From: Claveliimonas bilis
GTDB lineage: Bacteria > Bacillota > Clostridia > Lachnospirales > Lachnospiraceae
Assembly (NCBI RefSeq): GCF_020892095.1
Contig: NZ_AP024845.1
Span: 1,302,001-1,366,000, forward strand
DNA length: 64,000 nucleotides
Direction: 5' to 3'
The notes beneath the pieces are model-generated. The model was not told where the DNA came from and did no database searches. It saw nothing but the letters and a program-made list of their open reading frames with translations. Within the stretch, counting starts at the first letter, position 1. Every line of letters begins with the position of its first letter. This document shows positions 1-64,000 of this stretch, piece by piece. Made by a program: the position numbers and the translations under genes.

Positions 1-1173
1 TGTACGATCCGTCACACGCAGATTTATTTTTTCAAATGCATTTGCCATGTAAGTGACATACCAGCGCTTGTACGGACGGCCTCCGCAGACCATATCCTGC
101 CACACCAGCATTCCCAGGCGGTCACAGTGATAATACCAGCGTTCCGGCTCAATCTTAATGTGCTTGCGGAGCATATTGAATCCCAGTCGCTTCATCTCTT
201 TAATATCAAATTCCAACGCTTCATCGGTCGGCGCAGTATAGAGTCCATCCGGCCAGTATCCCTGATCCAGCACTCCCTTCTGCAGATATGGACGGTTGTT
301 TAAAAACGGCCTTAAAATACCTTTCTCATCCTTTTTGGCCGAGATCTTGCGCATAGCAAAATAACTGTCCACTGTATCTTCTCCAAATGTAACTGTCATC
401 TGATACAGAAACGGATCTTCCGGACTCCAGGGATGCATCTCTTGAATCGGAATCTGTAAAGGGACCCCTGCTTCCCCTTTAGCTTCTACAGGCTGCATTT
501 CCTCCGAAGAAATTTCCACTGTAAATCTTCCACCCCTGTTAGAACACACCGTTATTTCAATCATTTCTTCATCAAATAGAGGTGTAGTCTTTATCTCTGT
601 AATATATCGGCCGGGAACCTGCTCCATCCATACGGTCTGCCAGATTCCGCTCTGTGCAGTATAAAACATTCCGCCTTTCGCAAGTTTCTGCTTTCCCCGG
701 CTGTAATAGGAGTGATCCGTAAAATCTCTTACTGCCACTAAAAGCTCATTTTCTCCTTCTTTCAGGGCATCTGTTACATCTGCAGTAAAGGGCAGATATC
801 CGCCAAGGTGTTTCGTTACCAATATCTTATTTATATATACAGCCGCAAACTGATCCACCGCACCGAAATGCAGAAGCCATCTTTTCCCATTCTCTTTTCT
901 CACTTCCCGGGGCAGGATCCTTTTGTACCACAGCACCTGCCTTGGCCGAAGCTGCCTTTCCACTCCGGAAAGAGGCGCCTCCGGAGAAAACGGCACCAGT
1001 ATTTTCCCGTCAAATCGGTCCGGAATACGCTTCGTCCCCATGATAGCATAGTCCCAGAATCCATTGAGATTCAGATAGCTTTCCCGTTTCATGGAAGGCC
1101 GGGGATATTCCTGCAGCACCTGGCCTTGGCTTTCCTTAACCTGATCGGTCCATCTTGTTTTTAACTTTTTCAT
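1..1173 (-). CDS. Glycoside hydrolase family 2 protein (beta-galactosidase/glucuronidase type), partial
   Basis: The reading frame opens at ATG 1173 and stays open to the window edge, giving 391 N-terminal codons; the C-terminus and the second catalytic acid lie outside. Residues 1-170 look like a GH2 sugar-binding jelly-roll domain (WYKRILP, HFGAVDQFAAVYIN), followed by an immunoglobulin-like domain and the start of the TIM barrel (GFNMLRKHIKIEPERWYYHC, then LGMLVWQDM). No signal peptide is visible, so a cytoplasmic enzyme acting on imported beta-linked sugars is likely. GGAGG lies 6 bases before the start and a promoter is visible upstream. The exact substrate cannot be told from this part. 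Confidence 0.88.
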   Translation of the reverse strand, partial: MKKLKTRWTDQVKESQGQVLQEYPRPSMKRESYLNLNGFWDYAIMGTKRIPDRFDGKILVPFSPEAPLSGVERQLRPRQVLWYKRILPREVRKENGKRWLLHFGAVDQFAAVYINKILVTKHLGGYLPFTADVTDALKEGENELLVAVRDFTDHSYYSRGKQKLAKGGMFYTAQSGIWQTVWMEQVPGRYITEIKTTPLFDEEMIEITVCSNRGGRFTVEISSEEMQPVEAKGEAGVPLQIPIQEMHPWSPEDPFLYQMTVTFGEDTVDSYFAMRKISAKKDEKGILRPFLNNRPYLQKGVLDQGYWPDGLYTAPTDEALEFDIKEMKRLGFNMLRKHIKIEPERWYYHCDRLGMLVWQDMVCGGRPYKRWYVTYMANAFEKINLRVTDRT

Positions 1174-1206
1174 GTGCTGCCTCCTTTGCCTCTCGTCGTT
1201 TTCCTT

Positions 1207-1235
1207 ATTATAACGGATATGCCGGAACCTCACAA
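1207..1235 (-). promoter_or_regulatory. Promoter of the GH2 gene
   Basis: On the minus strand TTGTGA (1235-1230) is followed after exactly 17 bases by TATAAT (1212-1207), a good SigA-type promoter about 30 bases before the GH2 ribosome site. It shows that the glycosidase has its own promoter. Confidence 0.7.
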
Positions 1236-1250
1236 GTAAGACCTCTCCAC

Positions 1251-1458
1251 TCGCCATGCCACCTCAACTATGGCTCCGCCATACTCTCGGTCCCGGGCTC
1301 TCGCCCTAAACCAGATTTTCTTTCCTCGCCATGCCACCTCAACTATGGCTCCGCCATACTCTCGGTCCCGGGCTCTCGCCCTAAACCAGATTTTCTTTCC
1401 TCGCCATGCCACCTCGACTATGGCTCCGCCATACTCTCGGTCCCGGGCTCTCGCCCTA
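1251..1458. repeat. 75-bp tandem repeat, 2.8 copies, hairpin-rich
   Basis: Units begin at 1251, 1326 and 1401, a period of exactly 75 bp; the third stops after about 58 bp. Copies are almost identical (one A/G change in the third). On the minus strand each unit holds two perfect hairpins: GGGC-GAGA-GCCC, with a GNRA-type loop, and TATGGC-GGA-GCCATA. The array sits between the atp terminator and the GH2 promoter. Because 75 is a multiple of 3, one minus frame stays open through it, but this looks accidental. It resembles a REP-like repeat; no second array was seen in the window. Confidence 0.9.
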
Positions 1459-1473
1459 TAAAAATCTTCAAAA

Positions 1474-1525
1474 ACAGCCAGCCCCGCTTTTGCTCGTGCA
1501 AGCACGGCAAAGTGGGGCTGGCTGT
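1474..1525 (-). terminator. Terminator of the atp operon (bidirectional)
   Basis: A 12-bp perfect stem (ACAGCCAGCCCC, 1474-1485, with its complement at 1514-1525) is flanked by A and T runs on both sides and has further pairing in its loop. It lies 30 bp after the atpC stop, so it ends the ATP synthase transcript. Confidence 0.88.
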
Positions 1526-1554
1526 TTTTTCGCTTTTTGCATGGCTTGTTGCCA

Positions 1555-1971
1555 TCAGATATTCCAATGCTTATGTTTTGATGTTTTGAGGCGGGCCATG
1601 GCTCTTGCGAGGGATGCCTGTGACAAGTAGTATTCCTGAAGGCTTTGTTTGTGGCGCAGTCGTTCTTCTGCTCTTTGTTTTGCCTCTTCTGCTCTTTTGA
1701 CATCTATTTCTTCGGGCCGTTCTGCCGCATTGACGAGGACGGAAACCCGGTTGTTGATGATTTCTGCAAATCCCTGTGACACTGCTGCCGTAATCCATTC
1801 CCCTTCCGGAGTTTTCAGGTGCAGTTCGCCAATTTCTACTGCCACGACCATATTTTCATGGTGGGCCAGTACGCTGAACTGTCCGTCCTCAATAGGAAGG
1901 ATCAAATTTTCGCATTGCCCGTCATAAAAAATTTTATCACTGGATATAACTCTTAGATGAAATGTTTTCAT
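1555..1971 (-). CDS. atpC: ATP synthase F1 epsilon subunit
   Basis: 138 residues, normal family length. It has the N-terminal beta-sandwich (LRVISSDKIFYDGQCENLILP, then DGQFSVLAHHENMVVAVEIG) and a C-terminal two-helix part rich in Arg/Glu that can regulate rotation in this family. Last gene of the atp operon, 6 bp after atpD, followed by a strong terminator. Acts in the central stalk of the F1 motor at the membrane. Confidence 0.95.
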   Translation of the reverse strand: MKTFHLRVISSDKIFYDGQCENLILPIEDGQFSVLAHHENMVVAVEIGELHLKTPEGEWITAAVSQGFAEIINNRVSVLVNAAERPEEIDVKRAEEAKQRAEERLRHKQSLQEYYLSQASLARAMARLKTSKHKHWNI

Positions 1972-1977
1972 AAGCGC

Positions 1978-4283
<2,306 letters not shown>

Positions 4284-4295
4284 AATCACACCTGC

Positions 4296-5810
4296 TTATC
4301 TTTTCTCTTTAAATTCCTTTACAATATCCAGAACCTTCTGGAGCAATTCGTCATCTAATACTTTCTTATCTTCGATGGCCCTGCAAACCTCCGGATATTC
4401 CCTGTCAAAGTAGTCCAGCATCTCCAGCTGCACTTCTTTTACCTTCTTTGTCTCTATATCCAGAAGCAGCTTGTGCGTCGCTGCACATAACGTAATTACC
4501 TGTGCATGCAGACTTAAAGGATTTCCAAGCGGCTGCTTCAGAAGCTCTGTCAGACAGCTTCCATATTTCAGCTGCATTTTTGTAGCGTCATCAAGATCCG
4601 AACTGAACTGAGTAAAAGATTCCAGCTCTCTTGCCTGTGCCAGATCGATACGCACACTTCCCGAAGCCTTCTTCATTGCTTTTGTCTGTGCCGCGCCGCC
4701 CACACGGGAAACCGAAAGTCCTACATTGACCGCCGGTCTCATACCTGCATTGAACAGATCACTTTCCAGGAAAATCTGTCCGTCCGTGATGGAAATTACA
4801 TTGGTAGGAATGTAGGCTGATACATCTCCCGCCTGTGTCTCAATGATCGGAAGGGCTGTAATAGAACCTCCTCCCGCTGCTTCATTTAAACGGCTGCTCC
4901 TCTCCAGCAGTCTGGAATGCAGATAAAAGACATCTCCCGGATATGCCTCTCGTCCCGGGGAGCGTCCCAGCAGAAGGGAAATCGCACGGTAAGCCACCGC
5001 ATGTTTCGACAGATCGTCATAAACGATCAACACATCTTTTCCCTGATGCATAAAATATTCTGCCAGAGCTGTGGCAGAGTAAGGTACGATATACTGCATA
5101 GGCGCGCATTCGCTTGCTGTAGAGCAAAATACAGTCGTATAATCCATAGCGCCGTGAGAACGCAGCGTATTTACAAGCTGAGCCACAGTAGAAGCTTTCT
5201 GACCGATTGCAACATAAATACAGATAACATCCTTCCCTTTCTGGTTCAGTATGGTATCCAGCGCAATAGACGTTTTACCCGTCTGGCGGTCACCGATGAT
5301 AAGCTCACGCTGTCCCCGGCCAATAGGAAACATGGAATCAATAGAAAGGATTCCTGTTTCCAGCGGAACGCTTACGGATTTACGTTCAACGATCCCCGGT
5401 GCTTCCTCCTCTACCGGACGATAATCTGCCGCCTCAATCTCTCCTTTCCCATCAATAGGAGAACCAAGGGCGTCCACAATTCTTCCAATATAGGCTTCCC
5501 CTACAGGAATACCGGCCATTTTACCGGTTCTTGCTACCTTAGTTCCTTCCTTTATATCAGAATCATCTCCAAACAAGATACAACTGATCTCATTCTGCTT
5601 GATATCCTGCACCATACCTTTCAGACCTGTTTCCAGTGTCACAATTTCACCGTACATGGCATGGTCTATTCCATAAACGGAGGCGATTCCATCTCCAACA
5701 GAGACAACATATCCAACTTCCTGATCTCTGCTTATCACGTCATAATTTTCTATCTCTTCTTTTATAATAGAGATAATTTCTGTTGAGCCGATTGTACTCA
5801 AGTTTTTCAC
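4296..5810 (-). CDS. atpA: ATP synthase F1 alpha subunit
   Basis: 504 residues, full length. It has the N-terminal barrel, the nucleotide-binding P-loop [11 protein letters not shown] near residue 170, and the conserved [20 protein letters not shown] stretch. Its start overlaps the atpH stop by 4 bases, pointing to translational coupling. Non-catalytic nucleotide-binding subunit of the F1 hexamer. Confidence 0.97.
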
Positions 5811-6349
5811 CTCCAGGTCAATTTTTGTTCTAATCTCTTCAGGCGTCCCTGTATGCTGTAATCATACTCCCTGCCATTCACATGCAGAAGGAACCCGCCA
5901 ATCAGTTCCGGGCGCTTCTCCATGTTCCACTCCACACTCCTGGCATGGAACTTATCACATATGAATTTTTCCATTTCTTTCTTCTGCCCGTCCGTCGGAG
6001 CTGTCACATATACAAGATGCGCAGTCACAATACCTGACATCTCATTTTTCTTCTGACGATACGCTGCAAATATCTCTGAAATATCTCCGGCCTTTCCGTG
6101 GTCTGTCACTACCTTAAGAAAATTGCGGATTGACGGATCAAAAATCCTGTCGATCAACTTATGCTTCTTCTCCAGTGTCACCACCGGATTCTGAAGAACC
6201 TGTACAAGTTCCGGGGATTCTTCAAAAATCTGCTCTGCCGCCATGATTGCTTCTTCGGAAACTTCCAGGTCAAACAGCACCTTCGCATAACGTATAGACG
6301 CCATGGAACAGTACGCTTCTCTACTTTTCGCTGTTTTCATTGGGGTCAC
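5807..6349 (-). CDS. atpH: ATP synthase delta subunit (OSCP)
   Basis: Up to 180 residues. Family similarity begins at [19 protein letters not shown], with the typical C-terminal [20 protein letters not shown]. The start is uncertain: 6349 overlaps the end of atpF, an internal ATG at 6340 follows an AGGTGA site, and ATG 6304 would give a more usual N-terminus. It joins F1 to the peripheral stalk. The gene overlaps both neighbours, as is common in atp operons. Confidence 0.9.
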
Positions 6350-6821
6350 CTGCTTCTTTCAGAAATTGATCATACATTGCCTGGCTGTTTTCTTCGCTGC
6401 AGTTTTCTGTAAGTATCTTTCTTGCGGCATCTACAGCAAGCCCTGCAACCTCTGTTTTCATTTCTCTTAATGTCTGTTCTCTTTCCAGATCAATGGTTTC
6501 CCTGGCTGTCTTTATGATCTTTTCCGCCTCTTCTCCCGCATCGTCCAAAATGCGGTCATATTCCTTTTTCGCATCCGCTCTGGCCTGCTCGATCATCTGG
6601 CGAGACTGGTCTTTCGCCCCGCTTAAAGCCTGTTCATACTTTTCTTTCATCTCAAGGGCCTGTGCCTTTTGATCACTGGCATTTTGAAGCCCTTCTTCGA
6701 TCATGGCTTTTCTTTTTTCCATAATATCAGTCAGCGGTCTGATCAGAAATTTTCGAAGCAGAAGGAAGAGAACTACCAGGTTTATCATTTCCAGGACAAA
6801 GTTAAAGTCTAAACTTAACAC
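6321..6821 (-). CDS. atpF: ATP synthase Fo subunit b
   Basis: 166 residues: one N-terminal membrane helix (FNFVLEMINLVVLFLLLRKF) followed by a long charged coiled coil rich in Ala, Glu, Lys and Arg, the classic peripheral-stalk layout. The conserved LIRPLTDIMEKRK stretch follows the helix. Lies between atpE and atpH. Confidence 0.95.
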   Translation of the reverse strand: MLSLDFNFVLEMINLVVLFLLLRKFLIRPLTDIMEKRKAMIEEGLQNASDQKAQALEMKEKYEQALSGAKDQSRQMIEQARADAKKEYDRILDDAGEEAEKIIKTARETIDLEREQTLREMKTEVAGLAVDAARKILTENCSEENSQAMYDQFLKEAGDPNENSEK

Positions 6822-6874
6822 TTCCCAGTACCTGCCTTTCTATATATTCCGTCTTCCCTTTCCGGTTTCCATTC

Positions 6875-7102
6875 CTACTGGAGGAAGAAAATAACAAGAA
6901 GGCCGATAATGAAACCATAAATAGCTGTAGCTTCTGCAAGAGCACATCCAAGGATCAGAGTTTTGCTGATCTTGCTTTCTGCTTCCGGCTGTCTTGCAAT
7001 AGCCTCTGCTGCTTTTCCTGTTGCAATTCCAATACCAACACCTGCTCCAATACCTGTAAATACTGCGATTGCAGCTCCGATTGCAATAATTGTTCCTGTC
7101 AT
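6875..7102 (-). CDS. atpE: ATP synthase Fo subunit c
   Basis: 75 residues forming a two-helix hairpin with the polar loop ARQPEAE and the ion-binding glutamate at position 57 in ALAEATAIYGF. Compared with the known Na+-binding c subunit of Ilyobacter, the Gln of helix 1 is Ile here and the Ser after the Glu is Ala, so a proton-driven enzyme is more likely than a sodium-driven one. This is an inference from residues only. Confidence 0.95.
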   Translation of the reverse strand: MTGTIIAIGAAIAVFTGIGAGVGIGIATGKAAEAIARQPEAESKISKTLILGCALAEATAIYGFIIGLLVIFFLQ

Positions 7103-7126
7103 GTCTTTTACTCTCCTTTTCTTTCT

Positions 7127-7813
7127 CTATTCCATTTCCTCATTCATAAATAATGCAGTCAAAAATACAAATACATATGCCTGCAAAAGTCCGTCGAATA
7201 TATCAAAATAAAAACTCAACGGAATTGGTACTAAAAGTGGCACGACCTGTTTTACAAGTTCCATAACCACAAATCCTCCCAGCATATTACCGAAAAGCCG
7301 CATGCAAAGCGACAACGGGCGGATAAAGATTTCCATCACCATGATCGGTGCTACAATGGGAACGGGTTTGGCAAAATGGCAGACCCAATGCTTCATACCA
7401 TTTCTATGTATGCCTGAATACTCAATCACCAGCATACTCATGATGGCAAGTGCCGCCGTTACATTGAGATCCTTTGTCGGCGGCTTAAATCCGGCAAGGC
7501 CAATGACATTTGATACTGCAAGATAAAGTGCCACTGTAATCAAATAGGGGATGTAGCGTTTGTTTTCTTTGCCGATAATACCCTCAAAGAAATCCTGCGC
7601 CCATCCGATAGCCGATTCCAATGCAAGCTGAACTTTCCCGGGATTCTCTATTTTCAGATTTCTCACAAACAATATGGAGAGAATCGTAAGCGCTGCCATA
7701 ATAATCCAGGTAACGACAATGGACTCATTTACGGCAATGCCGCCGAAGATCGGAATTTCAAAAACCGGTTGACAGTTCAGTTCTTCCAGCAGCTTTTCCG
7801 TTAATTCTTCCGT
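7127..7813 (-). CDS. atpB: ATP synthase Fo subunit a (non-standard start codon)
   Basis: The first ATG (7699) would remove the N-terminus, but the frame continues upstream to a stop at 7834-7832 and reads EELTEKLLEELNCQPVFEIP then FGGIAVNESIVVTW, which fits the family. No ATG, GTG or TTG occurs in that stretch. ACG at 7813 follows AAGGGG by 5 bases and lies about 28 bases after the predicted transcription start, making it the best candidate (228 residues). The essential membrane arginine is in SLCMRLFGNMLGG. First gene of the operon; no atpI is present. Confidence 0.88.
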   Translation of the reverse strand, partial: TEELTEKLLEELNCQPVFEIPIFGGIAVNESIVVTWIIMAALTILSILFVRNLKIENPGKVQLALESAIGWAQDFFEGIIGKENKRYIPYLITVALYLAVSNVIGLAGFKPPTKDLNVTAALAIMSMLVIEYSGIHRNGMKHWVCHFAKPVPIVAPIMVMEIFIRPLSLCMRLFGNMLGGFVVMELVKQVVPLLVPIPLSFYFDIFDGLLQAYVFVFLTALFMNEEME

Positions 7814-7848
7814 ACTATCCCCTTCTTTCCTCTATTTTTGTCTTGTAG

Positions 7849-7877
7849 ATATTACTGCTATCTTTTAGCTTTGTCAA
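7849..7877 (-). promoter_or_regulatory. Promoter of the atp operon
   Basis: A consensus -35 TTGACA (7877-7872), a spacer of exactly 17 bases and TATAAT-like TAATAT (7854-7849). The predicted start of transcription near 7842 leaves a very short leader, which limits where atpB can begin. Confidence 0.85.
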
Positions 7878-8208
7878 TCAATTTTAACGACATTTTAGCG
7901 CCTTGTTTCCCTATGGATTTCTTCCTCTTTTTTATGAAAAATCTCTCCTTTTCTTTCCACTTTTTTGTCAAAATTATGTGTTTTTTCTTTTTTTCTTCCG
8001 CCTTTTCTATTTGAGATTTTTTTCAAGACTATTTTTGCACAATAATCTTCTTTTATTTTCTATTTTTTTGTATCTTTTTTACAACTCTTTTATATTTCAG
8101 CAATTTTGCCTTTGTATCATATCTACAACCACATTTCTCTTTTTTGTCTCATTTCGTCAGTTTTACTTTTTCTTTCCATCCTGGTTTTTCCAGATTTTCT
8201 TTTTCCAG
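7878..8208. other. Gene-free T-rich stretch
   Basis: About 330 bp between the atp promoter and the first small RNA promoter. The plus strand is mostly T with runs of T and TTTC. I see no open frame with a ribosome site, no strong hairpin and no repeat. Confidence 0.6.
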
Positions 8209-8282
8209 TTAAGATGTTTTTAATAAAATTTTGTTTTCTTTTAGATTCTGAAAACATTTTAGACACATTTTCCTCTTATAAT
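8209..8282 (+). promoter_or_regulatory. Promoter of small RNA copy A with paired TTAA boxes
   Basis: TTAA at 8209 and again at 8220 (11 bp apart), a GTTTTCTTTTA block at 8233, TAGACA at 8260 and TATAAT at 8277-8282. The distances from the -10 box (57, 44 and about 17 bp) are identical in the other two copies at 11.5 and 12.2 kb. The TTGACA-like box is only 11 bp from the -10, too close for a normal -35, so help from an activator is likely. Confidence 0.65.
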
Positions 8283-8288
8283 AAAACC

Positions 8289-8442
8289 AGATAGTTGAAA
8301 ACACATCAACTATCTCCCCCCTCATAAAGTAAATGCATCGAAGGGTTCGCCCTTCGATGCAAACTTTACTCTCATTCCTTTTAAATAACTATAACTACAG
8401 GCTCCCTTCACAGGTTATCCTATGAAGGGAGCTTCTGTTTTT
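8289..8442 (+). ncRNA. Small RNA, copy A of a three-member family
   Basis: No protein frame. From the 5' end: hairpin AGATAGTTGA/TCAACTATCT (8289-8315); an unpaired run CCCCCCTCAT; a two-part hairpin with outer TAAAGT/ACTTTA and inner GCATCGAAGGG-TTCG-CCCTTCGATGC (8325-8368); the conserved strand CTCTCATTCC then ATAACTATAAC; and a terminator (8401-8432) ending in a U-rich tail. The outer parts match copies B and C while the inner hairpin keeps its shape but changes sequence, as expected of a conserved structured RNA. Not recognised as a named family. Confidence 0.72.
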
Positions 8443-9037
8443 CTATTCCAATTTCTTTCAGCACTTCTGCAGAAATCTCCGGGAAAGGGATCACCGGTCC
8501 CGGATCTCCTTCATGATCTCCGATCATCTTTTCCATCCATATCATATGGTACCATCTGCCGAATTTAAAACCGCTGTTATGGAATTTTCCCACAAGTTTA
8601 TATCCCAAATGCTCATGGAAAGAAGCGCTGTTCTTTGTCAGATATTCGTCCTCTTCCTCCGGATATCCGATACAGGCATTGAGATTTCGAATATTTCTAA
8701 GTCTGGAAGCATCTTCCAATGCCTGATACAGCTTTCTTCCTACACCGTTCTTTCTCTGGCCCTCTTTTATGTAGATCGTTGTCTCTGCCGACCAGCTGTA
8801 GGCCTCTCTCCCCACAAAGTTTCCCGTGTAGGCATAGCCGATTATTTCACCGTCTTCTTCCGCTACAAGATAAGGGTGTTCCCGAAGAATATTTGTCATC
8901 CTTTGTCGAAATTCCTCCAGATCAGGCACTTCATATTCAAACGTAATAGCCGTTTTCTCTACATATGGCCTGTAAATCTCCAATATTTCCGGCGCATCTT
9001 CCAGGCATGCCATACGGACAATCACTGTATGTTTCAT
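8420..9037 (-). CDS. GNAT family N-acetyltransferase (phosphinothricin acetyltransferase-like)
   Basis: 205 residues starting MKHTVIVRMACLEDAPEILE. The GNAT fold is clear: EEDGEIIGYAYTGNF, the acetyl-CoA loop region GQRKNGVGRKLYQALE and the C-terminal HEHLGYKLVGKFHNSGFKFG, which resembles the Pat/Bar branch acting on small amino compounds. The last codons lie inside the terminator hairpin of small RNA copy A on the other strand. Just downstream of the ABC exporter genes in the same direction. Substrate unknown. Confidence 0.87.
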   Translation of the reverse strand: MKHTVIVRMACLEDAPEILEIYRPYVEKTAITFEYEVPDLEEFRQRMTNILREHPYLVAEEDGEIIGYAYTGNFVGREAYSWSAETTIYIKEGQRKNGVGRKLYQALEDASRLRNIRNLNACIGYPEEEDEYLTKNSASFHEHLGYKLVGKFHNSGFKFGRWYHMIWMEKMIGDHEGDPGPVIPFPEISAEVLKEIGIEKQKLPS

Positions 9038-9061
9038 TTTGATTCCTCCATCCGTTTGTAT

Positions 9062-9859
9062 TTAAAGCGGCAGATCCCTCTTTTCAAATCCTGCCACAGA
9101 AACTGTAAAAAGACAAAACGTCAACACAAATAATATCCCGACTCCAGCTAACGCCTCTGGTTCATATTGTACGATTTCTTCCGGCATAAACAAGCTTAAA
9201 GGCGTGAAATATTTTAGAAAATTCACCTTATCATTTACCTGGGAGAGCATCTGTATAAGAACAAAGATTAGGCCAAGTCCCGCCCCAATACCGACAGAAT
9301 ATTTCAGTTCATTAAACATACATGCAGTCAGAAAACCAAGGGCCGCCAAAAAAAACTCCAAAAATAGCAGTCCTGCATTTAAAACAAGAAATTCCGAAAC
9401 CTCAAGCTCTCCTTCGTACATCAAAGCGCTGAATACTATCACCAAAACAGATGCATACACAACCAGCAGCAGGATACCCAACAACAGAACAAACCCCTGT
9501 GTCACTAAGATTTTCTTCCGGCTGTAATGTGTGTTCAGCAAATAAGCCATTGAACCTTTATCTATATATTGCGCTGCCAGCTTATAACACATGATCATCG
9601 TATATATAAATGGAATGACGATCAGAATAAAACCGTACAGATAGTTAATAGTAAAATCCAGCAAAGTAATTCCCGGATTCTGCATTCCAAATGCCGCAAA
9701 AAGCTCCGGCATACTTTCTGCCATAGCATTGATCCCTTCTCCTAGTTCCGGATCATACATCGCCGTAATGACACCTGCATATATTGTGATAATACCCATA
9801 AACAAAAGCAACAGCCTGCCGTTCGACTTTATCCCCATTTTCAAAAGCGGCATACTCAT
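9062..9859 (-). CDS. ABC-2 type exporter permease
   Basis: 265 residues with about six membrane helices (for example GRLLLLFMGIITIYAGVI and FVLLLGILLLVVYASVLVIV) and no signal peptide. The start overlaps the stop of the ATPase gene by 4 bases, so the two are coupled. Probably pumps out a drug, lipid or peptide; the substrate cannot be read from the sequence. Confidence 0.85.
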   Translation of the reverse strand: MSMPLLKMGIKSNGRLLLLFMGIITIYAGVITAMYDPELGEGINAMAESMPELFAAFGMQNPGITLLDFTINYLYGFILIVIPFIYTMIMCYKLAAQYIDKGSMAYLLNTHYSRKKILVTQGFVLLLGILLLVVYASVLVIVFSALMYEGELEVSEFLVLNAGLLFLEFFLAALGFLTACMFNELKYSVGIGAGLGLIFVLIQMLSQVNDKVNFLKYFTPLSLFMPEEIVQYEPEALAGVGILFVLTFCLFTVSVAGFEKRDLPL

Positions 9860-10740
9860 ACCCGTTCCCCTCCGTAATACTGCAAAAATACTTCTTCCAA
9901 TGTCTGGTGTCTGGCATTGATATCCTCCACCTCATATCGATTCAATTCACGCAACAGCTCCATCGTATTTCCTTTCATTAAAAAACATACTGTATTGCAG
10001 CTCCTTTTACTGCCCGGATATTTTCCCTGGAACATTTTTGCACTTCGTTCATCCGAAAATGTAATCTCATAATGCTTGCTTCTTCCTGTCCGGATTTTCT
10101 CCATATTTTCGTCAGCGACTATTTTTCCATTCTTTATCATAATAATCCTGTCACATGTATTTTCAATTTCTTTAAAAATATGTGAGGACATCAGAATCGT
10201 TTTCCCTTTCCTTCTCTCTTCCTTTATCAGCTCCACAAACTTATTTTGCATAAGTGGATCAAGGCCGCTTGTAGGTTCATCGAGGATCAAAACCGGTGCA
10301 TCCTGCATGAACGCAACTACCAAAGCAATTTTTTGTTTCATTCCTTTTGACATTTTTTTCAATTTTACCTTAGGATCAAGCTCCAGATAATCGATCAGCT
10401 CGCCGGCATAAGTTAAATCTTTCATTTGCTTCATTTCCGCCATAAAACGAATAAAGTCCATCCCGGACATGTGATCCATAAAGGCAATTTCTCCCGGAAG
10501 ATACCCAATCCTTTTCTGAATATCAGCCGCCCGCCGAAAACAATCCATACCAAAAATTTCCGAACATCCTCTGTCAGGCTTAATAAACCCCATCAGATGT
10601 CTGATCGTCGTTGTTTTACCTGCTCCATTCGCCCCCAGAAACCCAACTGTCTCCCCTTCATTGGCAAAAAAAGAAATATTGAAAACACCTTTTTGATCCC
10701 CATAATCTTTTGTAAGATTCTTAATATCTATCACGCTCAT
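9856..10740 (-). CDS. ABC exporter ATP-binding protein
   Basis: 294 residues from ATG 10740 with AAGGAG upstream; the start overlaps the TetR stop as ATGA. Motifs in order: Walker A GANGAGKTT, Q-loop region, signature KMSKGMKQK (an MSKG variant of LSGGQ), Walker B APVLILDEPTSGLDP and a switch histidine in MSSHIFKE. The C-terminal 80 residues resemble the extension of CcmA/NatA-type exporters. Partner of the permease at 9062-9859. Confidence 0.92.
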   Translation of the reverse strand: MSVIDIKNLTKDYGDQKGVFNISFFANEGETVGFLGANGAGKTTTIRHLMGFIKPDRGCSEIFGMDCFRRAADIQKRIGYLPGEIAFMDHMSGMDFIRFMAEMKQMKDLTYAGELIDYLELDPKVKLKKMSKGMKQKIALVVAFMQDAPVLILDEPTSGLDPLMQNKFVELIKEERRKGKTILMSSHIFKEIENTCDRIIMIKNGKIVADENMEKIRTGRSKHYEITFSDERSAKMFQGKYPGSKRSCNTVCFLMKGNTMELLRELNRYEVEDINARHQTLEEVFLQYYGGERV

Positions 10741-11363
10741 AAATAATTCTCCTTGTAGCTTATTTTGCGCAGCATTTCTTTCCATTGATCAAATTCTCTT
10801 AGCATATCCTCAAAAGAAACCGGAAGATTCATTCGCCGCTTCTCCAAGAGATATCCTTCCGAGAGCCAGATTAGCATTTGATAGATCTTCTTTGGATCAA
10901 CAGTTTCTTTAAATGGTGTAAAATCAATCTTCTGAAAATACGTATCGAAACCGGCTGCCATCCTTTCACTTACATATCTGTTGGAAGCGTTCTCCACTCT
11001 ATCACATGCTGATAAAAAGCATTCAAAACAGAAATCTGTAATAAAGGGGTATTGTATCACAATATCCGCTTTCACCTTTGCGCCATATTCCAAAAGCTGA
11101 AAGAAATCTGTTATTCCGGAAAATTCCTTTTCGTCTATCGCCTTCTGCATTAAACCTTCACAAAATTCACATAAGTATAAATAGAACTTCTCTTTGTTTT
11201 TGAAATAATAAAATAGCAATCCCTTAGATATCCCGGCTTTATGAGCTATATCCTCTGTATTTGCATTTTTATATCCGCATTTCCCAAATAATTCCAATCC
11301 GGCATTGATAATTTTCAATTGCTTTTCTTCTGGAAGCTCTGAAAATTTTCCGTAGTTATCCAT
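10737..11363 (-). CDS. TetR family repressor, first gene of the ABC exporter operon
   Basis: 208 residues. The N-terminal helix-turn-helix is typical (ANTEDIAHKAGISKGLLFYY, then FKNKEKFYLYL), followed by a helical ligand-binding part. It leads the operon, so it probably represses its own promoter and the downstream ATPase and permease until a ligand binds. Confidence 0.9.
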   Translation of the reverse strand: MDNYGKFSELPEEKQLKIINAGLELFGKCGYKNANTEDIAHKAGISKGLLFYYFKNKEKFYLYLCEFCEGLMQKAIDEKEFSGITDFFQLLEYGAKVKADIVIQYPFITDFCFECFLSACDRVENASNRYVSERMAAGFDTYFQKIDFTPFKETVDPKKIYQMLIWLSEGYLLEKRRMNLPVSFEDMLREFDQWKEMLRKISYKENYL

Positions 11364-11400
11364 ACTTCTGCTCCTTTACCGGCCATATTTTCTTTATATC

Positions 11401-11442
11401 GTCAACTCATTTTTATTGTAATTCATTGACTATTTTTTTCAA
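11401..11442 (-). promoter_or_regulatory. Promoter and likely operator of the TetR/ABC operon
   Basis: Minus strand TTGAAA (11442-11437), 16 bases, TACAAT (11420-11415). The half-sites GTCAA (11401-11405) and TTGAC (11426-11430) form an inverted pair lying over and just after the -10 box, a reasonable place for repressor binding. GTCAA/TTGAC half-sites also occur in the operator of the other TetR gene at 17.7 kb. Confidence 0.55.
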
Positions 11443-11511
11443 CCCCTCCTGTCACCTCTTTATAGTCATCTTTCCAAATATTCCATGAGATAAGCAGCAG
11501 TTTAGGAAATC

Positions 11512-11585
11512 TTAAACCCGGCTTAAGAATATTTCGTTTTCTTTTATTTTCTCCTCATACTTTTGACATATTTTCCCTTTATAAT
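11512..11585 (+). promoter_or_regulatory. Promoter of small RNA copy B with paired TTAA boxes
   Basis: TTAA at 11512 and 11523 (11 bp apart), GTTTTCTTTTA at 11536, TTGACA at 11563 and TATAAT at 11580-11585. Spacing to the -10 box is identical to copies A and C. Confidence 0.68.
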
Positions 11586-11591
11586 AAGAGT

Positions 11592-11750
11592 CAGATAGTT
11601 GAAGAACACATCAACTATCTCCCCCTCATAAAGTAACGCGTCAGGATCCGCAATCTCCCGACGCCATACTTTACTCTCTCATTCCTTTAGATAACTATAA
11701 CGACAACGAAAACCCACCGGCCGAAAGGTCAGTGGGTTTTCGCTGTCTGT
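11592..11750 (+). ncRNA. Small RNA, copy B of a three-member family
   Basis: Same plan as copy A: 5' hairpin AGATAGTTGA/TCAACTATCT (11593-11620), single-stranded CCCCCTCA, outer stem TAAAGT/ACTTTA with an inner GCGTC/GACGC hairpin (11629-11673), conserved CTCTCATTCCTTTAG and ATAACTATAAC, then a terminator-like hairpin CGAAAACCCAC/GTGGGTTTTCG (11707-11742). The 3' strand AACTAT could also pair with ATAGTT of the 5' hairpin, allowing two folds. Confidence 0.74.
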
Positions 11751-11792
11751 ATCCCATTTCTTTTTATATTAACATAATTTTTCTATTTTTAG

Positions 11793-11821
11793 TTGTCATA
11801 ATCTATTTCGTCTGATAAAAT
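11793..11821 (+). promoter_or_regulatory. Probable promoter of the holin-like toxin
   Basis: TTGTCA (11793-11798), 17 bases, TAAAAT (11816-11821). A second possible -10 box, CATAAT at 11840-11845, sits 11 bp before the GGGAACC repeat, the same distance as in the antisense promoter. Which one is used is not clear. Confidence 0.45.
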
Positions 11822-11913
11822 AGGATCATATAAACTCTACATAATGTATTTACCCAGGGAACCGATGGGGCGATATGTAGCCACCTACTCATAAGAGAAA
11901 GGGGCTGGTGCTT

Positions 11914-12009
11914 ATGTACGTAACATACAGCGATTTATTTACTTTTGTTATTATGCTGGTTGCTGTTATCACCTTTGTTATGACCGTCAATAAGCATAAC
12001 AAAAAATAA
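11914..12009 (+). CDS. Holin-like type I toxin peptide
   Basis: 31 residues: MYVTYSDLFTFVIMLVAVIT followed by FVMTVNKHNKK, one membrane helix and a Lys/His-rich tail. This matches the small putative holin-like toxin (Hol_Tox) family of Firmicutes. AAAGGGG lies 9 bases before ATG 11914; GTG 11908 is an alternative start adding two residues. The stop lies inside a bidirectional terminator. Such peptides insert into the cell's own membrane when not silenced by the antisense RNA. Confidence 0.78.
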   Translation: MYVTYSDLFTFVIMLVAVITFVMTVNKHNKK

Positions 12010-12041
12010 CGCCCTCACCCGGAAAAGTGTAGCGTTATTTT
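12003..12041. terminator. Bidirectional terminator shared by toxin and antitoxin RNAs
   Basis: AAAATAACGC (12003-12012) pairs perfectly with GCGTTATTTT (12032-12041), leaving a T run on each strand. Convergent toxin and antitoxin RNAs ending at one shared hairpin is the plan of the par/fst and related type I loci. Confidence 0.8.
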
Positions 12042-12096
12042 ATGAAACATAATTACCGAGGTGGCTAGATTTCAGCTAGCTATCGGTTCCCTTGTT
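12003..12096 (-). ncRNA. Antisense antitoxin RNA of the holin-like toxin locus
   Basis: From the strong minus-strand promoter at 12130-12103, transcription should begin near 12096 and end at the shared hairpin, giving an RNA of about 94 bases that overlaps the 3' end of the toxin message. It starts with GGGAACCGAT, the same motif as the toxin RNA. No open frame. Role inferred from position. Confidence 0.6.
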
Positions 12097-12102
12097 AAGT
12101 GT

Positions 12103-12130
12103 ATTATATCAAAAATAATCAAAATGTCAA
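12103..12130 (-). promoter_or_regulatory. Promoter of the antitoxin RNA
   Basis: Consensus TTGACA (12130-12125), 16 bases, consensus TATAAT (12108-12103). Stronger than the toxin promoter, as expected when the unstable antisense RNA must be in excess. Confidence 0.8.
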
Positions 12131-12204
12131 CCACTCAAAAAGAATCCCAAGGATGAGTCACACAAGACTTCCTTTTTCACCGAAAATACAAAATCAATAC
12201 TTTC

Positions 12205-12278
12205 TTAATTCGGAGTTAAGAAATTTTCGTTTTCTTTTAGGATTCTATCATACTTTTGACACATTTATTCTTTATACT
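12205..12278 (+). promoter_or_regulatory. Promoter of small RNA copy C with paired TTAA boxes
   Basis: TTAA at 12205 and 12216 (11 bp apart), GTTTTCTTTTA at 12229, TTGACA at 12256 and TATACT at 12273-12278, all at the same distances as in copies A and B. Confidence 0.68.
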
Positions 12279-12284
12279 ATGAAT

Positions 12285-12435
12285 CAGATAGTTGATAACA
12301 ACTATCTTTCCCCCTCACAAAGTAACGCGCCAGACTTTGCAACTTCTGGCGTCACACTTTACTCTCATTCCTTTAGATAACTATAACAACAACGAAACCC
12401 GTTAGCCTTTAAGGTTAACGGGTTTTCGCTGTCTG
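12285..12435 (+). ncRNA. Small RNA, copy C of a three-member family
   Basis: 5' hairpin AGATAGTTG/CAACTATCT with a short ATAA loop (12286-12307), then TTCCCCCTCA, outer AAAGT/ACTTT and inner CGCCAGA/TCTGGCG hairpin (12319-12360), the conserved CTCTCATTCCTTTAG and ATAACTATAAC segment, and a terminator-like hairpin at 12393-12428. Closest to copy B; the two flank the toxin locus and may come from a local duplication. Confidence 0.74.
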
Positions 12436-12661
12436 CTCCTTTTCTTACCAGAGAGTTCCAATAATCACTACCGAATGCAGAACTTGCATCCGTAAAGGTG
12501 TACCGCATCAGCAAGGTCTGACAATCTGAGAATTGCAAATTCACGGTCAATCACAACACTTGGAGATCCCGTTGTCAAATGTTGGTCCAGATAACAGGCC
12601 TTTATAACTCCGGATCAATCTGGGCTTTCATTTCTTTTGTTTGTCCACTGGCCAGATCTAC
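12436..12661. other. Short stretch without recognisable features
   Basis: Between small RNA copy C and the AraC remnant. Frames are open only by chance, and no ribosome site, hairpin or promoter stands out. It may contain further decayed sequence of the AraC gene. Confidence 0.5.
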
Positions 12662-12859
12662 AAACTGATCCTGGACATCTTCCATATGGAACTGCGCATA
12701 GAACGGGCAAAAATCCTGCTTTCATCGACAAAATATCAAGTTCAGGAAATTGCTGAAAAAATCGGAATAGAAAAACCAAACAACTTCCGGCAGGCATTCA
12801 AACACGCAACCGGAATGTCCCCCTCGCAGTTTCGCCGAAAAACACCGGAACATTTATAA
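12662..12859 (+). pseudogene. AraC-family regulator remnant (C-terminal DNA-binding half only)
   Basis: The frame keeps about 65 residues of an AraC-type DNA-binding domain: RIERAKILLSSTKYQVQEIA, then EKIGIEKPNNFRQAFKHATG and MSPSQFRRK. These are the second helix-turn-helix and the linker helix. The first helix-turn-helix and the sensor domain are missing and no ribosome site precedes the fragment, so it is read as a decayed gene. Confidence 0.7.
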
Positions 12860-12889
12860 AACTGCCGGAAGCTGTTCCCTTTGATCCGT

Positions 12890-15532
12890 CTATTCAATTC
12901 CTTCCGTTTCAATAACAAATTTTACTGTTCCATCCATAGAAGAATCTTTTCCGCTAAATGTATCATAACGGCACGTTTCAGAAGACAAAGCCTCCAGGCG
13001 GTCCAACACTCCCTGCAATTCTTCTTTTACTGCTTTCTGGATCCGGGACGTTCCTTCTTCCTCCAACTGTGCCATACCCGCTGAAAGAGCTCCGGCACCA
13101 GACTGGAGCCGGGAGATCCCTCCTTTCACCTGTGCACTTCCCAACTGTAGAGAGCTCCCTCCCTTGGTCAACTCTTTTGTTCCTGATGCAAGAGAGAACG
13201 CTCCGTTTCTTAATGAACCGCTTCTTCCAGAAAGACCGGCACTTCCTTGCGCCATCTGTGTTCCCAGAGTATCCAATCCGGCTGCCAATCTATTCGTTCC
13301 TCCTGACATGGTCTCTATCCCAGCTGCAATGGAAGGACTGCTGTTTTTTATCTGATCTGCTCCATTTCGTAAGCTGTCATTAAAACCGTTCAACTTGTCA
13401 AATCCATCCAGAAGACTGTCAATTCCTTGCGAGGCCTCTCCCAGTTCTTCTGATGAATCCTTTAATTGTTCCATTTCTCCTGACAAACTTTCTACTGCTC
13501 CGTTCAGCCCACGCATGCCTTTCTCTAAAGTTTCCACCCGGCTCCCCAGATCTTTCAGATCTTCTTCGGGAAGCTGCTCTTTTACACTGCTGATCTCATC
13601 AAGTCCCCCCTTAAGATCCTCCATCTCTCCCGGAAGCTTTCCTGCGGCCGTTTCAAAAGTATTTAGGTCAGATTCGATACTGCCAATTGTTTTCGAAATT
13701 CCCGAGATATCTATCTGTGAAAAGTCCGGTTCCTGAACAGTGTTCAAGTTCTCCATTCCACTTAAGTTCTCTGCCGCATTCTTCGCATGATCAAGGTCAG
13801 TGATCACCTGACGGACCTCTTCCGCGGTTCCGTCCTGTCCTTCCTGCTCCAGGCAATTGGCCTCCTGTTCCAACTTACCTATCGTGGTCTCGATGGAAGA
13901 AACGCTCTGCTCCGCCGCATTTTTCGCACTGGCAATTTTTTCATTATTCAATGCTACCGTATTGTTGATCTGTCTGACCTGGTCTATACAATCCGCTTCC
14001 AAACAGGACAGCTGCGAATCCATTGTTTCAAGCTGCCCGGAAATATCTTCCAACGCAGCCGCAATATTTTCCGCCGGATATATCATCTCTTCCTGCAGTT
14101 CTGTTTCCAGTCCTTCTGAAGCATTCGCCAGCTCACGGCTTGCTTTTATCATATGATCCACTTGAATCAGTAGATTGTTTACTGCATCTTCAGAGAGTAC
14201 TTCCCGAAGTCTGCCGGTTTCTTTTGCAAGTTCCTCTGATGCTGCCAGGATATCTTCACCGGAACTTCCCTCTCCATCCACACTGGCAGCAAGCTGTGCC
14301 GCTGCTGTCTTTACTTGTTCAAGTCCATCTCCCAGCTTCGAAAGATTTTCCGCCCTTTCCGAAAGCTGCTGTTCTCCCTTTATATAGGCGGTCACTCCTT
14401 CAGCCAACGCGTCCGCGCCTTCTGTATACTCCCGGGCCCCCAGTGCAATTGTATTAACCCCATTGACATATTCCGTCACTGTCCCGGACAACTCGCCATT
14501 TACTCCCAGGTACTTTTGAATACTGCCATTCAGCACATCCACGCCTTCTGTATATTGATCTACACCAAGTGCAAGCGCTCCGGCCCCTTCATCTAAAATC
14601 TCAATTCCACTTTTAAGTGCCTGAATCCCCTCGTCAAACTCTTCATAACTGCTTCCGAGAGTATCTGCCCCGGCGGAGAGCTGCCGGGAACCGTCTGTAA
14701 GTTCCAGGGCTGCATTTTCCAGTTCATCTATCGAAGCCTGCAGGGAATCAAAATCTGTAATGTCCTCGGTGTGAATATCCTCCAAAAGGTCTGTCAATCC
14801 TATTGTAAAAGCAGGCGACATAGAAAAGTCTTCCACATCTGCGGAAATATTCAAAGTCTCCGGGATCGTAAGTGCCAAATCCTCGGCTTCTTTCATCTCA
14901 AGATCCAGGCTCTCCTTAAGTCCCGGCATAGCAAATCCAATTACAATATTCCGGTTTCCATCATTGATCACCTTTCCATTATCGATTACCACATTAGAAA
15001 ATGTTTCATTCGGAAGAACAAGCCCTGTCATCATAACGAAGGGACTATATACCTCCTCTTCTTTTCCATTTACAGAAACTTTTCGTTTTTCATAATTCCT
15101 GTAATCGATCCGTATTTCCAGGTGTCCGTTTTTTCCTTTTAATTCTTCCGGCTTCATCTCTTTCCCGTCCAGATAATATGTCAATTCTACAGAAACCGGA
15201 AGATCCTGTTTTGCTGTTCCCTGATAGTAAATATCTTCTCCTTCCGCATTCCATACTATCTCACTTCCGTTTTTTGTAAATGTTTCTTCTCCTTTTACAT
15301 TTTTCACCTCATCCAAAGAACTGACATCCGAAAGGCTTCCTGAGTTCTCGATTCCCTTAAGCCAGTCTGATACGGTCACTTTTGTCTGTTTTCCACTGGC
15401 GTCTGCATTGACATATACTGTTTCATCCTTACTGATCTCACTTTCTGCCGCTGCGTTGACCGGCATCACACACATCACCGCCGACATTCCTGCCGCAATG
15501 GAAACTGCCACTTTTTTTCTGTTTCTGTTCAT
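12890..15532 (-). CDS. Secreted xxxLxxG heptad-repeat protein, partner of the MMPL exporter
   Basis: 880 residues with a signal peptide (basic MNRNRKK, hydrophobic core, cleavage near VNAAAES). Much of the rest is built from the xxxLxxG heptad repeats also found in YhgE/Pip-type proteins (LSAGADTLGSSYEEFDEGI, ALALGVDQYTEGVDVLNGSI), alternating with long coiled-coil helices. The end reads RYDTFSGKDSSMDGTVKFVI; no membrane anchor follows. It begins 6 bp after the MMPL gene in the same direction. Probably an extracytoplasmic scaffold working with that transporter; the exact role is unknown. Confidence 0.8.
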   Translation of the reverse strand: MNRNRKKVAVSIAAGMSAVMCVMPVNAAAESEISKDETVYVNADASGKQTKVTVSDWLKGIENSGSLSDVSSLDEVKNVKGEETFTKNGSEIVWNAEGEDIYYQGTAKQDLPVSVELTYYLDGKEMKPEELKGKNGHLEIRIDYRNYEKRKVSVNGKEEEVYSPFVMMTGLVLPNETFSNVVIDNGKVINDGNRNIVIGFAMPGLKESLDLEMKEAEDLALTIPETLNISADVEDFSMSPAFTIGLTDLLEDIHTEDITDFDSLQASIDELENAALELTDGSRQLSAGADTLGSSYEEFDEGIQALKSGIEILDEGAGALALGVDQYTEGVDVLNGSIQKYLGVNGELSGTVTEYVNGVNTIALGAREYTEGADALAEGVTAYIKGEQQLSERAENLSKLGDGLEQVKTAAAQLAASVDGEGSSGEDILAASEELAKETGRLREVLSEDAVNNLLIQVDHMIKASRELANASEGLETELQEEMIYPAENIAAALEDISGQLETMDSQLSCLEADCIDQVRQINNTVALNNEKIASAKNAAEQSVSSIETTIGKLEQEANCLEQEGQDGTAEEVRQVITDLDHAKNAAENLSGMENLNTVQEPDFSQIDISGISKTIGSIESDLNTFETAAGKLPGEMEDLKGGLDEISSVKEQLPEEDLKDLGSRVETLEKGMRGLNGAVESLSGEMEQLKDSSEELGEASQGIDSLLDGFDKLNGFNDSLRNGADQIKNSSPSIAAGIETMSGGTNRLAAGLDTLGTQMAQGSAGLSGRSGSLRNGAFSLASGTKELTKGGSSLQLGSAQVKGGISRLQSGAGALSAGMAQLEEEGTSRIQKAVKEELQGVLDRLEALSSETCRYDTFSGKDSSMDGTVKFVIETEGIE

Positions 15533-15538
15533 ATGAAT

Positions 15539-17632
15539 CTACATCCTTTCTATACAATATTTCTTATCCTCTATGGCAAACCCGACTGATGTCTTACAGA
15601 TTACTTTATCAAATATCATAAACATTGCCGGAAGCAGCAAAATCACTACACACATACTGATTAGAGCTCCCCTCGCCAGAAGCGTACATATTGAGCCGAT
15701 CATATCTACATTAGAATAAATCGCAACTCCGAAGGTAGCCGCAAAAAAACTGAACCCGCTGCTGACTATGGATACCATACTGACTCTGTGCGCTATATCA
15801 ATGGCTTCTTTCTTAGTCCGTCCCCTCTGTCGTTCCTTCTGGTATCGGCTCGTCATGAGAATCGCATAATCCACTGTCGCGCCAAGCTGTATTGTTCCGA
15901 TCACAATGCTTGCTACAAAAGGCAGGCTGATGCCCTGATAATATGGAATTGCCATATTGACAGCAATTGCAAATTCAATTACAGCTACAAGAATAACCGG
16001 GATTGAAATAGATTTGAACGTCAGCATAATGATCAGAAAAATTGCCGCGACAGACACAGTATTTACCATTTTGAGATCCACATCTGTCACATCCTGAAGA
16101 TCTTTCATCAGCGGCGCCTCACCAATCACCATAATATTTTCGTCATATGACTTTACAATGGTATCAATCCGGGCAATCTGAGCATTGACTTTATCTGTCG
16201 CGGAACCGTATTCCGAACATACAAACGCCAGCTCGCAGTGTTCACTTTTTAACATTTCTCTGATTTCCTGTGGAATCATAGAGTCTGGCACAGAAGGCCC
16301 GATCAGTGAATTTTGACAAAGAGTCCATTTCACCCCTTCTACCTCTCCAACTTCTTCCAGCATTTTCTGCTTCTTCACCTCATCCATATCTTTATCCATA
16401 AGAATCAGATGCATATTTGCCATGTCAAAATCTTCTGATAATTTTTCATTGGCAACATTGCTGGGAAGGGATGCCGGCAGTGACTGTGCAATATTATAAT
16501 AGATATGAGTATTGCTGTTTCCGTAAATCGCCGGAGCGAGCAGCAATAGAAACAACACGATCCACGCTTTGTAATGCTTTGTGATAAATCCGGAAAAATG
16601 ATCCATACTGGGAATCAAAAGTTTGTGGGAAGTCTTTTCGATTCCTCTGTCGAATGTAAGGATCAGCGCCGGAAGCACTGTAACACAACAGATCACTCCC
16701 ATAATGACGCCTTTCCCCATGACAATCCCCAGATCCCTCCCCAGGGCAAACGTCATAAAACAAAGCGCAGCAAATCCGGCAATCGTTGTTACAGAACTTG
16801 CCATTACAGATTTAAAGGTATTGGCAATGGCATGCCCCATGGCACGCTCTTTTTCTCCCGGGAATCTTCTTTTATTTTCCTCATAACTGTTTAACAGGAA
16901 AATAGAATAATCCATCGTGACCCCAAGCTGCAGTATTGCTGTCAAGGATTGTGTGACATAGGAGATTTCTCCCAAAAAAATATTGGTTCCCATATTATAA
17001 AGAACTGCAAAACCAATACTTACCAGAAACAGCACCGGCACCAGGAAGGACGCTGATGTCAGCTCCAGCACTAAAAGGCACAAAAGTACTGCAATTACCA
17101 CATAGACCGGAAGCTCCTGAAGGCACAGGTTTTTAATATCTGTGACCACTCCCGTCATACCGCTGATAAAGCACCGTTTATCTGCAATTTCCCTCATCTG
17201 TGTGATTGCATCCATAGCCTCGTCCGAAGAGGTAGTATTGTCAAAAAGCGCCAGCATCATCGTTGCATCTCCCCGAAAAAATGTTTCCCTCATCTCTTCA
17301 GGAACCATTTCCACCGGAAAGCTAAGATCTGCGGCGTCATCATACCACAGCACATCTTTTACATGAGGAACTTTGCTGAATTTTTCTTCCATCTTCTGTA
17401 CATCTTTCAATTCCATATCTTCTACAACCACCATAGAAAATGCACCCATCCCGTATTCATCTACGAGAATGTCCTGCCCTTTGACAGTTTCCAGGTGTTC
17501 CGGAAGATAGCTAAGCAGATCATAATTCACCCGGGTCATTCCCATCCCGACCACAGCAGGAATTGCCAGAAGCACTCCCAAAAGTAGAATAAGTTTTCTG
17601 TGTCTAGCAATCCATTTGCCGACTTTCACCAC
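15539..17632 (-). CDS. MMPL/RND-family exporter
   Basis: About 697 residues with two repeated halves, each with one helix, a large outer loop and five more helices (for example VYVVIAVLLCLLVLELTSAS and TVSVAAIFLIIMLTFKSISI). Motifs LGVTMDYSIFLLNSYEENK and LGATVDYAILMTSRYQKER are typical of MMPL proteins. A TTG nine bases upstream touches the AAGGGG ribosome site, so GTG 17632 is the better start. Likely moves lipids or hydrophobic compounds; the divergent TetR gene and shared operators suggest induction by a ligand. Confidence 0.87.
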   Translation of the reverse strand: MVKVGKWIARHRKLILLLGVLLAIPAVVGMGMTRVNYDLLSYLPEHLETVKGQDILVDEYGMGAFSMVVVEDMELKDVQKMEEKFSKVPHVKDVLWYDDAADLSFPVEMVPEEMRETFFRGDATMMLALFDNTTSSDEAMDAITQMREIADKRCFISGMTGVVTDIKNLCLQELPVYVVIAVLLCLLVLELTSASFLVPVLFLVSIGFAVLYNMGTNIFLGEISYVTQSLTAILQLGVTMDYSIFLLNSYEENKRRFPGEKERAMGHAIANTFKSVMASSVTTIAGFAALCFMTFALGRDLGIVMGKGVIMGVICCVTVLPALILTFDRGIEKTSHKLLIPSMDHFSGFITKHYKAWIVLFLLLLAPAIYGNSNTHIYYNIAQSLPASLPSNVANEKLSEDFDMANMHLILMDKDMDEVKKQKMLEEVGEVEGVKWTLCQNSLIGPSVPDSMIPQEIREMLKSEHCELAFVCSEYGSATDKVNAQIARIDTIVKSYDENIMVIGEAPLMKDLQDVTDVDLKMVNTVSVAAIFLIIMLTFKSISIPVILVAVIEFAIAVNMAIPYYQGISLPFVASIVIGTIQLGATVDYAILMTSRYQKERQRGRTKKEAIDIAHRVSMVSIVSSGFSFFAATFGVAIYSNVDMIGSICTLLARGALISMCVVILLLPAMFMIFDKVICKTSVGFAIEDKKYCIERM

Positions 17633-17719
17633 CAGTATCAACCCCTTTTCCTATTTAACTTTTCGTTTCACTGCATATTTTTCTAAAGCAGCTTATTTTG
17701 TACAGCTGTCACAGCCCTA

Positions 17720-17748
17720 AGTATAATTAAAAAATGACTAATAGTCAA
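17720..17748 (-). promoter_or_regulatory. Promoter of the MMPL operon overlapping a TetR operator
   Basis: Minus strand TTGACT (17748-17743), 17 bases, TATACT (17725-17720). The -35 box lies in the perfect palindrome TGACTAATAGTCA (17735-17747), so a repressor bound there would block RNA polymerase. Confidence 0.75.
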
Positions 17749-17775
17749 TATTTTCGAGCTAAAAAATGAATTTTG

Positions 17776-17812
17776 GTCATTTATTGACTTTCCTGCGCTT
17801 TTCTTACATAAT
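17776..17812 (+). promoter_or_regulatory. Promoter of the TetR gene overlapping a second operator
   Basis: TTGACT (17784-17789), 17 bases, CATAAT (17807-17812). The -35 box is part of GTCATTTATTGAC (about 17777-17788), a GTCA/TGAC element facing the MMPL operator. This suggests that one repressor controls both directions. Confidence 0.7.
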
Positions 17813-17891
17813 ATAAGTAACACTTCAGACAGATCAGCGCGGCACTGATTCCGCAGGGCTGTTTGAGACAACAAAGGATTGAGGTACACAA

Positions 17892-18506
17892 ATGGGTAAA
17901 ATTGATGATAATAAAAAGAGAAAAAAAGATGCTCTGCTCTCCTCGGCTTTCCAACTATTTACAGAAAAAGGCTTTTCCAAAACAACCATATCGGATATTG
18001 TCAACCATGCCGGACTCGCGAAAGGTACTTTCTACCTGTATTTTGAGGACAAATATGACCTCAGAAACCGGGTCATTGCCTACAAAGCCGGGCAGTTATT
18101 CGACAATGCCTGCCAGGAACTTGAAAAAAACAGTATAAATAGCTTCGAAGAAGAACTTCTGTTTATTACAGACTATATCATTGATTGTTTCTGCCGCCAG
18201 CATTCCCTGATGGAATTTGTTGCCAAAAATTTATCATGGGGTATTTTCAAACACACTTTTTCCAGCACAGAATTTATGGCATCTCAGGACTTCTATGATC
18301 ATTATCTGCAGTCCATGGAAAAGTATCATATAAAATGTAAATCTCCTGAGCTGATGCTTTTTACCATAATCGAGCTGATCGGAGCTACAAGTTATAACTG
18401 CATCCTCCACAATCAACCTGTGTCCATTGAGGAGTACCTCCCCTATTTACATGAAACGCTCCGACATATTATTATCGTATATACAGACGAGACGCCTTCC
18501 GCCTGA
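17892..18506 (+). CDS. TetR family regulator divergent from the MMPL operon
   Basis: 204 residues from ATG 17892 with GAGG 7 bases upstream. The helix-turn-helix reads FSKTTISDIVNHAGLAKGTF, then YLYFEDKYDLRNRV. The C-terminal part is helical and is assumed to bind the inducer. Paired operators over both -35 boxes support autoregulation and repression of the exporter genes. A terminator follows the stop. Confidence 0.9.
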   Translation: MGKIDDNKKRKKDALLSSAFQLFTEKGFSKTTISDIVNHAGLAKGTFYLYFEDKYDLRNRVIAYKAGQLFDNACQELEKNSINSFEEELLFITDYIIDCFCRQHSLMEFVAKNLSWGIFKHTFSSTEFMASQDFYDHYLQSMEKYHIKCKSPELMLFTIIELIGATSYNCILHNQPVSIEEYLPYLHETLRHIIIVYTDETPSA

Positions 18507-18532
18507 TGTACTTATCAAAGGCAAAAAAATAA

Positions 18533-18574
18533 GCCGTATACAGCAAACCCTTGCAGGGATTTTCTGTATACGGC
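18533..18574 (+). terminator. Terminator after the TetR gene
   Basis: Perfect 11-bp stem GCCGTATACAG (18533-18543) with CTGTATACGGC (18564-18574), followed by a T-containing tail. Confidence 0.75.
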
Positions 18575-18673
18575 CGTTTCTATTGGCGTCTTATTCTTCT
18601 ATATAATGAACCCTTGTTTCCTCATACCGGTTCTGCTGCTTTCTCTCCTGTGCAGGATACCTTTTTCCCAATG

Positions 18674-19801
18674 TCATTCCAGAATATCTATCTTCAGCAC
18701 CCTGTCAACTGCCATTCCCGGCAGTCCTCTATAGGCATACGCACCTGATTCAAAAAGCAGATACATGGTGCCGCCGTCCATACAGATCTGTTCCAGCATA
18801 CGGGGAAGGCGGATGTCCTGCAAAGCCATCTCATCTGTATAATCCCGTATTCCGTCTGATACCTGGTAAGCGGCCAAACGGGAAGGTGTAATTCCCATAG
18901 AATAGGAAAGAAAGAGCATATCTCCAAGGAAGGTCATTCCCTGTGCATATCGGGAAATTTCCAAATCATCCTCATCTGCAACTCCCTGACGACTGTGCTG
19001 TCCGTCATATTCCACCCGGACACTTTGAATATTTCCATCATCCTGGAGCTCATACTTTTTAATCATTCCGTTTCCTTTTGTCGAATAATAACCTACATAC
19101 AGATAGGAATGATCATATGTCATGAAGGAACTCCGGGGAATATCCAAAATATTGTTTACATGAAGGAACCGGATCGGCCTGTATTCTTCCGTAAAATGAT
19201 AGGCTTCTATTTCTTCTGCCGAGATCGCGTTCACCTGTGCCACTCCGTTCCTGCTCCCACACACCCAAAGATTGTGATATTCATCATCGTAGGCCAGACT
19301 GCCCACATGGGCTTTATTGGGAAGGACAAGCTCTTTCAGGAACTCGTGAGTTTCCTTGTCTATCATATAAATGACTGAATTATGGGTTTTGGTATGGCAA
19401 TATGCACTGATGAACAGGTATTTATCTGACACCGTAATCCCCTGAGGCGTCATGCCGCCGCATACAGACGCTTTCCTGTCTCTGTTTCCCCGCACTGTCA
19501 TAGTTGCCTTCAGTCCCGGAATCACATAGGTGCCGCTGTCCGTTTCATCTTTATGTTTTTCGACAGCTTCTTCATACAGTCCTCTGTAAGGTTTCAGACG
19601 TTCCTTAAATTCTCCCAGGGAATAGACAGCGCCGTCTGTGCTTGTCTGAACAGCAGATACCTGCGGCTCGGTCTGCCCCCGATAAACAAAATCAATACCA
19701 TAGTATCCTGTAGGGATCAGAAAGACAAGCACACAGATAAAAAGAACCCGTCGTTTCCATCTCCCCCGTTTTTTCTCTTTTTCTTGCTTTTTTCTTTTCA
19801 T
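18674..19801 (-). CDS. Membrane-anchored predicted beta-propeller protein
   Basis: 375 residues. A very basic start (KRKKQEKEKKRGRWKRR) precedes one membrane helix (VLFICVLVFLIPTGYYGIDF), so the body should lie outside the cell. Residues 100-370 contain repeated strand patterns such as GITVSDKYLFISAYCHTKTH, MIDKETHEFLKELVLP and YLYVGYYST, suggesting a six- or seven-blade propeller. No catalytic motif seen. Its first codons overlap the end of thiT by 4 bases, so it is probably co-expressed, but no thiamine link is known to me. Confidence 0.6.
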   Translation of the reverse strand: MKRKKQEKEKKRGRWKRRVLFICVLVFLIPTGYYGIDFVYRGQTEPQVSAVQTSTDGAVYSLGEFKERLKPYRGLYEEAVEKHKDETDSGTYVIPGLKATMTVRGNRDRKASVCGGMTPQGITVSDKYLFISAYCHTKTHNSVIYMIDKETHEFLKELVLPNKAHVGSLAYDDEYHNLWVCGSRNGVAQVNAISAEEIEAYHFTEEYRPIRFLHVNNILDIPRSSFMTYDHSYLYVGYYSTKGNGMIKKYELQDDGNIQSVRVEYDGQHSRQGVADEDDLEISRYAQGMTFLGDMLFLSYSMGITPSRLAAYQVSDGIRDYTDEMALQDIRLPRMLEQICMDGGTMYLLFESGAYAYRGLPGMAVDRVLKIDILE

Positions 19802-20460
19802 TGCGCTAACTGTTTTATCCGGTTCAGGCTCTTTGCTACTGCCGGTATAGAAATAATGATAATTGTGAGTATTGCTTCCGCTAAAATGTAACTATAATTA
19901 TATAAGATCGGATACAGGCTCTTCAAAGCCTGTGGAAAATTTTCCGGCATATAGTCCATCCAGTACAGATAACCGCCCAGAGAATGAAAAGCGCCACGTG
20001 CCAGAACTGCTGCAACATATCCCTTCAAAAGACCATTTTTCGAACGCATAAAAAATCCTGCTATTCCCATGGCGGCAAAGGCAAACCAATAATCACAGCA
20101 TACCTGGAACAACGACAACACATACGGTTCCTGAAGAAACTGCAGGATTCCATAAGCACATCCCACGAAAATGCCCGTCCTTACCCCATACCAGTTTCCG
20201 ATCAGTACAATGAAAAGCATACTGCATAAAGTAACACTTCCGCCCCATGGCAACTGAAAAATTTTAATATATGAAGTAAGAAAAGCGAGCGCCATTGCCA
20301 TTCCGCAGAAGGCAAGCTGTTTTGTACTGATCCTTCTCCCCTGTTTTCCCCTTCTGGCAAAATATACACCCGCAGCCAGAAGCAGGATTCCCGCAATCAC
20401 CGCCGCCACATATCCTGCTCCCGTCAGATAGCCTTCACTATTTACCAAAAAATTTCCCAT
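19798..20460 (-). CDS. thiT: Thiamine ECF transporter substrate-binding protein ThiT
   Basis: 220 residues from ATG 20460 with GGAGG upstream; an earlier in-frame start would add an unlikely tail. Six membrane helices and family motifs LPWGGSVTLCSMLFIVLIGN, WYGVRTGIFVG and AFHSLGGYLYWMDYMPENFP. ThiT binds thiamine and is powered by the shared EcfA/EcfA'/EcfT module, not encoded here. No TPP riboswitch was found in the 85 bp before the gene; it may be read from the tRNA-Lys promoter. Confidence 0.88.
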   Translation of the reverse strand: MGNFLVNSEGYLTGAGYVAAVIAGILLLAAGVYFARRGKQGRRISTKQLAFCGMAMALAFLTSYIKIFQLPWGGSVTLCSMLFIVLIGNWYGVRTGIFVGCAYGILQFLQEPYVLSLFQVCCDYWFAFAAMGIAGFFMRSKNGLLKGYVAAVLARGAFHSLGGYLYWMDYMPENFPQALKSLYPILYNYSYILAEAILTIIIISIPAVAKSLNRIKQLAQ

Positions 20461-20545
20461 AATCTCTTTTTCCTCCGCTCTTTCCTGTACAAAAAAACCA
20501 CCGTCCCCGCAGCTCACAATGTCCGCAAAAACAGTGATTTTTAAA

Positions 20546-20618
20546 TGCGCGATCAGGGGTTCGAACCCTGGACACCCTGATTAAGAGTCAGGTGCTCTGC
20601 CAGCTGAGCTAATCGCGC
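20546..20618 (-). tRNA. tRNA-Lys (CUU anticodon)
   Basis: 73 bases with a perfect seven-pair acceptor stem GCGCGAT/ATCGCGC, D-arm TAGCTCAGCTGGCAGAGCA, anticodon stem-loop CCTGA-CTCTTAA-TCAGG giving CUU, and T-arm CCAGGGTTCGAACCCTG. The CCA end is not encoded. Confidence 0.97.
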
Positions 20619-20659
20619 ATATCTCATTATTTTGTTAAGACTTCCTTAACGCAAGGAAT

Positions 20660-20688
20660 ATTATATAATAGTTTCAGACACAATGCAA
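20660..20688 (-). promoter_or_regulatory. Promoter of tRNA-Lys
   Basis: Minus strand TTGCAT (20688-20683), 17 bases, TATAAT (20665-20660), about 40 bp before the mature tRNA. Confidence 0.75.
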
Positions 20689-20910
20689 GTAGTTTTTTCT
20701 ATTTTTTTCATTTTCCATAGCTCTTAGTCATTAGCAGACGAAAAGTTCCTCAAGCTCTGCAAAATCCGTCGTCCGAAATTTACGGATATCCGGTTCTTTT
20801 TTCCTGAAAGTTACATATACTTTTTTTAGTCCGTAAGACCGGACTATTCCAGTTCTGCCATCCTCTTGCCGGTGGGACAGGCCTATACAAAACCGGAAAG
20901 GAGCAAAAAT

Positions 20911-21414
20911 TTGTACCGTTTATATCATCGCCGCGATTTTACATATATTTTATGGACTTTTATACTTGGCAGCATCTGTCATTTTCTCTACGAATTTTCC
21001 GATTATAATCCTTTTCTGGCCCTGATCGTTCCAGTAAATGAATCTGTCTGGGAACATCTGAAGCTGGTCTTTTTCCCCGTATTGTTTCTGACCATAGCGG
21101 AATATTCCCTTCGACGGCCGAATCCTTCCATGCTGTTTGCTTCCCGCTTTGTCGGCGTGATCTTTGCCATGGCTGCCATTACAGTACTATTTTATCTCTA
21201 TACTTTTATTGCCGGTCGGAGTATTTTGCTTCTGGATATCCTGATTTATTTTACAGGAATCTGCCTTTGTTATATTGCCTCCAGCAACTTATTTCCCCGT
21301 TTCCGGCGCGCCGATCCGATGAAAATTTTTTTCTGTTGGTTCCTTTCTGCACTTTTATTCTTCTTTTTTTCGTGCTGTCCTCCGGAAATCGGCCTGTTTC
21401 TGCCTCCGCAATAG
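20911..21414 (+). CDS. DUF6512 family membrane protein
   Basis: 167 residues from TTG 20911, chosen because AAAGGAG lies 7 bases upstream; an earlier in-frame ATG has no ribosome site. Five or so membrane helices. The stretch HFLYEFSDYNPFLALIVPVN then ESVWEHLKLVFFPVL is the hallmark I associate with DUF6512 proteins of Clostridia. Function unknown. Stands alone between tRNA-Lys and a strong terminator. Confidence 0.75.
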   Translation: MYRLYHRRDFTYILWTFILGSICHFLYEFSDYNPFLALIVPVNESVWEHLKLVFFPVLFLTIAEYSLRRPNPSMLFASRFVGVIFAMAAITVLFYLYTFIAGRSILLLDILIYFTGICLCYIASSNLFPRFRRADPMKIFFCWFLSALLFFFFSCCPPEIGLFLPPQ

Positions 21415-21468
21415 CAGCAAACGCAGTTTTACACAGGGCTTTCCGCAAAAAAGCACACCGTTTAACGC

Positions 21469-21511
21469 AAATTGACACGTAACATTTTTCAAAAGTGTTA
21501 CGTGTCAATTT
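21469..21511. terminator. Bidirectional terminator between DUF6512 and DUF1002 genes
   Basis: A perfect 16-bp stem, AAATTGACACGTAACA (21469-21484) with its complement at 21496-21511, and an 11-base loop. It serves two convergent genes. Confidence 0.8.
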
Positions 21512-21527
21512 GTATGTCAATTAACTA

Positions 21528-22784
21528 TTATTCCCCTGTAAAGAAATTCTTGATCCTTGTCAGAAGCCCGTCTTTAAATCCGCTTTCATTCACCGTACTG
21601 TCAGTAATGACATCGGAGCCAAGTGCCTCATCGTTTGTTTCGCTTAAAATACCATCATCAGATCCGACAAAGAAACTCTTTACTGAATTCCATATGTTTG
21701 CCAGCGCTCCATCATCTGCTGTAAGGTTATCGAGCGTATCTTTCAGCGCATTCACATCATAATCATACTGGGAAATTTTTTCCATAAGGCTGACAATCTG
21801 CTGTCTCTGATCATCTGTCAAAGTAACTTCGTTTTCCTGTGCAATGTTGTCAACCGCCTCACCAATCTCCTGTTCATCTGTCAGGCCCTGATCCAGCACT
21901 TCTGTCTTCACGTCTTTTATCACTTCCGTTGCTTTCTCCTGTCCAACACTGTCCGCAATCTCTCCGGTTGTGACAAGTTCTTCCATAGCAGCTTCTTTTT
22001 GGCCTTCGTCCAGATTCTCGCCGCTTGCCTGTTCATATGCCATGATAATTCCCGTCAGCGCTCCGGTTCCGGAAACTTCAAAAGGACAAGCTGCAATAAC
22101 ATTACAGTTTTCCATACCTGCTGTTGTCAGCGTACTTGCGATCATAGCACTGGTCACATAATTAAGATTTGCCGTTTTTACTTTGATTCCTCCGGAATCT
22201 GTAGGCTCTACATAGGCACAGCTGTTAGTTGTAGGTCCGATCTGCTCGTCAGTAGCAATGCCCTGCATATACTGTACTTCGTCTGCATGAGTAACAACAA
22301 TAGTTTTTACTTCATCCGCTGAAGTCCCAAAATATTCATACATGGATGCTCTTTGTTCTTCTGTAAGATTCTCTCCCAGAGTAACAACTTTCTCACTATC
22401 CGTCTGGCCGTCTTCTGTTTCTTCTGTCGTTTCATCTGTAGTCTCTTCTGCAGTAGAATCCTCGCCTGTTGTTTCTTCTGCTCCTGCAGCCCCATCTGTT
22501 CCTTCTGTTTCTCCTGCAGTATCCGATGTGGTTCCATCCTCTGTTCCCACAGTTCCATCTGATGAAGTTGTTCCGTCCGTTGTTGCTCCTGAGCCTTCTG
22601 CCTCCCCTGCGGTTCCGGAAGCTCCATTTGCTGCGGCATCGCTTCCCGTTTCTGTATTTTGCGATGCAGTATCCTCTGTTCCCTGGCTGCTGTCAGCTGT
22701 ATCAACTGCTCCAGCCGTCATTGGTACCATTGACGTTGTCATAACTGCTGCCATAAGAATTGGCAAAATTTTTTTCATTTTCAT
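21528..22784 (-). CDS. Secreted DUF1002 protein with acidic low-complexity linker
   Basis: 418 residues. A signal peptide (MKMKKILPILMAAVMTTSMV) is followed by about 100 residues rich in Thr, Ser, Gly, Glu and Asp. The DUF1002 domain covers about residues 130-320 (LGENLTEEQRASMYEYFG, TNSCAYVEP, YVTSAMIASTLTTAGMENCN, VIAACPFEVSGTGALTGI). No wall-anchor motif is visible. The Thr/Ser-rich linker suggests a surface or released protein. Role unknown. Confidence 0.82.
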   Translation of the reverse strand: MKMKKILPILMAAVMTTSMVPMTAGAVDTADSSQGTEDTASQNTETGSDAAANGASGTAGEAEGSGATTDGTTSSDGTVGTEDGTTSDTAGETEGTDGAAGAEETTGEDSTAEETTDETTEETEDGQTDSEKVVTLGENLTEEQRASMYEYFGTSADEVKTIVVTHADEVQYMQGIATDEQIGPTTNSCAYVEPTDSGGIKVKTANLNYVTSAMIASTLTTAGMENCNVIAACPFEVSGTGALTGIIMAYEQASGENLDEGQKEAAMEELVTTGEIADSVGQEKATEVIKDVKTEVLDQGLTDEQEIGEAVDNIAQENEVTLTDDQRQQIVSLMEKISQYDYDVNALKDTLDNLTADDGALANIWNSVKSFFVGSDDGILSETNDEALGSDVITDSTVNESGFKDGLLTRIKNFFTGE

Positions 22785-22937
22785 AGCTTTCGGTTAATAC
22801 CTTGTCTCCCTTTTTAATTATTTTTGATAAACGGCTCCACCCTTATCCAAAAGGGTATGTTTTACCGTCACCAATATAACACACTTATTCCAAAAAGTAC
22901 ATGAAAGTTTTCTTAAAATTAGATGAAAAAAAACGAA

Positions 22938-22959
22938 GGAGCCGCCCTAAAGCAGCTCC
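22938..22959 (-). terminator. Terminator overlapping the thioredoxin stop codon
   Basis: Minus strand GGAGCTGC/GCGGCTCC hairpin followed by TTCG and eight Ts. The last thioredoxin codons and its TAG lie in the 5' arm. Confidence 0.78.
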
Positions 22960-23261
22960 CTGACTCTCTTTTCCAATATATTTTCTCCTACTGTTCCCTG
23001 CATTCTTGCTTTTACAGTCCCGTTTTTGAACATTACAAGAGTCGGAACAATATCCGCTCCATATTTCACCGCCAAATTCGGACATTCCTCAATTTCCACT
23101 TCACAAAATTTCACTTTTTTCCGGTACCGTTTCTCTATATCCTCTGCCACTGGCTTCGTCATTGCACATTTTGGACACCAGGAAGCATAAAACATAACCA
23201 CCACCGGAAACTTTGCCTGATTTACTTCAGCCTGGAAATTTCCCTCTGTCAAATGCAGCAT
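22947..23261 (-). CDS. Thioredoxin family protein
   Basis: 104 residues with the whole thioredoxin fold and the active site WCPKC (the usual WCGPC with a changed pair between the cysteines). FPVVVMFYASWCPKC, VEIEECPNLAVKYG and IVPTLVMFKNG with the cis-proline are all visible. Cytoplasmic disulfide reductase by family; the CPKC pair may tune its redox potential. Follows a possible small gene and trmB in the same direction. Confidence 0.9.
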   Translation of the reverse strand: MLHLTEGNFQAEVNQAKFPVVVMFYASWCPKCAMTKPVAEDIEKRYRKKVKFCEVEIEECPNLAVKYGADIVPTLVMFKNGTVKARMQGTVGENILEKRVRELL

Positions 23262-23280
23262 CTCTTTCCTTTCCAGCCGG

Positions 23281-23418
23281 TCAGCATTTGGAATTTAATA
23301 TCCGGTATACTTCATCCAAAGATTTATGCAGGCAGTCGATCATGGGACTTTTCTTTCTTATCCAGTACAGCCTGCAGTACAGCTTTGACATTCTTCGTCC
23401 AGATTTTCTTCGTCCCAT
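23281..23418 (-). CDS. Possible small basic protein between trmB and thioredoxin
   Basis: 45 residues beginning MGRRKSGRRMSKLYCRLYWI and ending in LDEVYRILNSKC; strongly basic N-terminal half, amphipathic C-terminal half. The start has only a loose AAAAGGGAG site about 10 bases upstream. It fits in the gap between two co-directional genes without overlap. Family not recognised; it may be a chance frame. Confidence 0.35.
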   Translation of the reverse strand: MGRRKSGRRMSKLYCRLYWIRKKSPMIDCLHKSLDEVYRILNSKC

Positions 23419-23453
23419 ATGCCTAAGGCTCCCTTTTTTGTTTTCTCTATATA

Positions 23454-24137
23454 TTATGCAGAGATCCCTTTATCCTTGACTGACGGCGCTGCAGTCATCT
23501 TACAGATAGGATTGCCCTGTGAAGAAAACTTTTCTTCATATTCCGTCATCACATTGCCCCGGCACATTTCTTTATCGTGGTGAAGATCCCAGCTTATGGC
23601 TTTTAAGTTCCATCCAGCCTCTTTAGCCTGCTCCAGGGAAAATTGAAACAGCTCCTGATTATCCGTCTTAAATTCCACCACCCCATCTTCATCGAGTATT
23701 TTTTCATACCTTTTCAGAAATTCCCTTGAAGTCAGCCTTCTTCTTGCATGACGTTTTTTAGGCCATGGGTCTGAAAAATTCAAATAAATTCCCGCCACCT
23801 CTTCTTCTTCGAACACATCCGGCACATCTGCTGCATCCATACAGATAAAGCGGATATTTTCCAGCTTCACGCCCTGTTTCTCCTCTATAGCATCAAGACG
23901 CTCTACTGCTCTTAGCAGAACACTGGAATAGCGCTCAATCCCGATATAATTTTTATCCGGATTCTTTTCCGCTAATGTTGTTAAAAACTGTCCTTTCCCC
24001 ATCCCTATCTCTACATAGACCGGATGCTCATTTTCAAAGACCATGCTCCATTTTCCTTTTTTCTCCGCTTCATTTTTAATTACCTTTTGGTGCTCACTCA
24101 AAATCCGATCTGCTCTTGGTATATTTCTAAGGCGCAT
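23454..24137 (-). CDS. trmB: tRNA (guanine-N7-)-methyltransferase
   Basis: 227 residues from ATG 24137 (MRLRNIPRADRILSEHQ). Motifs: SAM-binding EIGMGKGQFL, NYIGIERYSSVLLRAVE, and the signature YLNFSDPWPKKRHARRRLTS. Makes m7G46 in the variable loop of tRNA. The upstream in-frame start is not supported by a better ribosome site. Confidence 0.95.
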   Translation of the reverse strand: MRLRNIPRADRILSEHQKVIKNEAEKKGKWSMVFENEHPVYVEIGMGKGQFLTTLAEKNPDKNYIGIERYSSVLLRAVERLDAIEEKQGVKLENIRFICMDAADVPDVFEEEEVAGIYLNFSDPWPKKRHARRRLTSREFLKRYEKILDEDGVVEFKTDNQELFQFSLEQAKEAGWNLKAISWDLHHDKEMCRGNVMTEYEEKFSSQGNPICKMTAAPSVKDKGISA

Positions 24138-24179
24138 TTCTCTTCTTTTCCTTTCCCTTTTATCAAACAGCAAAATTCA

Positions 24180-24223
24180 GGCGGAGAAATAAACCTCCCT
24201 TTTACGGTCTGTATTTCTCCGCC
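24180..24223 (-). terminator. Hairpin after glgB
   Basis: An 11-bp stem GGCGGAGAAAT (24180-24190) with ATTTCTCCGCC (24213-24223). The tail is only moderately T-rich, so read-through into trmB is possible. Confidence 0.6.
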
Positions 24224-24246
24224 CGAACAAGATTTATTGATATTCT

Positions 24247-26157
24247 TTAAAACTCAAACACAGCCACTCCATATGGCGGAAGCTTATAGGCAAACGAATA
24301 CGGCCTTCCGTCGCATTCCCCCTTTTTCGCCTTATAGATCTGTGGTCTTTCCTCGCCTGTTCCGCCATACTTTTTATCATCACTGTTCAAGATCAGCTTA
24401 TACTGCTTTCTTCTTGGAACGCCTACACGATAATCATCTCTTGCCATAGGTGTAAAATTGCACACAAAAAGCAGATTTTTCTTATTTCCTTTGGAATGAC
24501 GGATAAAGCTGTAAATGCTTCTGTCTCCATCATCTGCATTTACCCACTCAAATCCTTCCCACGTATCATCCTGTTCATACATGGCCTTGTTTCGTTTATA
24601 TAAATGCAGAAGATCTCTCATCCAGTTCTGTATATACTGGTGCTCCGGCTCCTCCAGAAGAAACCAGTCCAGTTCCCTCTTCTCACTCCATTCCCGAAGC
24701 TGTGCAAATTCCTGTCCCATAAACAACAGTTTCTTACCGGCATGTCCCATCATAAAAGCATATCCGACCTTCAGATTTGCATATTTATCAAATCCAAGTC
24801 CCGGCATCTTATTGATCATAGAACACTTCAAATGCACAACCTCATCATGAGACAATACAAGAATATACTTTTCGCTGTATGCATAACTCATGGCAAATGT
24901 CATCAAGTTATGAGCCCCTTTACGGAAATAGGGATCCAACTTCATATACTCTGTAAAATCATGCATCCATCCCATGTTCCATTTCAGGCTGAAGCCCAGA
25001 CCGTCATCCTCCACACTTCCCGTCACCTTGGGCCAGGCCGTGGATTCTTCAGCGATCATCAGCGCTCCCGGGTTCCTTCCCAGCACAACAGAATTGAGAT
25101 GTTTGAAAAATCCGATAGCTTCCAGATTTTTATTTCCGCCGTATTTATTCGGTACCCATTCCCCGTCGCGTTTTCCGTAATCCAGATAAAGCATAGAAGC
25201 AACTGCGTCAACCCGCAGACCGTCAACATGAAAATCTTCTATCCAGAACAATGCGTTTGCGATCAGGAAATTCTGCACCTCATTTTTTCCATAATCAAAA
25301 ATCTTTGTCCCCCAGTCGGGATGTTCCCCTTTCCTGGGATCCGCATATTCATAAGTCGGCGTACCGTCAAAGTCCGCAAGGCCATGGGCATCTCTTGGAA
25401 AATGAGCCGGTACCCAGTCAAGAATAACCCCAATCTTATTTTTATGAAGATAATTCACCATCCAGGCAAAATCCTGAGGTGTTCCGTACCGGGAGGTAGG
25501 AGCAAAATATCCTGTCACCTGATATCCCCAGGAACCGTCAAAGGGATGCTCGGCAATGCCCATAATCTCAATATGGGTATATCCCATATCCTTAACATAC
25601 TTCGTAATCTCACGCGCAAATTCCCGGTAATTATAAAAACCGTCCTCATCGTCAGGATGCTTTTTCCATGAGCCGATGTGGACCTCATAAATCGACATAG
25701 GCTGTTCTGTATGCTTCCATGCCTTTCTCTGCTCCATCCACGCCTGATCCGACCAGGAAATATCGCTGATATCAATAATTCTGGAGGCAGTTCCCGGACG
25801 AAGCTCTGCATAATTTGCAAAAGGATCTGCCTTGTAAATATATTCCCCTTTATATGTCTTGATACAATATTTGTATAAAGCATACTCCGGCACATCCGGT
25901 ATAAAACAGGTATAAATCCCCAGTGGTTCTCCTCTTTCCATGACATTGGCTGATTCATCCCAGTTATTAAAATCTCCGACCACTGAGACTCCTTCCGCAT
26001 GGGGAGCCCAGACTGCAAAATATATCCCTTCTTTTTTTCCGTTCTTTACCCGATGCGCCCCCAACTTCTTATATATCTCATAATGGTTCCCCTGTCCAAA
26101 GAGATAATGATCCAGTTCTCCGATCTCATATGGTTTTACGGTCTTTGTTTTTCCCAT
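24247..26157 (-). CDS. glgB: 1,4-alpha-glucan branching enzyme
   Basis: 636 residues. An N-terminal CBM48-type domain (YFAVWAPHAEGVSVVGDFNN) is followed by a GH13 barrel with catalytic Asp in GLRVDAVASMLYLDY, Glu in LMIAEESTAW and Asp in VLSHDEVVHLK, then a C-terminal beta domain. Introduces alpha-1,6 branches into glycogen. Other glg genes are absent nearby, so it appears to be a separate unit. Confidence 0.96.
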   Translation of the reverse strand: MGKTKTVKPYEIGELDHYLFGQGNHYEIYKKLGAHRVKNGKKEGIYFAVWAPHAEGVSVVGDFNNWDESANVMERGEPLGIYTCFIPDVPEYALYKYCIKTYKGEYIYKADPFANYAELRPGTASRIIDISDISWSDQAWMEQRKAWKHTEQPMSIYEVHIGSWKKHPDDEDGFYNYREFAREITKYVKDMGYTHIEIMGIAEHPFDGSWGYQVTGYFAPTSRYGTPQDFAWMVNYLHKNKIGVILDWVPAHFPRDAHGLADFDGTPTYEYADPRKGEHPDWGTKIFDYGKNEVQNFLIANALFWIEDFHVDGLRVDAVASMLYLDYGKRDGEWVPNKYGGNKNLEAIGFFKHLNSVVLGRNPGALMIAEESTAWPKVTGSVEDDGLGFSLKWNMGWMHDFTEYMKLDPYFRKGAHNLMTFAMSYAYSEKYILVLSHDEVVHLKCSMINKMPGLGFDKYANLKVGYAFMMGHAGKKLLFMGQEFAQLREWSEKRELDWFLLEEPEHQYIQNWMRDLLHLYKRNKAMYEQDDTWEGFEWVNADDGDRSIYSFIRHSKGNKKNLLFVCNFTPMARDDYRVGVPRRKQYKLILNSDDKKYGGTGEERPQIYKAKKGECDGRPYSFAYKLPPYGVAVFEF

Positions 26158-26217
26158 AAGCCCACCCTCTCGTCTTAAATTTGTGATAGCTTCATTATAC
26201 TTTATTACCTGTCAAAA

Positions 26218-26257
26218 AGAAAGAGTTTTGACAAAATACATCGCCAAAACTCTTTCT
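26218..26257 (-). terminator. Terminator of the 1010-residue protein gene
   Basis: A perfect 13-bp stem AGAAAGAGTTTTG (26218-26230) with CAAAACTCTTTCT (26245-26257), followed on the minus strand by TTTTTGA. Confidence 0.8.
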
Positions 26258-26276
26258 CTTTTGTTTCCGTTATTCT

Positions 26277-29200
26277 CTAGATTTTGAAGTCGTCTTCCTT
26301 CAAAATAATGCGGTCTGATTCGTCTGTTCCCTTGCGGAACATACGTCTTGCCAGATGCTTTACATTCGCTTTCTGGGAATGTTCAATCGCTGCATCCATA
26401 ATCTCTTTTACTTCAGCTACCGTCACGGCGTGATCTTCTCTCTGCATCACATCAATTCTGCTGTACAGAGCCAATATACCCATCTCATCCAGTTTATACC
26501 CGTTTTCCTTAGCATAGGTCTGTCCAAAAGTTACAAGCTCATCATTAACAAATACCGGAAGCTCCAGTTTAGAAGTAAATTTCTTCTTAAACTCCGGATT
26601 GGCAGTGAAGAGCCGTTCTAACGCTTTTCTCTGATCCTCCAGCACAAACAGAAGCTCTCCTGTCTTCTTTTCCATCAGAATGTTCAGATCACGGACCGTT
26701 CTGGCATTCAGCTTTCCGGCCTTCTCAATGATAATTGCTCCGCCTTTCAGCTTCTGAATGATATTAGGGATATCCTTTTTATTTAAGGCTTCTCCTGTTA
26801 CAATGGCAACTTTTCCCTGTTTAAGGTTACGCTGTTTCTGAATTGCTTTGACAATATCAACCGCAAGAACAGTTTTACCGGATCCTTTGTGTCCGATAAC
26901 AAGGATATTTCCAACTTTCGACGTTCCGTTTCTTCTCTCCCGGCGGTCATTATCCAGAACTTCTACTATCTGTTCACTCATACCACGCACCGGAACAAAG
27001 TAAGAAAACAGCTGTTTCTGCTCCTCTGTAAGTCCCGCCTTCAGACCGATCTCACTTGTAGCGCTCAAATCATAACGCCCTGTCACTACAAATCCTGTAT
27101 CAAACGGAACGCCGCCTTTGCCTTTCTTAATACGCTTCTGGATCTCCTCTTCCGTAGGCTCTTCGATCACCAGCTCTTCCTGCTGTTTCTTCTTCGGTTT
27201 CGTCTCCTCTTCCTCGTCATCATAGAAGTCATCATCATAATCGTCATCTTCTATATCATCATAGTCGCTGTAGTCATCTTCATCGAAGCTGTCGTCATCC
27301 ATATCATCTTCAAGGTCATTATCCTCATATTCATCTTCGTATTCGTCGGCATAATCGTCCTCGTATTCATCCTCGTAATCGTCTTCGACATACTCATCTT
27401 CATATTCGTCTTCGAAATCATCCTCATCTTCGAAGTCATCATCGCCTTCGAATCCATCATCCTCTTCAAAGCCTGACTCGTCGTAATCTACTTCATCATA
27501 GTCCGCCTCATCATATGACTCTTCTTCGCCGATATAATCAGAAACTTCTTCGTCCGCAGGCTCTTCTATGGAAAGACCTCCCAGATTCATGCCCTTATCC
27601 TCCGGCTGATCTTCTGCTTCCAATTCAGCCATCAGCTGTCTAAGATCCGCTGTCATGCTCATATCCTGACTCTCTTCAGGAATTTCTTCTTCGTCCTGCA
27701 CTTCTGCATTCAGCATTTCTTCCGGCTCGTCCGCTTCCTCAAATATTTCCTCTGCAGCGGATTCTTCCATTACTTCTTCTGCAGGCTCTTCCGGTTCGTC
27801 TTCTTCCTCTGCGATCTCCTCTTCAGTGATTTCTTCAACCACTTCTTCCACAGGCTCGTCCGGTTCCTCCTCGATCATTTCTTCGATTACTTCTTCTGGT
27901 TCTTCTTCCGGTTCAACTGCATTTCTTACTGCTTCTTTAAATTCTTCCGTTGCTTTTCCGGATGCGATCCGATCCAGAAGGGCTTCTTCTTCCTCTTCTT
28001 TCAGCTTCGCAAGTCTCTTCTCTTCATCCGCCTTTTGTTTTGCAAGAATGCGCTCCTCTTCGGCTTTTTGCTCCGCAAGTCTCCTTGCCTCCTCTGCCGC
28101 TTTCTGCTCTGCAATTTTTCTGGCTTCTTCCGCTGCACGCTGCTGTTCTTCTATTCTTCTGGCTTCCTCTTCACGGCGGCGCTGTGCCTCCAGCCGTCTC
28201 TGCGCCAGTTTTTCTTCATCTTTCTTTCTCTGCTCTTCAATAGCCTCCGCATTGCCTTTTTGCTTTGCTTCCCACTCTGCCAGAATTTCCTCTATCTTCA
28301 TCTGACCCGTGATACGCATCGCCTCATCCTGCTTTGTGCTGGCCTTTTCCTCTATATCCAGTCCTTTTGCAACACGCACGCCATTCGCCAGCGCCTCGGA
28401 GAGCGTTGCTCCCTTTACAGTCTGGCGGATAGATGATTTTTCCTTAGGCTTGGCTGCCATTTCCTCTTTAGCTTTTTCCTGTGCCGCTCTAAGTTCATCA
28501 AGACGAATCTCCCTGGTAGCAGCTTCCTCCTCTGAAAGAGTGCCTGACTCTTTTACCTCCGGAATATCCTCCTGTTCCAGGGAATCCTCCGCTTCTTCCA
28601 GTTCATCCTGCATTTCATCTTCCGCTTCCTGAGGCTTCACATCCTCTTCTGCCGACGCTCTTACCATTTCTCTTCTGCCGGTTTTCTGGCCGCCCATACT
28701 ATTGTATTTCTCCTGCTGCAACGGTGTCAGCGGCTTATATTTCATCTTCAGTTCCATCGCCTGGTAAACGTATTTTCCTTCGCTGAACCACAGAATCAGG
28801 TCGTCGCATTCTTCCAGACATTCTGCTGTCATACCTGCCTCATCATAAAGCTTCGCCAGCTCATAAGCCCACTTTTCCACATACTCTGCCTTTTTGAAGT
28901 CCTCCAGTGCAGCAATCTGCTCTGACACAGGCGCACGCCGTGCTTTCAAAATTTTATATTTTAATATATACTGGTTCGGATCCTTCGGAGCCAGCTTTAC
29001 AAATTCTTCATAACAATCGGAAGCTTCTTCAATATCATTGATCTTTAATGCCAAGATTCCCAGACGATATACGATCTTTCTACTGCCAGGAGAGCGGTCA
29101 TAAGCGACAAATAAAATGTCTCTGCTCTTCTGGTACTCCCCGTTGTATTCGTATATCTCGCTGACATTATTAAGCATTGAAGCATTTTTTACTCTTCGCC

Positions 29201-29309
29201 AGTCGATCGTGTCAGCAATCTCCATGGCTTTTTTATACTGCCTCTTTTCCATGTATTCGAGCATTTGCTCTGTTTTAACCCGATATTCATATTTATCCAA
29301 TATTCTCAC
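26277..29309 (-). CDS. Large TPR, coiled-coil, acidic and P-loop ATPase protein
   Basis: 1010 residues in four parts. Residues 1-205: TPR-like helical repeats (MLEYMEKRQYKKAMEIADTI, YEYNGEYQKSRDILFVAYDR). About 210-460: Glu/Ala/Lys/Arg coiled coil (RRREEEARRIEEQQRAAEEA). About 470-735: extremely acidic Asp/Glu/Tyr-rich stretch. About 740-1010: AAA-like domain with Walker A IGHKGSGKT near residue 808 and a degenerate Walker B-like GAIIIEKAGK. No membrane segment or signal, so cytoplasmic. The ATPase end resembles type VII or AAA chaperone modules, but I cannot name a family. Monocistronic, with its own terminator. Confidence 0.8.
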   Translation of the reverse strand: MRILDKYEYRVKTEQMLEYMEKRQYKKAMEIADTIDWRRVKNASMLNNVSEIYEYNGEYQKSRDILFVAYDRSPGSRKIVYRLGILALKINDIEEASDCYEEFVKLAPKDPNQYILKYKILKARRAPVSEQIAALEDFKKAEYVEKWAYELAKLYDEAGMTAECLEECDDLILWFSEGKYVYQAMELKMKYKPLTPLQQEKYNSMGGQKTGRREMVRASAEEDVKPQEAEDEMQDELEEAEDSLEQEDIPEVKESGTLSEEEAATREIRLDELRAAQEKAKEEMAAKPKEKSSIRQTVKGATLSEALANGVRVAKGLDIEEKASTKQDEAMRITGQMKIEEILAEWEAKQKGNAEAIEEQRKKDEEKLAQRRLEAQRRREEEARRIEEQQRAAEEARKIAEQKAAEEARRLAEQKAEEERILAKQKADEEKRLAKLKEEEEEALLDRIASGKATEEFKEAVRNAVEPEEEPEEVIEEMIEEEPDEPVEEVVEEITEEEIAEEEDEPEEPAEEVMEESAAEEIFEEADEPEEMLNAEVQDEEEIPEESQDMSMTADLRQLMAELEAEDQPEDKGMNLGGLSIEEPADEEVSDYIGEEESYDEADYDEVDYDESGFEEDDGFEGDDDFEDEDDFEDEYEDEYVEDDYEDEYEDDYADEYEDEYEDNDLEDDMDDDSFDEDDYSDYDDIEDDDYDDDFYDDEEEETKPKKKQQEELVIEEPTEEEIQKRIKKGKGGVPFDTGFVVTGRYDLSATSEIGLKAGLTEEQKQLFSYFVPVRGMSEQIVEVLDNDRRERRNGTSKVGNILVIGHKGSGKTVLAVDIVKAIQKQRNLKQGKVAIVTGEALNKKDIPNIIQKLKGGAIIIEKAGKLNARTVRDLNILMEKKTGELLFVLEDQRKALERLFTANPEFKKKFTSKLELPVFVNDELVTFGQTYAKENGYKLDEMGILALYSRIDVMQREDHAVTVAEVKEIMDAAIEHSQKANVKHLARRMFRKGTDESDRIILKEDDFKI

Positions 29310-29467
29310 CTCAATAATGTTTACTTTTGTATATATTTTAACTCTTTTAGTGTAGCATATAGGATAGTCAATGTCAAAATAGAAATATATTGGAAAATGG
29401 GGATTTTATGGCGAAAAATGATATTTTGTCTCCCAAGATAGTGCCGAGACTATTTTCATAGAAAAAA

Positions 29468-29508
29468 GCAGCCACCGTAAATACTTGAAACTTTTTTACA
29501 GTGGCTGC
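29468..29508 (-). terminator. Terminator of the 29.5-30.2 kb transcription unit
   Basis: Stem GCAGCCAC (29468-29475) with GTGGCTGC (29501-29508), extended by GTAAA/TTTAC, and followed on the minus strand by a run of six Ts. No coding gene ends here, so it marks the end of an otherwise unexplained transcript. Confidence 0.72.
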
Positions 29509-29928
29509 TTTCTATTAAATTTTATCATATTTTAAATTATATCTCGGAGGATATTTTTCGATTAATTGCGTTCCCTTGCCTTTTTCCTTTTATTCGATTT
29601 TTTCTCAAAGTCTGGATTTCTTATTCCTGAATCATATATTTATATCGCCCTCATATTCTCTATATAAAATATTTTCCGAGTTATTATAATATCTATAACC
29701 GTTCCCGTTACAGCTTTTCATCCCTTATTATAACTATATAATCTGTAACGCTATTAAGCTATTCCTTCTATAACATATATTTTATATAGCTCCCTGATAT
29801 AAATCTGATATATTAGTCCGATACTTCTTCACGCATCCTCTAATATCTTTGATCTACGTGGTATTTATTCAGTATATCTGCAAATTTTAATCTCTTTACA
29901 CCGGTGATTCTACTCTCCGATTTTTCCT

Positions 29929-30030
29929 TTATAAACTTTTACCGGCTTCTCTATAATTAAGGCTTATTCTATGGGAACCTTCATTTGCCTTACCACCGAT
30001 ATACTGATTATGAAATTCTGAATTGTCCAA
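29929..30030 (-). CDS. Possible 33-residue peptide in the 30-kb unit
   Basis: TTG 30030 is preceded by AAGGAGG with 9 bases between, an excellent ribosome site. The frame reads MDNSEFHNQYIGGKANEGSH then RISLNYREAGKSL and stops. No membrane helix or signal. It could be a true small protein, the surviving start of a decayed gene, or chance within an RNA. Confidence 0.3.
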   Translation of the reverse strand: MDNSEFHNQYIGGKANEGSHRISLNYREAGKSL

Positions 30031-30229
30031 TGGATTAAGCCTCCTTCCGTTTTATTTCCGCTCTATATATCTCACCAACATATGAAATATATTTGAAATC
30101 CTTTTCAGATATTATTTATATATTATACTTATTACTTTTTATTTATTTCCTTTCTCGTCAGAAATAAATTTTATTAAATTTAATATATAACTTTTATCTG
30201 GTTTATTGGATTTCTTTTGGATTGACTTT

Positions 30230-30258
30230 ATAATAGCACCACCCCTTTTATTTGTCAA
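30230..30258 (-). promoter_or_regulatory. Promoter of the 29.5-30.2 kb unit
   Basis: Consensus TTGACA (30258-30253), 17 bases, TATTAT (30235-30230) on the minus strand, pointing away from bioY. Confidence 0.75.
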
Positions 30259-30356
30259 TACTATTTTTCATTTTTATTTTAATTAATTTATAATTTTCTT
30301 ATTGTATAATAACATTCTGATAATTTATATTTTTTCATCATTTCGCTCACTTCATA

Positions 30357-30387
30357 TTGTTAACTTCATTTTTTATTTAGTTGACAA
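30357..30387 (+). promoter_or_regulatory. BirA operator of bioY
   Basis: TTGTTAAC (30357-30364), 15 bases, GTTGACAA (30380-30387): the Firmicutes BirA box with one mismatch in the inverted halves. The second half covers the -35 box of the bioY promoter, so biotin-loaded BirA would shut off transcription. Confidence 0.85.
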
Positions 30388-30409
30388 TTTACTTTCCTTC
30401 TTTTATACT
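30381..30409 (+). promoter_or_regulatory. Promoter of bioY
   Basis: TTGACA (30381-30386), 17 bases, TATACT (30404-30409), about 34 bp before the start codon and overlapping the BirA operator. Confidence 0.85.
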
Positions 30410-30442
30410 TTTTATAAAGTATTTTACAGGAGGATTGTAGCT

Positions 30443-31042
30443 ATGTTTCAAAAACCAGATGACTTACCACAACACCCTTCACAGACAGCATCTCCAGGCA
30501 GCATTCGCCTTTCCACTCGTTCTATGGTACTGACTGCTTTAATAACAGCTGTGACCTGTATTCTGGCACCTCTTTCTATTCCCATTCCTTTCAGCCCTGT
30601 ACCGATCACGCTGACAAATCTTGTCATCGGATTCAGTATCTATCTTCTGGGATGGAAGAAGGCTACTTTAAGTTACATTATCTACCTTCTTCTGGGACTT
30701 GCCGGACTTCCTGTATTTTCCGGCTTTTCCGGAGGATTTGCCAAATTTGCCGGTCCCACCGGCGGATACCTGATCGGTTTTATCTTCCTTACTATAATCG
30801 GCGGACTTATCATAGACCATTTTCCGCAAAACCGTATCTTTCATGCTATCGGTCTGATCGCCGGAACCGCTGTCCTTTATTTATTCGGTACATACTGGCT
30901 CTCATTTCAAATGGAGCTGTCTTTTACTGCTGCGTTAGCTATTGGCGTCATTCCGTATCTGGCAGGAGATTCTGTAAAAATTATTCTGACTGTCATTCTC
31001 GGTCCGGAGCTCTGGAAACGAGTAAATGCAGGAATTTCATAA
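30443..31042 (+). CDS. bioY: Biotin ECF transporter substrate-binding protein BioY
   Basis: 199 residues from ATG 30443 with AGGAGG upstream; an earlier start at 30302 would translate the promoter. Six membrane helices. Family motifs IPFSPVPITLTNLVIG, LLLGLAGLPVFSGFSGGFAK and PTGGYLIGF are present. Takes up biotin with the shared ECF module or alone. Control by BirA is supported by the operator. Confidence 0.95.
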   Translation: MFQKPDDLPQHPSQTASPGSIRLSTRSMVLTALITAVTCILAPLSIPIPFSPVPITLTNLVIGFSIYLLGWKKATLSYIIYLLLGLAGLPVFSGFSGGFAKFAGPTGGYLIGFIFLTIIGGLIIDHFPQNRIFHAIGLIAGTAVLYLFGTYWLSFQMELSFTAALAIGVIPYLAGDSVKIILTVILGPELWKRVNAGIS

Positions 31043-31045
31043 AAA

Positions 31046-31068
31046 GGGCTGCCCCCACCGGGCAGCCC
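31046..31068. terminator. Terminator between bioY and the sugar permease operon
   Basis: A perfect 9-bp stem GGGCTGCCC (31046-31054) with GGGCAGCCC (31060-31068), A run before and T-rich tail after. Serves both convergent units. Confidence 0.85.
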
Positions 31069-31088
31069 TCTCTTTGCTTTTTTATAGT

Positions 31089-31925
31089 TTATCCTTTTAC
31101 TGCGCCTGCTGCCACACCTTTGATTATATGCTTCTGGCAGGACAGATAGAAAATGATCACCGGGATGACCGCCAGGATCAGCGCCGCCATGATGGCGCCC
31201 ATATCCACCCGTCCGTAGCTTCCCTTCATATACTGGATCGCAATGGATATGGTCTTGTATTCATTCAGGTCCAGCACGAGGTATGGCAGGAGGAAGTCAT
31301 TCCAGATCCACATGGTTTCCAGTATCCCCACAGATATATATGTCGGTTTCATAATAGGAAGCACCACAGAAAAGAAGGTGCGAAGAGGCGTGCAGCCGTC
31401 GATAAGAGCTGCTTCCTCGATCTCCAGCGGGATGGACTTTACAAAGCCGCAGAACATAAAGACTGCCAGTCCTGCCCCGAATCCCAGGTAAATGATGATA
31501 ATTCCCCAGGGTGTGTTGAGCCTGGTCCGGTCCGCCACCAGAGACAGGGTGAACATCACCATCTGGAAAGGTACTACCATGGAGAACACGCAGAGCAGAT
31601 AGAGAAGCTTTGTAAACTTTGTCTTTACCCTTGTAATATACCAGGCACACATAGATGTGCACACAAGAATCACCAGTACGGAGCCAACGGTAATAAATAC
31701 CGTCCAGCCCACGGCGCTGAGCAGCTCGTACTTGTCAATGGCTGTCAGATAATTCTCAAGGCCGTTCCATGTCTTTTCTATCGGCAGCGTAAAGGGTTCT
31801 TTGTTGATATATACTTTTTTCTTAAAGGAATTCATAAGCACGATCAGTATGGGGGCGATGTAAACCAGTCCAAGAATGGTAAAGATACCGGTCCCAGCTG
31901 CGCTTATCCTGCTTCTCTTTTTCAT
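31089..31925 (-). CDS. Carbohydrate ABC importer permease, MalG type
   Basis: 278 residues, six membrane helices, with the EAA loop EAALIDGCTPLRTFFSVVLP that docks the ATPase. It starts directly after the stop of the partner permease, with AGGAGGTG before it. CUT1 family, which imports oligosaccharides or glycosides. No glycosidase is encoded in the operon, so the sugar is unknown. Confidence 0.92.
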   Translation of the reverse strand: MKKRSRISAAGTGIFTILGLVYIAPILIVLMNSFKKKVYINKEPFTLPIEKTWNGLENYLTAIDKYELLSAVGWTVFITVGSVLVILVCTSMCAWYITRVKTKFTKLLYLLCVFSMVVPFQMVMFTLSLVADRTRLNTPWGIIIIYLGFGAGLAVFMFCGFVKSIPLEIEEAALIDGCTPLRTFFSVVLPIMKPTYISVGILETMWIWNDFLLPYLVLDLNEYKTISIAIQYMKGSYGRVDMGAIMAALILAVIPVIIFYLSCQKHIIKGVAAGAVKG

Positions 31926-32768
31926 TTACTGCTGCACCTCCTTTGAACGGGTAGCCCTAAGCTGGAGCATACCGATAGCCACAACGATGACGAAGAAGAT
32001 CACCGCTTTGGCCTGTCCGACGCCCTCCCATCCGGTACGTCCGTAGAATGTGTTGAAGATATTCAGCGCCATCATCTCGGACATCTTGGACGGTTCTCCT
32101 GCCGTCAGTGACAGGTTCTGGTCAAAGAGCTTGAATCCATTGGTAATAGACAGGAACATACAGATGGTGATGGATGGCATCATCATGGGGATGGTCACTT
32201 TGAAAAGTCTCTGGATCCTCGATGCGCCGTCGATCTGGGCCGCCTCCACCACATCTCCGGGGATGGACTGAAGCCCTGCAATGTAAATGATCATCATATA
32301 ACCAATCTGCTGCCAGCTCACCAGAATAATCAGTCCCCAGAATCCATACCACTCATTCAGTCCCAACGCTGTATTGTAACGAGCCAGTATGCCGTTAAAA
32401 ATAAGCTGCCAGATATAGCCAAGTACGATGCCTCCGATCAGGTTCGGCATAAAAAAGATCGTGCGGAAAATATTGGTTCCACGCATTTTCTGTGTCAGCG
32501 CCATGGCAAGGGCAAAGGCGATCACATTGATCACCACCAAAGAGACCACAGCGAAAAGGGCTGTATACCAGAAAGAATGTCTGAATACAGTGTCCTTAAA
32601 TGCCTCAATGTAATTGGATAATCCGACAAATTTCGCATCTGTGACTGTGGTAAATTTACAGAACGAAAGCCAGATCCCCATTATGAACGGAATAATAAAT
32701 CCAAGGATAAACGCGCAGAATGTGGGAAGCACAAAGATGGGCATATACCGCTTGATCGCTTTTTCCAT
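31926..32768 (-). CDS. Carbohydrate ABC importer permease, MalF type
   Basis: 280 residues, six membrane helices; EAA loop VEAAQIDGASRIQRLFKVTI and the ending LQLRATRSKEVQQ. GGAGGAGG lies before the start. Forms the channel with the MalG-type subunit. A hairpin separates it from the binding-protein gene upstream. Confidence 0.92.
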   Translation of the reverse strand: MEKAIKRYMPIFVLPTFCAFILGFIIPFIMGIWLSFCKFTTVTDAKFVGLSNYIEAFKDTVFRHSFWYTALFAVVSLVVINVIAFALAMALTQKMRGTNIFRTIFFMPNLIGGIVLGYIWQLIFNGILARYNTALGLNEWYGFWGLIILVSWQQIGYMMIIYIAGLQSIPGDVVEAAQIDGASRIQRLFKVTIPMMMPSITICMFLSITNGFKLFDQNLSLTAGEPSKMSEMMALNIFNTFYGRTGWEGVGQAKAVIFFVIVVAIGMLQLRATRSKEVQQ

Positions 32769-32786
32769 ATAAATCCTCCTCCTTCT

Positions 32787-32825
32787 GAAAAAGCGGCGTT
32801 CAGACTTTTTCTGCCCGCCGCTTTC
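32787..32825 (-). terminator. Intercistronic hairpin between binding protein and permeases
   Basis: Minus strand GAAAGCGGCG/CGCCGCTTTTTC hairpin with a T-rich end. In sugar importers such partial terminators often make binding protein more abundant than permease; that role here is inferred. Confidence 0.65.
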
Positions 32826-32864
32826 CTGTTCAATTCTATATATCTTTCAGCTCTTCCGGAAAGA

Positions 32865-34169
32865 TTACTCTGCCGATGCCGCTGCTTCTGTAGCCCATCC
32901 GTCTACAAACGCGCTTACAACTTTATCCCAGTTGGCATCTGTCTGATCTGCCGCATATGCTGTCAGCGCAGAACCCACACCGTTTTTCCACTCTTCAGAA
33001 GGCATGGTTGAGAATACCCATGTCACAGGTGTTTTTCCGTCTTCCATATATGCGTTGGCTTCATTCACCAGTGTATTTTCAGACTCAAGGTTGGACTTGA
33101 ACGGAATGACAAATCCCATATCTTTGCACATAGACTCTACACCTTCATCGGAAGTTACGCACCAGTTCATGAAATCCAGTGTTGCCTGGATATCTTCTTC
33201 AGATGCCTGGGAATTTACACACCAGTAGTTCTCTGTTCCTGTGCAGACGCCCTGGTTCTCCTCACCCTCAACTCCGATATAGATCGGAAGAATGCCAAGG
33301 TTCTCATCTCCGATATCCGCAATATTGTTGTACTCCCATGTACCGTTCTGGTAGAAGACTGCTTCCTCTGTCACAAATTCTGCTGTGGAGTCGTCGGCTG
33401 TCTTTGTGGAAATCTCTGTCGGTTCGCAGGTTGCATTATTGATGTACAGATCCCAGATCTGGCGGTAATTGTCAAGGTATGTGCCCTTGATGGCGTCTGT
33501 ATTGTCAATACCCTCATCCTTGTACTCATAGTAGATCGGAAGATTGGCCAGATGTGTCTTGAATCTCCAGTCAGATGAACTGTCCATTCCTGCTGATGTA
33601 AATGCGGAGAATCCAAGTTCATCCTTTCTTGCCGTGATGTCTTCCACTACCTTTTTAAAGCTGTCAAAGTCTGTGATATCCTCTGCTGTGTAGCCTGCTT
33701 TCTCAAGAAGGTCCTTGTTGTAGATAATGCCGTAGTTCTCGATAACGTAGGCAATACCTGCCATCTTATCGCCATCCATCAGCGCAAAGCTGTCGTCTGT
33801 CAGCTCCCCTGCTATGTCAGAATCAGACAGATCATAACAGTAGTCTTTCCAGCTTGCCAGTCCCACCGGTCCGTTTACCTGGAACAGGGTAGGCGCATCT
33901 GTCTTTGCCATTTCTGATTTCAGAGTTTTCTCATACTCTCCGGAAGCTGCTGTCAGAACTGTCACCTCCACGCCCGTCTCCTCTGTGTAGACTTCCGCCA
34001 GTTCCTGCCAGTAATCGTCCGCTTCAGGTTTAAAGTTGAGGTAATATACCTTTCCTTCTGCTTCGCTGCTTCCGCTGTCCCCGGAATCGGAGGAGCTTCC
34101 GCATCCTGCTGCCAGGCCTGCTGTCATCGCCGCAACTAATAATAATGATATTACTTTTTTCTTTTTCAT
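32865..34169 (-). CDS. Carbohydrate ABC importer binding lipoprotein
   Basis: 434 residues from ATG 34169. Lipoprotein signal VISLLLVAAMTAGLAAGC with the cysteine in the lipobox AAGC, then a Ser/Gly/Asp linker. The body is a family 1 solute-binding protein (VYYLNFKPEADDYWQELAEV, FQVNGPVGLASWKD). Anchored outside the membrane, it delivers sugar to the two permeases. A -10 box TATAAT at 34223-34218 has no proper -35, which fits activation by the YesN-type regulator. A GAAAACC/GGTTTTC hairpin (34188-34203) sits in the leader. Confidence 0.92.
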   Translation of the reverse strand: MKKKKVISLLLVAAMTAGLAAGCGSSSDSGDSGSSEAEGKVYYLNFKPEADDYWQELAEVYTEETGVEVTVLTAASGEYEKTLKSEMAKTDAPTLFQVNGPVGLASWKDYCYDLSDSDIAGELTDDSFALMDGDKMAGIAYVIENYGIIYNKDLLEKAGYTAEDITDFDSFKKVVEDITARKDELGFSAFTSAGMDSSSDWRFKTHLANLPIYYEYKDEGIDNTDAIKGTYLDNYRQIWDLYINNATCEPTEISTKTADDSTAEFVTEEAVFYQNGTWEYNNIADIGDENLGILPIYIGVEGEENQGVCTGTENYWCVNSQASEEDIQATLDFMNWCVTSDEGVESMCKDMGFVIPFKSNLESENTLVNEANAYMEDGKTPVTWVFSTMPSEEWKNGVGSALTAYAADQTDANWDKVVSAFVDGWATEAAASAE

Positions 34170-34277
34170 ATCCTTCCTCACCTTTCTGAAAACCTCGGTT
34201 TTCTTTGTTCTGGGATTATTATAACCGCCCTTTTCTCCTCCCCGTTATCAAATAGAAAACCAGGAATGCCAAAAAAA

Positions 34278-34315
34278 ATACTTCAGCGCCGGTATGTTCT
34301 CCGGCGCTGAAGTAT
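34278..34315 (-). terminator. Terminator of the sensor operon
   Basis: A perfect 15-bp stem ATACTTCAGCGCCGG with its complement, followed on the minus strand by eight Ts. Separates the sensor operon from the importer operon. Confidence 0.9.
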
Positions 34316-35613
34316 CACTGCTCCTCCAGAAATTCCTGGATGCTCTTATCTTCTTTTCTTGTAAATTCCTCCGGGCTGATCTTGCCCTGGGCCAGATCAG
34401 GGAGGATGGTTCCCAGCGTCTCCTCCTGCAGGATGGAGTTCCATTTCACCTGGTAGTTAGGGACAAGGACCGGACCGCTTTTGTAAGTCTCTATATAGTC
34501 CCTCTCCGCCTGGGTCAGGGAATCCGGGTTCTTCTCAAACAGTTCCTCCCTTTGCTCCATGTTCATCTGCGTGCGCAGCTTCAGAAGAGCCGCCGCTCCC
34601 TCTTTGACTTCCTGGCTGTAGCTGGACACAATGGCCCAGCCAAACGTCTCCGGAGATGAGATCAGCCTGTTTTCCGGAAATGCCGAGAATCTTACTTTGT
34701 CCTGCCACTCTTCCGGAATCTGATCCATCATCCAGTATCCGTTGGGAATCATAGCTGCCTTCCCGGAGAAAAAATTTTCATAGGACACATCAAAATCAAC
34801 ATACAGCGCATCATCTGTGGTGTACTGAAACAGCCGCTCCAGTGTCCGGGCAATACGCAGCCCGCTTTCACCCTGGTAGGTGTCCGGGTAGAACTGCTGC
34901 ATGAATTGCAGCCCTTCCTCCGTGGAGGCTGTCTCCGCCGTGGCAAAAAGCATGGGCGCCCAGGCTGTCCCTTCCGTATGAAGGGCCAGCGGAGTGATAC
35001 CGCAGCTCTCCAGCTTCTCACAGCACTGCCAAAATTCCTCCCATGTGTCAGGAAATTCTTCAATGCCTGCCTGGGCAAACAGCTCCTCATTCCAGAAAAT
35101 CCCGGAACAGGAAAATGCCGCCGTACTGACAGGGCCCAGATAAATACTGCCGTCCTCCTCGCTGCAGGACTCCAGCACCGACGGCTCGATCATCTCCATC
35201 CACTCTTCATCTTCCTTGATATATCCGGACAGTTCCTCGATCCTGCCATCCTGGATCATCGTATAATAGAAAGCGGGAAGCATCCGAAGATCCGTAATAA
35301 CTGCCGGGAGGGTATCCGTCACATTCTGCCGTTTCAGGTTCTGCCGGTACTCTTCCTCCGTCTCCATGACCCACTCCACATCCGCCTGCCACTTTCCATC
35401 ATACAATTCATTGAATGCCTGGATCACATCCTCCTCATTTTTATTTCCTGTAGAGGAGTCCACGATCAGGATGACCGGGATGGACACCTCCTCCCCGCCT
35501 GCTTTTTCCTCTGCCTGCCTTCCCGCGCAGCCTGCGGCTGCTACGGAGAAAAGCAGGGAAACCGCTGCCGCCTGTATGAATCTTCCTTTAAATCTGTATC
35601 TGTTCCTGCTCAT
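34315..35613 (-). CDS. Sensor-associated solute-binding lipoprotein
   Basis: 432 residues from ATG 35613. Signal peptide with lipobox SVAAAGC. The fold is that of family 1 binding proteins (IFWNEELFAQAGIEEFPDTW, PNGYWMMDQIPEEWQDKV). It is in the same transcript as the kinase and regulator, overlapping the kinase gene by 26 bases, and a terminator cuts it off from the importer. This suggests it detects sugar outside and signals to the kinase, as in three-component sugar sensors of Clostridia, rather than feeding the importer. Confidence 0.82.
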   Translation of the reverse strand: MSRNRYRFKGRFIQAAAVSLLFSVAAAGCAGRQAEEKAGGEEVSIPVILIVDSSTGNKNEEDVIQAFNELYDGKWQADVEWVMETEEEYRQNLKRQNVTDTLPAVITDLRMLPAFYYTMIQDGRIEELSGYIKEDEEWMEMIEPSVLESCSEEDGSIYLGPVSTAAFSCSGIFWNEELFAQAGIEEFPDTWEEFWQCCEKLESCGITPLALHTEGTAWAPMLFATAETASTEEGLQFMQQFYPDTYQGESGLRIARTLERLFQYTTDDALYVDFDVSYENFFSGKAAMIPNGYWMMDQIPEEWQDKVRFSAFPENRLISSPETFGWAIVSSYSQEVKEGAAALLKLRTQMNMEQREELFEKNPDSLTQAERDYIETYKSGPVLVPNYQVKWNSILQEETLGTILPDLAQGKISPEEFTRKEDKSIQEFLEEQ

Positions 35614-37390
35614 ATGCCTCCTGCCCGTCTCCTTGAGGAATTTTAATTGTACACGTTGTTCCATCAGCTTGCGCTTTGCAGTAAAAAGCCGCCCCGTCCC
35701 CGTACTTCAGCCGAAGCCGGGTCAAAATATTTACCACGCCGTAGCCATGCCTCTTATCCGGAAAGCTGTTTTTCATCTCTCCCAGCGGCAGCTTGTTCAT
35801 CCCGTTGATCTTCTGCACCATGTCCGCCTCCATGGGGGTGCCATTATTATACACCTCCAGGTACAGCTCTCCTTCTTCCTTCCACACAGTGATCCGGATC
35901 TGTCCTCCCTCAAAAATATCCTGGAATCCATATTTTACTGCATTTTCCACAAGAGGCTGCAGAACCAACTTCAGAACGGTTGTATGGGCGGCATCCACCT
36001 GGCATTCCACTTTATATGAGAAAAGATCTCTATTTCGTATCTGCTGGATCTCCAAGTAGCTCTTCACATTCTCCAGCTCATCTTCCACAGTCACTATATC
36101 GTTTCCTTTGCTCAGCGACAGCCGCAGATATCTGGACAGGGCCTGGATCATCCGCATAGTTGTCTCTTCCTTGTTGATCCGTGCCAGCATATAGATCGTA
36201 TCCAGTGTATTGTACAGAAAATGGGGATTGATCTGGCTGATCAGCATGTTCAGCTCCGATGTGCGCAGCTCTCTCTCCTGCTCCTTGATCTCCTCCAGCA
36301 GCCTCTGGATATTCCCGAGCAGTTCATTGTAGGAGTGACCGATCTCGTCCAGCTCTGTGTTTGTGTGAAGCTCTATGGTCCGATCAAAATTGCTGCCGTC
36401 AAATTCCGCCATGGCCGTCCGGATCTCCTGGATGGGCTTTGTAAATCTTCTGGAGAAATAAATACTCAGCACCGCAGCCGCAGCCAGCACTACAAGGTAG
36501 ATCCCGGCCAGCACCAGGAAAACAGGGAAGATCCCCTGGTTCAAAACTTTGTCCGGCACAAAGGAAAAGACCGCCAGCCCGCTGGCCTCATCCCGGTACG
36601 CCGACAGAACGCCTCCAGGAATGTGCTCCCCCTCCAGGATCATACCGGCAGATCCGCTCCCGGCGATACGCTCCGAAATATCTGCCTGGCGCTTCTTACC
36701 CAGGCTGAATTCCTCCGGGACCGAGGAAAAACAGAGCTGTCCTTTGGTGTCGATAATTCCAACCGCCGCCTCGCTTGTCAGCTCTCCACTTGTCCCTGTG
36801 ATCCCCTCCAGAAACGCATCATCCATCTTGAAGAACAACATCCCGGGCTCGTGGGCGTACTCCATGCTCCGGACATACCTTCCGATAAAAAGCGCCTCCT
36901 GCTCTGTTCCAAAAAGCGTATCCTTCGCCCAGAACCATTTCGTCCGGGCGTAGTCCTCTCCCAGATAGTCCTGGAAACCGCTGTCCGTCACATCCTCAAA
37001 GGTTACATCTGAATAGGATTTACTGTATACGTTCCCTTTATTATCCACATAGCAGTAATCCGCGATGTGCTCCAGCCCCACATAGGCGAAATACTTACTC
37101 AGACCAATGCGGCTGACTTCCTCCAGCCCCTTACTGCGCAGGCTCTGCTGCACATCGTCATAAAGGACGCACTCTGCCGTCGCCTCATCGCTCTGACGGA
37201 ACAGATTTTCCAGGCTGATGCCCATTCTCTCCGTCATGAACTCGTATTTTGCGATCACCGCCCGGGTCAGCCTGTTCTTTATATACAGGCCGGCCCCCAG
37301 GCTGGAGAGAAGAAGCGCAAGCCCCAGGAGCGCCGCTGTATACTTCAGATATTTTTTCTGTATACCAGATACCTTCTCGTTTCTTTTCAT
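35588..37390 (-). CDS. YesM-type sensor histidine kinase
   Basis: 600 residues. First helix near 14-37, an extracellular sensor domain to about 285, second helix (VFLVLAGIYLVVLAAAAVLS), HAMP region about 310-365, then the His_kinase domain with ISQINPHFLYNTLDTIYMLA and an ATPase domain with LQPLVENAVKYGF and HGYGVVNILTRL. Partner of the regulator 12 bp upstream. Confidence 0.93.
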   Translation of the reverse strand: MKRNEKVSGIQKKYLKYTAALLGLALLLSSLGAGLYIKNRLTRAVIAKYEFMTERMGISLENLFRQSDEATAECVLYDDVQQSLRSKGLEEVSRIGLSKYFAYVGLEHIADYCYVDNKGNVYSKSYSDVTFEDVTDSGFQDYLGEDYARTKWFWAKDTLFGTEQEALFIGRYVRSMEYAHEPGMLFFKMDDAFLEGITGTSGELTSEAAVGIIDTKGQLCFSSVPEEFSLGKKRQADISERIAGSGSAGMILEGEHIPGGVLSAYRDEASGLAVFSFVPDKVLNQGIFPVFLVLAGIYLVVLAAAAVLSIYFSRRFTKPIQEIRTAMAEFDGSNFDRTIELHTNTELDEIGHSYNELLGNIQRLLEEIKEQERELRTSELNMLISQINPHFLYNTLDTIYMLARINKEETTMRMIQALSRYLRLSLSKGNDIVTVEDELENVKSYLEIQQIRNRDLFSYKVECQVDAAHTTVLKLVLQPLVENAVKYGFQDIFEGGQIRITVWKEEGELYLEVYNNGTPMEADMVQKINGMNKLPLGEMKNSFPDKRHGYGVVNILTRLRLKYGDGAAFYCKAQADGTTCTIKIPQGDGQEAYEQEQIQI

Positions 37391-37402
37391 ATTGATTTCT
37401 GT

Positions 37403-39004
37403 CTATCCCTCATACTCTTTCTTGTATTCGCTTGGGAGCTTTCCCGTGTACTGCTTGAACACATGGGAAAAATAGGACGGGTTGTGGATTCCCACCGCCT
37501 CACAGATATCTCCGATACTGCCTTTTCCTTCCTCCAGCAGCTTTTTGGCCTTCTCCATCCTCTGCTGGAGAAGATACTGCTTAAACGTCATGTGGAACGT
37601 ATTTTTAAACACCCTCCCAAAATAGACCGGGTTCAGATAAATATGGGAAGCTACAGATACAATAGACAGTTCCTCGTCCCTGAGATGCTCCTCTATGTAG
37701 GCCACTGCCTCTGACATGTACTCTTTGAAATATCTTGTCTCATCCTGTTTTGCGTCGCTTTTTCTCACTTCAATGGCCGCGCACAGGATCCGATAACAGA
37801 CATCAACCATCTTAGCCGCGCTGATGCTCCTCAGATTATCATAATAGCCCCGGAACTTTTCCCGGATATCTTCCGTCAGCCCGTAAGATGCCTGGAGCAT
37901 AAGTTCCACTTTCAGCATCATCCGGTGGAGATGCTGCCGCTGCTGTTCCTCCTCATGGGGCAGCCCGTAGACAAACTGGACAAAGGCCTCCTTCAGCTCT
38001 TTCTCACTGTTCCTGCGCACAGCGTTCACGATGAGGTTGTCCCTGTCCCCGCTTTCTCCGGCCGTTGCCGCCTGGTCCGGCAGCTCCACCCCCTCCGGGG
38101 AAGTAAAAGCACCCGCTCCGGACACACTGGCAATCTCGAACAGCTTCCGTGCTTCCACATAACTTCTTTTGATCCCGGCAATTCCTTTGTAGGGCTTGGA
38201 TATGGCGGCTATGACCCTGCTTTGCTCCTCCTTTTTGATGTATTCCAGGAAGTGCTTCAGCTTTCCCACCGCCTCTTTGTCCGTGGTGCGGACGATAAAT
38301 GCGCTGCCCGTCTCCTCCCCGTCAGCCCGCCAGCAGAAATAGCGGCTCTCCAACTCTTCTTCCAGCCTTTTAAGAAGTGAGAATCTGGCCGCTTCATAAT
38401 CCAGGTAATCCGTGATCTTGTAGGCCACATCTATATCCGCATACACAGTGATAAAGCGCTCCTCATTTCCAGGCATATCCCCCAGCGTCCGGAAAACTTC
38501 TTCCACTTTTTCCTCCGGGAGCCTGTCCCGGACATAATTCTGTACAACCACCTGCTGAAAGCTGGTCCCATCCTTTACCAGAAGCTTCTCCCAGCTCTCA
38601 TACCTGGCCTCCTGCTCCATCTGCTCCATGCAGGTCCGGTAGGCTGCCTCCATGGTCTCCCTAAGCTTTTCGTCCTCAATAGGCTTCAGCAGATAAGCAA
38701 AAGCCCCCAGATCACAGGCCTGCTGGGCATAGTCGAAATCCCGGTAGGCACTGAGGACGATAAACATGCAGTCCATGTCCGTTTTCTGGATCTCCTCCAT
38801 CACCATAAGCCCCGTGATCTGCTTCATCCGGATGTCCGTCAGCACCGCATGGGGTTTTGTCTCTTTGATCACTTCTATGGCCTGTTCGCCGCTCTGGGCC
38901 GAGCCCACTACCTTAAAGCCCATATCCGCCCAGTCATAGGTGTCAAGCAGTCCCTGCAGCAGGATGGGTTCATCGTCCACGATCACAAGTTTCAATAATT
39001 TCAT
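37403..39004 (-). CDS. YesN-type AraC response regulator
   Basis: 533 residues. Receiver domain 1-120 with phospho-acceptor Asp in PHAVLTDIRMKQ and the switch Lys in AYLLKPIED; a middle helical part; AraC DNA-binding domain at the end (LSIVSVASHIYLNPVYFGRV, then KGSIGDICEAVGIHNPSYFS). First gene of the sensor operon. Likely activates the importer operon at 34.2 kb. Confidence 0.93.
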   Translation of the reverse strand: MKLLKLVIVDDEPILLQGLLDTYDWADMGFKVVGSAQSGEQAIEVIKETKPHAVLTDIRMKQITGLMVMEEIQKTDMDCMFIVLSAYRDFDYAQQACDLGAFAYLLKPIEDEKLRETMEAAYRTCMEQMEQEARYESWEKLLVKDGTSFQQVVVQNYVRDRLPEEKVEEVFRTLGDMPGNEERFITVYADIDVAYKITDYLDYEAARFSLLKRLEEELESRYFCWRADGEETGSAFIVRTTDKEAVGKLKHFLEYIKKEEQSRVIAAISKPYKGIAGIKRSYVEARKLFEIASVSGAGAFTSPEGVELPDQAATAGESGDRDNLIVNAVRRNSEKELKEAFVQFVYGLPHEEEQQRQHLHRMMLKVELMLQASYGLTEDIREKFRGYYDNLRSISAAKMVDVCYRILCAAIEVRKSDAKQDETRYFKEYMSEAVAYIEEHLRDEELSIVSVASHIYLNPVYFGRVFKNTFHMTFKQYLLQQRMEKAKKLLEEGKGSIGDICEAVGIHNPSYFSHVFKQYTGKLPSEYKKEYEG

Positions 39005-39244
39005 AAAAACCTCTTCTTCCAGGAGCGCCCGGCCAACCTCCTGCTGACCGGTACACTGATTCTATTTTATCATATCATCATGTACTATTTTAAGTCCTCC
39101 AGGAGAAAAACCTGTAACAAAAACTATACATGGTATATAAAAAATTAAACTCATGTACTTCCTTACTGACACTTGAAAAACTGTGTGTAATTCTTGACTG
39201 CACGCCGAATGATAAGATGATATTTAAACGCGGGAAACAAAAAA
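39005..39244. other. Upstream region of the sensor operon
   Basis: AT-rich, no open frame with a ribosome site. A weak -10 like TAAAAT lies about 70 bp before the regulator gene. No repeat or strong structure apart from the terminator that follows. Confidence 0.5.
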
Positions 39245-39277
39245 CGGGATGCTCCATACATAATATGAAGTATCCCG
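39245..39277 (-). terminator. Terminator after the hydratase gene
   Basis: Minus strand hairpin CGGGATAC-TTCATA/TATGGAGCATCCCG with a run of six Ts after it. Confidence 0.8.
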
Positions 39278-39382
39278 CTTTGCAGACAAGACTCTCAAAA
39301 TAATAAATCAACTGTAACACAGGAGCCTGTACTCTTTTCAAGTACCATCTGCCTCAATATTTACACTACATTACCTAAAACA

Positions 39383-41665
39383 TTATCCTTTATAATAATT
39401 GATCAAACATCCCTTAAGAATGATCTCTCTTTCTGCATCTGTCAGATCTCCCAGTTCCAGATCCAGCTCTTTCAGTCCATCCTCTTTTACAATGTAAGTT
39501 GTAATGACATTCGATTTCTCTTCTACTGCCTTGCGAATGTCAGGGACAAAAATATAATCCCCGTTTTTAAAACTTAGGTGCTCATGATCTTCTTTTGTAA
39601 GGAATGGAAGCATTCCCCAGTTAATCAGATTTGAGCGGTATCTCTTTGTAGCATATTCGTTTGCGATATTGGCCCATCCGCCAAGCACTTTCTGACAGGA
39701 GGCCGCCTGCTCTCTGGCGGAGCCATCTCCTGGCTTTACTGCAAAAATCGTACTTCCCACACCGATATTGCCTTTTCCGACCTCCGGATACGTCTCCTGG
39801 ATTTTCGCCATGACCGGCTTTAACTCTTCCAGTGCATCCAGCGGGCAGGTCCCCTCTTCGATGGCTTTCTGAGCTTTCTGCACCTCTTTTGCTCTGCCCA
39901 CATATGCAGGATCTTTCCTGGAAAGCGCAAACTCTGCAAGCCCCAGCGGATTAGAACGATAAGAAGATGTCTCTCCGGAAGGAATCAGTTCATCTGTTGT
40001 GGTTACCGGATCGTGGATCTCTGATACAACTTTCAGGATCAGATTCTCCGGCAGAGCTGACATCTCCGGCCAATCCTTAATATTCGGTCCGAATTTGATC
40101 TCTACTGACGGATCTGCCACGCCGTGACTGTCAAATACACGATTTGCATAGATCTTGCTGTCAAAGTGATATTTCTGCCCTTTGTATTCTACATCCATCG
40201 CTGTTGCCGGAGTCAGGAACCCTTTGTTTGCTGCTGTAGCCGCGATCGATCTTGCATCCATTAAGGCAACGGAAGCGATCTGTCCGCTCTGCAGCTTGGA
40301 GCCTTCTCTGTTAGGGAAGTTCCTTGTGGAGTGACGGATAGAAAATGCGTTATTTGCCGGAGTGTCTCCCGCTCCGAAGCATGGGCCGCAGAAGGCTGTC
40401 TTGACAATTGTTCCTGCCTCCATCAGATCTGCAACCGCTCCGTTTTTCACCAGTTCCATATAAATTGGCGTACTTGCCGGATATACGCTGAAAGTAAATT
40501 CATCTGCTCCGATATAATGTCCTTTGATAATGTCGGCAGCTGCGCAGATATTTTCAAATCCGCCGCCTGCACATCCTGCAATGATTCCCTGATCCACATA
40601 CAGTTTCCCGTCAACGATCTTACTCTGCAGGGAGTAATCCACCGCGCCGTCCAGGCTGACAAGAGCCTTCTTCTCTACATCATGAAGGACATCCGCCAGA
40701 TTTGCATTGACCTCGTCGATCGTATATACATTGGAGGGATGGAACGGCATTGCGATCATCGGACGGATCTCGCTTAAGTTTACATAGACCATACCGTCAT
40801 AATATGCCACACTGCCCGGATTCAGTTCCTTATAATCCTCCGGTCTTTCGTGGATCTCATAAAATTCGCGGATCGTCTCATCTGTCTTCCAGATGGAAGA
40901 CAGGCAGGTTGTCTCTGTCGTCATAACATCGATTCCGATACGGAAGTCTGCGCTTAATTTTTCCACACCGGGACCTACAAATTCCATCACCTTATTATTA
41001 ACATAACCATTTGCGAAAGTCGCGCCGATAATTGCCAGCGCCACATCCTGAGGACCTACCCCTTTGATCGGCTCTCCGTCCAGATAAATACCTACTACCT
41101 GCGGCATTTTTATATCATAAGTTTTATTTAAAAGCTGTTTTACAAGCTCAGGTCCCCCTTCGCCCATAGCCATCGTTCCCAGCGCTCCGTAGCGGGTATG
41201 GCTGTCTGAACCGAGGATCATTTTTCCGCCGCCTGCCAGCATTTCTCTTGCAAACTGATGAATGACTGCCTGATGAGGCGGTACGTAAACACCACCGTAC
41301 TTCTTTGCACAGGTCAGTCCAAACATATGGTCATCTTCATTGATGGTTCCGCCTACTGCACAGAGGGAATTGTGGCAGTTTGTCAGGACATAAGGAACCG
41401 GAAATTTCTCCAGGCCTGATGCTCTCGCTGTCTGGATAATTCCTACAAACGTAATGTCATGGGAAGTCAGCTTATCAAATTTAATCTGAAGGCGTTCCAT
41501 ATTTCCGGACACATTGTGCTCCTTCAAAATATTGTAGGCCATTGTCTGGGAAGCTGCTTCTTCTCTGGTCACACTGCTTCCGGTTTCGTGGCGCACTTCT
41601 TCTATATCTTCAACGATTTTTGTGCCGTTTATCAGATATACGCCGTTATCGTAAAGCTTTATCAT
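39383..41665 (-). CDS. Aconitase-family hydratase (YbhJ-like)
   Basis: 760 residues from ATG 41665 with AGGAGG upstream. The iron-sulfur ligand region AFCGPCFGAGDTPANNAFSI and the following RHSTRNFPNREGSK, together with GCAGGGFENICAAADI, place it in the aconitase superfamily. The pattern fits the poorly studied YbhJ-type hydratases better than true AcnA. Substrate unknown; the CdaR-type regulator upstream in the same direction suggests a sugar-acid or carboxylic-acid pathway. Confidence 0.85.
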   Translation of the reverse strand: MIKLYDNGVYLINGTKIVEDIEEVRHETGSSVTREEAASQTMAYNILKEHNVSGNMERLQIKFDKLTSHDITFVGIIQTARASGLEKFPVPYVLTNCHNSLCAVGGTINEDDHMFGLTCAKKYGGVYVPPHQAVIHQFAREMLAGGGKMILGSDSHTRYGALGTMAMGEGGPELVKQLLNKTYDIKMPQVVGIYLDGEPIKGVGPQDVALAIIGATFANGYVNNKVMEFVGPGVEKLSADFRIGIDVMTTETTCLSSIWKTDETIREFYEIHERPEDYKELNPGSVAYYDGMVYVNLSEIRPMIAMPFHPSNVYTIDEVNANLADVLHDVEKKALVSLDGAVDYSLQSKIVDGKLYVDQGIIAGCAGGGFENICAAADIIKGHYIGADEFTFSVYPASTPIYMELVKNGAVADLMEAGTIVKTAFCGPCFGAGDTPANNAFSIRHSTRNFPNREGSKLQSGQIASVALMDARSIAATAANKGFLTPATAMDVEYKGQKYHFDSKIYANRVFDSHGVADPSVEIKFGPNIKDWPEMSALPENLILKVVSEIHDPVTTTDELIPSGETSSYRSNPLGLAEFALSRKDPAYVGRAKEVQKAQKAIEEGTCPLDALEELKPVMAKIQETYPEVGKGNIGVGSTIFAVKPGDGSAREQAASCQKVLGGWANIANEYATKRYRSNLINWGMLPFLTKEDHEHLSFKNGDYIFVPDIRKAVEEKSNVITTYIVKEDGLKELDLELGDLTDAEREIILKGCLINYYKG

Positions 41666-41747
41666 CTTTGCAATTCCTCCTGATTCTTTTTTCTTCTGCC
41701 CTTTGCTGGCACCTGTCTGTTTATTGTAGCCCGGTTCTGTCCAAAAG

Positions 41748-42857
41748 TCAAATTGCATCCTCACTGCTGTGTTCTTTTTCTTTCATTGCTCTCATATGTT
41801 TTTCCACCATCAGCGCAATCTTAAAGGTCATAGCATCTTCAAACACCCGCACATCCAGTCCGGTCTTTTTCTGGATCTTCTCCAGGCGATATACCAGAGT
41901 ATTTCGATGTACATAAAGCTTCCGCGCCGTTTCCGATATGTTCAGATTATTTTCGAAGAACGTATAAACTGCCGTCAGTTCTTCCTCCTCAAAACTGCCT
42001 GCCGCATTTCCTTCAAACACCTCATCCAGAAACATTTCACACAGCTTTTCGGGAAGCTGATGGATCAGCCGTCCGATCCCAAGCACTTTGTAATTGAGCA
42101 CCCGTTTCTGCGGATAGAAAATCCGTCCTACCTCCAGCGCTGTTTTTGCCTCTCTATAGGAGCCTGAAACTTCCTTAAGTTCTTCTGTGATCGTGCCAAA
42201 AGCTACTCGGACACCAACCATCGCTTCCATTCCCAGCGTATCTACAATAACATCGGCAATATGCTGTACTTCCGGATAATCCTCTGTTTTTTCCAGCGCT
42301 TTTATCAAAATTACATGTCCCTCTTCTACTGACGTTATAAAGTCTTTTATTCCTGTGGCAAAAAGACTCCGAAGTGTTTCCATGACAATGCTTTCTGTTT
42401 CACTCCTGGATTTTATCAAAAATACCACTCGTTTTCCGGTAACAGGTATCTTCAGTTTTTTTGCCTGATTATAAATATCAACCAACAGCATATCGTTCAG
42501 AAGAAGATTCTGGATAAAACGATTTTTGTCCATTCGGTTCCGGTTGATCTGGATCAGGCTTTCCAAATGACTGACGCCGAACCTTCCGGCCATGACTGCT
42601 CTCTCATCCGTCCCGTCCACAGCCAGAACATACGCCGTATCTCCCTCTGCCAGAAACAGGCTTTCTTTTCCTATAGTTTCCCTCGTACCGGAATGTTCAA
42701 ATTCTGCAATAAATTCTGCGATAGAATCGGCGTCAGGCTTTGCCTTTATACTGGTCGCTGCCACACATTTTCCTTCTTGACTCCATATGGAGCATTCCAG
42801 TCCGGCGATTCTTCTGATCTCCTGTATCAGTTTCTGTATCGTTTGATTTGAAAGCAA
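41748..42857 (-). CDS. CdaR/PucR-family transcription regulator
   Basis: 369 residues from TTG 42857 (AAAGGA upstream). N-terminal sugar-diacid recognition part (GLECSIWSQEGKCVAATS), a GGDEF-like middle (VGVRVAFGTITEELKEVSGS, YREAKTALEVG) and a C-terminal PucR-type helix-turn-helix (NNLNISETARKLYVHRNTLV, YRLEKIQKKTG). Family members sense sugar acids. It begins 4 bases after a small membrane protein gene and precedes the hydratase, so the three probably form one operon. Confidence 0.9.
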   Translation of the reverse strand: MLSNQTIQKLIQEIRRIAGLECSIWSQEGKCVAATSIKAKPDADSIAEFIAEFEHSGTRETIGKESLFLAEGDTAYVLAVDGTDERAVMAGRFGVSHLESLIQINRNRMDKNRFIQNLLLNDMLLVDIYNQAKKLKIPVTGKRVVFLIKSRSETESIVMETLRSLFATGIKDFITSVEEGHVILIKALEKTEDYPEVQHIADVIVDTLGMEAMVGVRVAFGTITEELKEVSGSYREAKTALEVGRIFYPQKRVLNYKVLGIGRLIHQLPEKLCEMFLDEVFEGNAAGSFEEEELTAVYTFFENNLNISETARKLYVHRNTLVYRLEKIQKKTGLDVRVFEDAMTFKIALMVEKHMRAMKEKEHSSEDAI

Positions 42858-42861
42858 CTGT

Positions 42862-43020
42862 TCACATCCTTTCCCTGTACTCTGACTGCCTTTTCCACTC
42901 TTTCATCCGGCAGTCAAACAGATGTATTTCTCTCTCTGTCTGATACTTTCTGGCAGAAAGGTATCCGATGACGGCTCCCAATATCAACACCGCAGCAATT
43001 TGAGATGTTCTGATCTTCAT
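42862..43020 (-). CDS. Small single-pass membrane protein upstream of cdaR-like gene
   Basis: 52 residues: MKIRTSQIAAVLILGAVIGY as one membrane helix, then a charged tail ending EWKRQSEYRERM. AGGGGAG lies 6 bases before the ATG, and the stop is 4 bases before the next start codon, which points to coupled translation. No family recognised. Its leader GTGAGGGGAGA resembles the target expected for the C-rich part of the small RNAs. Confidence 0.6.
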   Translation of the reverse strand: MKIRTSQIAAVLILGAVIGYLSARKYQTEREIHLFDCRMKEWKRQSEYRERM

Positions 43021-43118
43021 TTTTTTCTCCCCTCACTATCTCATCCCTACATTGCTGCCGCCTTATGAAACAGCCGTCAAAAAATGTCGGTTTTTGACTT
43101 TTGCCTTAATACAAAAGA

Positions 43119-43145
43119 GGGCGGTACCTCGCTTTCGTACCGCCC
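43119..43145 (-). terminator. Terminator of the MsmK gene
   Basis: Stem GGGCGGTAC (43119-43127) with GTACCGCCC (43137-43145), T run on the minus strand. Confidence 0.85.
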
Positions 43146-43166
43146 CTTTTATTTTCAAGCCGAAAT

Positions 43167-44279
43167 CTAGTTTGTGATTGTCTGCTCTGTCTCTTTGTCA
43201 AATACGTGGATCTTTTCTGCATCCAGCGCAAATTTTACAACATCGCCTGTTCTTGCGGTTGTTCTTGGATCAACTCTTGCTGTCATGCTTGCTCCCTCGT
43301 AATCAAAGTACAGGAATACTTCTGCTCCCAGCATTTCGTATACGCGGATCTTAGCTTCGATTACTGTATTAGGAGATGCCTCAATGAACATCTGCTCATC
43401 ATGTACATCCTCCGGACGAATACCAAGTACAACTGTCTTTCCGTCATATCCTCCTTCGATCAGTTTCTTTGCCTTTGCCGGCGGAAGCTCGATTGAGGAC
43501 GGACCTGCCTGGAGAACAACCTTGTCTCCATTCACTTTACATACAGCATCTACGAAGTTCATCTGAGGTGATCCGATAAATCCTGCAACAAACAGGTTGC
43601 ACGGATAATCGTACAGTGTCTGCGGAGTATCTACCTGCTGTACAACACCTGCATTCATAACAACGATTCTTGTTCCCAGAGTCATAGCCTCTGTCTGGTC
43701 ATGTGTTACATAGATGATCGTTGTTCCCAGTCTCTGATGAAGTTTGGAAATCTCAATACGCATCTGTCCACGAAGTTTTGCATCCAGGTTAGAAAGAGGC
43801 TCATCCATAAGGAATACCTTTGGATTACGAACGATCGCACGTCCCATAGCAACACGCTGTCTCTGTCCACCGGAAAGAGCTTTCGGCTTACGGTCAAGAA
43901 GTGCTTCCAGATCCAGGATCTTTGCAGCTTCACGTACCATTTTATCGATCTCGTCTTTCGGTACTTTCCGAAGTTTCAGTCCAAATGCCATATTGTCATA
44001 AACTGTCATATGCGGATACAGAGCGTAGTTCTGGAATACCATCGCGATATCACGGTCTTTTGGCTCTACATCGTTTACAAGCTTGTCTCCGATGTAAAGT
44101 TCACCGGAAGTAATCTCCTCAAGACCTGCAACCATACGAAGTGTTGTGGATTTACCACATCCGGACGGTCCTACAAAGATAATAAATTCTTTATCTTCGA
44201 TTTCCAGATTAAAATCCTTTACTGCTTCAAATCCGTTAGGATATGTTTTGTTAATATGCTTTAATGATAAACTTGCCAT
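43167..44279 (-). CDS. msmK: Sugar ABC importer ATPase, MsmK/UgpC type
   Basis: 370 residues. Walker A VGPSGCGKSTT, signature LSGGQRQRVAMGRAIV, Walker B FLMDEPLSNLDAKLR, switch VTHDQTEAM, then a C-terminal regulatory OB-fold part (VLGIRPEDVHDEQMF). Stands alone between terminators with AGGAGG upstream. MsmK proteins in Firmicutes serve several CUT1 importers; the ATPase-less permeases at 31-33 kb are natural partners. Confidence 0.93.
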   Translation of the reverse strand: MASLSLKHINKTYPNGFEAVKDFNLEIEDKEFIIFVGPSGCGKSTTLRMVAGLEEITSGELYIGDKLVNDVEPKDRDIAMVFQNYALYPHMTVYDNMAFGLKLRKVPKDEIDKMVREAAKILDLEALLDRKPKALSGGQRQRVAMGRAIVRNPKVFLMDEPLSNLDAKLRGQMRIEISKLHQRLGTTIIYVTHDQTEAMTLGTRIVVMNAGVVQQVDTPQTLYDYPCNLFVAGFIGSPQMNFVDAVCKVNGDKVVLQAGPSSIELPPAKAKKLIEGGYDGKTVVLGIRPEDVHDEQMFIEASPNTVIEAKIRVYEMLGAEVFLYFDYEGASMTARVDPRTTARTGDVVKFALDAEKIHVFDKETEQTITN

Positions 44280-44434
44280 TTCTTTTCGTTCCTCCTGTTC
44301 GCCGACTCTTTTATTCTGTAAAAAGTATATTAAAAATGGGTAAATACGACTATACCAAAGTTGAACAATCTTTTTTTATTTTTCTATACAAGTTGACTAA
44401 GAAGATTTCTCCTGCTGCCGTCATACTGCTGTTG

Positions 44435-45274
44435 TCAGGATAAAAGAGCCTGGTAAACATCTCTTTTGGAAATTCCCCTGTCTTTTGCCACCTTTTTCAT
44501 GGCTTCCTTCTTCTCTACCCCTTGCCCAGTATAGTATTCCATATGCTCCGGGATGCTCATTTCCTCCCACTTTCTGCGTGTTTCTTCCTGCAGCTTCTGC
44601 ATGCTTTTGCCTTCAATGACGAGCACACATTCCCCTCTTGGTTCATTGGCTTCATAATACTGCAAAGCCTCCTTAAGTGTTGTGCGGAAAATTGTTTCAT
44701 GTTTCTTTGTCAGCTCCCGGCATACGGAAATCAGCCTGTCTCCCAGCACATCTTCCAGCTCTTTCAGCGTTTTCAAAAGCCGATGGGGCGCTTCGTAAAG
44801 AACGATCGTCCTTGTTTCCCTTTTAAGCGCTTCCAAAACACTTTTCCGCTCTTTTTTTTCGGAGGGGAGAAACGCCTCAAATGCAAACCTCCTTGTGGGA
44901 AGGCCGGACAGGATCAGCGCCGTGACACAGGCTGCCGGCCCGGGAATGGCCGTAACCGTCACTCCCGCATCTGCACACATTTTCACCAGCTCTTCTCCGG
45001 GATCGGAAATTCCCGGCGTCCCCGCATCTGTAACAAGGGCAATGTTCTTTCCTTCCATAAGAAGCTGCAGCAGTTTTTTCCCTTTTTCAATTTTATTATA
45101 TTCATGGTAACTTGTCATAGGCGTATGAATATCGAAGTGATTCAAAAGCCGGATAGTATTGCGGGTATCCTCCGCCGCAATGAGGTCTGCCTCTTTCAGC
45201 ACCCTCGCCGCCCGGTATGTCATGTCCTCCAGATTCCCAATGGGAGTCGCACACAAATATAAAGTACCTGCCAT
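44435..45274 (-). CDS. rsmI: 16S rRNA (cytidine1402-2'-O)-methyltransferase
   Basis: 279 residues from ATG 45274 (MAGTLYLCATPIGNLEDMTY). Motifs AEDTRNTIRLLNHF, VTDAGTPGISDPGEELVKMC and PGPAACVTALILSGLPTRRF are characteristic of the tetrapyrrole-methylase fold of RsmI. Last gene of the pgi-to-rsmI run, 1 base after trmN6. Confidence 0.96.
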   Translation of the reverse strand: MAGTLYLCATPIGNLEDMTYRAARVLKEADLIAAEDTRNTIRLLNHFDIHTPMTSYHEYNKIEKGKKLLQLLMEGKNIALVTDAGTPGISDPGEELVKMCADAGVTVTAIPGPAACVTALILSGLPTRRFAFEAFLPSEKKERKSVLEALKRETRTIVLYEAPHRLLKTLKELEDVLGDRLISVCRELTKKHETIFRTTLKEALQYYEANEPRGECVLVIEGKSMQKLQEETRRKWEEMSIPEHMEYYTGQGVEKKEAMKKVAKDRGISKRDVYQALLS

Positions 45275-45275
45275 A

Positions 45276-46046
45276 TTATTTCCCTGCCCTTTCTTCGTCT
45301 GGTTCATCCAGGCCGTACAGTTTTAATAATTCTTCCGTATAAGTCCCGCCTTTTTTGTATACGATCAGAGGCGGTTCTACCGTCAGGCGGGGACGGCCGC
45401 CTTTCACCCCTTCTATCAGGACCATATTCGGCTCTTTGTCTCTATAGGGATAGACAAGGCGCATCCGCTTAGGTTCCAGATGATACCTGCTCATTCCCGC
45501 CAGGATCTCCGTAAGCCGAAAGGGCCTATGCACCATATAAAATCTTCCTTTTTCTTTCAGAACAAGAGCACTTTGTCTTAATACGTCTTCCAGCGTACAG
45601 AGCACCTCATGACGCGCCACGTATTTGGCATAATTTTCATTTTTCAATCCATGCTGCCCGATCATATAGGGCGGATTCACCGTAACGACATGAAAGGAGG
45701 CGGCGCCGAAAAGGGCGGATGCCTCCTTGATATCTCCTGTTACGATCGAAATCTTTTGTTCCAAATGATTCAGGCATACACTTCTTCTTGCCATGTCAGC
45801 GCTCTCTTCCTGAATTTCCAGCCCTGCAAAAGACTGTCCTTCCGGATTCTTTGCCTCAAGAAGCAGAGGGAGGATTCCTGTTCCCGTTCCCAGGTCCAGC
45901 GCCTTTTCCCCTCTTTTTATTTTTGCAAACGCCGAGAGAAGAACCGCATCCATACCGAAGCAGAATCTGCCCGGACTCTGGATGATCCGGTATCCTTTGA
46001 TCTGCAGGTCATCCAGCCGTTCTCCTGGTTTTAAATTATTCATCAT
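45276..46046 (-). CDS. trmN6: tRNA1(Val) (adenine37-N6)-methyltransferase family protein
   Basis: 256 residues. SAM motif ALDLGTGTGILPLLLEAK and the N6-adenine signature VNPPYMIG are clear. The family modifies A37 of tRNA-Val in E. coli; the exact target here is inferred. Overlaps the PSP1 gene by 11 bases. Confidence 0.88.
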   Translation of the reverse strand: MMNNLKPGERLDDLQIKGYRIIQSPGRFCFGMDAVLLSAFAKIKRGEKALDLGTGTGILPLLLEAKNPEGQSFAGLEIQEESADMARRSVCLNHLEQKISIVTGDIKEASALFGAASFHVVTVNPPYMIGQHGLKNENYAKYVARHEVLCTLEDVLRQSALVLKEKGRFYMVHRPFRLTEILAGMSRYHLEPKRMRLVYPYRDKEPNMVLIEGVKGGRPRLTVEPPLIVYKKGGTYTEELLKLYGLDEPDEERAGK

Positions 46047-46950
46047 CTAATTTGGATACCCCTTCATTCTTACCTTCCAAGGCCTTCAGTTCTTTCAGCT
46101 CTTCTTTGCTAAGCTTCATTTCTTTTTTCTTCTTTTTGGAACGGAAGCGCAGCTCTCCGGCCTTGTATTCCCGAATCTCTTTTTCGTCATCATCCAGCTG
46201 GACCACTACCTTGACAAGCTGGCGCAGCACATTGATAGACTGCACTTCTCCGCGAAGTTTCTCCGGAGTTGTTACCGTATCTCCCACTGCCGGCAGCCGG
46301 CTGTTCAGCTCTTCGTATGTTTCTTCCTCATTGGTCAGACAGCACATCAAACGGCCGCACACTCCTGATATTTTGCTTGGATTCAGAGACAGGTTCTGCT
46401 CCTTTGCCATTTTGATCGATACCGGCGCAAATTCTGTCAAATATGTATGACAGCAGAGCGGACGGCCACAGATCCCTATACCTCCCCGGATTTTCGTTTC
46501 ATCCCTCACGCCGATCTGGCGCAGCTCAATCCTGGTGCGGAACACACTTGCCAGATCTTTTACCAGCTCGCGGAAATCGATCCGTCCGTCTGCAGTAAAA
46601 TAAAACAGTACTTTATTATTATCAAATGTATACTCCGCATCGATCAGTTTCATTTCCAAACCGTGCTTGCGTATTTTCTCCAGGCAGATCTTGAATGCTT
46701 CTTTTTCTTTCTCCCGATTCTTTTCTTCCTTCCGGATGTCATCCGCTGTGGCAATGCGAATGACAGACTTCAGGGGAAGGGTTATGTTATCTTCTTCTAC
46801 TTCCCTCGGTCCTGCTGCCACATAACCAAATTCCACTCCTCTTGCCGTTTCCACGATCACGTTGTCTCCCTGCTTGATCTCCAGCTTTCCGGGGGAGAAA
46901 AAATAGATCTTTCCGGCAGTGCGGAATCTTACTCCAATTACTTTTATCAT
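46036..46950 (-). CDS. ricT: PSP1 domain protein, RicT (YaaT) type
   Basis: 304 residues. MIKVIGVRFRTAGKIYFFSP followed by the PSP1 core with the Cys-rich GGIGICGRPLCCHTYL and SGVCGRLMCCLTNEEETYEE that can bind iron-sulfur clusters in the Bacillus Ric complex. Partner of RicA/RicF in RNA processing in Bacillus. It lies beside holB as in Bacillus, supporting the name. The tail is Lys/Glu-rich. Confidence 0.88.
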   Translation of the reverse strand: MIKVIGVRFRTAGKIYFFSPGKLEIKQGDNVIVETARGVEFGYVAAGPREVEEDNITLPLKSVIRIATADDIRKEEKNREKEKEAFKICLEKIRKHGLEMKLIDAEYTFDNNKVLFYFTADGRIDFRELVKDLASVFRTRIELRQIGVRDETKIRGGIGICGRPLCCHTYLTEFAPVSIKMAKEQNLSLNPSKISGVCGRLMCCLTNEEETYEELNSRLPAVGDTVTTPEKLRGEVQSINVLRQLVKVVVQLDDDEKEIREYKAGELRFRSKKKKKEMKLSKEELKELKALEGKNEGVSKLDDE

Positions 46951-46954
46951 ATTG

Positions 46955-47944
46955 TCAGTTCTCCTTTATCGTCAAAAGCAGGAGCTCCATCACCAGTTCA
47001 AAATTAACATTGGCTTTCAGCCTCTGCTTTGCTTTTTCCAGGCTTTCCAGTATCAGCTCAATCCCTTCGTAGGAGCTTTTGCGCGCCCTTTCCTGGATAT
47101 AAGGAAGCTGATCTTTGAATACTACCCTGTCCATTTCTTTTGTTGCCTTATACAGCAGTACATCCCGGTACCATATCATGATGATATCCAGATAATCGTT
47201 TACCTCCAGCTTATAGGTGCTGATCTTTTTAATGGCCTTCACAATTTCGCTGACATCCATCTCGTTGATGTACTTTAAAAGCTGTACCGCTTCCTCCCGG
47301 ATCTCATTGAAATATTCGGAGTTTGCCAGCATAATGGCGCGCCCCATATTTCCCTGGGCAAATGCCGTGCACATGTCCGCCTTGTAATCCGGTATCTGCA
47401 GGCTTTCCATCAGATATTTTCGGATCAGCGTATCCCGGATATTCCGGAGCTTCAGCATGACGCATCTGGATGTGATCGTCGGCAGCAGCACTTCTGCATT
47501 TTCTGTCAAAAGGAAGATAACCGCATATTCCGGTGGTTCTTCGATAGTCTTTAAAAGGGCGTTCTGTGCCTGTACTGTCATCAGATCCGCTTCTGCTATA
47601 ATATAAATTTTATAAGGTCCCTGATAAGGTTTGATCTGTATATCATTGTTCACCTGCTGCCGGATATCATCCACACTGATGGTATTGGGCTTCTCATGGT
47701 TCACCCGGATAATATCCGGGTGGTTGCCGCTTTCTGCCTGCTTGCAGGAATGGCACACATTGCATGGATCCGGCCCTCCTTTTTCGCACAGGAGTGTTGT
47801 GGCAAAAAGATTGGCCAGCATTTTTTTGCCGGATCCCCGCTCTCCATTCAGAATGTAGGCGTGGGACACTTTATTTTCCTCTACTGCATTGTGTATATAT
47901 TTTATAATATCCTTATGTCCTACTACGTCTTTAAAGCTTGCCAT
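46955..47944 (-). CDS. holB: DNA polymerase III delta' subunit
   Basis: 329 residues. AAA+ clamp-loader fold: GERGSGKKMLANLFATTLL in place of a standard Walker A, zinc cysteines CEKGGPDPCNVCHSC and the conserved AQNALLKTIEEPPEYAVIFL with ITSRC. Its N-terminus overlaps the preceding gene by 14 bases. Confidence 0.94.
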   Translation of the reverse strand: MASFKDVVGHKDIIKYIHNAVEENKVSHAYILNGERGSGKKMLANLFATTLLCEKGGPDPCNVCHSCKQAESGNHPDIIRVNHEKPNTISVDDIRQQVNNDIQIKPYQGPYKIYIIAEADLMTVQAQNALLKTIEEPPEYAVIFLLTENAEVLLPTITSRCVMLKLRNIRDTLIRKYLMESLQIPDYKADMCTAFAQGNMGRAIMLANSEYFNEIREEAVQLLKYINEMDVSEIVKAIKKISTYKLEVNDYLDIIMIWYRDVLLYKATKEMDRVVFKDQLPYIQERARKSSYEGIELILESLEKAKQRLKANVNFELVMELLLLTIKEN

Positions 47945-48518
47945 TGTATATTACCTCTGTGATTTCATCTAAACATTGTTCTTTGCTGCTGTTATCAAAC
48001 CTTCGTCTGATACCCAGCTTCTTCAGGTTCTCTTCTGAAAAATCCTCTTCGTCTGCCAGGAAGCGTCGGCACATTTCTTTGTATTTAGGCTGTGCCTGCT
48101 GCTGTTCCCGAAGGAGCGCCCTTGTAAGCCTCTCCCCGTCTTCGACTTCTATATAAAGGGGAATCAAATGCTCTTCCCCATAGTATTCTCTCATTTTTCT
48201 ATAAGATTCCAGCGTTCCGATCATCAGATAATCAGAACTTTCCAGATCAATCTGCCCGTCCGCTGCAGTAAAATATTTCCAGATGCCATGAACCGTATCA
48301 TAAGAGCGGATTTCTATGATCTTGTGCTCTGCTTCCATTTTAGCCAAAGCCGCCTCATCTGTAAAAAAATATTCCACCCCGTTTTTTTCTCCTGCACGGA
48401 TCGGCCTTGTCGTATAAGGGACAACCATTCCAAGCTGTGGACAGCGCTCTTTGAGTTCTCTGAAGATCGTGTCCTTTCCGGATGCACTTTTTCCCATGAT
48501 ATAAAATATTTTACCCAT
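47931..48518 (-). CDS. Guanylate kinase-like protein
   Basis: 195 residues from ATG 48518. P-loop IMGKSASGKDTIFRELKE, guanylate kinase motif VPYTTRPIRAGEKNGVEYFF and a GTLESYRKMREYYG segment. The GKSASGKD loop and the divergent C-terminal half differ from canonical Gmk, so it may be a second nucleotide kinase rather than the main Gmk. It overlaps both neighbours, so it is part of the operon. Confidence 0.82.
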   Translation of the reverse strand: MGKIFYIMGKSASGKDTIFRELKERCPQLGMVVPYTTRPIRAGEKNGVEYFFTDEAALAKMEAEHKIIEIRSYDTVHGIWKYFTAADGQIDLESSDYLMIGTLESYRKMREYYGEEHLIPLYIEVEDGERLTRALLREQQQAQPKYKEMCRRFLADEEDFSEENLKKLGIRRRFDNSSKEQCLDEITEVIYNGKL

Positions 48519-49917
48519 TGTTCCAGACTCCAATGCTTCCTTCTTTTTCCAGGCCTTCTATTTTAAAACCAAGCTTTTGATAGCCTGCAAGCCGTTTGAT
48601 ACATTCCCTGCTGATCCGCTCGCCCGGTACGATCATCGGGCAGCCCGGCGGATAGAGGTAGGCATACTCCAAAGAGATCATTCCCTCACTCTTTTCAACA
48701 GGCAGGTATGTTGTTTCTTTTGCCCCGCAAAGGGCTGCCTTGGCGCTTGTACAGATAACAGGATTTTCAGGCAGTTTTGCTATATCGTCTTCCTGTACGT
48801 TTTCCCGAAGTTTAGCAGCTGCATCCAACTCAAACAGAGCCTGCTCAAGCCGTGCAAATCCTTCCTTCGTATCTCCCGGAGATGTCATGGCAAGTACATA
48901 GGATCCCGCCGCCATCTCCATCTGAAGATGATACTTTTCCAAAAGCTCCCTGTACAGCTCTCTGCCGCTCATATCCGTATGTCTTACAGAAATTACAAGT
49001 TTTGACCGGTCGTAATGTTCTGTCTGTACCAGTTTCAAATGTTTCAGATTCTGCAGATTTTTCCGCAGAGTATCAAGATTCCTTACATAAGGTTCAAAAA
49101 GCTGCTCCTTCTCCTCCCTGAGCATCCGAATACATTCATGAATACTCGCCATCAGGATATAGGAAGGACTGCTTGACTGGAGCATATCCAGATAAGAAGA
49201 AATCCTTCTTTTATCTATATACTCCCCTCTCATATGGAGCAGCGCTGTCTGTGTCAGAGAGGGAAGGGTTTTATGAAGGCTGTGGATCACCACATCCGCA
49301 CCTCTTTTCAGCGCATTTTCCGGAAAATAAGGATGAAATCCAAAATGTGCGCCGTGGGCTTCATCCACGATCAGGGGGATTCCCCTTTCATGGACTGCCT
49401 CTGCAATTGACTCAATATCAGAGACAACTCCGTCATAGGTGGGTGAGACAATAACAACCGCCTTTATCCGGGAATGCTTAGTAAGCGCAGCTTTCACTGC
49501 GCTTACGGAGATTTCCGTATTTAACTGAAACTGACAGCTGAAACCGGGCCACAGATAGACCGGTTCCAGCTCATTCAGAAATATGGCATGGTAGACGGAT
49601 TTATGACAGTTTCTTGCAACAAGGATCTGATCTCCCTTTTTCGTACAGCCAAGAACAGCACTTAAAATCCCTGCTGTACTTCCATTTACCAGAAACTTCG
49701 TTTCCTCTGCTCCGTAGAGCCTGGCCGCCTCCTGCTGGGCTTCTTTTATAATGCCGTCTGCATGATGAAGATCGTCAAACCCCTCAATCTCTGTAATATC
49801 GATCCCATAGGGAAGCCCTTCACCAAAACGTATCTGATTTCTTTTGTGTCCCGGCATGTGGAAGCCATAATAATCCGTATCGCTGTATGCCTTCAGCCTG
49901 CTGTATAGTGTCTCCAT
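48511..49917 (-). CDS. Orn/Lys/Arg decarboxylase-family PLP enzyme
   Basis: 468 residues, shorter than the large inducible decarboxylases and of the compact type found beside holB in Firmicutes. PLP features: FHMPGHKRNQIRFGEGL, NGSTAGILSAVLG, IVDEAHGAHFGFHP and the Schiff-base lysine in VVIHSLHKTLPSLTQTALLH. Probably makes a polyamine precursor from lysine or arginine; substrate not settled. Confidence 0.9.
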   Translation of the reverse strand: METLYSRLKAYSDTDYYGFHMPGHKRNQIRFGEGLPYGIDITEIEGFDDLHHADGIIKEAQQEAARLYGAEETKFLVNGSTAGILSAVLGCTKKGDQILVARNCHKSVYHAIFLNELEPVYLWPGFSCQFQLNTEISVSAVKAALTKHSRIKAVVIVSPTYDGVVSDIESIAEAVHERGIPLIVDEAHGAHFGFHPYFPENALKRGADVVIHSLHKTLPSLTQTALLHMRGEYIDKRRISSYLDMLQSSSPSYILMASIHECIRMLREEKEQLFEPYVRNLDTLRKNLQNLKHLKLVQTEHYDRSKLVISVRHTDMSGRELYRELLEKYHLQMEMAAGSYVLAMTSPGDTKEGFARLEQALFELDAAAKLRENVQEDDIAKLPENPVICTSAKAALCGAKETTYLPVEKSEGMISLEYAYLYPPGCPMIVPGERISRECIKRLAGYQKLGFKIEGLEKEGSIGVWNNG

Positions 49918-49926
49918 ATATATTCT

Positions 49927-51276
49927 CTACAATCTTTTCAGAAGTTCTTCTCTTTCTTTTTCGTATCCCGGTTTTCCAAGAAGAGCAAACATGTTTTTCT
50001 TGTAGCTCTCTACTCCCGGCTGGTTGAAAGGATTTACACCGGATACATATCCGCTGACGCCGCATGCAAATTCAAAGAAGTAGAACAGCTGTCCCAGATA
50101 ATATTCGTTCTGCTCCGGAATATTTACCATCAGGTTCGGAACATTTCCGTCTGTATGTGCAAGAACAGTACCGTTCATTGCGCTCTTATTTACAAAATCA
50201 ACGGTCTTTCCTGCCAGATAGTTCAATCCGTCCAGATCTACCGGCTCTTCATTCAGAATGATCTCTTCCTGAGAAGTTTCCACATTCATTACGGTTTCAT
50301 ACATGATACGGCTTCCATCCTGGATAAACTGTCCCATGGAGTGAAGGTCTGTCGTAAGATCAACAGATGCCGGGAAGATTCCCTTCTGGTCTTTTCCTTC
50401 GCTTTCGCCGTAAAGCTGTTTCCACCATTCTGATACATAGTGAAGGCTTGGCTCATAGTTTGCCAGCACTTCCACAGATTTTCCTTTTCTGTGCAGAATG
50501 TTTCGGATTGCCGCATACTGGAGAGCGTCGTTTTCTTCAAATGGGTTGTTCAAGGCCATCTCTCTTCCGGATGCCGCGCCTTCCATCAGCTTTTCAATAT
50601 CTGCTCCGCTGACTGCGATCGGCAGAAGGCCTACTGCTGTCAGTACAGAGAAACGTCCTCCTACATCATCCGGAACAACAAATGTTTCATAACCTTCTTC
50701 TGTTGCAAGGTTCTTCAGCGCTCCCTTTGCTTTATCAGTTGTAGCGTAAATTCTCTTTGCCGCCTCTTCTTTGCCGTATTTTTTCTCCAGCATTTCCTTG
50801 AAAATACGGAATGCGATAGCCGGCTCTGTTGTAGTTCCGGATTTAGAAATAATATTTACGGAGAAATCTCTGTCTCCGATCACGTCAATAAGATGTTTCA
50901 GGTAGGTACTGCTTATGCTGTTTCCTGCATAGTAAATCTCCGGTGTCTTACGGATTTCCTTTGGAACCATGTTGTAGAAATTGTGGCGCAGAAATTCAAT
51001 TGCTGCCCTTGCTCCCAGGTAGGATCCGCCGATTCCGATCACGATCAGCACTTCGGAATCTGCCTTTATTTTCTCTGCTGCTTTCTGGATACGTGAAAAC
51101 TCTTCTTTATCATAGTCAACCGGCAGATCGATCCATCCGAGGAAATCATTTCCCGCACCATTTCTGCCTGTCAGCACATCTTTTGCATCTTCCACGATCT
51201 TCTTCATAGCTTCTATTTCATGTTCTTTTACAAATGCTGCTGCTTTTGAATAATCAAATGTCACTTTACTGCTCAT
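49927..51276 (-). CDS. pgi: Glucose-6-phosphate isomerase
   Basis: 449 residues. Signature stretches [57 protein letters not shown] and [20 protein letters not shown]. Interconverts glucose-6-P and fructose-6-P. First gene of the long operon down to rsmI, 9 bp before the decarboxylase gene. Confidence 0.96.
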
Positions 51277-51408
51277 AGTAATACCTTCCTTCTATCTATC
51301 TTATGTTATTTCCATCCGGGTAATCTGCTATTATTACATGTGCCTCCCGGTAGCTTTTTAACGCGCCTGCAACACTTTTCCATCGGTATCGCACACTACG
51401 CTATTTTT

Positions 51409-51437
51409 ATTTTAGCAGTATTGCCCCCTCTTGGCAA
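51409..51437 (-). promoter_or_regulatory. Promoter of pgi and the downstream operon
   Basis: Minus strand TTGCCA (51437-51432), 17 bases, TAAAAT (51414-51409). It lies inside a larger inverted repeat ACGCTATTTT/AAAATAGCGT that may also act as the terminator of the gene upstream. Confidence 0.6.
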
Positions 51438-51456
51438 GGAAAATAGCGTATGGAAA

Positions 51457-52419
51457 TCAAGCCAGAAACTCTTCCAGGATCTCTCTTATCAGTACTTCTT
51501 TTGGTACTTCTTTTTCTTTCTGGTCTTTGCACTCGTCTTTCAGATCTCTCGCTTCCTCTGCCTTCCTTTTTACTGAGGCATTTTTCACAGAGCTGTTTCT
51601 GGTCCGCTGGCTGAAAGCTGCGTTTTCTTCCTTTTTCTGCTCTTCTGTTCTTTTTACCGCAGCAACTTCCGGCTCCATGCGGTTGGCCGCCTCCCAGGCT
51701 CCGGCTGCTTCCGAAACAGTCTGTGCTCCTGCCTCCCTGGAAGCAAGGGGTTCCGGCGATGGTCCGTCTTCTTCCAGAAGCACGTCGCCTGCTGCCCGGG
51801 TATCTGCAGCCGTCTGTGAAACCGCCCCACTCTGTATTGGGGTTCTTTCCGGTTCAGGCGGCGCCATTTCCTTCCACTCTTCCCGTATCTCTTTTTGCTG
51901 TGCCTTTTCGTACCTGCGGGCGCAGATATTTTCCAGGTAGTCTACCATGTAATTTTTCACTGCATCCAGCTGATACTTCTCATCTCCGGTAAGCTGGAAC
52001 AGAAATACAAGGATAGCCATTCCGGCTCCTCCGGCGGCATACTGAAGCACCTGATCTCCCATACCATATAATGAGTACCATGCCGCTGCTCCGGCAAGGC
52101 CGAAGATCAGGCAAAGCCATACCGCTGCCTTTTCCATCCTCCGCCATGTGTGGAGACGAAGTCCCACCACACGGTATTCATACAGATATTTCCCTACAAA
52201 AGCATCTACATTCTGCACCCGGTCGCTGATCATGCAGGTATGTTCAAATTTTGCTTTGATCAGCCGGACCAGAGCATGACTGCTTTTGTTCATGTTTCCT
52301 GCTGCCCGAACCAGCCTTTTCAGGGAAAATCCCGCCACACATTTACTAAGCACTCCTAATACCGCTGCTATCCCGATCAGTATGACCAGGATCTGCTTGT
52401 CCAATACCACTTCTAACAT
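51457..52419 (-). CDS. Membrane protein of unknown function
   Basis: 320 residues from ATG 52419, GGAGGG 7 bases upstream. Helix ILVILIGIAAVLGVLSKCVA near the start, a conserved-looking charged segment (ALVRLIKAKFEHTCMISDRV), two more helices near 95-145, then a long polar tail rich in Glu, Ala and Lys. Probably a membrane anchor with a cytoplasmic coiled tail. No family recognised. Confidence 0.7.
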   Translation of the reverse strand: MLEVVLDKQILVILIGIAAVLGVLSKCVAGFSLKRLVRAAGNMNKSSHALVRLIKAKFEHTCMISDRVQNVDAFVGKYLYEYRVVGLRLHTWRRMEKAAVWLCLIFGLAGAAAWYSLYGMGDQVLQYAAGGAGMAILVFLFQLTGDEKYQLDAVKNYMVDYLENICARRYEKAQQKEIREEWKEMAPPEPERTPIQSGAVSQTAADTRAAGDVLLEEDGPSPEPLASREAGAQTVSEAAGAWEAANRMEPEVAAVKRTEEQKKEENAAFSQRTRNSSVKNASVKRKAEEARDLKDECKDQKEKEVPKEVLIREILEEFLA

Positions 52420-52559
52420 CACAAAACCCTCCTTCTTTGATTCGATTATACTCGAACCGGAAGAAGAAATCAGAAAAACCGTTCAACAGTTTTCGTCTCT
52501 GGTTTCTTGCATTTTGTTGGTTTTTCTTCTTTTTTGACAAAAGTGGCAGGACTCATTTT

Positions 52560-53252
52560 TCAGATCCGCGGAAGCAGATTTTTTACAAGCCTTACACTGT
52601 GGCTGATTGCCTGCTTTTCAAAAGCCGGATAGTCCATCGTGGCGCTGTTGTCGGCTTTATCCGAAATCGCCCGGATTATGACATACGAAATTTTGTTCAG
52701 GTAGGCGGCGTGCGCAATGCCCGCTCCCTCCATCTCTGTGCACAGAGGATGGAATTTTTCTACAATACTTTCTTTTACTTCTTTTGATGACACAAACTGA
52801 TCTCCAGTCACAATTCTCCCTGTAAAAGTGTGGATATCCGGATTTGCTTCCTCGTTTGCCGCTTTCGCAAGTTCTATGAGGCGCTCATCCGCCGGAAAAG
52901 AAAAGATATCCATTTGCGGGATCTGTCCCGGTTCATAACCAAAATTCACCGCATCCATATCATGATACAGAGCGTCTGTAGAAATAACCATATCTCCAAT
53001 ATCAATTCTGGCATCCAAAGATCCGGCAATTCCTGTGTTGATCAGCACGTCCACCTTATACACCGTAGCAAGAATCTGTGCACACAGGGCAGCGTTCACC
53101 TTGCCGATACCGCTTCGTACTACAACCGCATCTTTTCCACACAGTTTCCCTTTCACAAAGGTCATGCCGATCTGTTCCTCTGTTTTTTCTATTTCCATAG
53201 CTTCTTTCAGAGCCGCCACTTCGTCTTCCATTGCTCCGATAATTCCTATCAT
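52560..53252 (-). CDS. mtnN: 5'-methylthioadenosine/S-adenosylhomocysteine nucleosidase
   Basis: 230 residues. MIGIIGAMEDEVAALKEAME, VVRSGIGKVNAALCAQIL, INTGIAGSLDARIDIGDMVI and the catalytic segment EMEGAGIAHAAYLNKISYVI then IRAISDKAD are family hallmarks. Splits MTA and SAH during methionine salvage and SAM recycling. AAAGGAGG precedes the start. Confidence 0.96.
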   Translation of the reverse strand: MIGIIGAMEDEVAALKEAMEIEKTEEQIGMTFVKGKLCGKDAVVVRSGIGKVNAALCAQILATVYKVDVLINTGIAGSLDARIDIGDMVISTDALYHDMDAVNFGYEPGQIPQMDIFSFPADERLIELAKAANEEANPDIHTFTGRIVTGDQFVSSKEVKESIVEKFHPLCTEMEGAGIAHAAYLNKISYVIIRAISDKADNSATMDYPAFEKQAISHSVRLVKNLLPRI

Positions 53253-53288
53253 ATGCTTTGCCTCCTTTTACTTTTTCTTACTGCATTG

Positions 53289-53317
53289 AGTATATTCGTT
53301 CCGGGCTGCTTTGGCAA
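53289..53317 (-). promoter_or_regulatory. Promoter of mtnN
   Basis: Minus strand TTGCCA (53317-53312), 17 bases, TATACT (53294-53289), about 40 bp before the start codon. Confidence 0.75.
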
Positions 53318-53433
53318 GTCCGGGATACTGCCGCTGACGGAATTTTGTATGAAACAGGCTTGCCAATAAGGGGTACCATCTGTCATAATAAAAATATTGA
53401 TATTTTCTTAATGACTACAGAGGAGGTATAGAT

Positions 53434-53676
53434 ATGCAGTACAGACCAATGGGCGTCTGTTCCAGACAGATCAATGTAGAATTAGACGGAGACACCATTA
53501 AATCAGTAGAGTTTATCGGAGGATGCGCCGGCAATACAATGGGCATTTCACATCTCGTTAAGGGAATGAACGTAGATGATGCAATCGAACGTATGGAAGG
53601 GATCCGCTGCGGCAACAAACCGACATCCTGCCCGGATCAGCTGGCAAAAGCCCTGCGCGCCGCAAAAGAGTGTTAA
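53434..53676 (+). CDS. TSCPD domain protein (TIGR03905 type)
   Basis: 80 residues. The conserved cysteines GVCSRQI, GGCAGNTMGI and GIRCGNKPTSCPDQLAKAL mark the TSCPD domain, also found at the end of some ribonucleotide reductases. Probably binds metal; exact function unknown. AGGAGG lies before the start, with a possible promoter TTGCCA-18-CATAAT at about 53360-53390. Confidence 0.9.
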   Translation: MQYRPMGVCSRQINVELDGDTIKSVEFIGGCAGNTMGISHLVKGMNVDDAIERMEGIRCGNKPTSCPDQLAKALRAAKEC

Positions 53677-53700
53677 GTGTTTAACAGGTGACGTAACACT
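53669..53700 (+). terminator. Terminator of the TSCPD gene
   Basis: AGTGTTA (53669-53675) pairs with TAACACT (53694-53700), followed by TTTAAAGTTT. The stop codon is in the hairpin. Confidence 0.6.
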
Positions 53701-53845
53701 TTTAAAGTTTACTACGTCCCAAATTGACATATACCCCGGGTATTTTTGTCAATTTTCTATATTTATCTATAACGGAAAAGGAAGGCAAGCATTCATGCTC
53801 ACCTTCCTCTCCTTGTTTCTTGGGTTTGTTCTCTTGTTTTCTTTT

Positions 53846-53994
53846 TGCTGGAACTGCTGTATTTACTACTTTGCGACGACTTTAGTCTTTTCAGACCTGA
53901 TGACGGCTTCTCAATGTAAGGAAAAAATAAAAAAATTAGGTTTCATATAGTTTCCAATTTGCACCGCAAAGTAGTAAATACAACAGTCCCAGCA
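53846..53994. mobile_element. MITE-like element with 30-bp inverted ends
   Basis: 53846-53875 and 53965-53994 are inverted copies of each other, 28 of 30 bases matching (TGCTGGAACTGCTG and onwards against TGCTGGGACTGTTG). About 89 bp lie between, with no gene. The size and long inverted ends suggest a miniature transposable element or an insertion-sequence remnant. No clear target-site duplication was seen, so a hairpin RNA is also possible. Confidence 0.55.
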
Positions 53995-54029
53995 TGGTGC
54001 TTGGTCATGTTTTTGGCTAATACAAAGGT

Positions 54030-54512
54030 CTAAGGTTCCTCAATGTAAATACCATCGGTGTAAGAACTGCTCATGTCATTTCCTGCCGAATGTACACAGC
54101 GGACACGGTAATACCAGTCCCCTTCTACCTCAATCCTTTTGTTGGAGCTGACAGAAATCGCATTCTCATTCTCCTTCTGCCAGGTATCTACGTAATGCCA
54201 GTCATCGTTCTCATCTTTTGCCCGTTCCACCATAACACCAACCTTTACGGATTCTACTTCATGCTGTGCAATGGTAGTTCCTCCAGCGTAGATGACCCCA
54301 GGTCCCAGCCGTACAATCTTAGAATACCCGGTCTGAAGGTCCGCACCTCTGGTAATTGATGTGGCTATACCTGTAGATTCTGTCTCATGTGTGAGATATG
54401 AGTGATTGTTAATAGGTTGACTTTCAGTCGCATTTGTTTGGAATCCCGCGCTGATTGTTAGTCCCATAATCATCACAGCAGCACAGCACACAGATATAAT
54501 CCTTCTCTTCAT
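54030..54512 (-). CDS. Small secreted protein, DUF6147-like
   Basis: 160 residues from ATG 54512, with GGAGGG upstream. Signal peptide MKRRIISVCCAAVMIMGLTI, cleaved near TNATES. The rest is a small beta-rich domain ending WYYRVRCVHSAGNDMSSSYT and DGIYIEE, the pattern I associate with DUF6147 proteins of Lachnospiraceae. Function unknown; likely exported. Confidence 0.65.
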   Translation of the reverse strand: MKRRIISVCCAAVMIMGLTISAGFQTNATESQPINNHSYLTHETESTGIATSITRGADLQTGYSKIVRLGPGVIYAGGTTIAQHEVESVKVGVMVERAKDENDDWHYVDTWQKENENAISVSSNKRIEVEGDWYYRVRCVHSAGNDMSSSYTDGIYIEEP

Positions 54513-54587
54513 ATCATCCCTCCACATTTCCTACTTTTCTTTCCTCATATAGTAAGACACATATAAGGACAAAAACTGACGGGATTT

Positions 54588-55451
54588 TTATAAAAAATAT
54601 AAATTTTTTAAAATTTCTTCCAATTCTGCTTTTTCCATAATACCAGTTAGCTGGTAATGCACATCCTGATAATCAAACTCTGCTGAAAATTCCGTTTCAT
54701 CGGTTTCTGAAATCAGATATTTTCTCACCTCAACCGTAAAGCGGTCTGTCTTGTATGGATAGCTATCGACCAGCTGATCTTCAATATCTGAGCCAAAAGA
54801 ACCGTCAGCATAAGATAGACTGATGATATATGAAACAACATTTCCTTTCATATCAAAAAATAAGTTTGCCGTCTGCAACATCTCATCTATTTCTATACCA
54901 ACAAACTGCATCCCTTTTTCATTAGTCAGCAGTCTCACCGGATCAATCCCCAATTCATCTTTTATCTGCTGATATGCCTTTTCTTCTTCGCTTTCTCCGG
55001 AACTCAATATCTCGTCATCATCTGAATTAATTCTCGTCATCTCTCTTCCGCCAACCATCTGCTGCATGACTTCCATTACTCGTTTCGGTCCGCCTACACT
55101 TGTGATTCCAAGTCCCAGCACAAATACCATCACAGCAGCAAGGGACGCAATACGCCTCCAGCCCATACGGCGTTTTCGTACTGTCCGGCGGATCTCATCT
55201 TCTTCCCGCTCTTTCTGAAGCATTCTTCCCAGGCGGAGAGCCTCCCGGTCTTTCTCCGACAATTTGCTGAGAGCTTTCTGTGTCTCGTATTCTTCTATCT
55301 GGGCATACAGCCTGTCCTTCACACTGTCATCAGGGGACAGATCAGCAAGCTCCGGATGCTCTTCCAGCTCTTTTTCTATTTCTTCTGCCTCCCTCTGAAG
55401 CTGTTCATTCAAAAACTGACTGAATTGTTCGTTGTCGAATTGTTCTTTCAT
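54588..55451 (-). CDS. DUF4367 anti-sigma-like membrane protein
   Basis: 287 residues. A cytoplasmic part rich in Glu and Arg (about 1-95), one membrane helix (IASLAAVMVFVLGLGITSVG) and an outer DUF4367-like domain (MQFVGIEIDEMLQTANLFFD, then MKGNVVSYIISL and YQLTGIMEKAELEEILKNL). This layout is common in proteins encoded after ECF sigma factors. The likely partner sigma gene lies 1.2 kb upstream in the same direction, beyond murG. Confidence 0.75.
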   Translation of the reverse strand: MKEQFDNEQFSQFLNEQLQREAEEIEKELEEHPELADLSPDDSVKDRLYAQIEEYETQKALSKLSEKDREALRLGRMLQKEREEDEIRRTVRKRRMGWRRIASLAAVMVFVLGLGITSVGGPKRVMEVMQQMVGGREMTRINSDDDEILSSGESEEEKAYQQIKDELGIDPVRLLTNEKGMQFVGIEIDEMLQTANLFFDMKGNVVSYIISLSYADGSFGSDIEDQLVDSYPYKTDRFTVEVRKYLISETDETEFSAEFDYQDVHYQLTGIMEKAELEEILKNLYFL

Positions 55452-55503
55452 GACATACCTCTCTCGATTTTCGATTTATAGCATTTTCATTTATGACTTT
55501 TTC

Positions 55504-55532
55504 TTGACCCTTTCCCTTGTTACGTATACAAT
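55504..55532 (+). promoter_or_regulatory. Promoter of murG
   Basis: TTGACC (55504-55509), 17 bases, TACAAT (55527-55532), 31 bp before the start codon. Confidence 0.78.
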
Positions 55533-55563
55533 TGTCTTAGAATGTTTAAATCGGAGGAACAAT

Positions 55564-56631
55564 ATGAAACGTATCATTTTAACCGGCGGCGGTACCGCCG
55601 GCCATGTTACCCCTAATATCGCTTTATTGCCGCGGCTAAAAGAATTGCAGTATGATATTCACTATATTGGTTCTTACAATGGCATTGAAAAAGAATTGAT
55701 CGAGCAGTTCGGCATCCCTTATCATGGAATTTCTTCCGGGAAGCTCCGCCGCTATTTCAGCCTTCAGAATTTCACAGATCCTTTTCGCGTATTGAAAGGG
55801 TTTGGGGAAGCAAAAAGGTTGATCAAACTATTAAATCCTGATGTTATTTTTTCTAAAGGCGGTTTTGTATCCGTTCCTGTTGTCATGGCCGGAAAAAAAT
55901 GTAAAGTACCTACTATTATACATGAATCCGATATGACTCCCGGTCTTGCAAATAAATTGTCGATTCCATCTGCCACAAAAGTCTGCTGCAATTTCCCGGA
56001 GACAGTAAAACTTCTCCCCGCAGACAAAGCGGTTCTGACCGGCTCTCCCATCCGTCAGGAATTGCTGGAAGGCGATAAAGAAAAAGCCAGATCATTTACG
56101 GGATTATCTCCCGACAAACCGGTTATTCTTATTATTGGCGGAAGCCTGGGAGCCGCTGCGATCAATGATGCCGTGCGCAGTAATCTTCCTGAAATCCTGA
56201 AAGAGTTCCAGATCATTCATCTGTGCGGACGCGGCAAGCTTGACCCTACTTTAAACAATATAAGCGGCTATGTCCAGTACGAATACATCAAAGATGAGCT
56301 GAAAGATCTGTTCGCACTTACGGATATTGTAATATCAAGAGCCGGTGCAAATGCTATCTGTGAGCTGCTTGCCCTTCATAAGCCCAATCTTTTGATACCT
56401 TTATCTGCCAATGCAAGCCGCGGCGACCAGATCCTGAATGCCCGTTCCTTTGAACGCCAGGGCTTCAGCCTTGTTCTGGAAGAAGAAAATATTACCAGTG
56501 AAACTTTGCTTTCATCTATCCATGAATTGTATGCAAATCGCCGGCAATATGTAGATGCTATGGCGAAATCTCACCAACAAAATTCTATTGACACTATTAT
56601 TGATTTAATTGAATCTGCTGTCAATGAATAA
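55564..56631 (+). CDS. murG: Lipid II synthase GlcNAc transferase MurG
   Basis: 355 residues from ATG 55564 with GGAGG upstream. Donor-site loop TGGGTAGHVTPNIALLPRLK, acceptor region PDVIFSKGGFVSVPVVMAGK, then the C-terminal domain with ILIIGGSLGAAAINDAV and DIVISRAGANAICELLALHK. Adds GlcNAc to lipid I on the inner face of the membrane. It stands apart from any other cell-wall cluster, flanked by its own promoter and a terminator. Confidence 0.95.
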   Translation: MKRIILTGGGTAGHVTPNIALLPRLKELQYDIHYIGSYNGIEKELIEQFGIPYHGISSGKLRRYFSLQNFTDPFRVLKGFGEAKRLIKLLNPDVIFSKGGFVSVPVVMAGKKCKVPTIIHESDMTPGLANKLSIPSATKVCCNFPETVKLLPADKAVLTGSPIRQELLEGDKEKARSFTGLSPDKPVILIIGGSLGAAAINDAVRSNLPEILKEFQIIHLCGRGKLDPTLNNISGYVQYEYIKDELKDLFALTDIVISRAGANAICELLALHKPNLLIPLSANASRGDQILNARSFERQGFSLVLEEENITSETLLSSIHELYANRRQYVDAMAKSHQQNSIDTIIDLIESAVNE

Positions 56632-56645
56632 TATTGCTGTAAAAA

Positions 56646-56668
56646 ACAGGTGTCGTATCGGCACCTGT
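56646..56668. terminator. Bidirectional terminator between murG and the sigma gene
   Basis: ACAGGTG (56646-56652) pairs with CACCTGT (56662-56668), with A and T runs on either side. Ends both convergent genes. Confidence 0.85.
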
Positions 56669-56670
56669 TT

Positions 56671-57225
56671 TTATGCTTCATGGATGTGGTCATATTCTTC
56701 TCTGCAATACTCCTTTATCCAATTTCTTGCTCTATACAACATACTATGTAAAGTATCCAGATTAACACCCATACACTCCGCTACTTCTTTCTGCGGTCTT
56801 TCCATACAGTAAACCAGCGTAACCGCATCATACCATCGGCGGTTCTTTTCATACAGTGCATCTAAAATCGTTATCGTAGATGTAAACACTTCTCTCTTCC
56901 AGAGTTTTCTAAAGAATATCGTTTCAGTGCTCTCACTGCAATCCATTTTATCTTCACCAAATTCTTCAAAATCTACAAGCTGTTCCCTACTGCGATCTCT
57001 TCTGTAATTCAAAGCTATATTTCTGGTTGTTGTCAACAACCATTGTCTGGTATTATCGATCGACGCATGTTCCATGTAGATATAGTATCTAAGAAATGCC
57101 TCCTGTGTAATATCTTCTGCAGTATGCCATTCCTTTGTGTACATCATTGCTGTCTGAAAGATTTTGGCCTTATGCTGTTCATATATGGCATCGAATCCGG
57201 ATCCTCCTATGAATTCTATTTCCAC
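56671..57225 (-). CDS. ECF-type RNA polymerase sigma factor
   Basis: 184 residues from GTG 57225. Region 2 (FQTAMMYTKEWHTAEDITQE, AFLRYYIYME, WLLTTTRNIALNYRRDRS) and region 4 helix-turn-helix (ERPQKEVAECMGVNLDTLHS, MLYRARNWIKEY). No other sigma regions. Probably controlled by the DUF4367 membrane protein at 54.6 kb, although murG separates them. Confidence 0.92.
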   Translation of the reverse strand: MEIEFIGGSGFDAIYEQHKAKIFQTAMMYTKEWHTAEDITQEAFLRYYIYMEHASIDNTRQWLLTTTRNIALNYRRDRSREQLVDFEEFGEDKMDCSESTETIFFRKLWKREVFTSTITILDALYEKNRRWYDAVTLVYCMERPQKEVAECMGVNLDTLHSMLYRARNWIKEYCREEYDHIHEA

Positions 57226-57262
57226 ATCAATATTCCTTTTATCCCTTGTATTCCTTTTTCTA

Positions 57263-57676
57263 TTAGGCCTCTCTCAATTTGGCGAGAATGTCGTCCCGTT
57301 CCTCGTCTGTAAGCTCTCCCATTTTCCATCCAAGCCCAACCTGGTCTCCCTTATAACGCGGAATTAAATGCATATGGAAGTGAAATACCGTCTGGCCGGC
57401 AGTCTCGCCATTATTCTGCACGACGTTATATCCGTCACAGCCCAGCACTTCTGTCAATTTTGTAATCATTTTTTTTGCAACCGGCAATGCTTTTGCCGCC
57501 AGTTCGTCGGGAAGCATATACAGATTCTCGTAATGTTCCTTAGGTAAAAGGAGTGCATGTCCCTTGGATGCAGGTCCCAGATCCAGAATAATGCGAAAAT
57601 CATCATCCTCATAAAGAGTAGCCGACGGAATTTCTCCATTTGCTATCTTGCAAAAAATACAGTTTTCATCTCTCAT
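57263..57676 (-). CDS. HIT family nucleotide hydrolase
   Basis: 137 residues. NCIFCKIANGEIPSATLYED at the start and the histidine triad in QTVFHFHMHLIPRYKGD. Family members hydrolyse nucleotide adducts such as AMP-lysine or ADP derivatives. Cys-x2-Cys suggests a zinc site. Single gene. Confidence 0.93.
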   Translation of the reverse strand: MRDENCIFCKIANGEIPSATLYEDDDFRIILDLGPASKGHALLLPKEHYENLYMLPDELAAKALPVAKKMITKLTEVLGCDGYNVVQNNGETAGQTVFHFHMHLIPRYKGDQVGLGWKMGELTDEERDDILAKLREA

Positions 57677-57762
57677 ATCATCATCCTTCTTTCCTTAAAA
57701 TAGTAATTGAATATTTGAACCGCCAGTGCTAAACTTGAAGTCCAGAAAGGCGGTAGTATCCT

Positions 57763-58488
57763 ATGTTTACAAGTACTGATTACGACAAATTAGAACAATT
57801 AATGTCAGAAAAGCCCGAAAATCGAACTTTGATCCAGAAACTTTTGTCATCTCAGGAGGAAACGATATCAGCAATCAGCCATGAAATCAGAAATCCCCTC
57901 ACTTTAGTCTACAGTACGCTTCAGTTTCTGGAATCACGCCATCCCGAAATCATCTCTGACCGTTACTGGCGTTCTATGCGCGAAGATATTGAATATATGA
58001 AACAGCTTCTTGAAGAGCTTTCTTCTTTGAATCACAGTACATCCTTAAGCCGTTCCGTGTTTTCTTTCCGCGAATTTATGGAGCATATCGTACTTTCCTT
58101 TGCCTCTTCCTGCATGGATGGTCCGATTGAATTTACCTCTTTTTTGTCTCCTTCCCTTCCAACTGTCTGTGCAGACCGCACAAAACTTAAGGAAGTATTT
58201 CTCAATATTCTGCGCAACGCTGCAGAATCTATTGACGGATCCGGCTCTATCCGGCTTGAAGCATTTGTACAGAACCACAATATTACTGTACAGATTGAGG
58301 ATTCCGGCTGTGGTATCTCCGAAGAACAGCAGAACCAGATCTTTCAGCCCTTTGTGACCTATAAATCCAATGGAACCGGACTGGGACTTGCCATTGTCCG
58401 CCGGGTCATCGATGCCCATGAAGGTCAGATAACTGTAACATCAACGGTAGGAAAAGGAACCGTATTCACGATCCTTCTTCCAATATAA
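57763..58488 (+). CDS. Soluble orphan histidine kinase
   Basis: 241 residues with no membrane helix and no PAS or receiver domain. Phospho-acceptor in AISHEIRNPLTLVYSTLQFL, N box EVFLNILRNAAESI, G1 EDSGCGISEE and G2 SNGTGLGLAIVRRVI. Similar in size to sporulation-type kinases that feed a phosphorelay. No regulator is encoded nearby. Its end overlaps the rhomboid gene by 48 bp in a convergent arrangement. Confidence 0.9.
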   Translation: MFTSTDYDKLEQLMSEKPENRTLIQKLLSSQEETISAISHEIRNPLTLVYSTLQFLESRHPEIISDRYWRSMREDIEYMKQLLEELSSLNHSTSLSRSVFSFREFMEHIVLSFASSCMDGPIEFTSFLSPSLPTVCADRTKLKEVFLNILRNAAESIDGSGSIRLEAFVQNHNITVQIEDSGCGISEEQQNQIFQPFVTYKSNGTGLGLAIVRRVIDAHEGQITVTSTVGKGTVFTILLPI

Positions 58489-59046
58489 ACATATTGCCAG
58501 GATGAATCCGCAGACCAGCCCGCCAATGTGAGCGTAATTATCTACTCCTGTGCTTGTAAACCCATAGTACAATGTAAAGACTGCCATCCACGCCAATCCC
58601 CTGCCGGATATCCTGCCAATCCTGCCGTGATTTCTGACCGCTATATAAAGAAGCGCTCCGATAATGCCAAAGATTGCCCCTGAAGCGCCGGCACTTACCG
58701 CATACTCTCCTGTTCTGATATCCATAATCATAGACAGCAGATTTCCGGCAATACCTGAACAGAGGTATATAATAACATATTTTATTTTTCCAACTGTCAA
58801 TTCCAGCTGCCACCCCAGCAAACCAAGGCTTAGCATATTGTTCATAAGATGAGAAAAATCAAAGTGCAAAAAGATGCTGCTGATCATTCGATAATACTCA
58901 CCTTGCTCCACCAAAGGAGTAAGCATAGCTCCATGTTCTATCATGAAAATCGGATCTTCTGTTCTTCCCTGAAATACCAGAAAGAAAAATACTGCCACGT
59001 TTACTGCCAATAATCCAATTGTAAATACTGCCTTTTTCTGGTACAT
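58441..59046 (-). CDS. Rhomboid family intramembrane serine protease
   Basis: 201 residues from ATG 59046 with AAAGGAG upstream. Six membrane helices. Catalytic Ser in VSAGASGAIFGIIGALLYIA, catalytic His in NYAHIGGLVCGFILAICLYW, and the HFDFSHLMNNMLSLGLLGW loop of helix 2. Cleaves membrane proteins inside the bilayer; substrate unknown. Confidence 0.93.
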   Translation of the reverse strand: MYQKKAVFTIGLLAVNVAVFFFLVFQGRTEDPIFMIEHGAMLTPLVEQGEYYRMISSIFLHFDFSHLMNNMLSLGLLGWQLELTVGKIKYVIIYLCSGIAGNLLSMIMDIRTGEYAVSAGASGAIFGIIGALLYIAVRNHGRIGRISGRGLAWMAVFTLYYGFTSTGVDNYAHIGGLVCGFILAICLYWKKDREYGSFSYR

Positions 59047-59197
59047 TTTTTCTCCTTTTATGAAGTCTGCCCAAATGTACACTTCTTGGGGCAAAGATAT
59101 AGTGTCTGACGATATTATATCATAAATCGAAACGGAGTGTGTATTTTTCTTCTTCCGTCAACAGATTGAAACATTTCCTGCAAATTACTACATTTTG

Positions 59198-59977
59198 TTA
59201 TAATTCTTCTTCATCAATATAAATTCCGTCCCACGCTTTCCATGCCGGTTTTTTATGGCGTTTCAGAAAGTTTTTTACCGGGTTCCACATATTATCCGTC
59301 TCTCGCAGTATACTGCTTCCCATTTCCTGACTTGTAATCCAGTCATGTTCTTTTGTGTCATATGAATATTCCGCAGGTTCTTGTTCTGTATGCTGAAGTA
59401 TTACTGTCTTTTTTTCTTCTTCATCTTCTTCCAGTTTTTTCAAAATTTTCCTCAGACTATAATTTTCACGCATAGTTTCCTTATGCAGCAAAAAAGCGCA
59501 TTTCACGCTATTGTCATCCTGATAATCTGTCCACTGCACAAAATGTTCTGTTAGTTTATGAAAAGCCTTCCATACATCCCATCCTCCCAGCGGATAGTAG
59601 CAGAAAGCATATTCCCCATTTTCATAAAAAATAAATTCCGGATCCAAAACAATCCTATCCGCATCCAAAAGATATCTTGATGCTTCTCTTAGCAGTGCCA
59701 AGACTTTTTTTGTAAATTTTTTCATTTCTCTTATAGTGATTTTTCTTTCTTCATAGATCGATTTTATGCTTCTTTTTCCAGTAATATCATATTCATACAA
59801 ACTGGTTCCATCTTGTCCCCTCCCCCTTACATCCAAAAACCCTTTTATATGATTTTCTTCCAGCATTTTCATTTGATAATCTTCTATGTAGGCAGTTTCT
59901 CCTTCAAATATCAGCATAGTCTGCTCAAGTCCTCTTCTATACTCTGCCCTTTCTATTCCATATTCCTTTTCTAACAT
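59198..59977 (-). CDS. DUF6382-like protein of the Tad locus
   Basis: 259 residues from ATG 59977 with GGGAG upstream. A protein-kinase-like N-terminal half resembling DUF6382 (FLDVRGRGQDGTSLYEYDI, IVLDPEFIFYENGEYAFCYY), then an acidic Lys/Glu tail. In related loci this domain is often joined to an FHA domain; none is present here. Cytoplasmic. Last gene of the visible Tad operon. Confidence 0.6.
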   Translation of the reverse strand: MLEKEYGIERAEYRRGLEQTMLIFEGETAYIEDYQMKMLEENHIKGFLDVRGRGQDGTSLYEYDITGKRSIKSIYEERKITIREMKKFTKKVLALLREASRYLLDADRIVLDPEFIFYENGEYAFCYYPLGGWDVWKAFHKLTEHFVQWTDYQDDNSVKCAFLLHKETMRENYSLRKILKKLEEDEEEKKTVILQHTEQEPAEYSYDTKEHDWITSQEMGSSILRETDNMWNPVKNFLKRHKKPAWKAWDGIYIDEEEL

Positions 59978-59987
59978 ATCTTCTCCC

Positions 59988-60413
59988 TTATTTCCCGATT
60001 CTTCGAAGATCACGTATATATTTTTCAGGATCCGTCACTTTCATTCTATGCTCTGTCGATACTGTCATTCCCTTTCTTCGGGAATAAGCATGAACTAAGA
60101 TCATGTTTTCTTTCACCTGCACCTCCACAGCTGCATCCGGAAAGAGGATACATTTCCCATGTATCCTCTCCTGAAAAGCCCGGATCAGAATATCAGGACT
60201 GACACCATCTTTTTCTCTCGCCTTCGTACTCCCAACTACTGCAGTTTCATAAGCGCATGAAGAAATAATATTCTTGTCATGAAAATAAAATAATGCCAAA
60301 ATGCTGACTGCTAATATCATCCCTATCACCGGCATCAGATATGCTGCCTCCACAGTCAGGCTTCCCTGATATTTCTTTTTTAATATTGACTTATCCTTTT
60401 TCCTGTCACTCAT
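59988..60413 (-). CDS. TadE-like pseudopilin
   Basis: 141 residues from ATG 60413. A basic leader (KSILKKKYQ) precedes the GSLTVEAAYLMPVIGMILAV type motif, one membrane helix and an outer beta-rich part. The Glu at position 5 of the mature motif is present, as prepilin peptidases require. Overlaps the peptidase gene by 8 bases. Confidence 0.8.
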   Translation of the reverse strand: MSDRKKDKSILKKKYQGSLTVEAAYLMPVIGMILAVSILALFYFHDKNIISSCAYETAVVGSTKAREKDGVSPDILIRAFQERIHGKCILFPDAAVEVQVKENMILVHAYSRRKGMTVSTEHRMKVTDPEKYIRDLRRIGK

Positions 60414-60867
60414 AAATACATTCACTGACCATAAATATAATAAAACCAAAAGTTACAAACGGCGTCATTGGAAGAGCTGCATGTCTGGACCATCTTTTCT
60501 TTACAAGGCACACTGCGGCCGCCCCTGCCATCAGCCCCCATGCCACGATCAGCACTTCAAGAACAGCCCAGATTCCCAGATAGACACCAAGCGCTGCCAA
60601 AAGCCAACCGTCTCCATATCCCACCGCCTGATCTGTCACATAGGCAATTCCCAGCAAGATGCCTCCGACTGCCGCTCCTGCCGCACAAATATACCAGGGA
60701 TTTTCCGATACGGTCAGTCCATATCCTATTGCCAGTATACTTCCCAACATCAGGACAAATCCGGAAATTTTCCTGAATAATATATCATACACAGAAATTC
60801 CTGTCAGAACCCCTAAACATATCAGGTTTTCCACATTAAGTTCCTGAATGATTTTTGTTATCCGCAT
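60406..60867 (-). CDS. Prepilin peptidase, A24 (TadV/CpaA) type
   Basis: 153 residues from ATG 60867, AAAGGAG upstream. Short form with the peptidase helices only; catalytic aspartates in GISVYDILFRKI and the GxGD-type VGYGDGWLLAALG. Probably processes the Flp1 and TadE-like pilins in this operon. Confidence 0.85.
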   Translation of the reverse strand: MRITKIIQELNVENLICLGVLTGISVYDILFRKISGFVLMLGSILAIGYGLTVSENPWYICAAGAAVGGILLGIAYVTDQAVGYGDGWLLAALGVYLGIWAVLEVLIVAWGLMAGAAAVCLVKKRWSRHAALPMTPFVTFGFIIFMVSECIYE

Positions 60868-61679
60868 TTTGAACAAGCTCCTTTCCCCGCCGCCTCTGAC
60901 AGCGGTACTGCATAAATTGTTCTTTTCAGACCGCTGCAGCTTAAAGATGAATGATAGCGATTTCCATAATCTGTAATATACACTTCTTCCCCCGGCTGGC
61001 GGCCTGTACACCGTTCACAGGGATAATATTTCCCCTGGCTTTTATTTCTAAGAGCATCTACCTCATTGGACGGTACTGTTTTGATCGACAGCTCCAGATA
61101 GGTACAGTGATAGTCTTTGTGGTAGACCATCCCTGTCTCTGTAATATAAACAACGGTTTCATCCCTATGTAAAAATCCTGTTTTCTCGTATCCTATCCAT
61201 CCTTTTAATCTGCAGGACTCTTCCATCGGTACTGTAATTTGTCCAAAGAATCGCACCGGAAGAAACACTCTGTAATTTACCCGGATCTCCATAAGTCCTG
61301 TCACCGGAGACATGTAGGATTTTTCACAGCGTATTCCCTGACTGCCACCTTCTATAATACTTTGCTCCAGCCGCTCTTCTCCAATTGACTCAATCACCGT
61401 TTTTTCAATCTCTCCCGGAATGAGAACCGGCTTCATATATGCTTCTCTGGCTGCCATCTTCCCCGCCGACTGCATTCCACTTCGTATGCTTGTCCGCACT
61501 GACATTACTTCCATCATATAGCAAAGCGCAATAATTGCCAGAAAAAACATAGGAACAGCCAGCGCTGCCTCTATTGTTATACTTCCGGAAACACAGAAAG
61601 GCGCCCTTTTGTTCAACAAACAATGATGACGATGTGAGATATTTTGATTAAAGAACATGGTTGTATCCGTGAAAGCCAT
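60858..61679 (-). CDS. TadE-like pseudopilin with two C-terminal metal-site domains
   Basis: 273 residues. Basic leader, then GSITIEAALAVPMFFLAIIA as pilin motif and helix, and a beta-rich outer part to about 175. Two copies of a Cys/His unit follow: VVYITETGMVYHKDYHCTYL ending CERC, and VYITDYGNRYHSSLSCSGL ending CSKC. The pattern VYIT, YH, C, then CxxC suggests two zinc sites outside the cell. This fusion is unusual for TadE proteins. Confidence 0.78.
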   Translation of the reverse strand: MAFTDTTMFFNQNISHRHHCLLNKRAPFCVSGSITIEAALAVPMFFLAIIALCYMMEVMSVRTSIRSGMQSAGKMAAREAYMKPVLIPGEIEKTVIESIGEERLEQSIIEGGSQGIRCEKSYMSPVTGLMEIRVNYRVFLPVRFFGQITVPMEESCRLKGWIGYEKTGFLHRDETVVYITETGMVYHKDYHCTYLELSIKTVPSNEVDALRNKSQGKYYPCERCTGRQPGEEVYITDYGNRYHSSLSCSGLKRTIYAVPLSEAAGKGACSKCG

Positions 61680-61796
61680 TTTGCACCTCTCTTTCCATAG
61701 TAAATAATTCCTTCAAAAGGACGCCTTTCCATGTTTCCGGCTTCTCTTTTGTCTGGCTATATAGGTAAATCTCTGAAATTCAGCAATATATAAAAT

Positions 61797-63182
61797 CTAG
61801 TTATATCCGAAATAGGTAGCAAAGCGGTAATTGATCCCTCTGCGAAGTTTGCAAACAGATTCAAACTCTATTTTTGTGATACAGTAATCTGCCCGAAACC
61901 AGGTAAATCCCTTCTCTGTTCTCAATTTCTGCTCCATCAGATTCAGGCTGCGCCGGGCTGTCTGCCCGGTGTTTTGCAGGAAAAGTAAGATTCTTATATA
62001 ATCGGTATAATCCAATCCTTTTTCTGAATCTTGTCCGCTGTTCCATTCTCCCTCTTCTCCCAGCCGGGACAGGGCGGACAACTGAAGCTGCCAGCTTTGC
62101 CGATCTTTCGTTAAAGGTACTTTTCTTCCGTCCAGCAAAGCTCTTATATCCACCACGCTCTCTCCAAAGGCCCAGGCAAACAGAAGCGCCTGCATAACTG
62201 CCTCCGTAATTGCCGGGACAGCCAGCAATGTGCACAAAGTAAGCGCCATCGCTCTTGCTTCCGCTTTCTTTGCACTGTCGCTTTGCAGATAAATATAATT
62301 AGGAACTACTCGGATAGCCAGGAGCCGCTGTACAACATATTCCAGATTTTCTCTGTCGCTGCCTTTTCCGCCAAGTATGTATTCCAATTCATACTCCAGC
62401 GCACTTGCTGATGCCCCGGTATCACTCTCCTTTTTTGAAACTGCCGATTTGAAGTGCTCTAAAAGATATACTCCCAGCGCCAGAGAAGAAGCGCCTGTCC
62501 CATCTGAAACATCCTGGAAGTCTCCATATCCTTCTTCCAGGCTTCTGTGAAATACCATGGAAGAAAGTTCGACACTTTTCGCTGATACTGTTTTTTCCTT
62601 CGGCATAACAAGGTTTAAAAGCGGAGAATTTTTCAGCCCGGAAACTGTATTTAAAGGATTATCTTCTGTCGGCAGCTGCTGTTCATTTTCCTTCAGCAAA
62701 TCTTCCAGTGTCTGATTTTGATTTTCTTCCTCTTTCTGGAACTTCTTTGCCTCTTCGCTCTGGCTTTTCCAACTTTGCGCCTCTCCCAGCAGCCCATCCA
62801 GCTTATCCAAACCGTATTTATGCTTTACCCACTGATTCACCTGTTCAAGAAAAGGTGCTCCTCCTCGGTCCGTGATAATTTCCATTCTTTTTATACTGTG
62901 CTCCATATTTCCCGCACCATAATAGGAAAGCCGATCCATGATCCTATCCTTAGAATAGCTGCCACTTTCATAACTTCCTTCCAGAACAAACAGATCAAAT
63001 TCTTCCAGCATCTCTTTCTGATACTCTGCAAACACCGATTCCACCGCCCGGTTCATATCCGCTCTTCTGTAGTTTTTCGCGCTTTGTATAGAAACGCTTT
63101 CCATCAAAGAACCTGCAAAGGAAATCAGCAAAATAAAAATCAATGCTAAAAAAGCAGTCATTTCTCCCCGCAGGTTCTCCAA
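61797..63182 (-). CDS. Tad-locus membrane protein, DUF5702-like
   Basis: 461 residues if it starts at TTG 63182, 4 bases after the Flp1 stop; ATG 63161 is an alternative. It has the pilin-like motif LRGEMTAFLALIFILLISFA, then a long polar outer region and a hydrophobic C-terminal part near 350-380. DUF5702 proteins occur beside Tad genes in Clostridia and are thought to be minor pilus parts. Longer possible starts upstream would overlap Flp1 entirely. Confidence 0.65.
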   Translation of the reverse strand: MENLRGEMTAFLALIFILLISFAGSLMESVSIQSAKNYRRADMNRAVESVFAEYQKEMLEEFDLFVLEGSYESGSYSKDRIMDRLSYYGAGNMEHSIKRMEIITDRGGAPFLEQVNQWVKHKYGLDKLDGLLGEAQSWKSQSEEAKKFQKEEENQNQTLEDLLKENEQQLPTEDNPLNTVSGLKNSPLLNLVMPKEKTVSAKSVELSSMVFHRSLEEGYGDFQDVSDGTGASSLALGVYLLEHFKSAVSKKESDTGASASALEYELEYILGGKGSDRENLEYVVQRLLAIRVVPNYIYLQSDSAKKAEARAMALTLCTLLAVPAITEAVMQALLFAWAFGESVVDIRALLDGRKVPLTKDRQSWQLQLSALSRLGEEGEWNSGQDSEKGLDYTDYIRILLFLQNTGQTARRSLNLMEQKLRTEKGFTWFRADYCITKIEFESVCKLRRGINYRFATYFGYN

Positions 63183-63186
63183 CGTT

Positions 63187-63363
63187 TCAGATTCCTGCAC
63201 TTTCACTTGTAATTTTCTGAAATATAGTCTGGACCAGGCTGGTAAGCTGGGACTTAAAAATAATGACAAGCCCAATCAGCACAACTAAAATTAAAATCAC
63301 TTCCACTACGCCAATTCCCTTTTTTTCTTTCATCAAATGCATAAAATAATGTAGTCTCCACAT
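63187..63363 (-). CDS. Flp1-type IVb pilin
   Basis: 58 residues from ATG 63363, with AAGGAG upstream. The leader MWRLHYFMHLMKEKKG is followed by the mature start IGVVEVILILVVLIGLVIIF and a short tail ending SESAGI. Matches the Flp1 pilin family of Firmicutes; likely the major pilus subunit, cut after the Gly by the peptidase at 60.4 kb. Confidence 0.88.
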   Translation of the reverse strand: MWRLHYFMHLMKEKKGIGVVEVILILVVLIGLVIIFKSQLTSLVQTIFQKITSESAGI

Positions 63364-63385
63364 ATGTTCTCCTTCCTTATAAACT

Positions 63386-64000
63386 CTACAATTGAATGGA
63401 CAAAAAGGCCGGAACAATAATGATGATCATAACAACCGCCAGCATAAAAGACATGGGAAGAAGAAGTTTTGTCCCCGCTTCTTCGCCTAATCTTTTTGCC
63501 AATGCTTTCCTCTCTTCAAAAGCATGAATCCCTTCCAGACGCAGCATATCTGCCAGCCCCTTCGTCCCTTTCCTCAAGTTCTGGGACAGCAGCGTCCCTA
63601 ATTTCATATATGCCTGCAGCCCGCACCTGCTTCCAAACTGCTCGTAACACTCTCTTTCCGGTACTCCGCTGCACATTTCATTCCAGGCCGCCTCCATCTC
63701 CTCATAGGCGTACCTTTTCTTTCCCTTTATCTTCTTTTTCTTATATTCATCTATAATCTTTTTCCATGCGCTTTTTGTACTCATCCCGGCGCTTAAAAGC
63801 AGATTAAGCTGGCTTACAATCCGGGGATAATCCTGCATCATCTGCCTGTCTCTGTCATCTTGTTCTTTTTTCCTGTTTTGTCTGTCCAGGAAAAACAGAA
63901 GTACTGCCACCACAATCCCCATAATCAACACAGTTAATCCCCGGAAGTCCATAGGATAGTAATACGAAATTTCCTTTCCATTTACTTTTTCAGGTAATTT
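63386..64000 (-). CDS. tadC: TadC-like pilus assembly membrane protein, partial
   Basis: The frame continues upstream of the first visible ATG (63952) to the window edge, reading KLPEKVNGKEISYYYPMDFR, so the gene begins outside. The visible C-terminal 205 codons hold the T2SS-F domain (LNLLLSAGMSTKSAWKKIID, LRKGTKGLADMLRLEGIHAF, EERKALAKRLGEEAG) and the last helix. It forms the inner-membrane platform with TadB. Confidence 0.85.
   Translation of the reverse strand, partial: KLPEKVNGKEISYYYPMDFRGLTVLIMGIVVAVLLFFLDRQNRKKEQDDRDRQMMQDYPRIVSQLNLLLSAGMSTKSAWKKIIDEYKKKKIKGKKRYAYEEMEAAWNEMCSGVPERECYEQFGSRCGLQAYMKLGTLLSQNLRKGTKGLADMLRLEGIHAFEERKALAKRLGEEAGTKLLLPMSFMLAVVMIIIIVPAFLSIQL

Follow-up and report, generated by a model that had tools for sequence, protein, structure and literature searches.

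The CiaR-dependent csRNAs of streptococci are present in several similar copies per genome, have promoters carrying TTTAAG-N5-TTTAAG repeats, and are described as a pair of stem-loops that leave an anti-Shine-Dalgarno stretch unpaired, with transporters among their targets (PMC3091779, PMC8186281). The LhrC1-5 RNAs of Listeria are also multicopy, need the two-component system LisRK, and impede translation of a cell-wall-associated protein through redundant CU-rich sites (PMC4132741). Here we examine an RNA gene of Claveliimonas bilis that may work like the csRNAs or LhrC, a likeness of mode and not an assignment to either family. As far as the cited accounts go, and comparing by description rather than by sequence, it shares with the csRNAs the multicopy arrangement, a distal promoter box resembling the TTTAAG repeats in a looser form, an unpaired anti-Shine-Dalgarno stretch and some (predicted) transporter targets; its unpaired region is, in the predicted folds, complementary to Shine-Dalgarno sequences, a feature that belongs to the definition of csRNAs. 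It differs from them as described in having its box far upstream with a second repeat covering the -35 region, in an extra 5' hairpin, in belonging to another class of bacteria, and in a C-rich site where CAU follows the anti-Shine-Dalgarno letters, an order opposite to that of an SD-AUG initiation region. With LhrC it has in common the multiple copies, CU-rich sites and, putatively, two-component control, whereas the LhrC sites are reported as UCCC motifs in loops and a single strand.

Three copies lie on the forward strand of the window, the 64,000-nucleotide stretch analysed here. Copy 1 (8288-8437, about 150 nt) comprises a 5' hairpin (8289-8315), a C-rich site (8316-8325), a stem from 8325 that encloses a variable inner hairpin, the putative pairing site CTCTCATTCC (8369-8378), ATAACTATAAC (8385-8395) and a terminator-like hairpin (8398-8437). 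Copy 2 (11592-11742) has its C-rich site at 11621-11629, its pairing site at 11676-11685, extended there to CTCTCTCATTCC, and its terminator-like hairpin at 11707-11742; the corresponding elements of copy 3 (12285-12430) are at 12310-12317, 12362-12371 and 12393-12428. The preliminary description had listed a AGATAGTTGA hairpin, a C-rich run, a TAAAGT/ACTTTA stem, CTCTCATTCC, ATAACTATAAC and a 3' hairpin, and all of these are found at their places in each copy, the outer stem of copy 3 beginning with CAAAGT rather than TAAAGT; AGATAGTTGA occurs five times in the window against an expectation of 0.07. It had also counted three copies, which is right for the window and too few for the genome, since a fourth copy lies elsewhere. 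The 3' hairpins are absent from the plus-strand output of a simple terminator scan and have their T run inside the stem, hence our term terminator-like. The gene is non-coding and about 145-150 nt long, and we treat the copies as putative, presumably transcribed sRNA genes. A cis-regulatory leader or riboswitch was considered and rejected, as the neighbouring genes are varied and often on the opposite strand, and each copy has its own 3' hairpin.

That these copies form one family of small structured RNAs whose stems covary, as had been read from the window itself, is borne out by their folds, by pair counts and by relatives. Against 200 dinucleotide shuffles, the folds of copies 1, 2 and 3 reach z scores of -10.8, -7.4 and -7.6, with no shuffle as good. 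Of the pair cells in 138 distinct copies, 98.1% can pair, compared with at most 38% once the partners are slid, and two-sided changes are seen in 15 of the 20 pairs, so that copies from relatives strengthen the covariation claim; within the genus alignment, further pair types do not exceed those in shuffles (11 vs 11.2). A model search recovered 35 copies from other genera, in which the inner stem varies in sequence and the single strands are conserved. The unpaired stretches are near-invariant, CTCTCATTCC being present in 33 of the 35. We propose that the variable hairpin serves as a spacer in which pairing matters and sequence does not.

The promoters are as characteristic as the RNA. Each copy is preceded, on the forward strand, by a distal 11-bp direct repeat, a putative response-regulator site in copy 1 (GTTAAGATGTTTTTAAT, 8208-8224; copy 2, CTTAAACCCGGCTTAAG, 11511-11527; copy 3, CTTAATTCGGAGTTAAG, 12204-12220), and by a proximal repeat with a -10 element: ACATTTTAGACACATTT with TATAAT at 8277-8282 (together 8251-8282), CATACTTTTGACATATTT with TATAAT at 11580-11585 (11556-11585) and CATACTTTTGACACATTT with TATACT at 12273-12278 (12249-12278). 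Each copy had been credited with a promoter of its own; the -10 elements are indeed there, but the TTGACA sequences at 11563-11568 and 12256-12261 are separated from them by 11 bp where about 17 would be expected, and a generic promoter scan reports no promoter ending at the -10s of these copies. The position expected for a -35 is occupied by the conserved direct repeat. In class II activated promoters, direct repeats in 10-11 bp phase replace the -35 and end about 10 bp before the -10. The copies show this OmpR-type arrangement in their ACATA-N6-ACAYA repeats and the 11 bp from TTGACA to the -10, with regulator binding putative. A logo from 168 of 169 copies reads TTWAK-N6-TTWAK, TTTC..TTTCTTTTAK, ACATA-N6-ACAYA, about 6 nt and the -10, and 11-bp direct repeats are common to all 168 promoters, as for OmpR-type regulators. 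The TTWAK box has the same 11-bp phase as the csRNA repeat and is looser, its third letter being A in 64-67% and its last G in 54% of the 168. Searched in its own genome, the proximal pattern with its -10 finds the four copies, one weak match and, between genes, one additional site; a search for another copy at the fifth promoter (L206) gave nothing above 8.8 bits. The strict distal-box pattern has two matches outside the copies, both within genes, and TTAAG-N6-TTAAG is rarer than its reversed control (6 vs 16 matches), so the distal box alone is uninformative.

An OmpR-type regulator (PF00072 and PF00486) and a sensor kinase are encoded near copy 4. The regulator is VanR-like, with a score of 288.6 bits against a cut-off of 350, and proteins at least 75% identical to it are encoded near copies in 14 loci. 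In nine of these 14, the two-box element upstream of the regulator gene scores at a level matched by at most 5 of 443 background regions; in this genome, its score is equalled by 22 of 443. Among the four matrices run upstream of the gene, only the two-box one supports a link: the one-box and full distal matrices gave mixed ranks (51 and 77 of 443 in this genome), and the proximal matrix no rank better than 24 of 443. We infer that this VanR-like regulator and its kinase are the best candidate activator. A PhoP or another OmpR-type protein might occupy the promoters instead, the rest of the mechanism being unchanged, and we regard this as a possibility to be taken seriously, if not the one we expect. 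By eye, the pst and pstS2-ppk leaders carry TTTWACA repeats, the second with 11-bp phasing, that resemble the proximal repeat, and the promoter of the VanR-like neighbour matches modestly in this genome and not at all where the proximal repeat is concerned. Against this, the Pho-type repeats come without TTWAG boxes, for which reason the Pho regulon was set aside and retained only as a rival, and the high two-box ranks in nine loci favour the neighbouring regulator.

In the account we favour, each copy would be transcribed from an activator-dependent promoter, whose 11-bp direct repeats, one set at about -80 to -65 and one covering the -35 region, would be bound by an OmpR/PhoB-type response regulator. 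The 5' hairpin, variable central hairpin and terminator-like hairpin would then keep two C/U-rich strands open, CCCCCCUCAU and CUCUCAUUCCUUU, of which the second, and perhaps the first, may pair with purine-rich ribosome-binding sites of target messages; CUCUCAUUCC is the RNA stretch that would base-pair with target leaders.

Predicted targets follow from the complement of the pairing site, GGAATGAGAG, which in this genome is found just ahead of the start codon in two transporter genes. It occurs ten times, four of these being the antisense of the copies themselves; two of the other six lie at ribosome-binding sites, both before transporters of the DASS/CitMHS kind. The predicted duplexes of the sRNA with these two leaders reach -20.7 and -20.4 kcal/mol, with none of 442 sampled genes as low, a rank that is partly circular as both were chosen by exact match. 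For the first transporter, ten orthologous leaders, nine of them from one genus, keep GGAATGAGAG exactly in five and with one base changed in four, and the tenth, from another genus, keeps nine letters of it; in the G007 and G009 leaders, the matching stretch is the Shine-Dalgarno sequence itself, so its conservation needs no sRNA. The site of the CitMHS-type transporter is exact only in the species of the window (G000, G001), and two of its five orthologues in other carrier genera have AAGGAATG. Of 28 carrier genomes from other genera, only 1 and 5 yielded orthologues of the two transporters, and targets there must therefore differ.

Over 14 genomes, 16 of 98 non-sRNA sites fall at ribosome-binding sites, compared with 23 of 364 sites of permuted decamers, taken from this genome only (p 0.003); once orthologous matches are collapsed, the share is 11 of 93 (p 0.06), a modest enrichment. 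Of the 98, 59 are located within genes. DASS-, SSF- or SNF-type transporters lie downstream of 8 of the 16, a theme noticed post hoc and without control. The C-rich site was tried in the same way: its complement has 18 sites vs 8 for a reversed control, and of 15 non-self sites a single one, before an SSF transporter, is a plausible ribosome-binding site, so it was dropped as a target finder.

Most likely, then, the RNA would switch off membrane transporters by pairing around the start of their messages. Its main targets would be secondary transporters that are sodium-coupled or related to these, the two DASS-type ones here among them; pairing would block translation, to judge from the complementarity and its conservation, and several copies would provide dosage and separate tuning. 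Taken together, the account we hold to be probable is that of a multicopy RNA, activated by a regulator, that acts in trans by pairing with ribosome-binding sites; the family, its structure, promoter pattern, distribution and complementarity are shown here, and transcription, activator and direction of regulation are read from sequence features. The same exposed strands could alternatively titrate a protein, the repeated CUCAU sequestering an RNA-binding regulator and copy number setting the capacity. CUCAU is present in both conserved strands, the RNA is multicopy, and the strands stay constant while the inner stem varies; yet each RNA offers just two motif copies, and the complementary transporter leader is left unexplained, making titration unlikely in our judgement. 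We know of no protein binder of the CUCAU motif.

As for known families, a clear Rfam match would have gone against the preliminary description, and none was obtained: the whole window at gathering scores yields one tRNA only; the copy-bearing loci L002, L073, L113 and L041 likewise give tRNAs only, no Rfam 15 family reaches its gathering score at the copies, and LhrC has no Rfam match in the window or the examined copy loci. The nearest approach is RsaE/RoxS (RF01820), the ResD/SrrA-controlled RNA of Bacillus and Staphylococcus, of which our family might be a distant branch. RoxS is described as driven by a two-component system and acting through C-rich regions (PMC4409812), and the two share a two-component regulator upstream (putative here), C-rich anti-Shine-Dalgarno regions and similar seed letters, UCUCAUUCCUUU aligning to the RsaE stretch UCCCAUCCCCUUU; moreover, for three copies RsaE scores highest in bits along its full model, weak as these matches are. 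Their scores, 24.3 bits for copy 1, 19 for copy 3 and 31.2 for L112, are far under the cut-off of 79, and on copy 1 RsaJ has a lower E-value, over its 3' hairpin only. There is no match in L023 and L041 at E<=0.1 nor in 20 loci, L041 included, at E<=10, a result on which we judge this homology very improbable. In the literature searched (titles and beginnings of abstracts), the RNA is not named; the main text of PMC11109978, by term search, does not mention Lachnospiraceae, Dorea, Ruminococcus, Blautia or Roseburia; and the family may be among the 3161 intergenic structured RNAs that PMC8040213 reports as predicted in human microbiomes. Calling the system undescribed is therefore fair for the RNA itself within the searches run, but not for its probable mode, since multicopy, regulator-driven, anti-Shine-Dalgarno sRNAs are an already known kind.

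The RNA is conserved in Lachnospiraceae, with several copies in many gut members. It matches in 11 of 11 searched genomes of the genus and, with a score of at least 66 bits, in 30 of 299 of the family, a number that becomes 49 at E<=0.01. Plasmids gave no match, and the phage search found matches in two unannotated faecal records; among viral contigs there were two matches, each holding a complete copy and not just a tail. The gene also serves as an integration site at its 3' end, where duplicated 3' ends flank elements: L201 bears the marks of an att site of tyrosine-recombinase elements, with an integrase (PF00589) beside the split gene and 3' ends at 1113 and 7655, and truncated integrase genes accompany the 3' ends at 1557 and 9471 in L200 and at 457-544 and 2406-2506 in L169. 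Genes for tRNA and tmRNA are reported to serve islands in this way (PMC4383910); as there, the split RNA gene gets its 3' end back from the element, and the displaced end remains on the far side, the difference being that in our case a putative regulatory sRNA gene is used. That the copies merely spread by or serve mobile elements, as attachment site or element-borne RNA with no regulatory role of their own, would fit these duplicated ends and the clustered integrase that 11 of 121 loci have next to the 3' end, but is highly improbable given the 110 loci without that particular cluster, the match in every genome of the genus searched, and the strong conservation of two parts not carried by the elements, the promoter and the 5' half.

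Speculatively, and with considerable doubt, a VanRS-like system might drive the RNA copies to shut sodium-coupled transporters (DASS, SSF, SNF, Na+/H+ antiporter) upon disturbance of the envelope or ion gradient, as a core Lachnospiraceae circuit whose RNA gene is also the docking site of small integrative elements; by bringing a replacement 3' half (pairing site and terminator), these could retune the regulator.

Lachnospiraceae are dominant gut anaerobes whose sRNA biology is little known, and to our knowledge hardly any trans-acting RNA has been described in this major gut group. A multicopy regulatory RNA across many of its genera, with no Rfam match, would give a handle on their gene regulation; its targets and its regulator are open to testing, and a covariance model is available. 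Integration at its 3' end accounts for the positions of a set of mobile elements in these genomes, and prompts the question of whether the targeting half of a host regulator is exchanged by such elements.

Copies 1, 2 and 3 of the RNA gene lie on the forward strand at window positions 8288-8437, 11592-11742 and 12285-12430, and all elements named in the preliminary description, which had proposed a three-copy structured family on one strand, are present in each. A fourth copy sits outside the window in the same 3.04-Mb genome (G000, contig C1, 1518703-1518811, reverse strand). Each of copies 1-3 folds much better than shuffled sequence, no open reading frame common to them is found among those of at least 40 amino acids, and their 3' hairpins are not listed by a simple terminator scan. 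In the Rfam search that the preliminary description had proposed, no family reaches its threshold. The RNA family is real and, within the reach of Rfam 15 and of literature searches, appears to be undescribed.

The structure was derived from the same 23 genus sequences against which it was scored, favoring its fit; in this genus alignment, 92.9% of 451 cells pair versus at most 45% with partners slid, and covariation exceeds that of all 500 shuffles, with further pair types not above shuffles (11 versus 11.2). A wide alignment, fitted to the covariance model R1 (107 positions, 20 pairs), comprises 142 matches, of which 138 are distinct, drawn from 100 of the at least 116 matching stretches of named genomes; here 98.1% of cells pair versus at most 38% with partners slid, both sides of 15 of the 20 pairs have changed, and further pair types number 41 versus a shuffled mean of 18.8. 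Of 35 copies that R1 identified in other genera, 33 have an exact CTCTCATTCC and 32 an exact CCCCTCA, counts in which some bias is left by the presence of both stretches in R1 itself. The exposed strands seem to carry the information, and the hairpins seem to keep them open, because these strands are near-invariant, whereas the inner helix, in line with the covariation initially claimed, is the most variable part yet keeps its pairing.

All 11 searched genomes of the genus contain a match by DNA search, 31 in total, including three bare 3' ends (L031, L034, L035) and, as the sole match in genome G009, a fragment at a contig end. Across Lachnospiraceae, 49 of 299 genomes match R1 at E<=0.01; 30 of these, two from the window's species, reach at least 66 bits, and the remaining 19, at about 31-44 bits, are not counted as sure. 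The stretches of named genomes, at least 116, came from a pattern scan, and the matches listed include Mediterraneibacter, Dorea, Faecalicatena, Extibacter, Claveliimonas, Mordavella, Hespellia, Tyzzerella, Faecalimonas, Muricomes, Sellimonas and other genera, together with MAGs labelled just Lachnospiraceae, Ruminococcus, Eubacteriales, Firmicutes or bacterium.

Some copies serve as integration sites. A clustered tyrosine-recombinase gene lies directly downstream of the RNA in 11 of 121 loci (a contig present in two collections may be counted twice). In locus L201 (1113-7655), the RNA 3' end, running from CTCATTCC up to and including the 3' hairpin, is repeated 6.5 kb away, and the DNA between the two ends encodes a full tyrosine integrase and a replication protein; duplicated 3' ends also lie 7.9 kb apart in L200 (1557-9471) and 1.9 kb apart in L169 (457-2506). 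These are small integrative elements that have entered RNA copies at their 3' end. The 3' end is duplicated across the element, which therefore brings a replacement 3' half, with most or all of the second pairing site, the conserved strand.

Each copy had been credited with its own promoter, a claim that is half right: the -10 is clear, but in copies 2 and 3 the TTGACA lies only 11 bp from it. A logo of 168 of 169 promoters, aligned on the best fit to the proximal repeat (which inflates the proximal part and leaves the distal boxes unaffected), starts with TTWAK-N6-TTWAK boxes and a TTTC..TTTCTTTTAK block rich in T, followed by ACATACTTTRGACAYATTT, a gap of about 6 nt, and the -10; the predicted RNA start falls 17-18 nt past the proximal repeat in 160 of the 168. 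Direct repeats phased by 11 bp and replacing a -35 are a mark of OmpR/PhoB-type activation. The streptococcal CiaR site is given as TTTAAG-N5-TTTAAG in passages of two papers (PMC8186281, PMC3091779). Within its own genome, the proximal pattern with a -10 occurs at the four copies, at one more intergenic site, and at one weak match (L208, three mismatches). The intergenic site (L206 1430-1720; G000:C1:732819-733109, with the proximal pattern and -10 at 732890-732919 in the pattern scan) has a distal and proximal layout and a -10 similar to those of the copies; no copy of the RNA was found there, and it perhaps drives another RNA of the same regulon. A different transcript is predicted at this site, with a GGAGCAGC..GCTGCTCC hairpin and a T run after it.

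Around copy 4 (L199 11305-18846) lie, in order, a citrate synthase, a lipase-like hydrolase, the small RNA, tRNAs, a Spo0A_C-only protein, a lysozyme-like protein, a VanR-like regulator and a kinase, of which the citrate synthase, lipase and lysozyme are presumed identities recognized from sequence. A lysozyme-like neighbor recurs in 41 of the 121 loci. The last two genes encode an OmpR-type response regulator, which resembles VanR with a score below cut-off, and a histidine kinase; 14 loci with copies have the regulator nearby at >=75% identity. Its upstream regions from 13 of these loci and the window's genome were scored with matrices from the RNA promoters against 443 background regions. 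With the two-box matrix, nine of the 14 regions, which are not independent because they are orthologues, were equalled by at most 5 background regions, four by 17-45 (22 for the window's genome) and one by 106, a typical sequence being TTCATAATATCTTAAGAATTTCC. Ranks were mixed for the one-box matrix and for the full distal one; with the proximal matrix, no region did better than 24 of 443. That the VanR-like regulator might drive both itself and the RNA copies is a lead, not proof.

GGAATGAGAG, complementary to the conserved strand, is present at ten places in the window's genome: four are the copies' own antisense, and two of the other six lie at ribosome-binding sites. The gene behind site 1, AAAAGGAATGAGAGGAGAATTGATATG, encodes a transporter of 487 aa (Na_sulph_symp PF00939) that scores below the NCBIfam DASS cut-off; the one behind site 2, AAGGAGGAATGAGAGATG, encodes a transporter of 422 aa (CitMHS PF03600) that scores above it. 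None of 442 sampled genes has a predicted duplex energy as low as those of the two sites, which were themselves chosen by their match; conservation of the site is the better test. Among ten orthologous site 1 leaders (>=82% identity), GGAATGAGAG is exact in five, two of them from the window's species, and one base off in four, including two (G007 and G009) where the stretch is the Shine-Dalgarno itself; the tenth, from a different genus, retains nine of the letters, with a separate AAGGAG downstream of them. Site 2 is exact in the window's species only. Two of five site 2 orthologues from other carrier genera keep AAGGAATG, and the orthologue in G018, a genome where no RNA was found, is without it.

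The search was extended to the window's genome and 13 chosen carriers, nine of the genus and four of other genera, yielding 131 GGAATGAGAG sites. Thirty-three were set aside by place as antisense of copies or of copies' 3' ends. Of the remaining 98, 59 lie within genes and 7 opposite them, 16 sit at the ribosome-binding sites of ATG starts, 2 precede start codons of other kinds, and 14 are located elsewhere. The ribosome-binding-site share is 16/98 versus 23/364 for permuted decamers in 464 kb of the window's genome alone (p = 0.003), and p = 0.06 once the 16 matches collapse to 11 gene families. DASS-, SSF- or SNF-type transporters follow eight of the 16, a theme spotted afterwards and without a control; two more sites, one before a Na+/H+ antiporter with a GTG start and the other a third SSF case, narrowly miss the definition. 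Other genes behind such matches include those for pyruvate kinase, an amidohydrolase, a lamin-tail-domain protein and an aminotransferase.

Several further features neighbor the copies. Between copies 2 and 3 lies a 31-aa hydrophobic ORF (11914-12009, forward; Hol_Tox PF16935 at 20.4 bits, cut-off 23.3), faced by a perfect promoter-like site, TTGACA-16-TATAAT (12130-12103, reverse); by sequence, the two look like a type I toxin-antitoxin pair. Directly downstream of copy 3, a 72-aa ORF (12641-12859) is what we take to be a C-terminal fragment of an AraC-type regulator. In G007 (L026 799-952), a Clostridiales-1 RNA (RF01699) scoring 73.6 bits precedes one of the copies by about 600 bp.

In its proposed mode of action, this RNA would most resemble csRNAs and LhrC. 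We file the family as new and its putative mode of action as already known; the reasons for interest are the breadth of the family and a circuit that can be tested.
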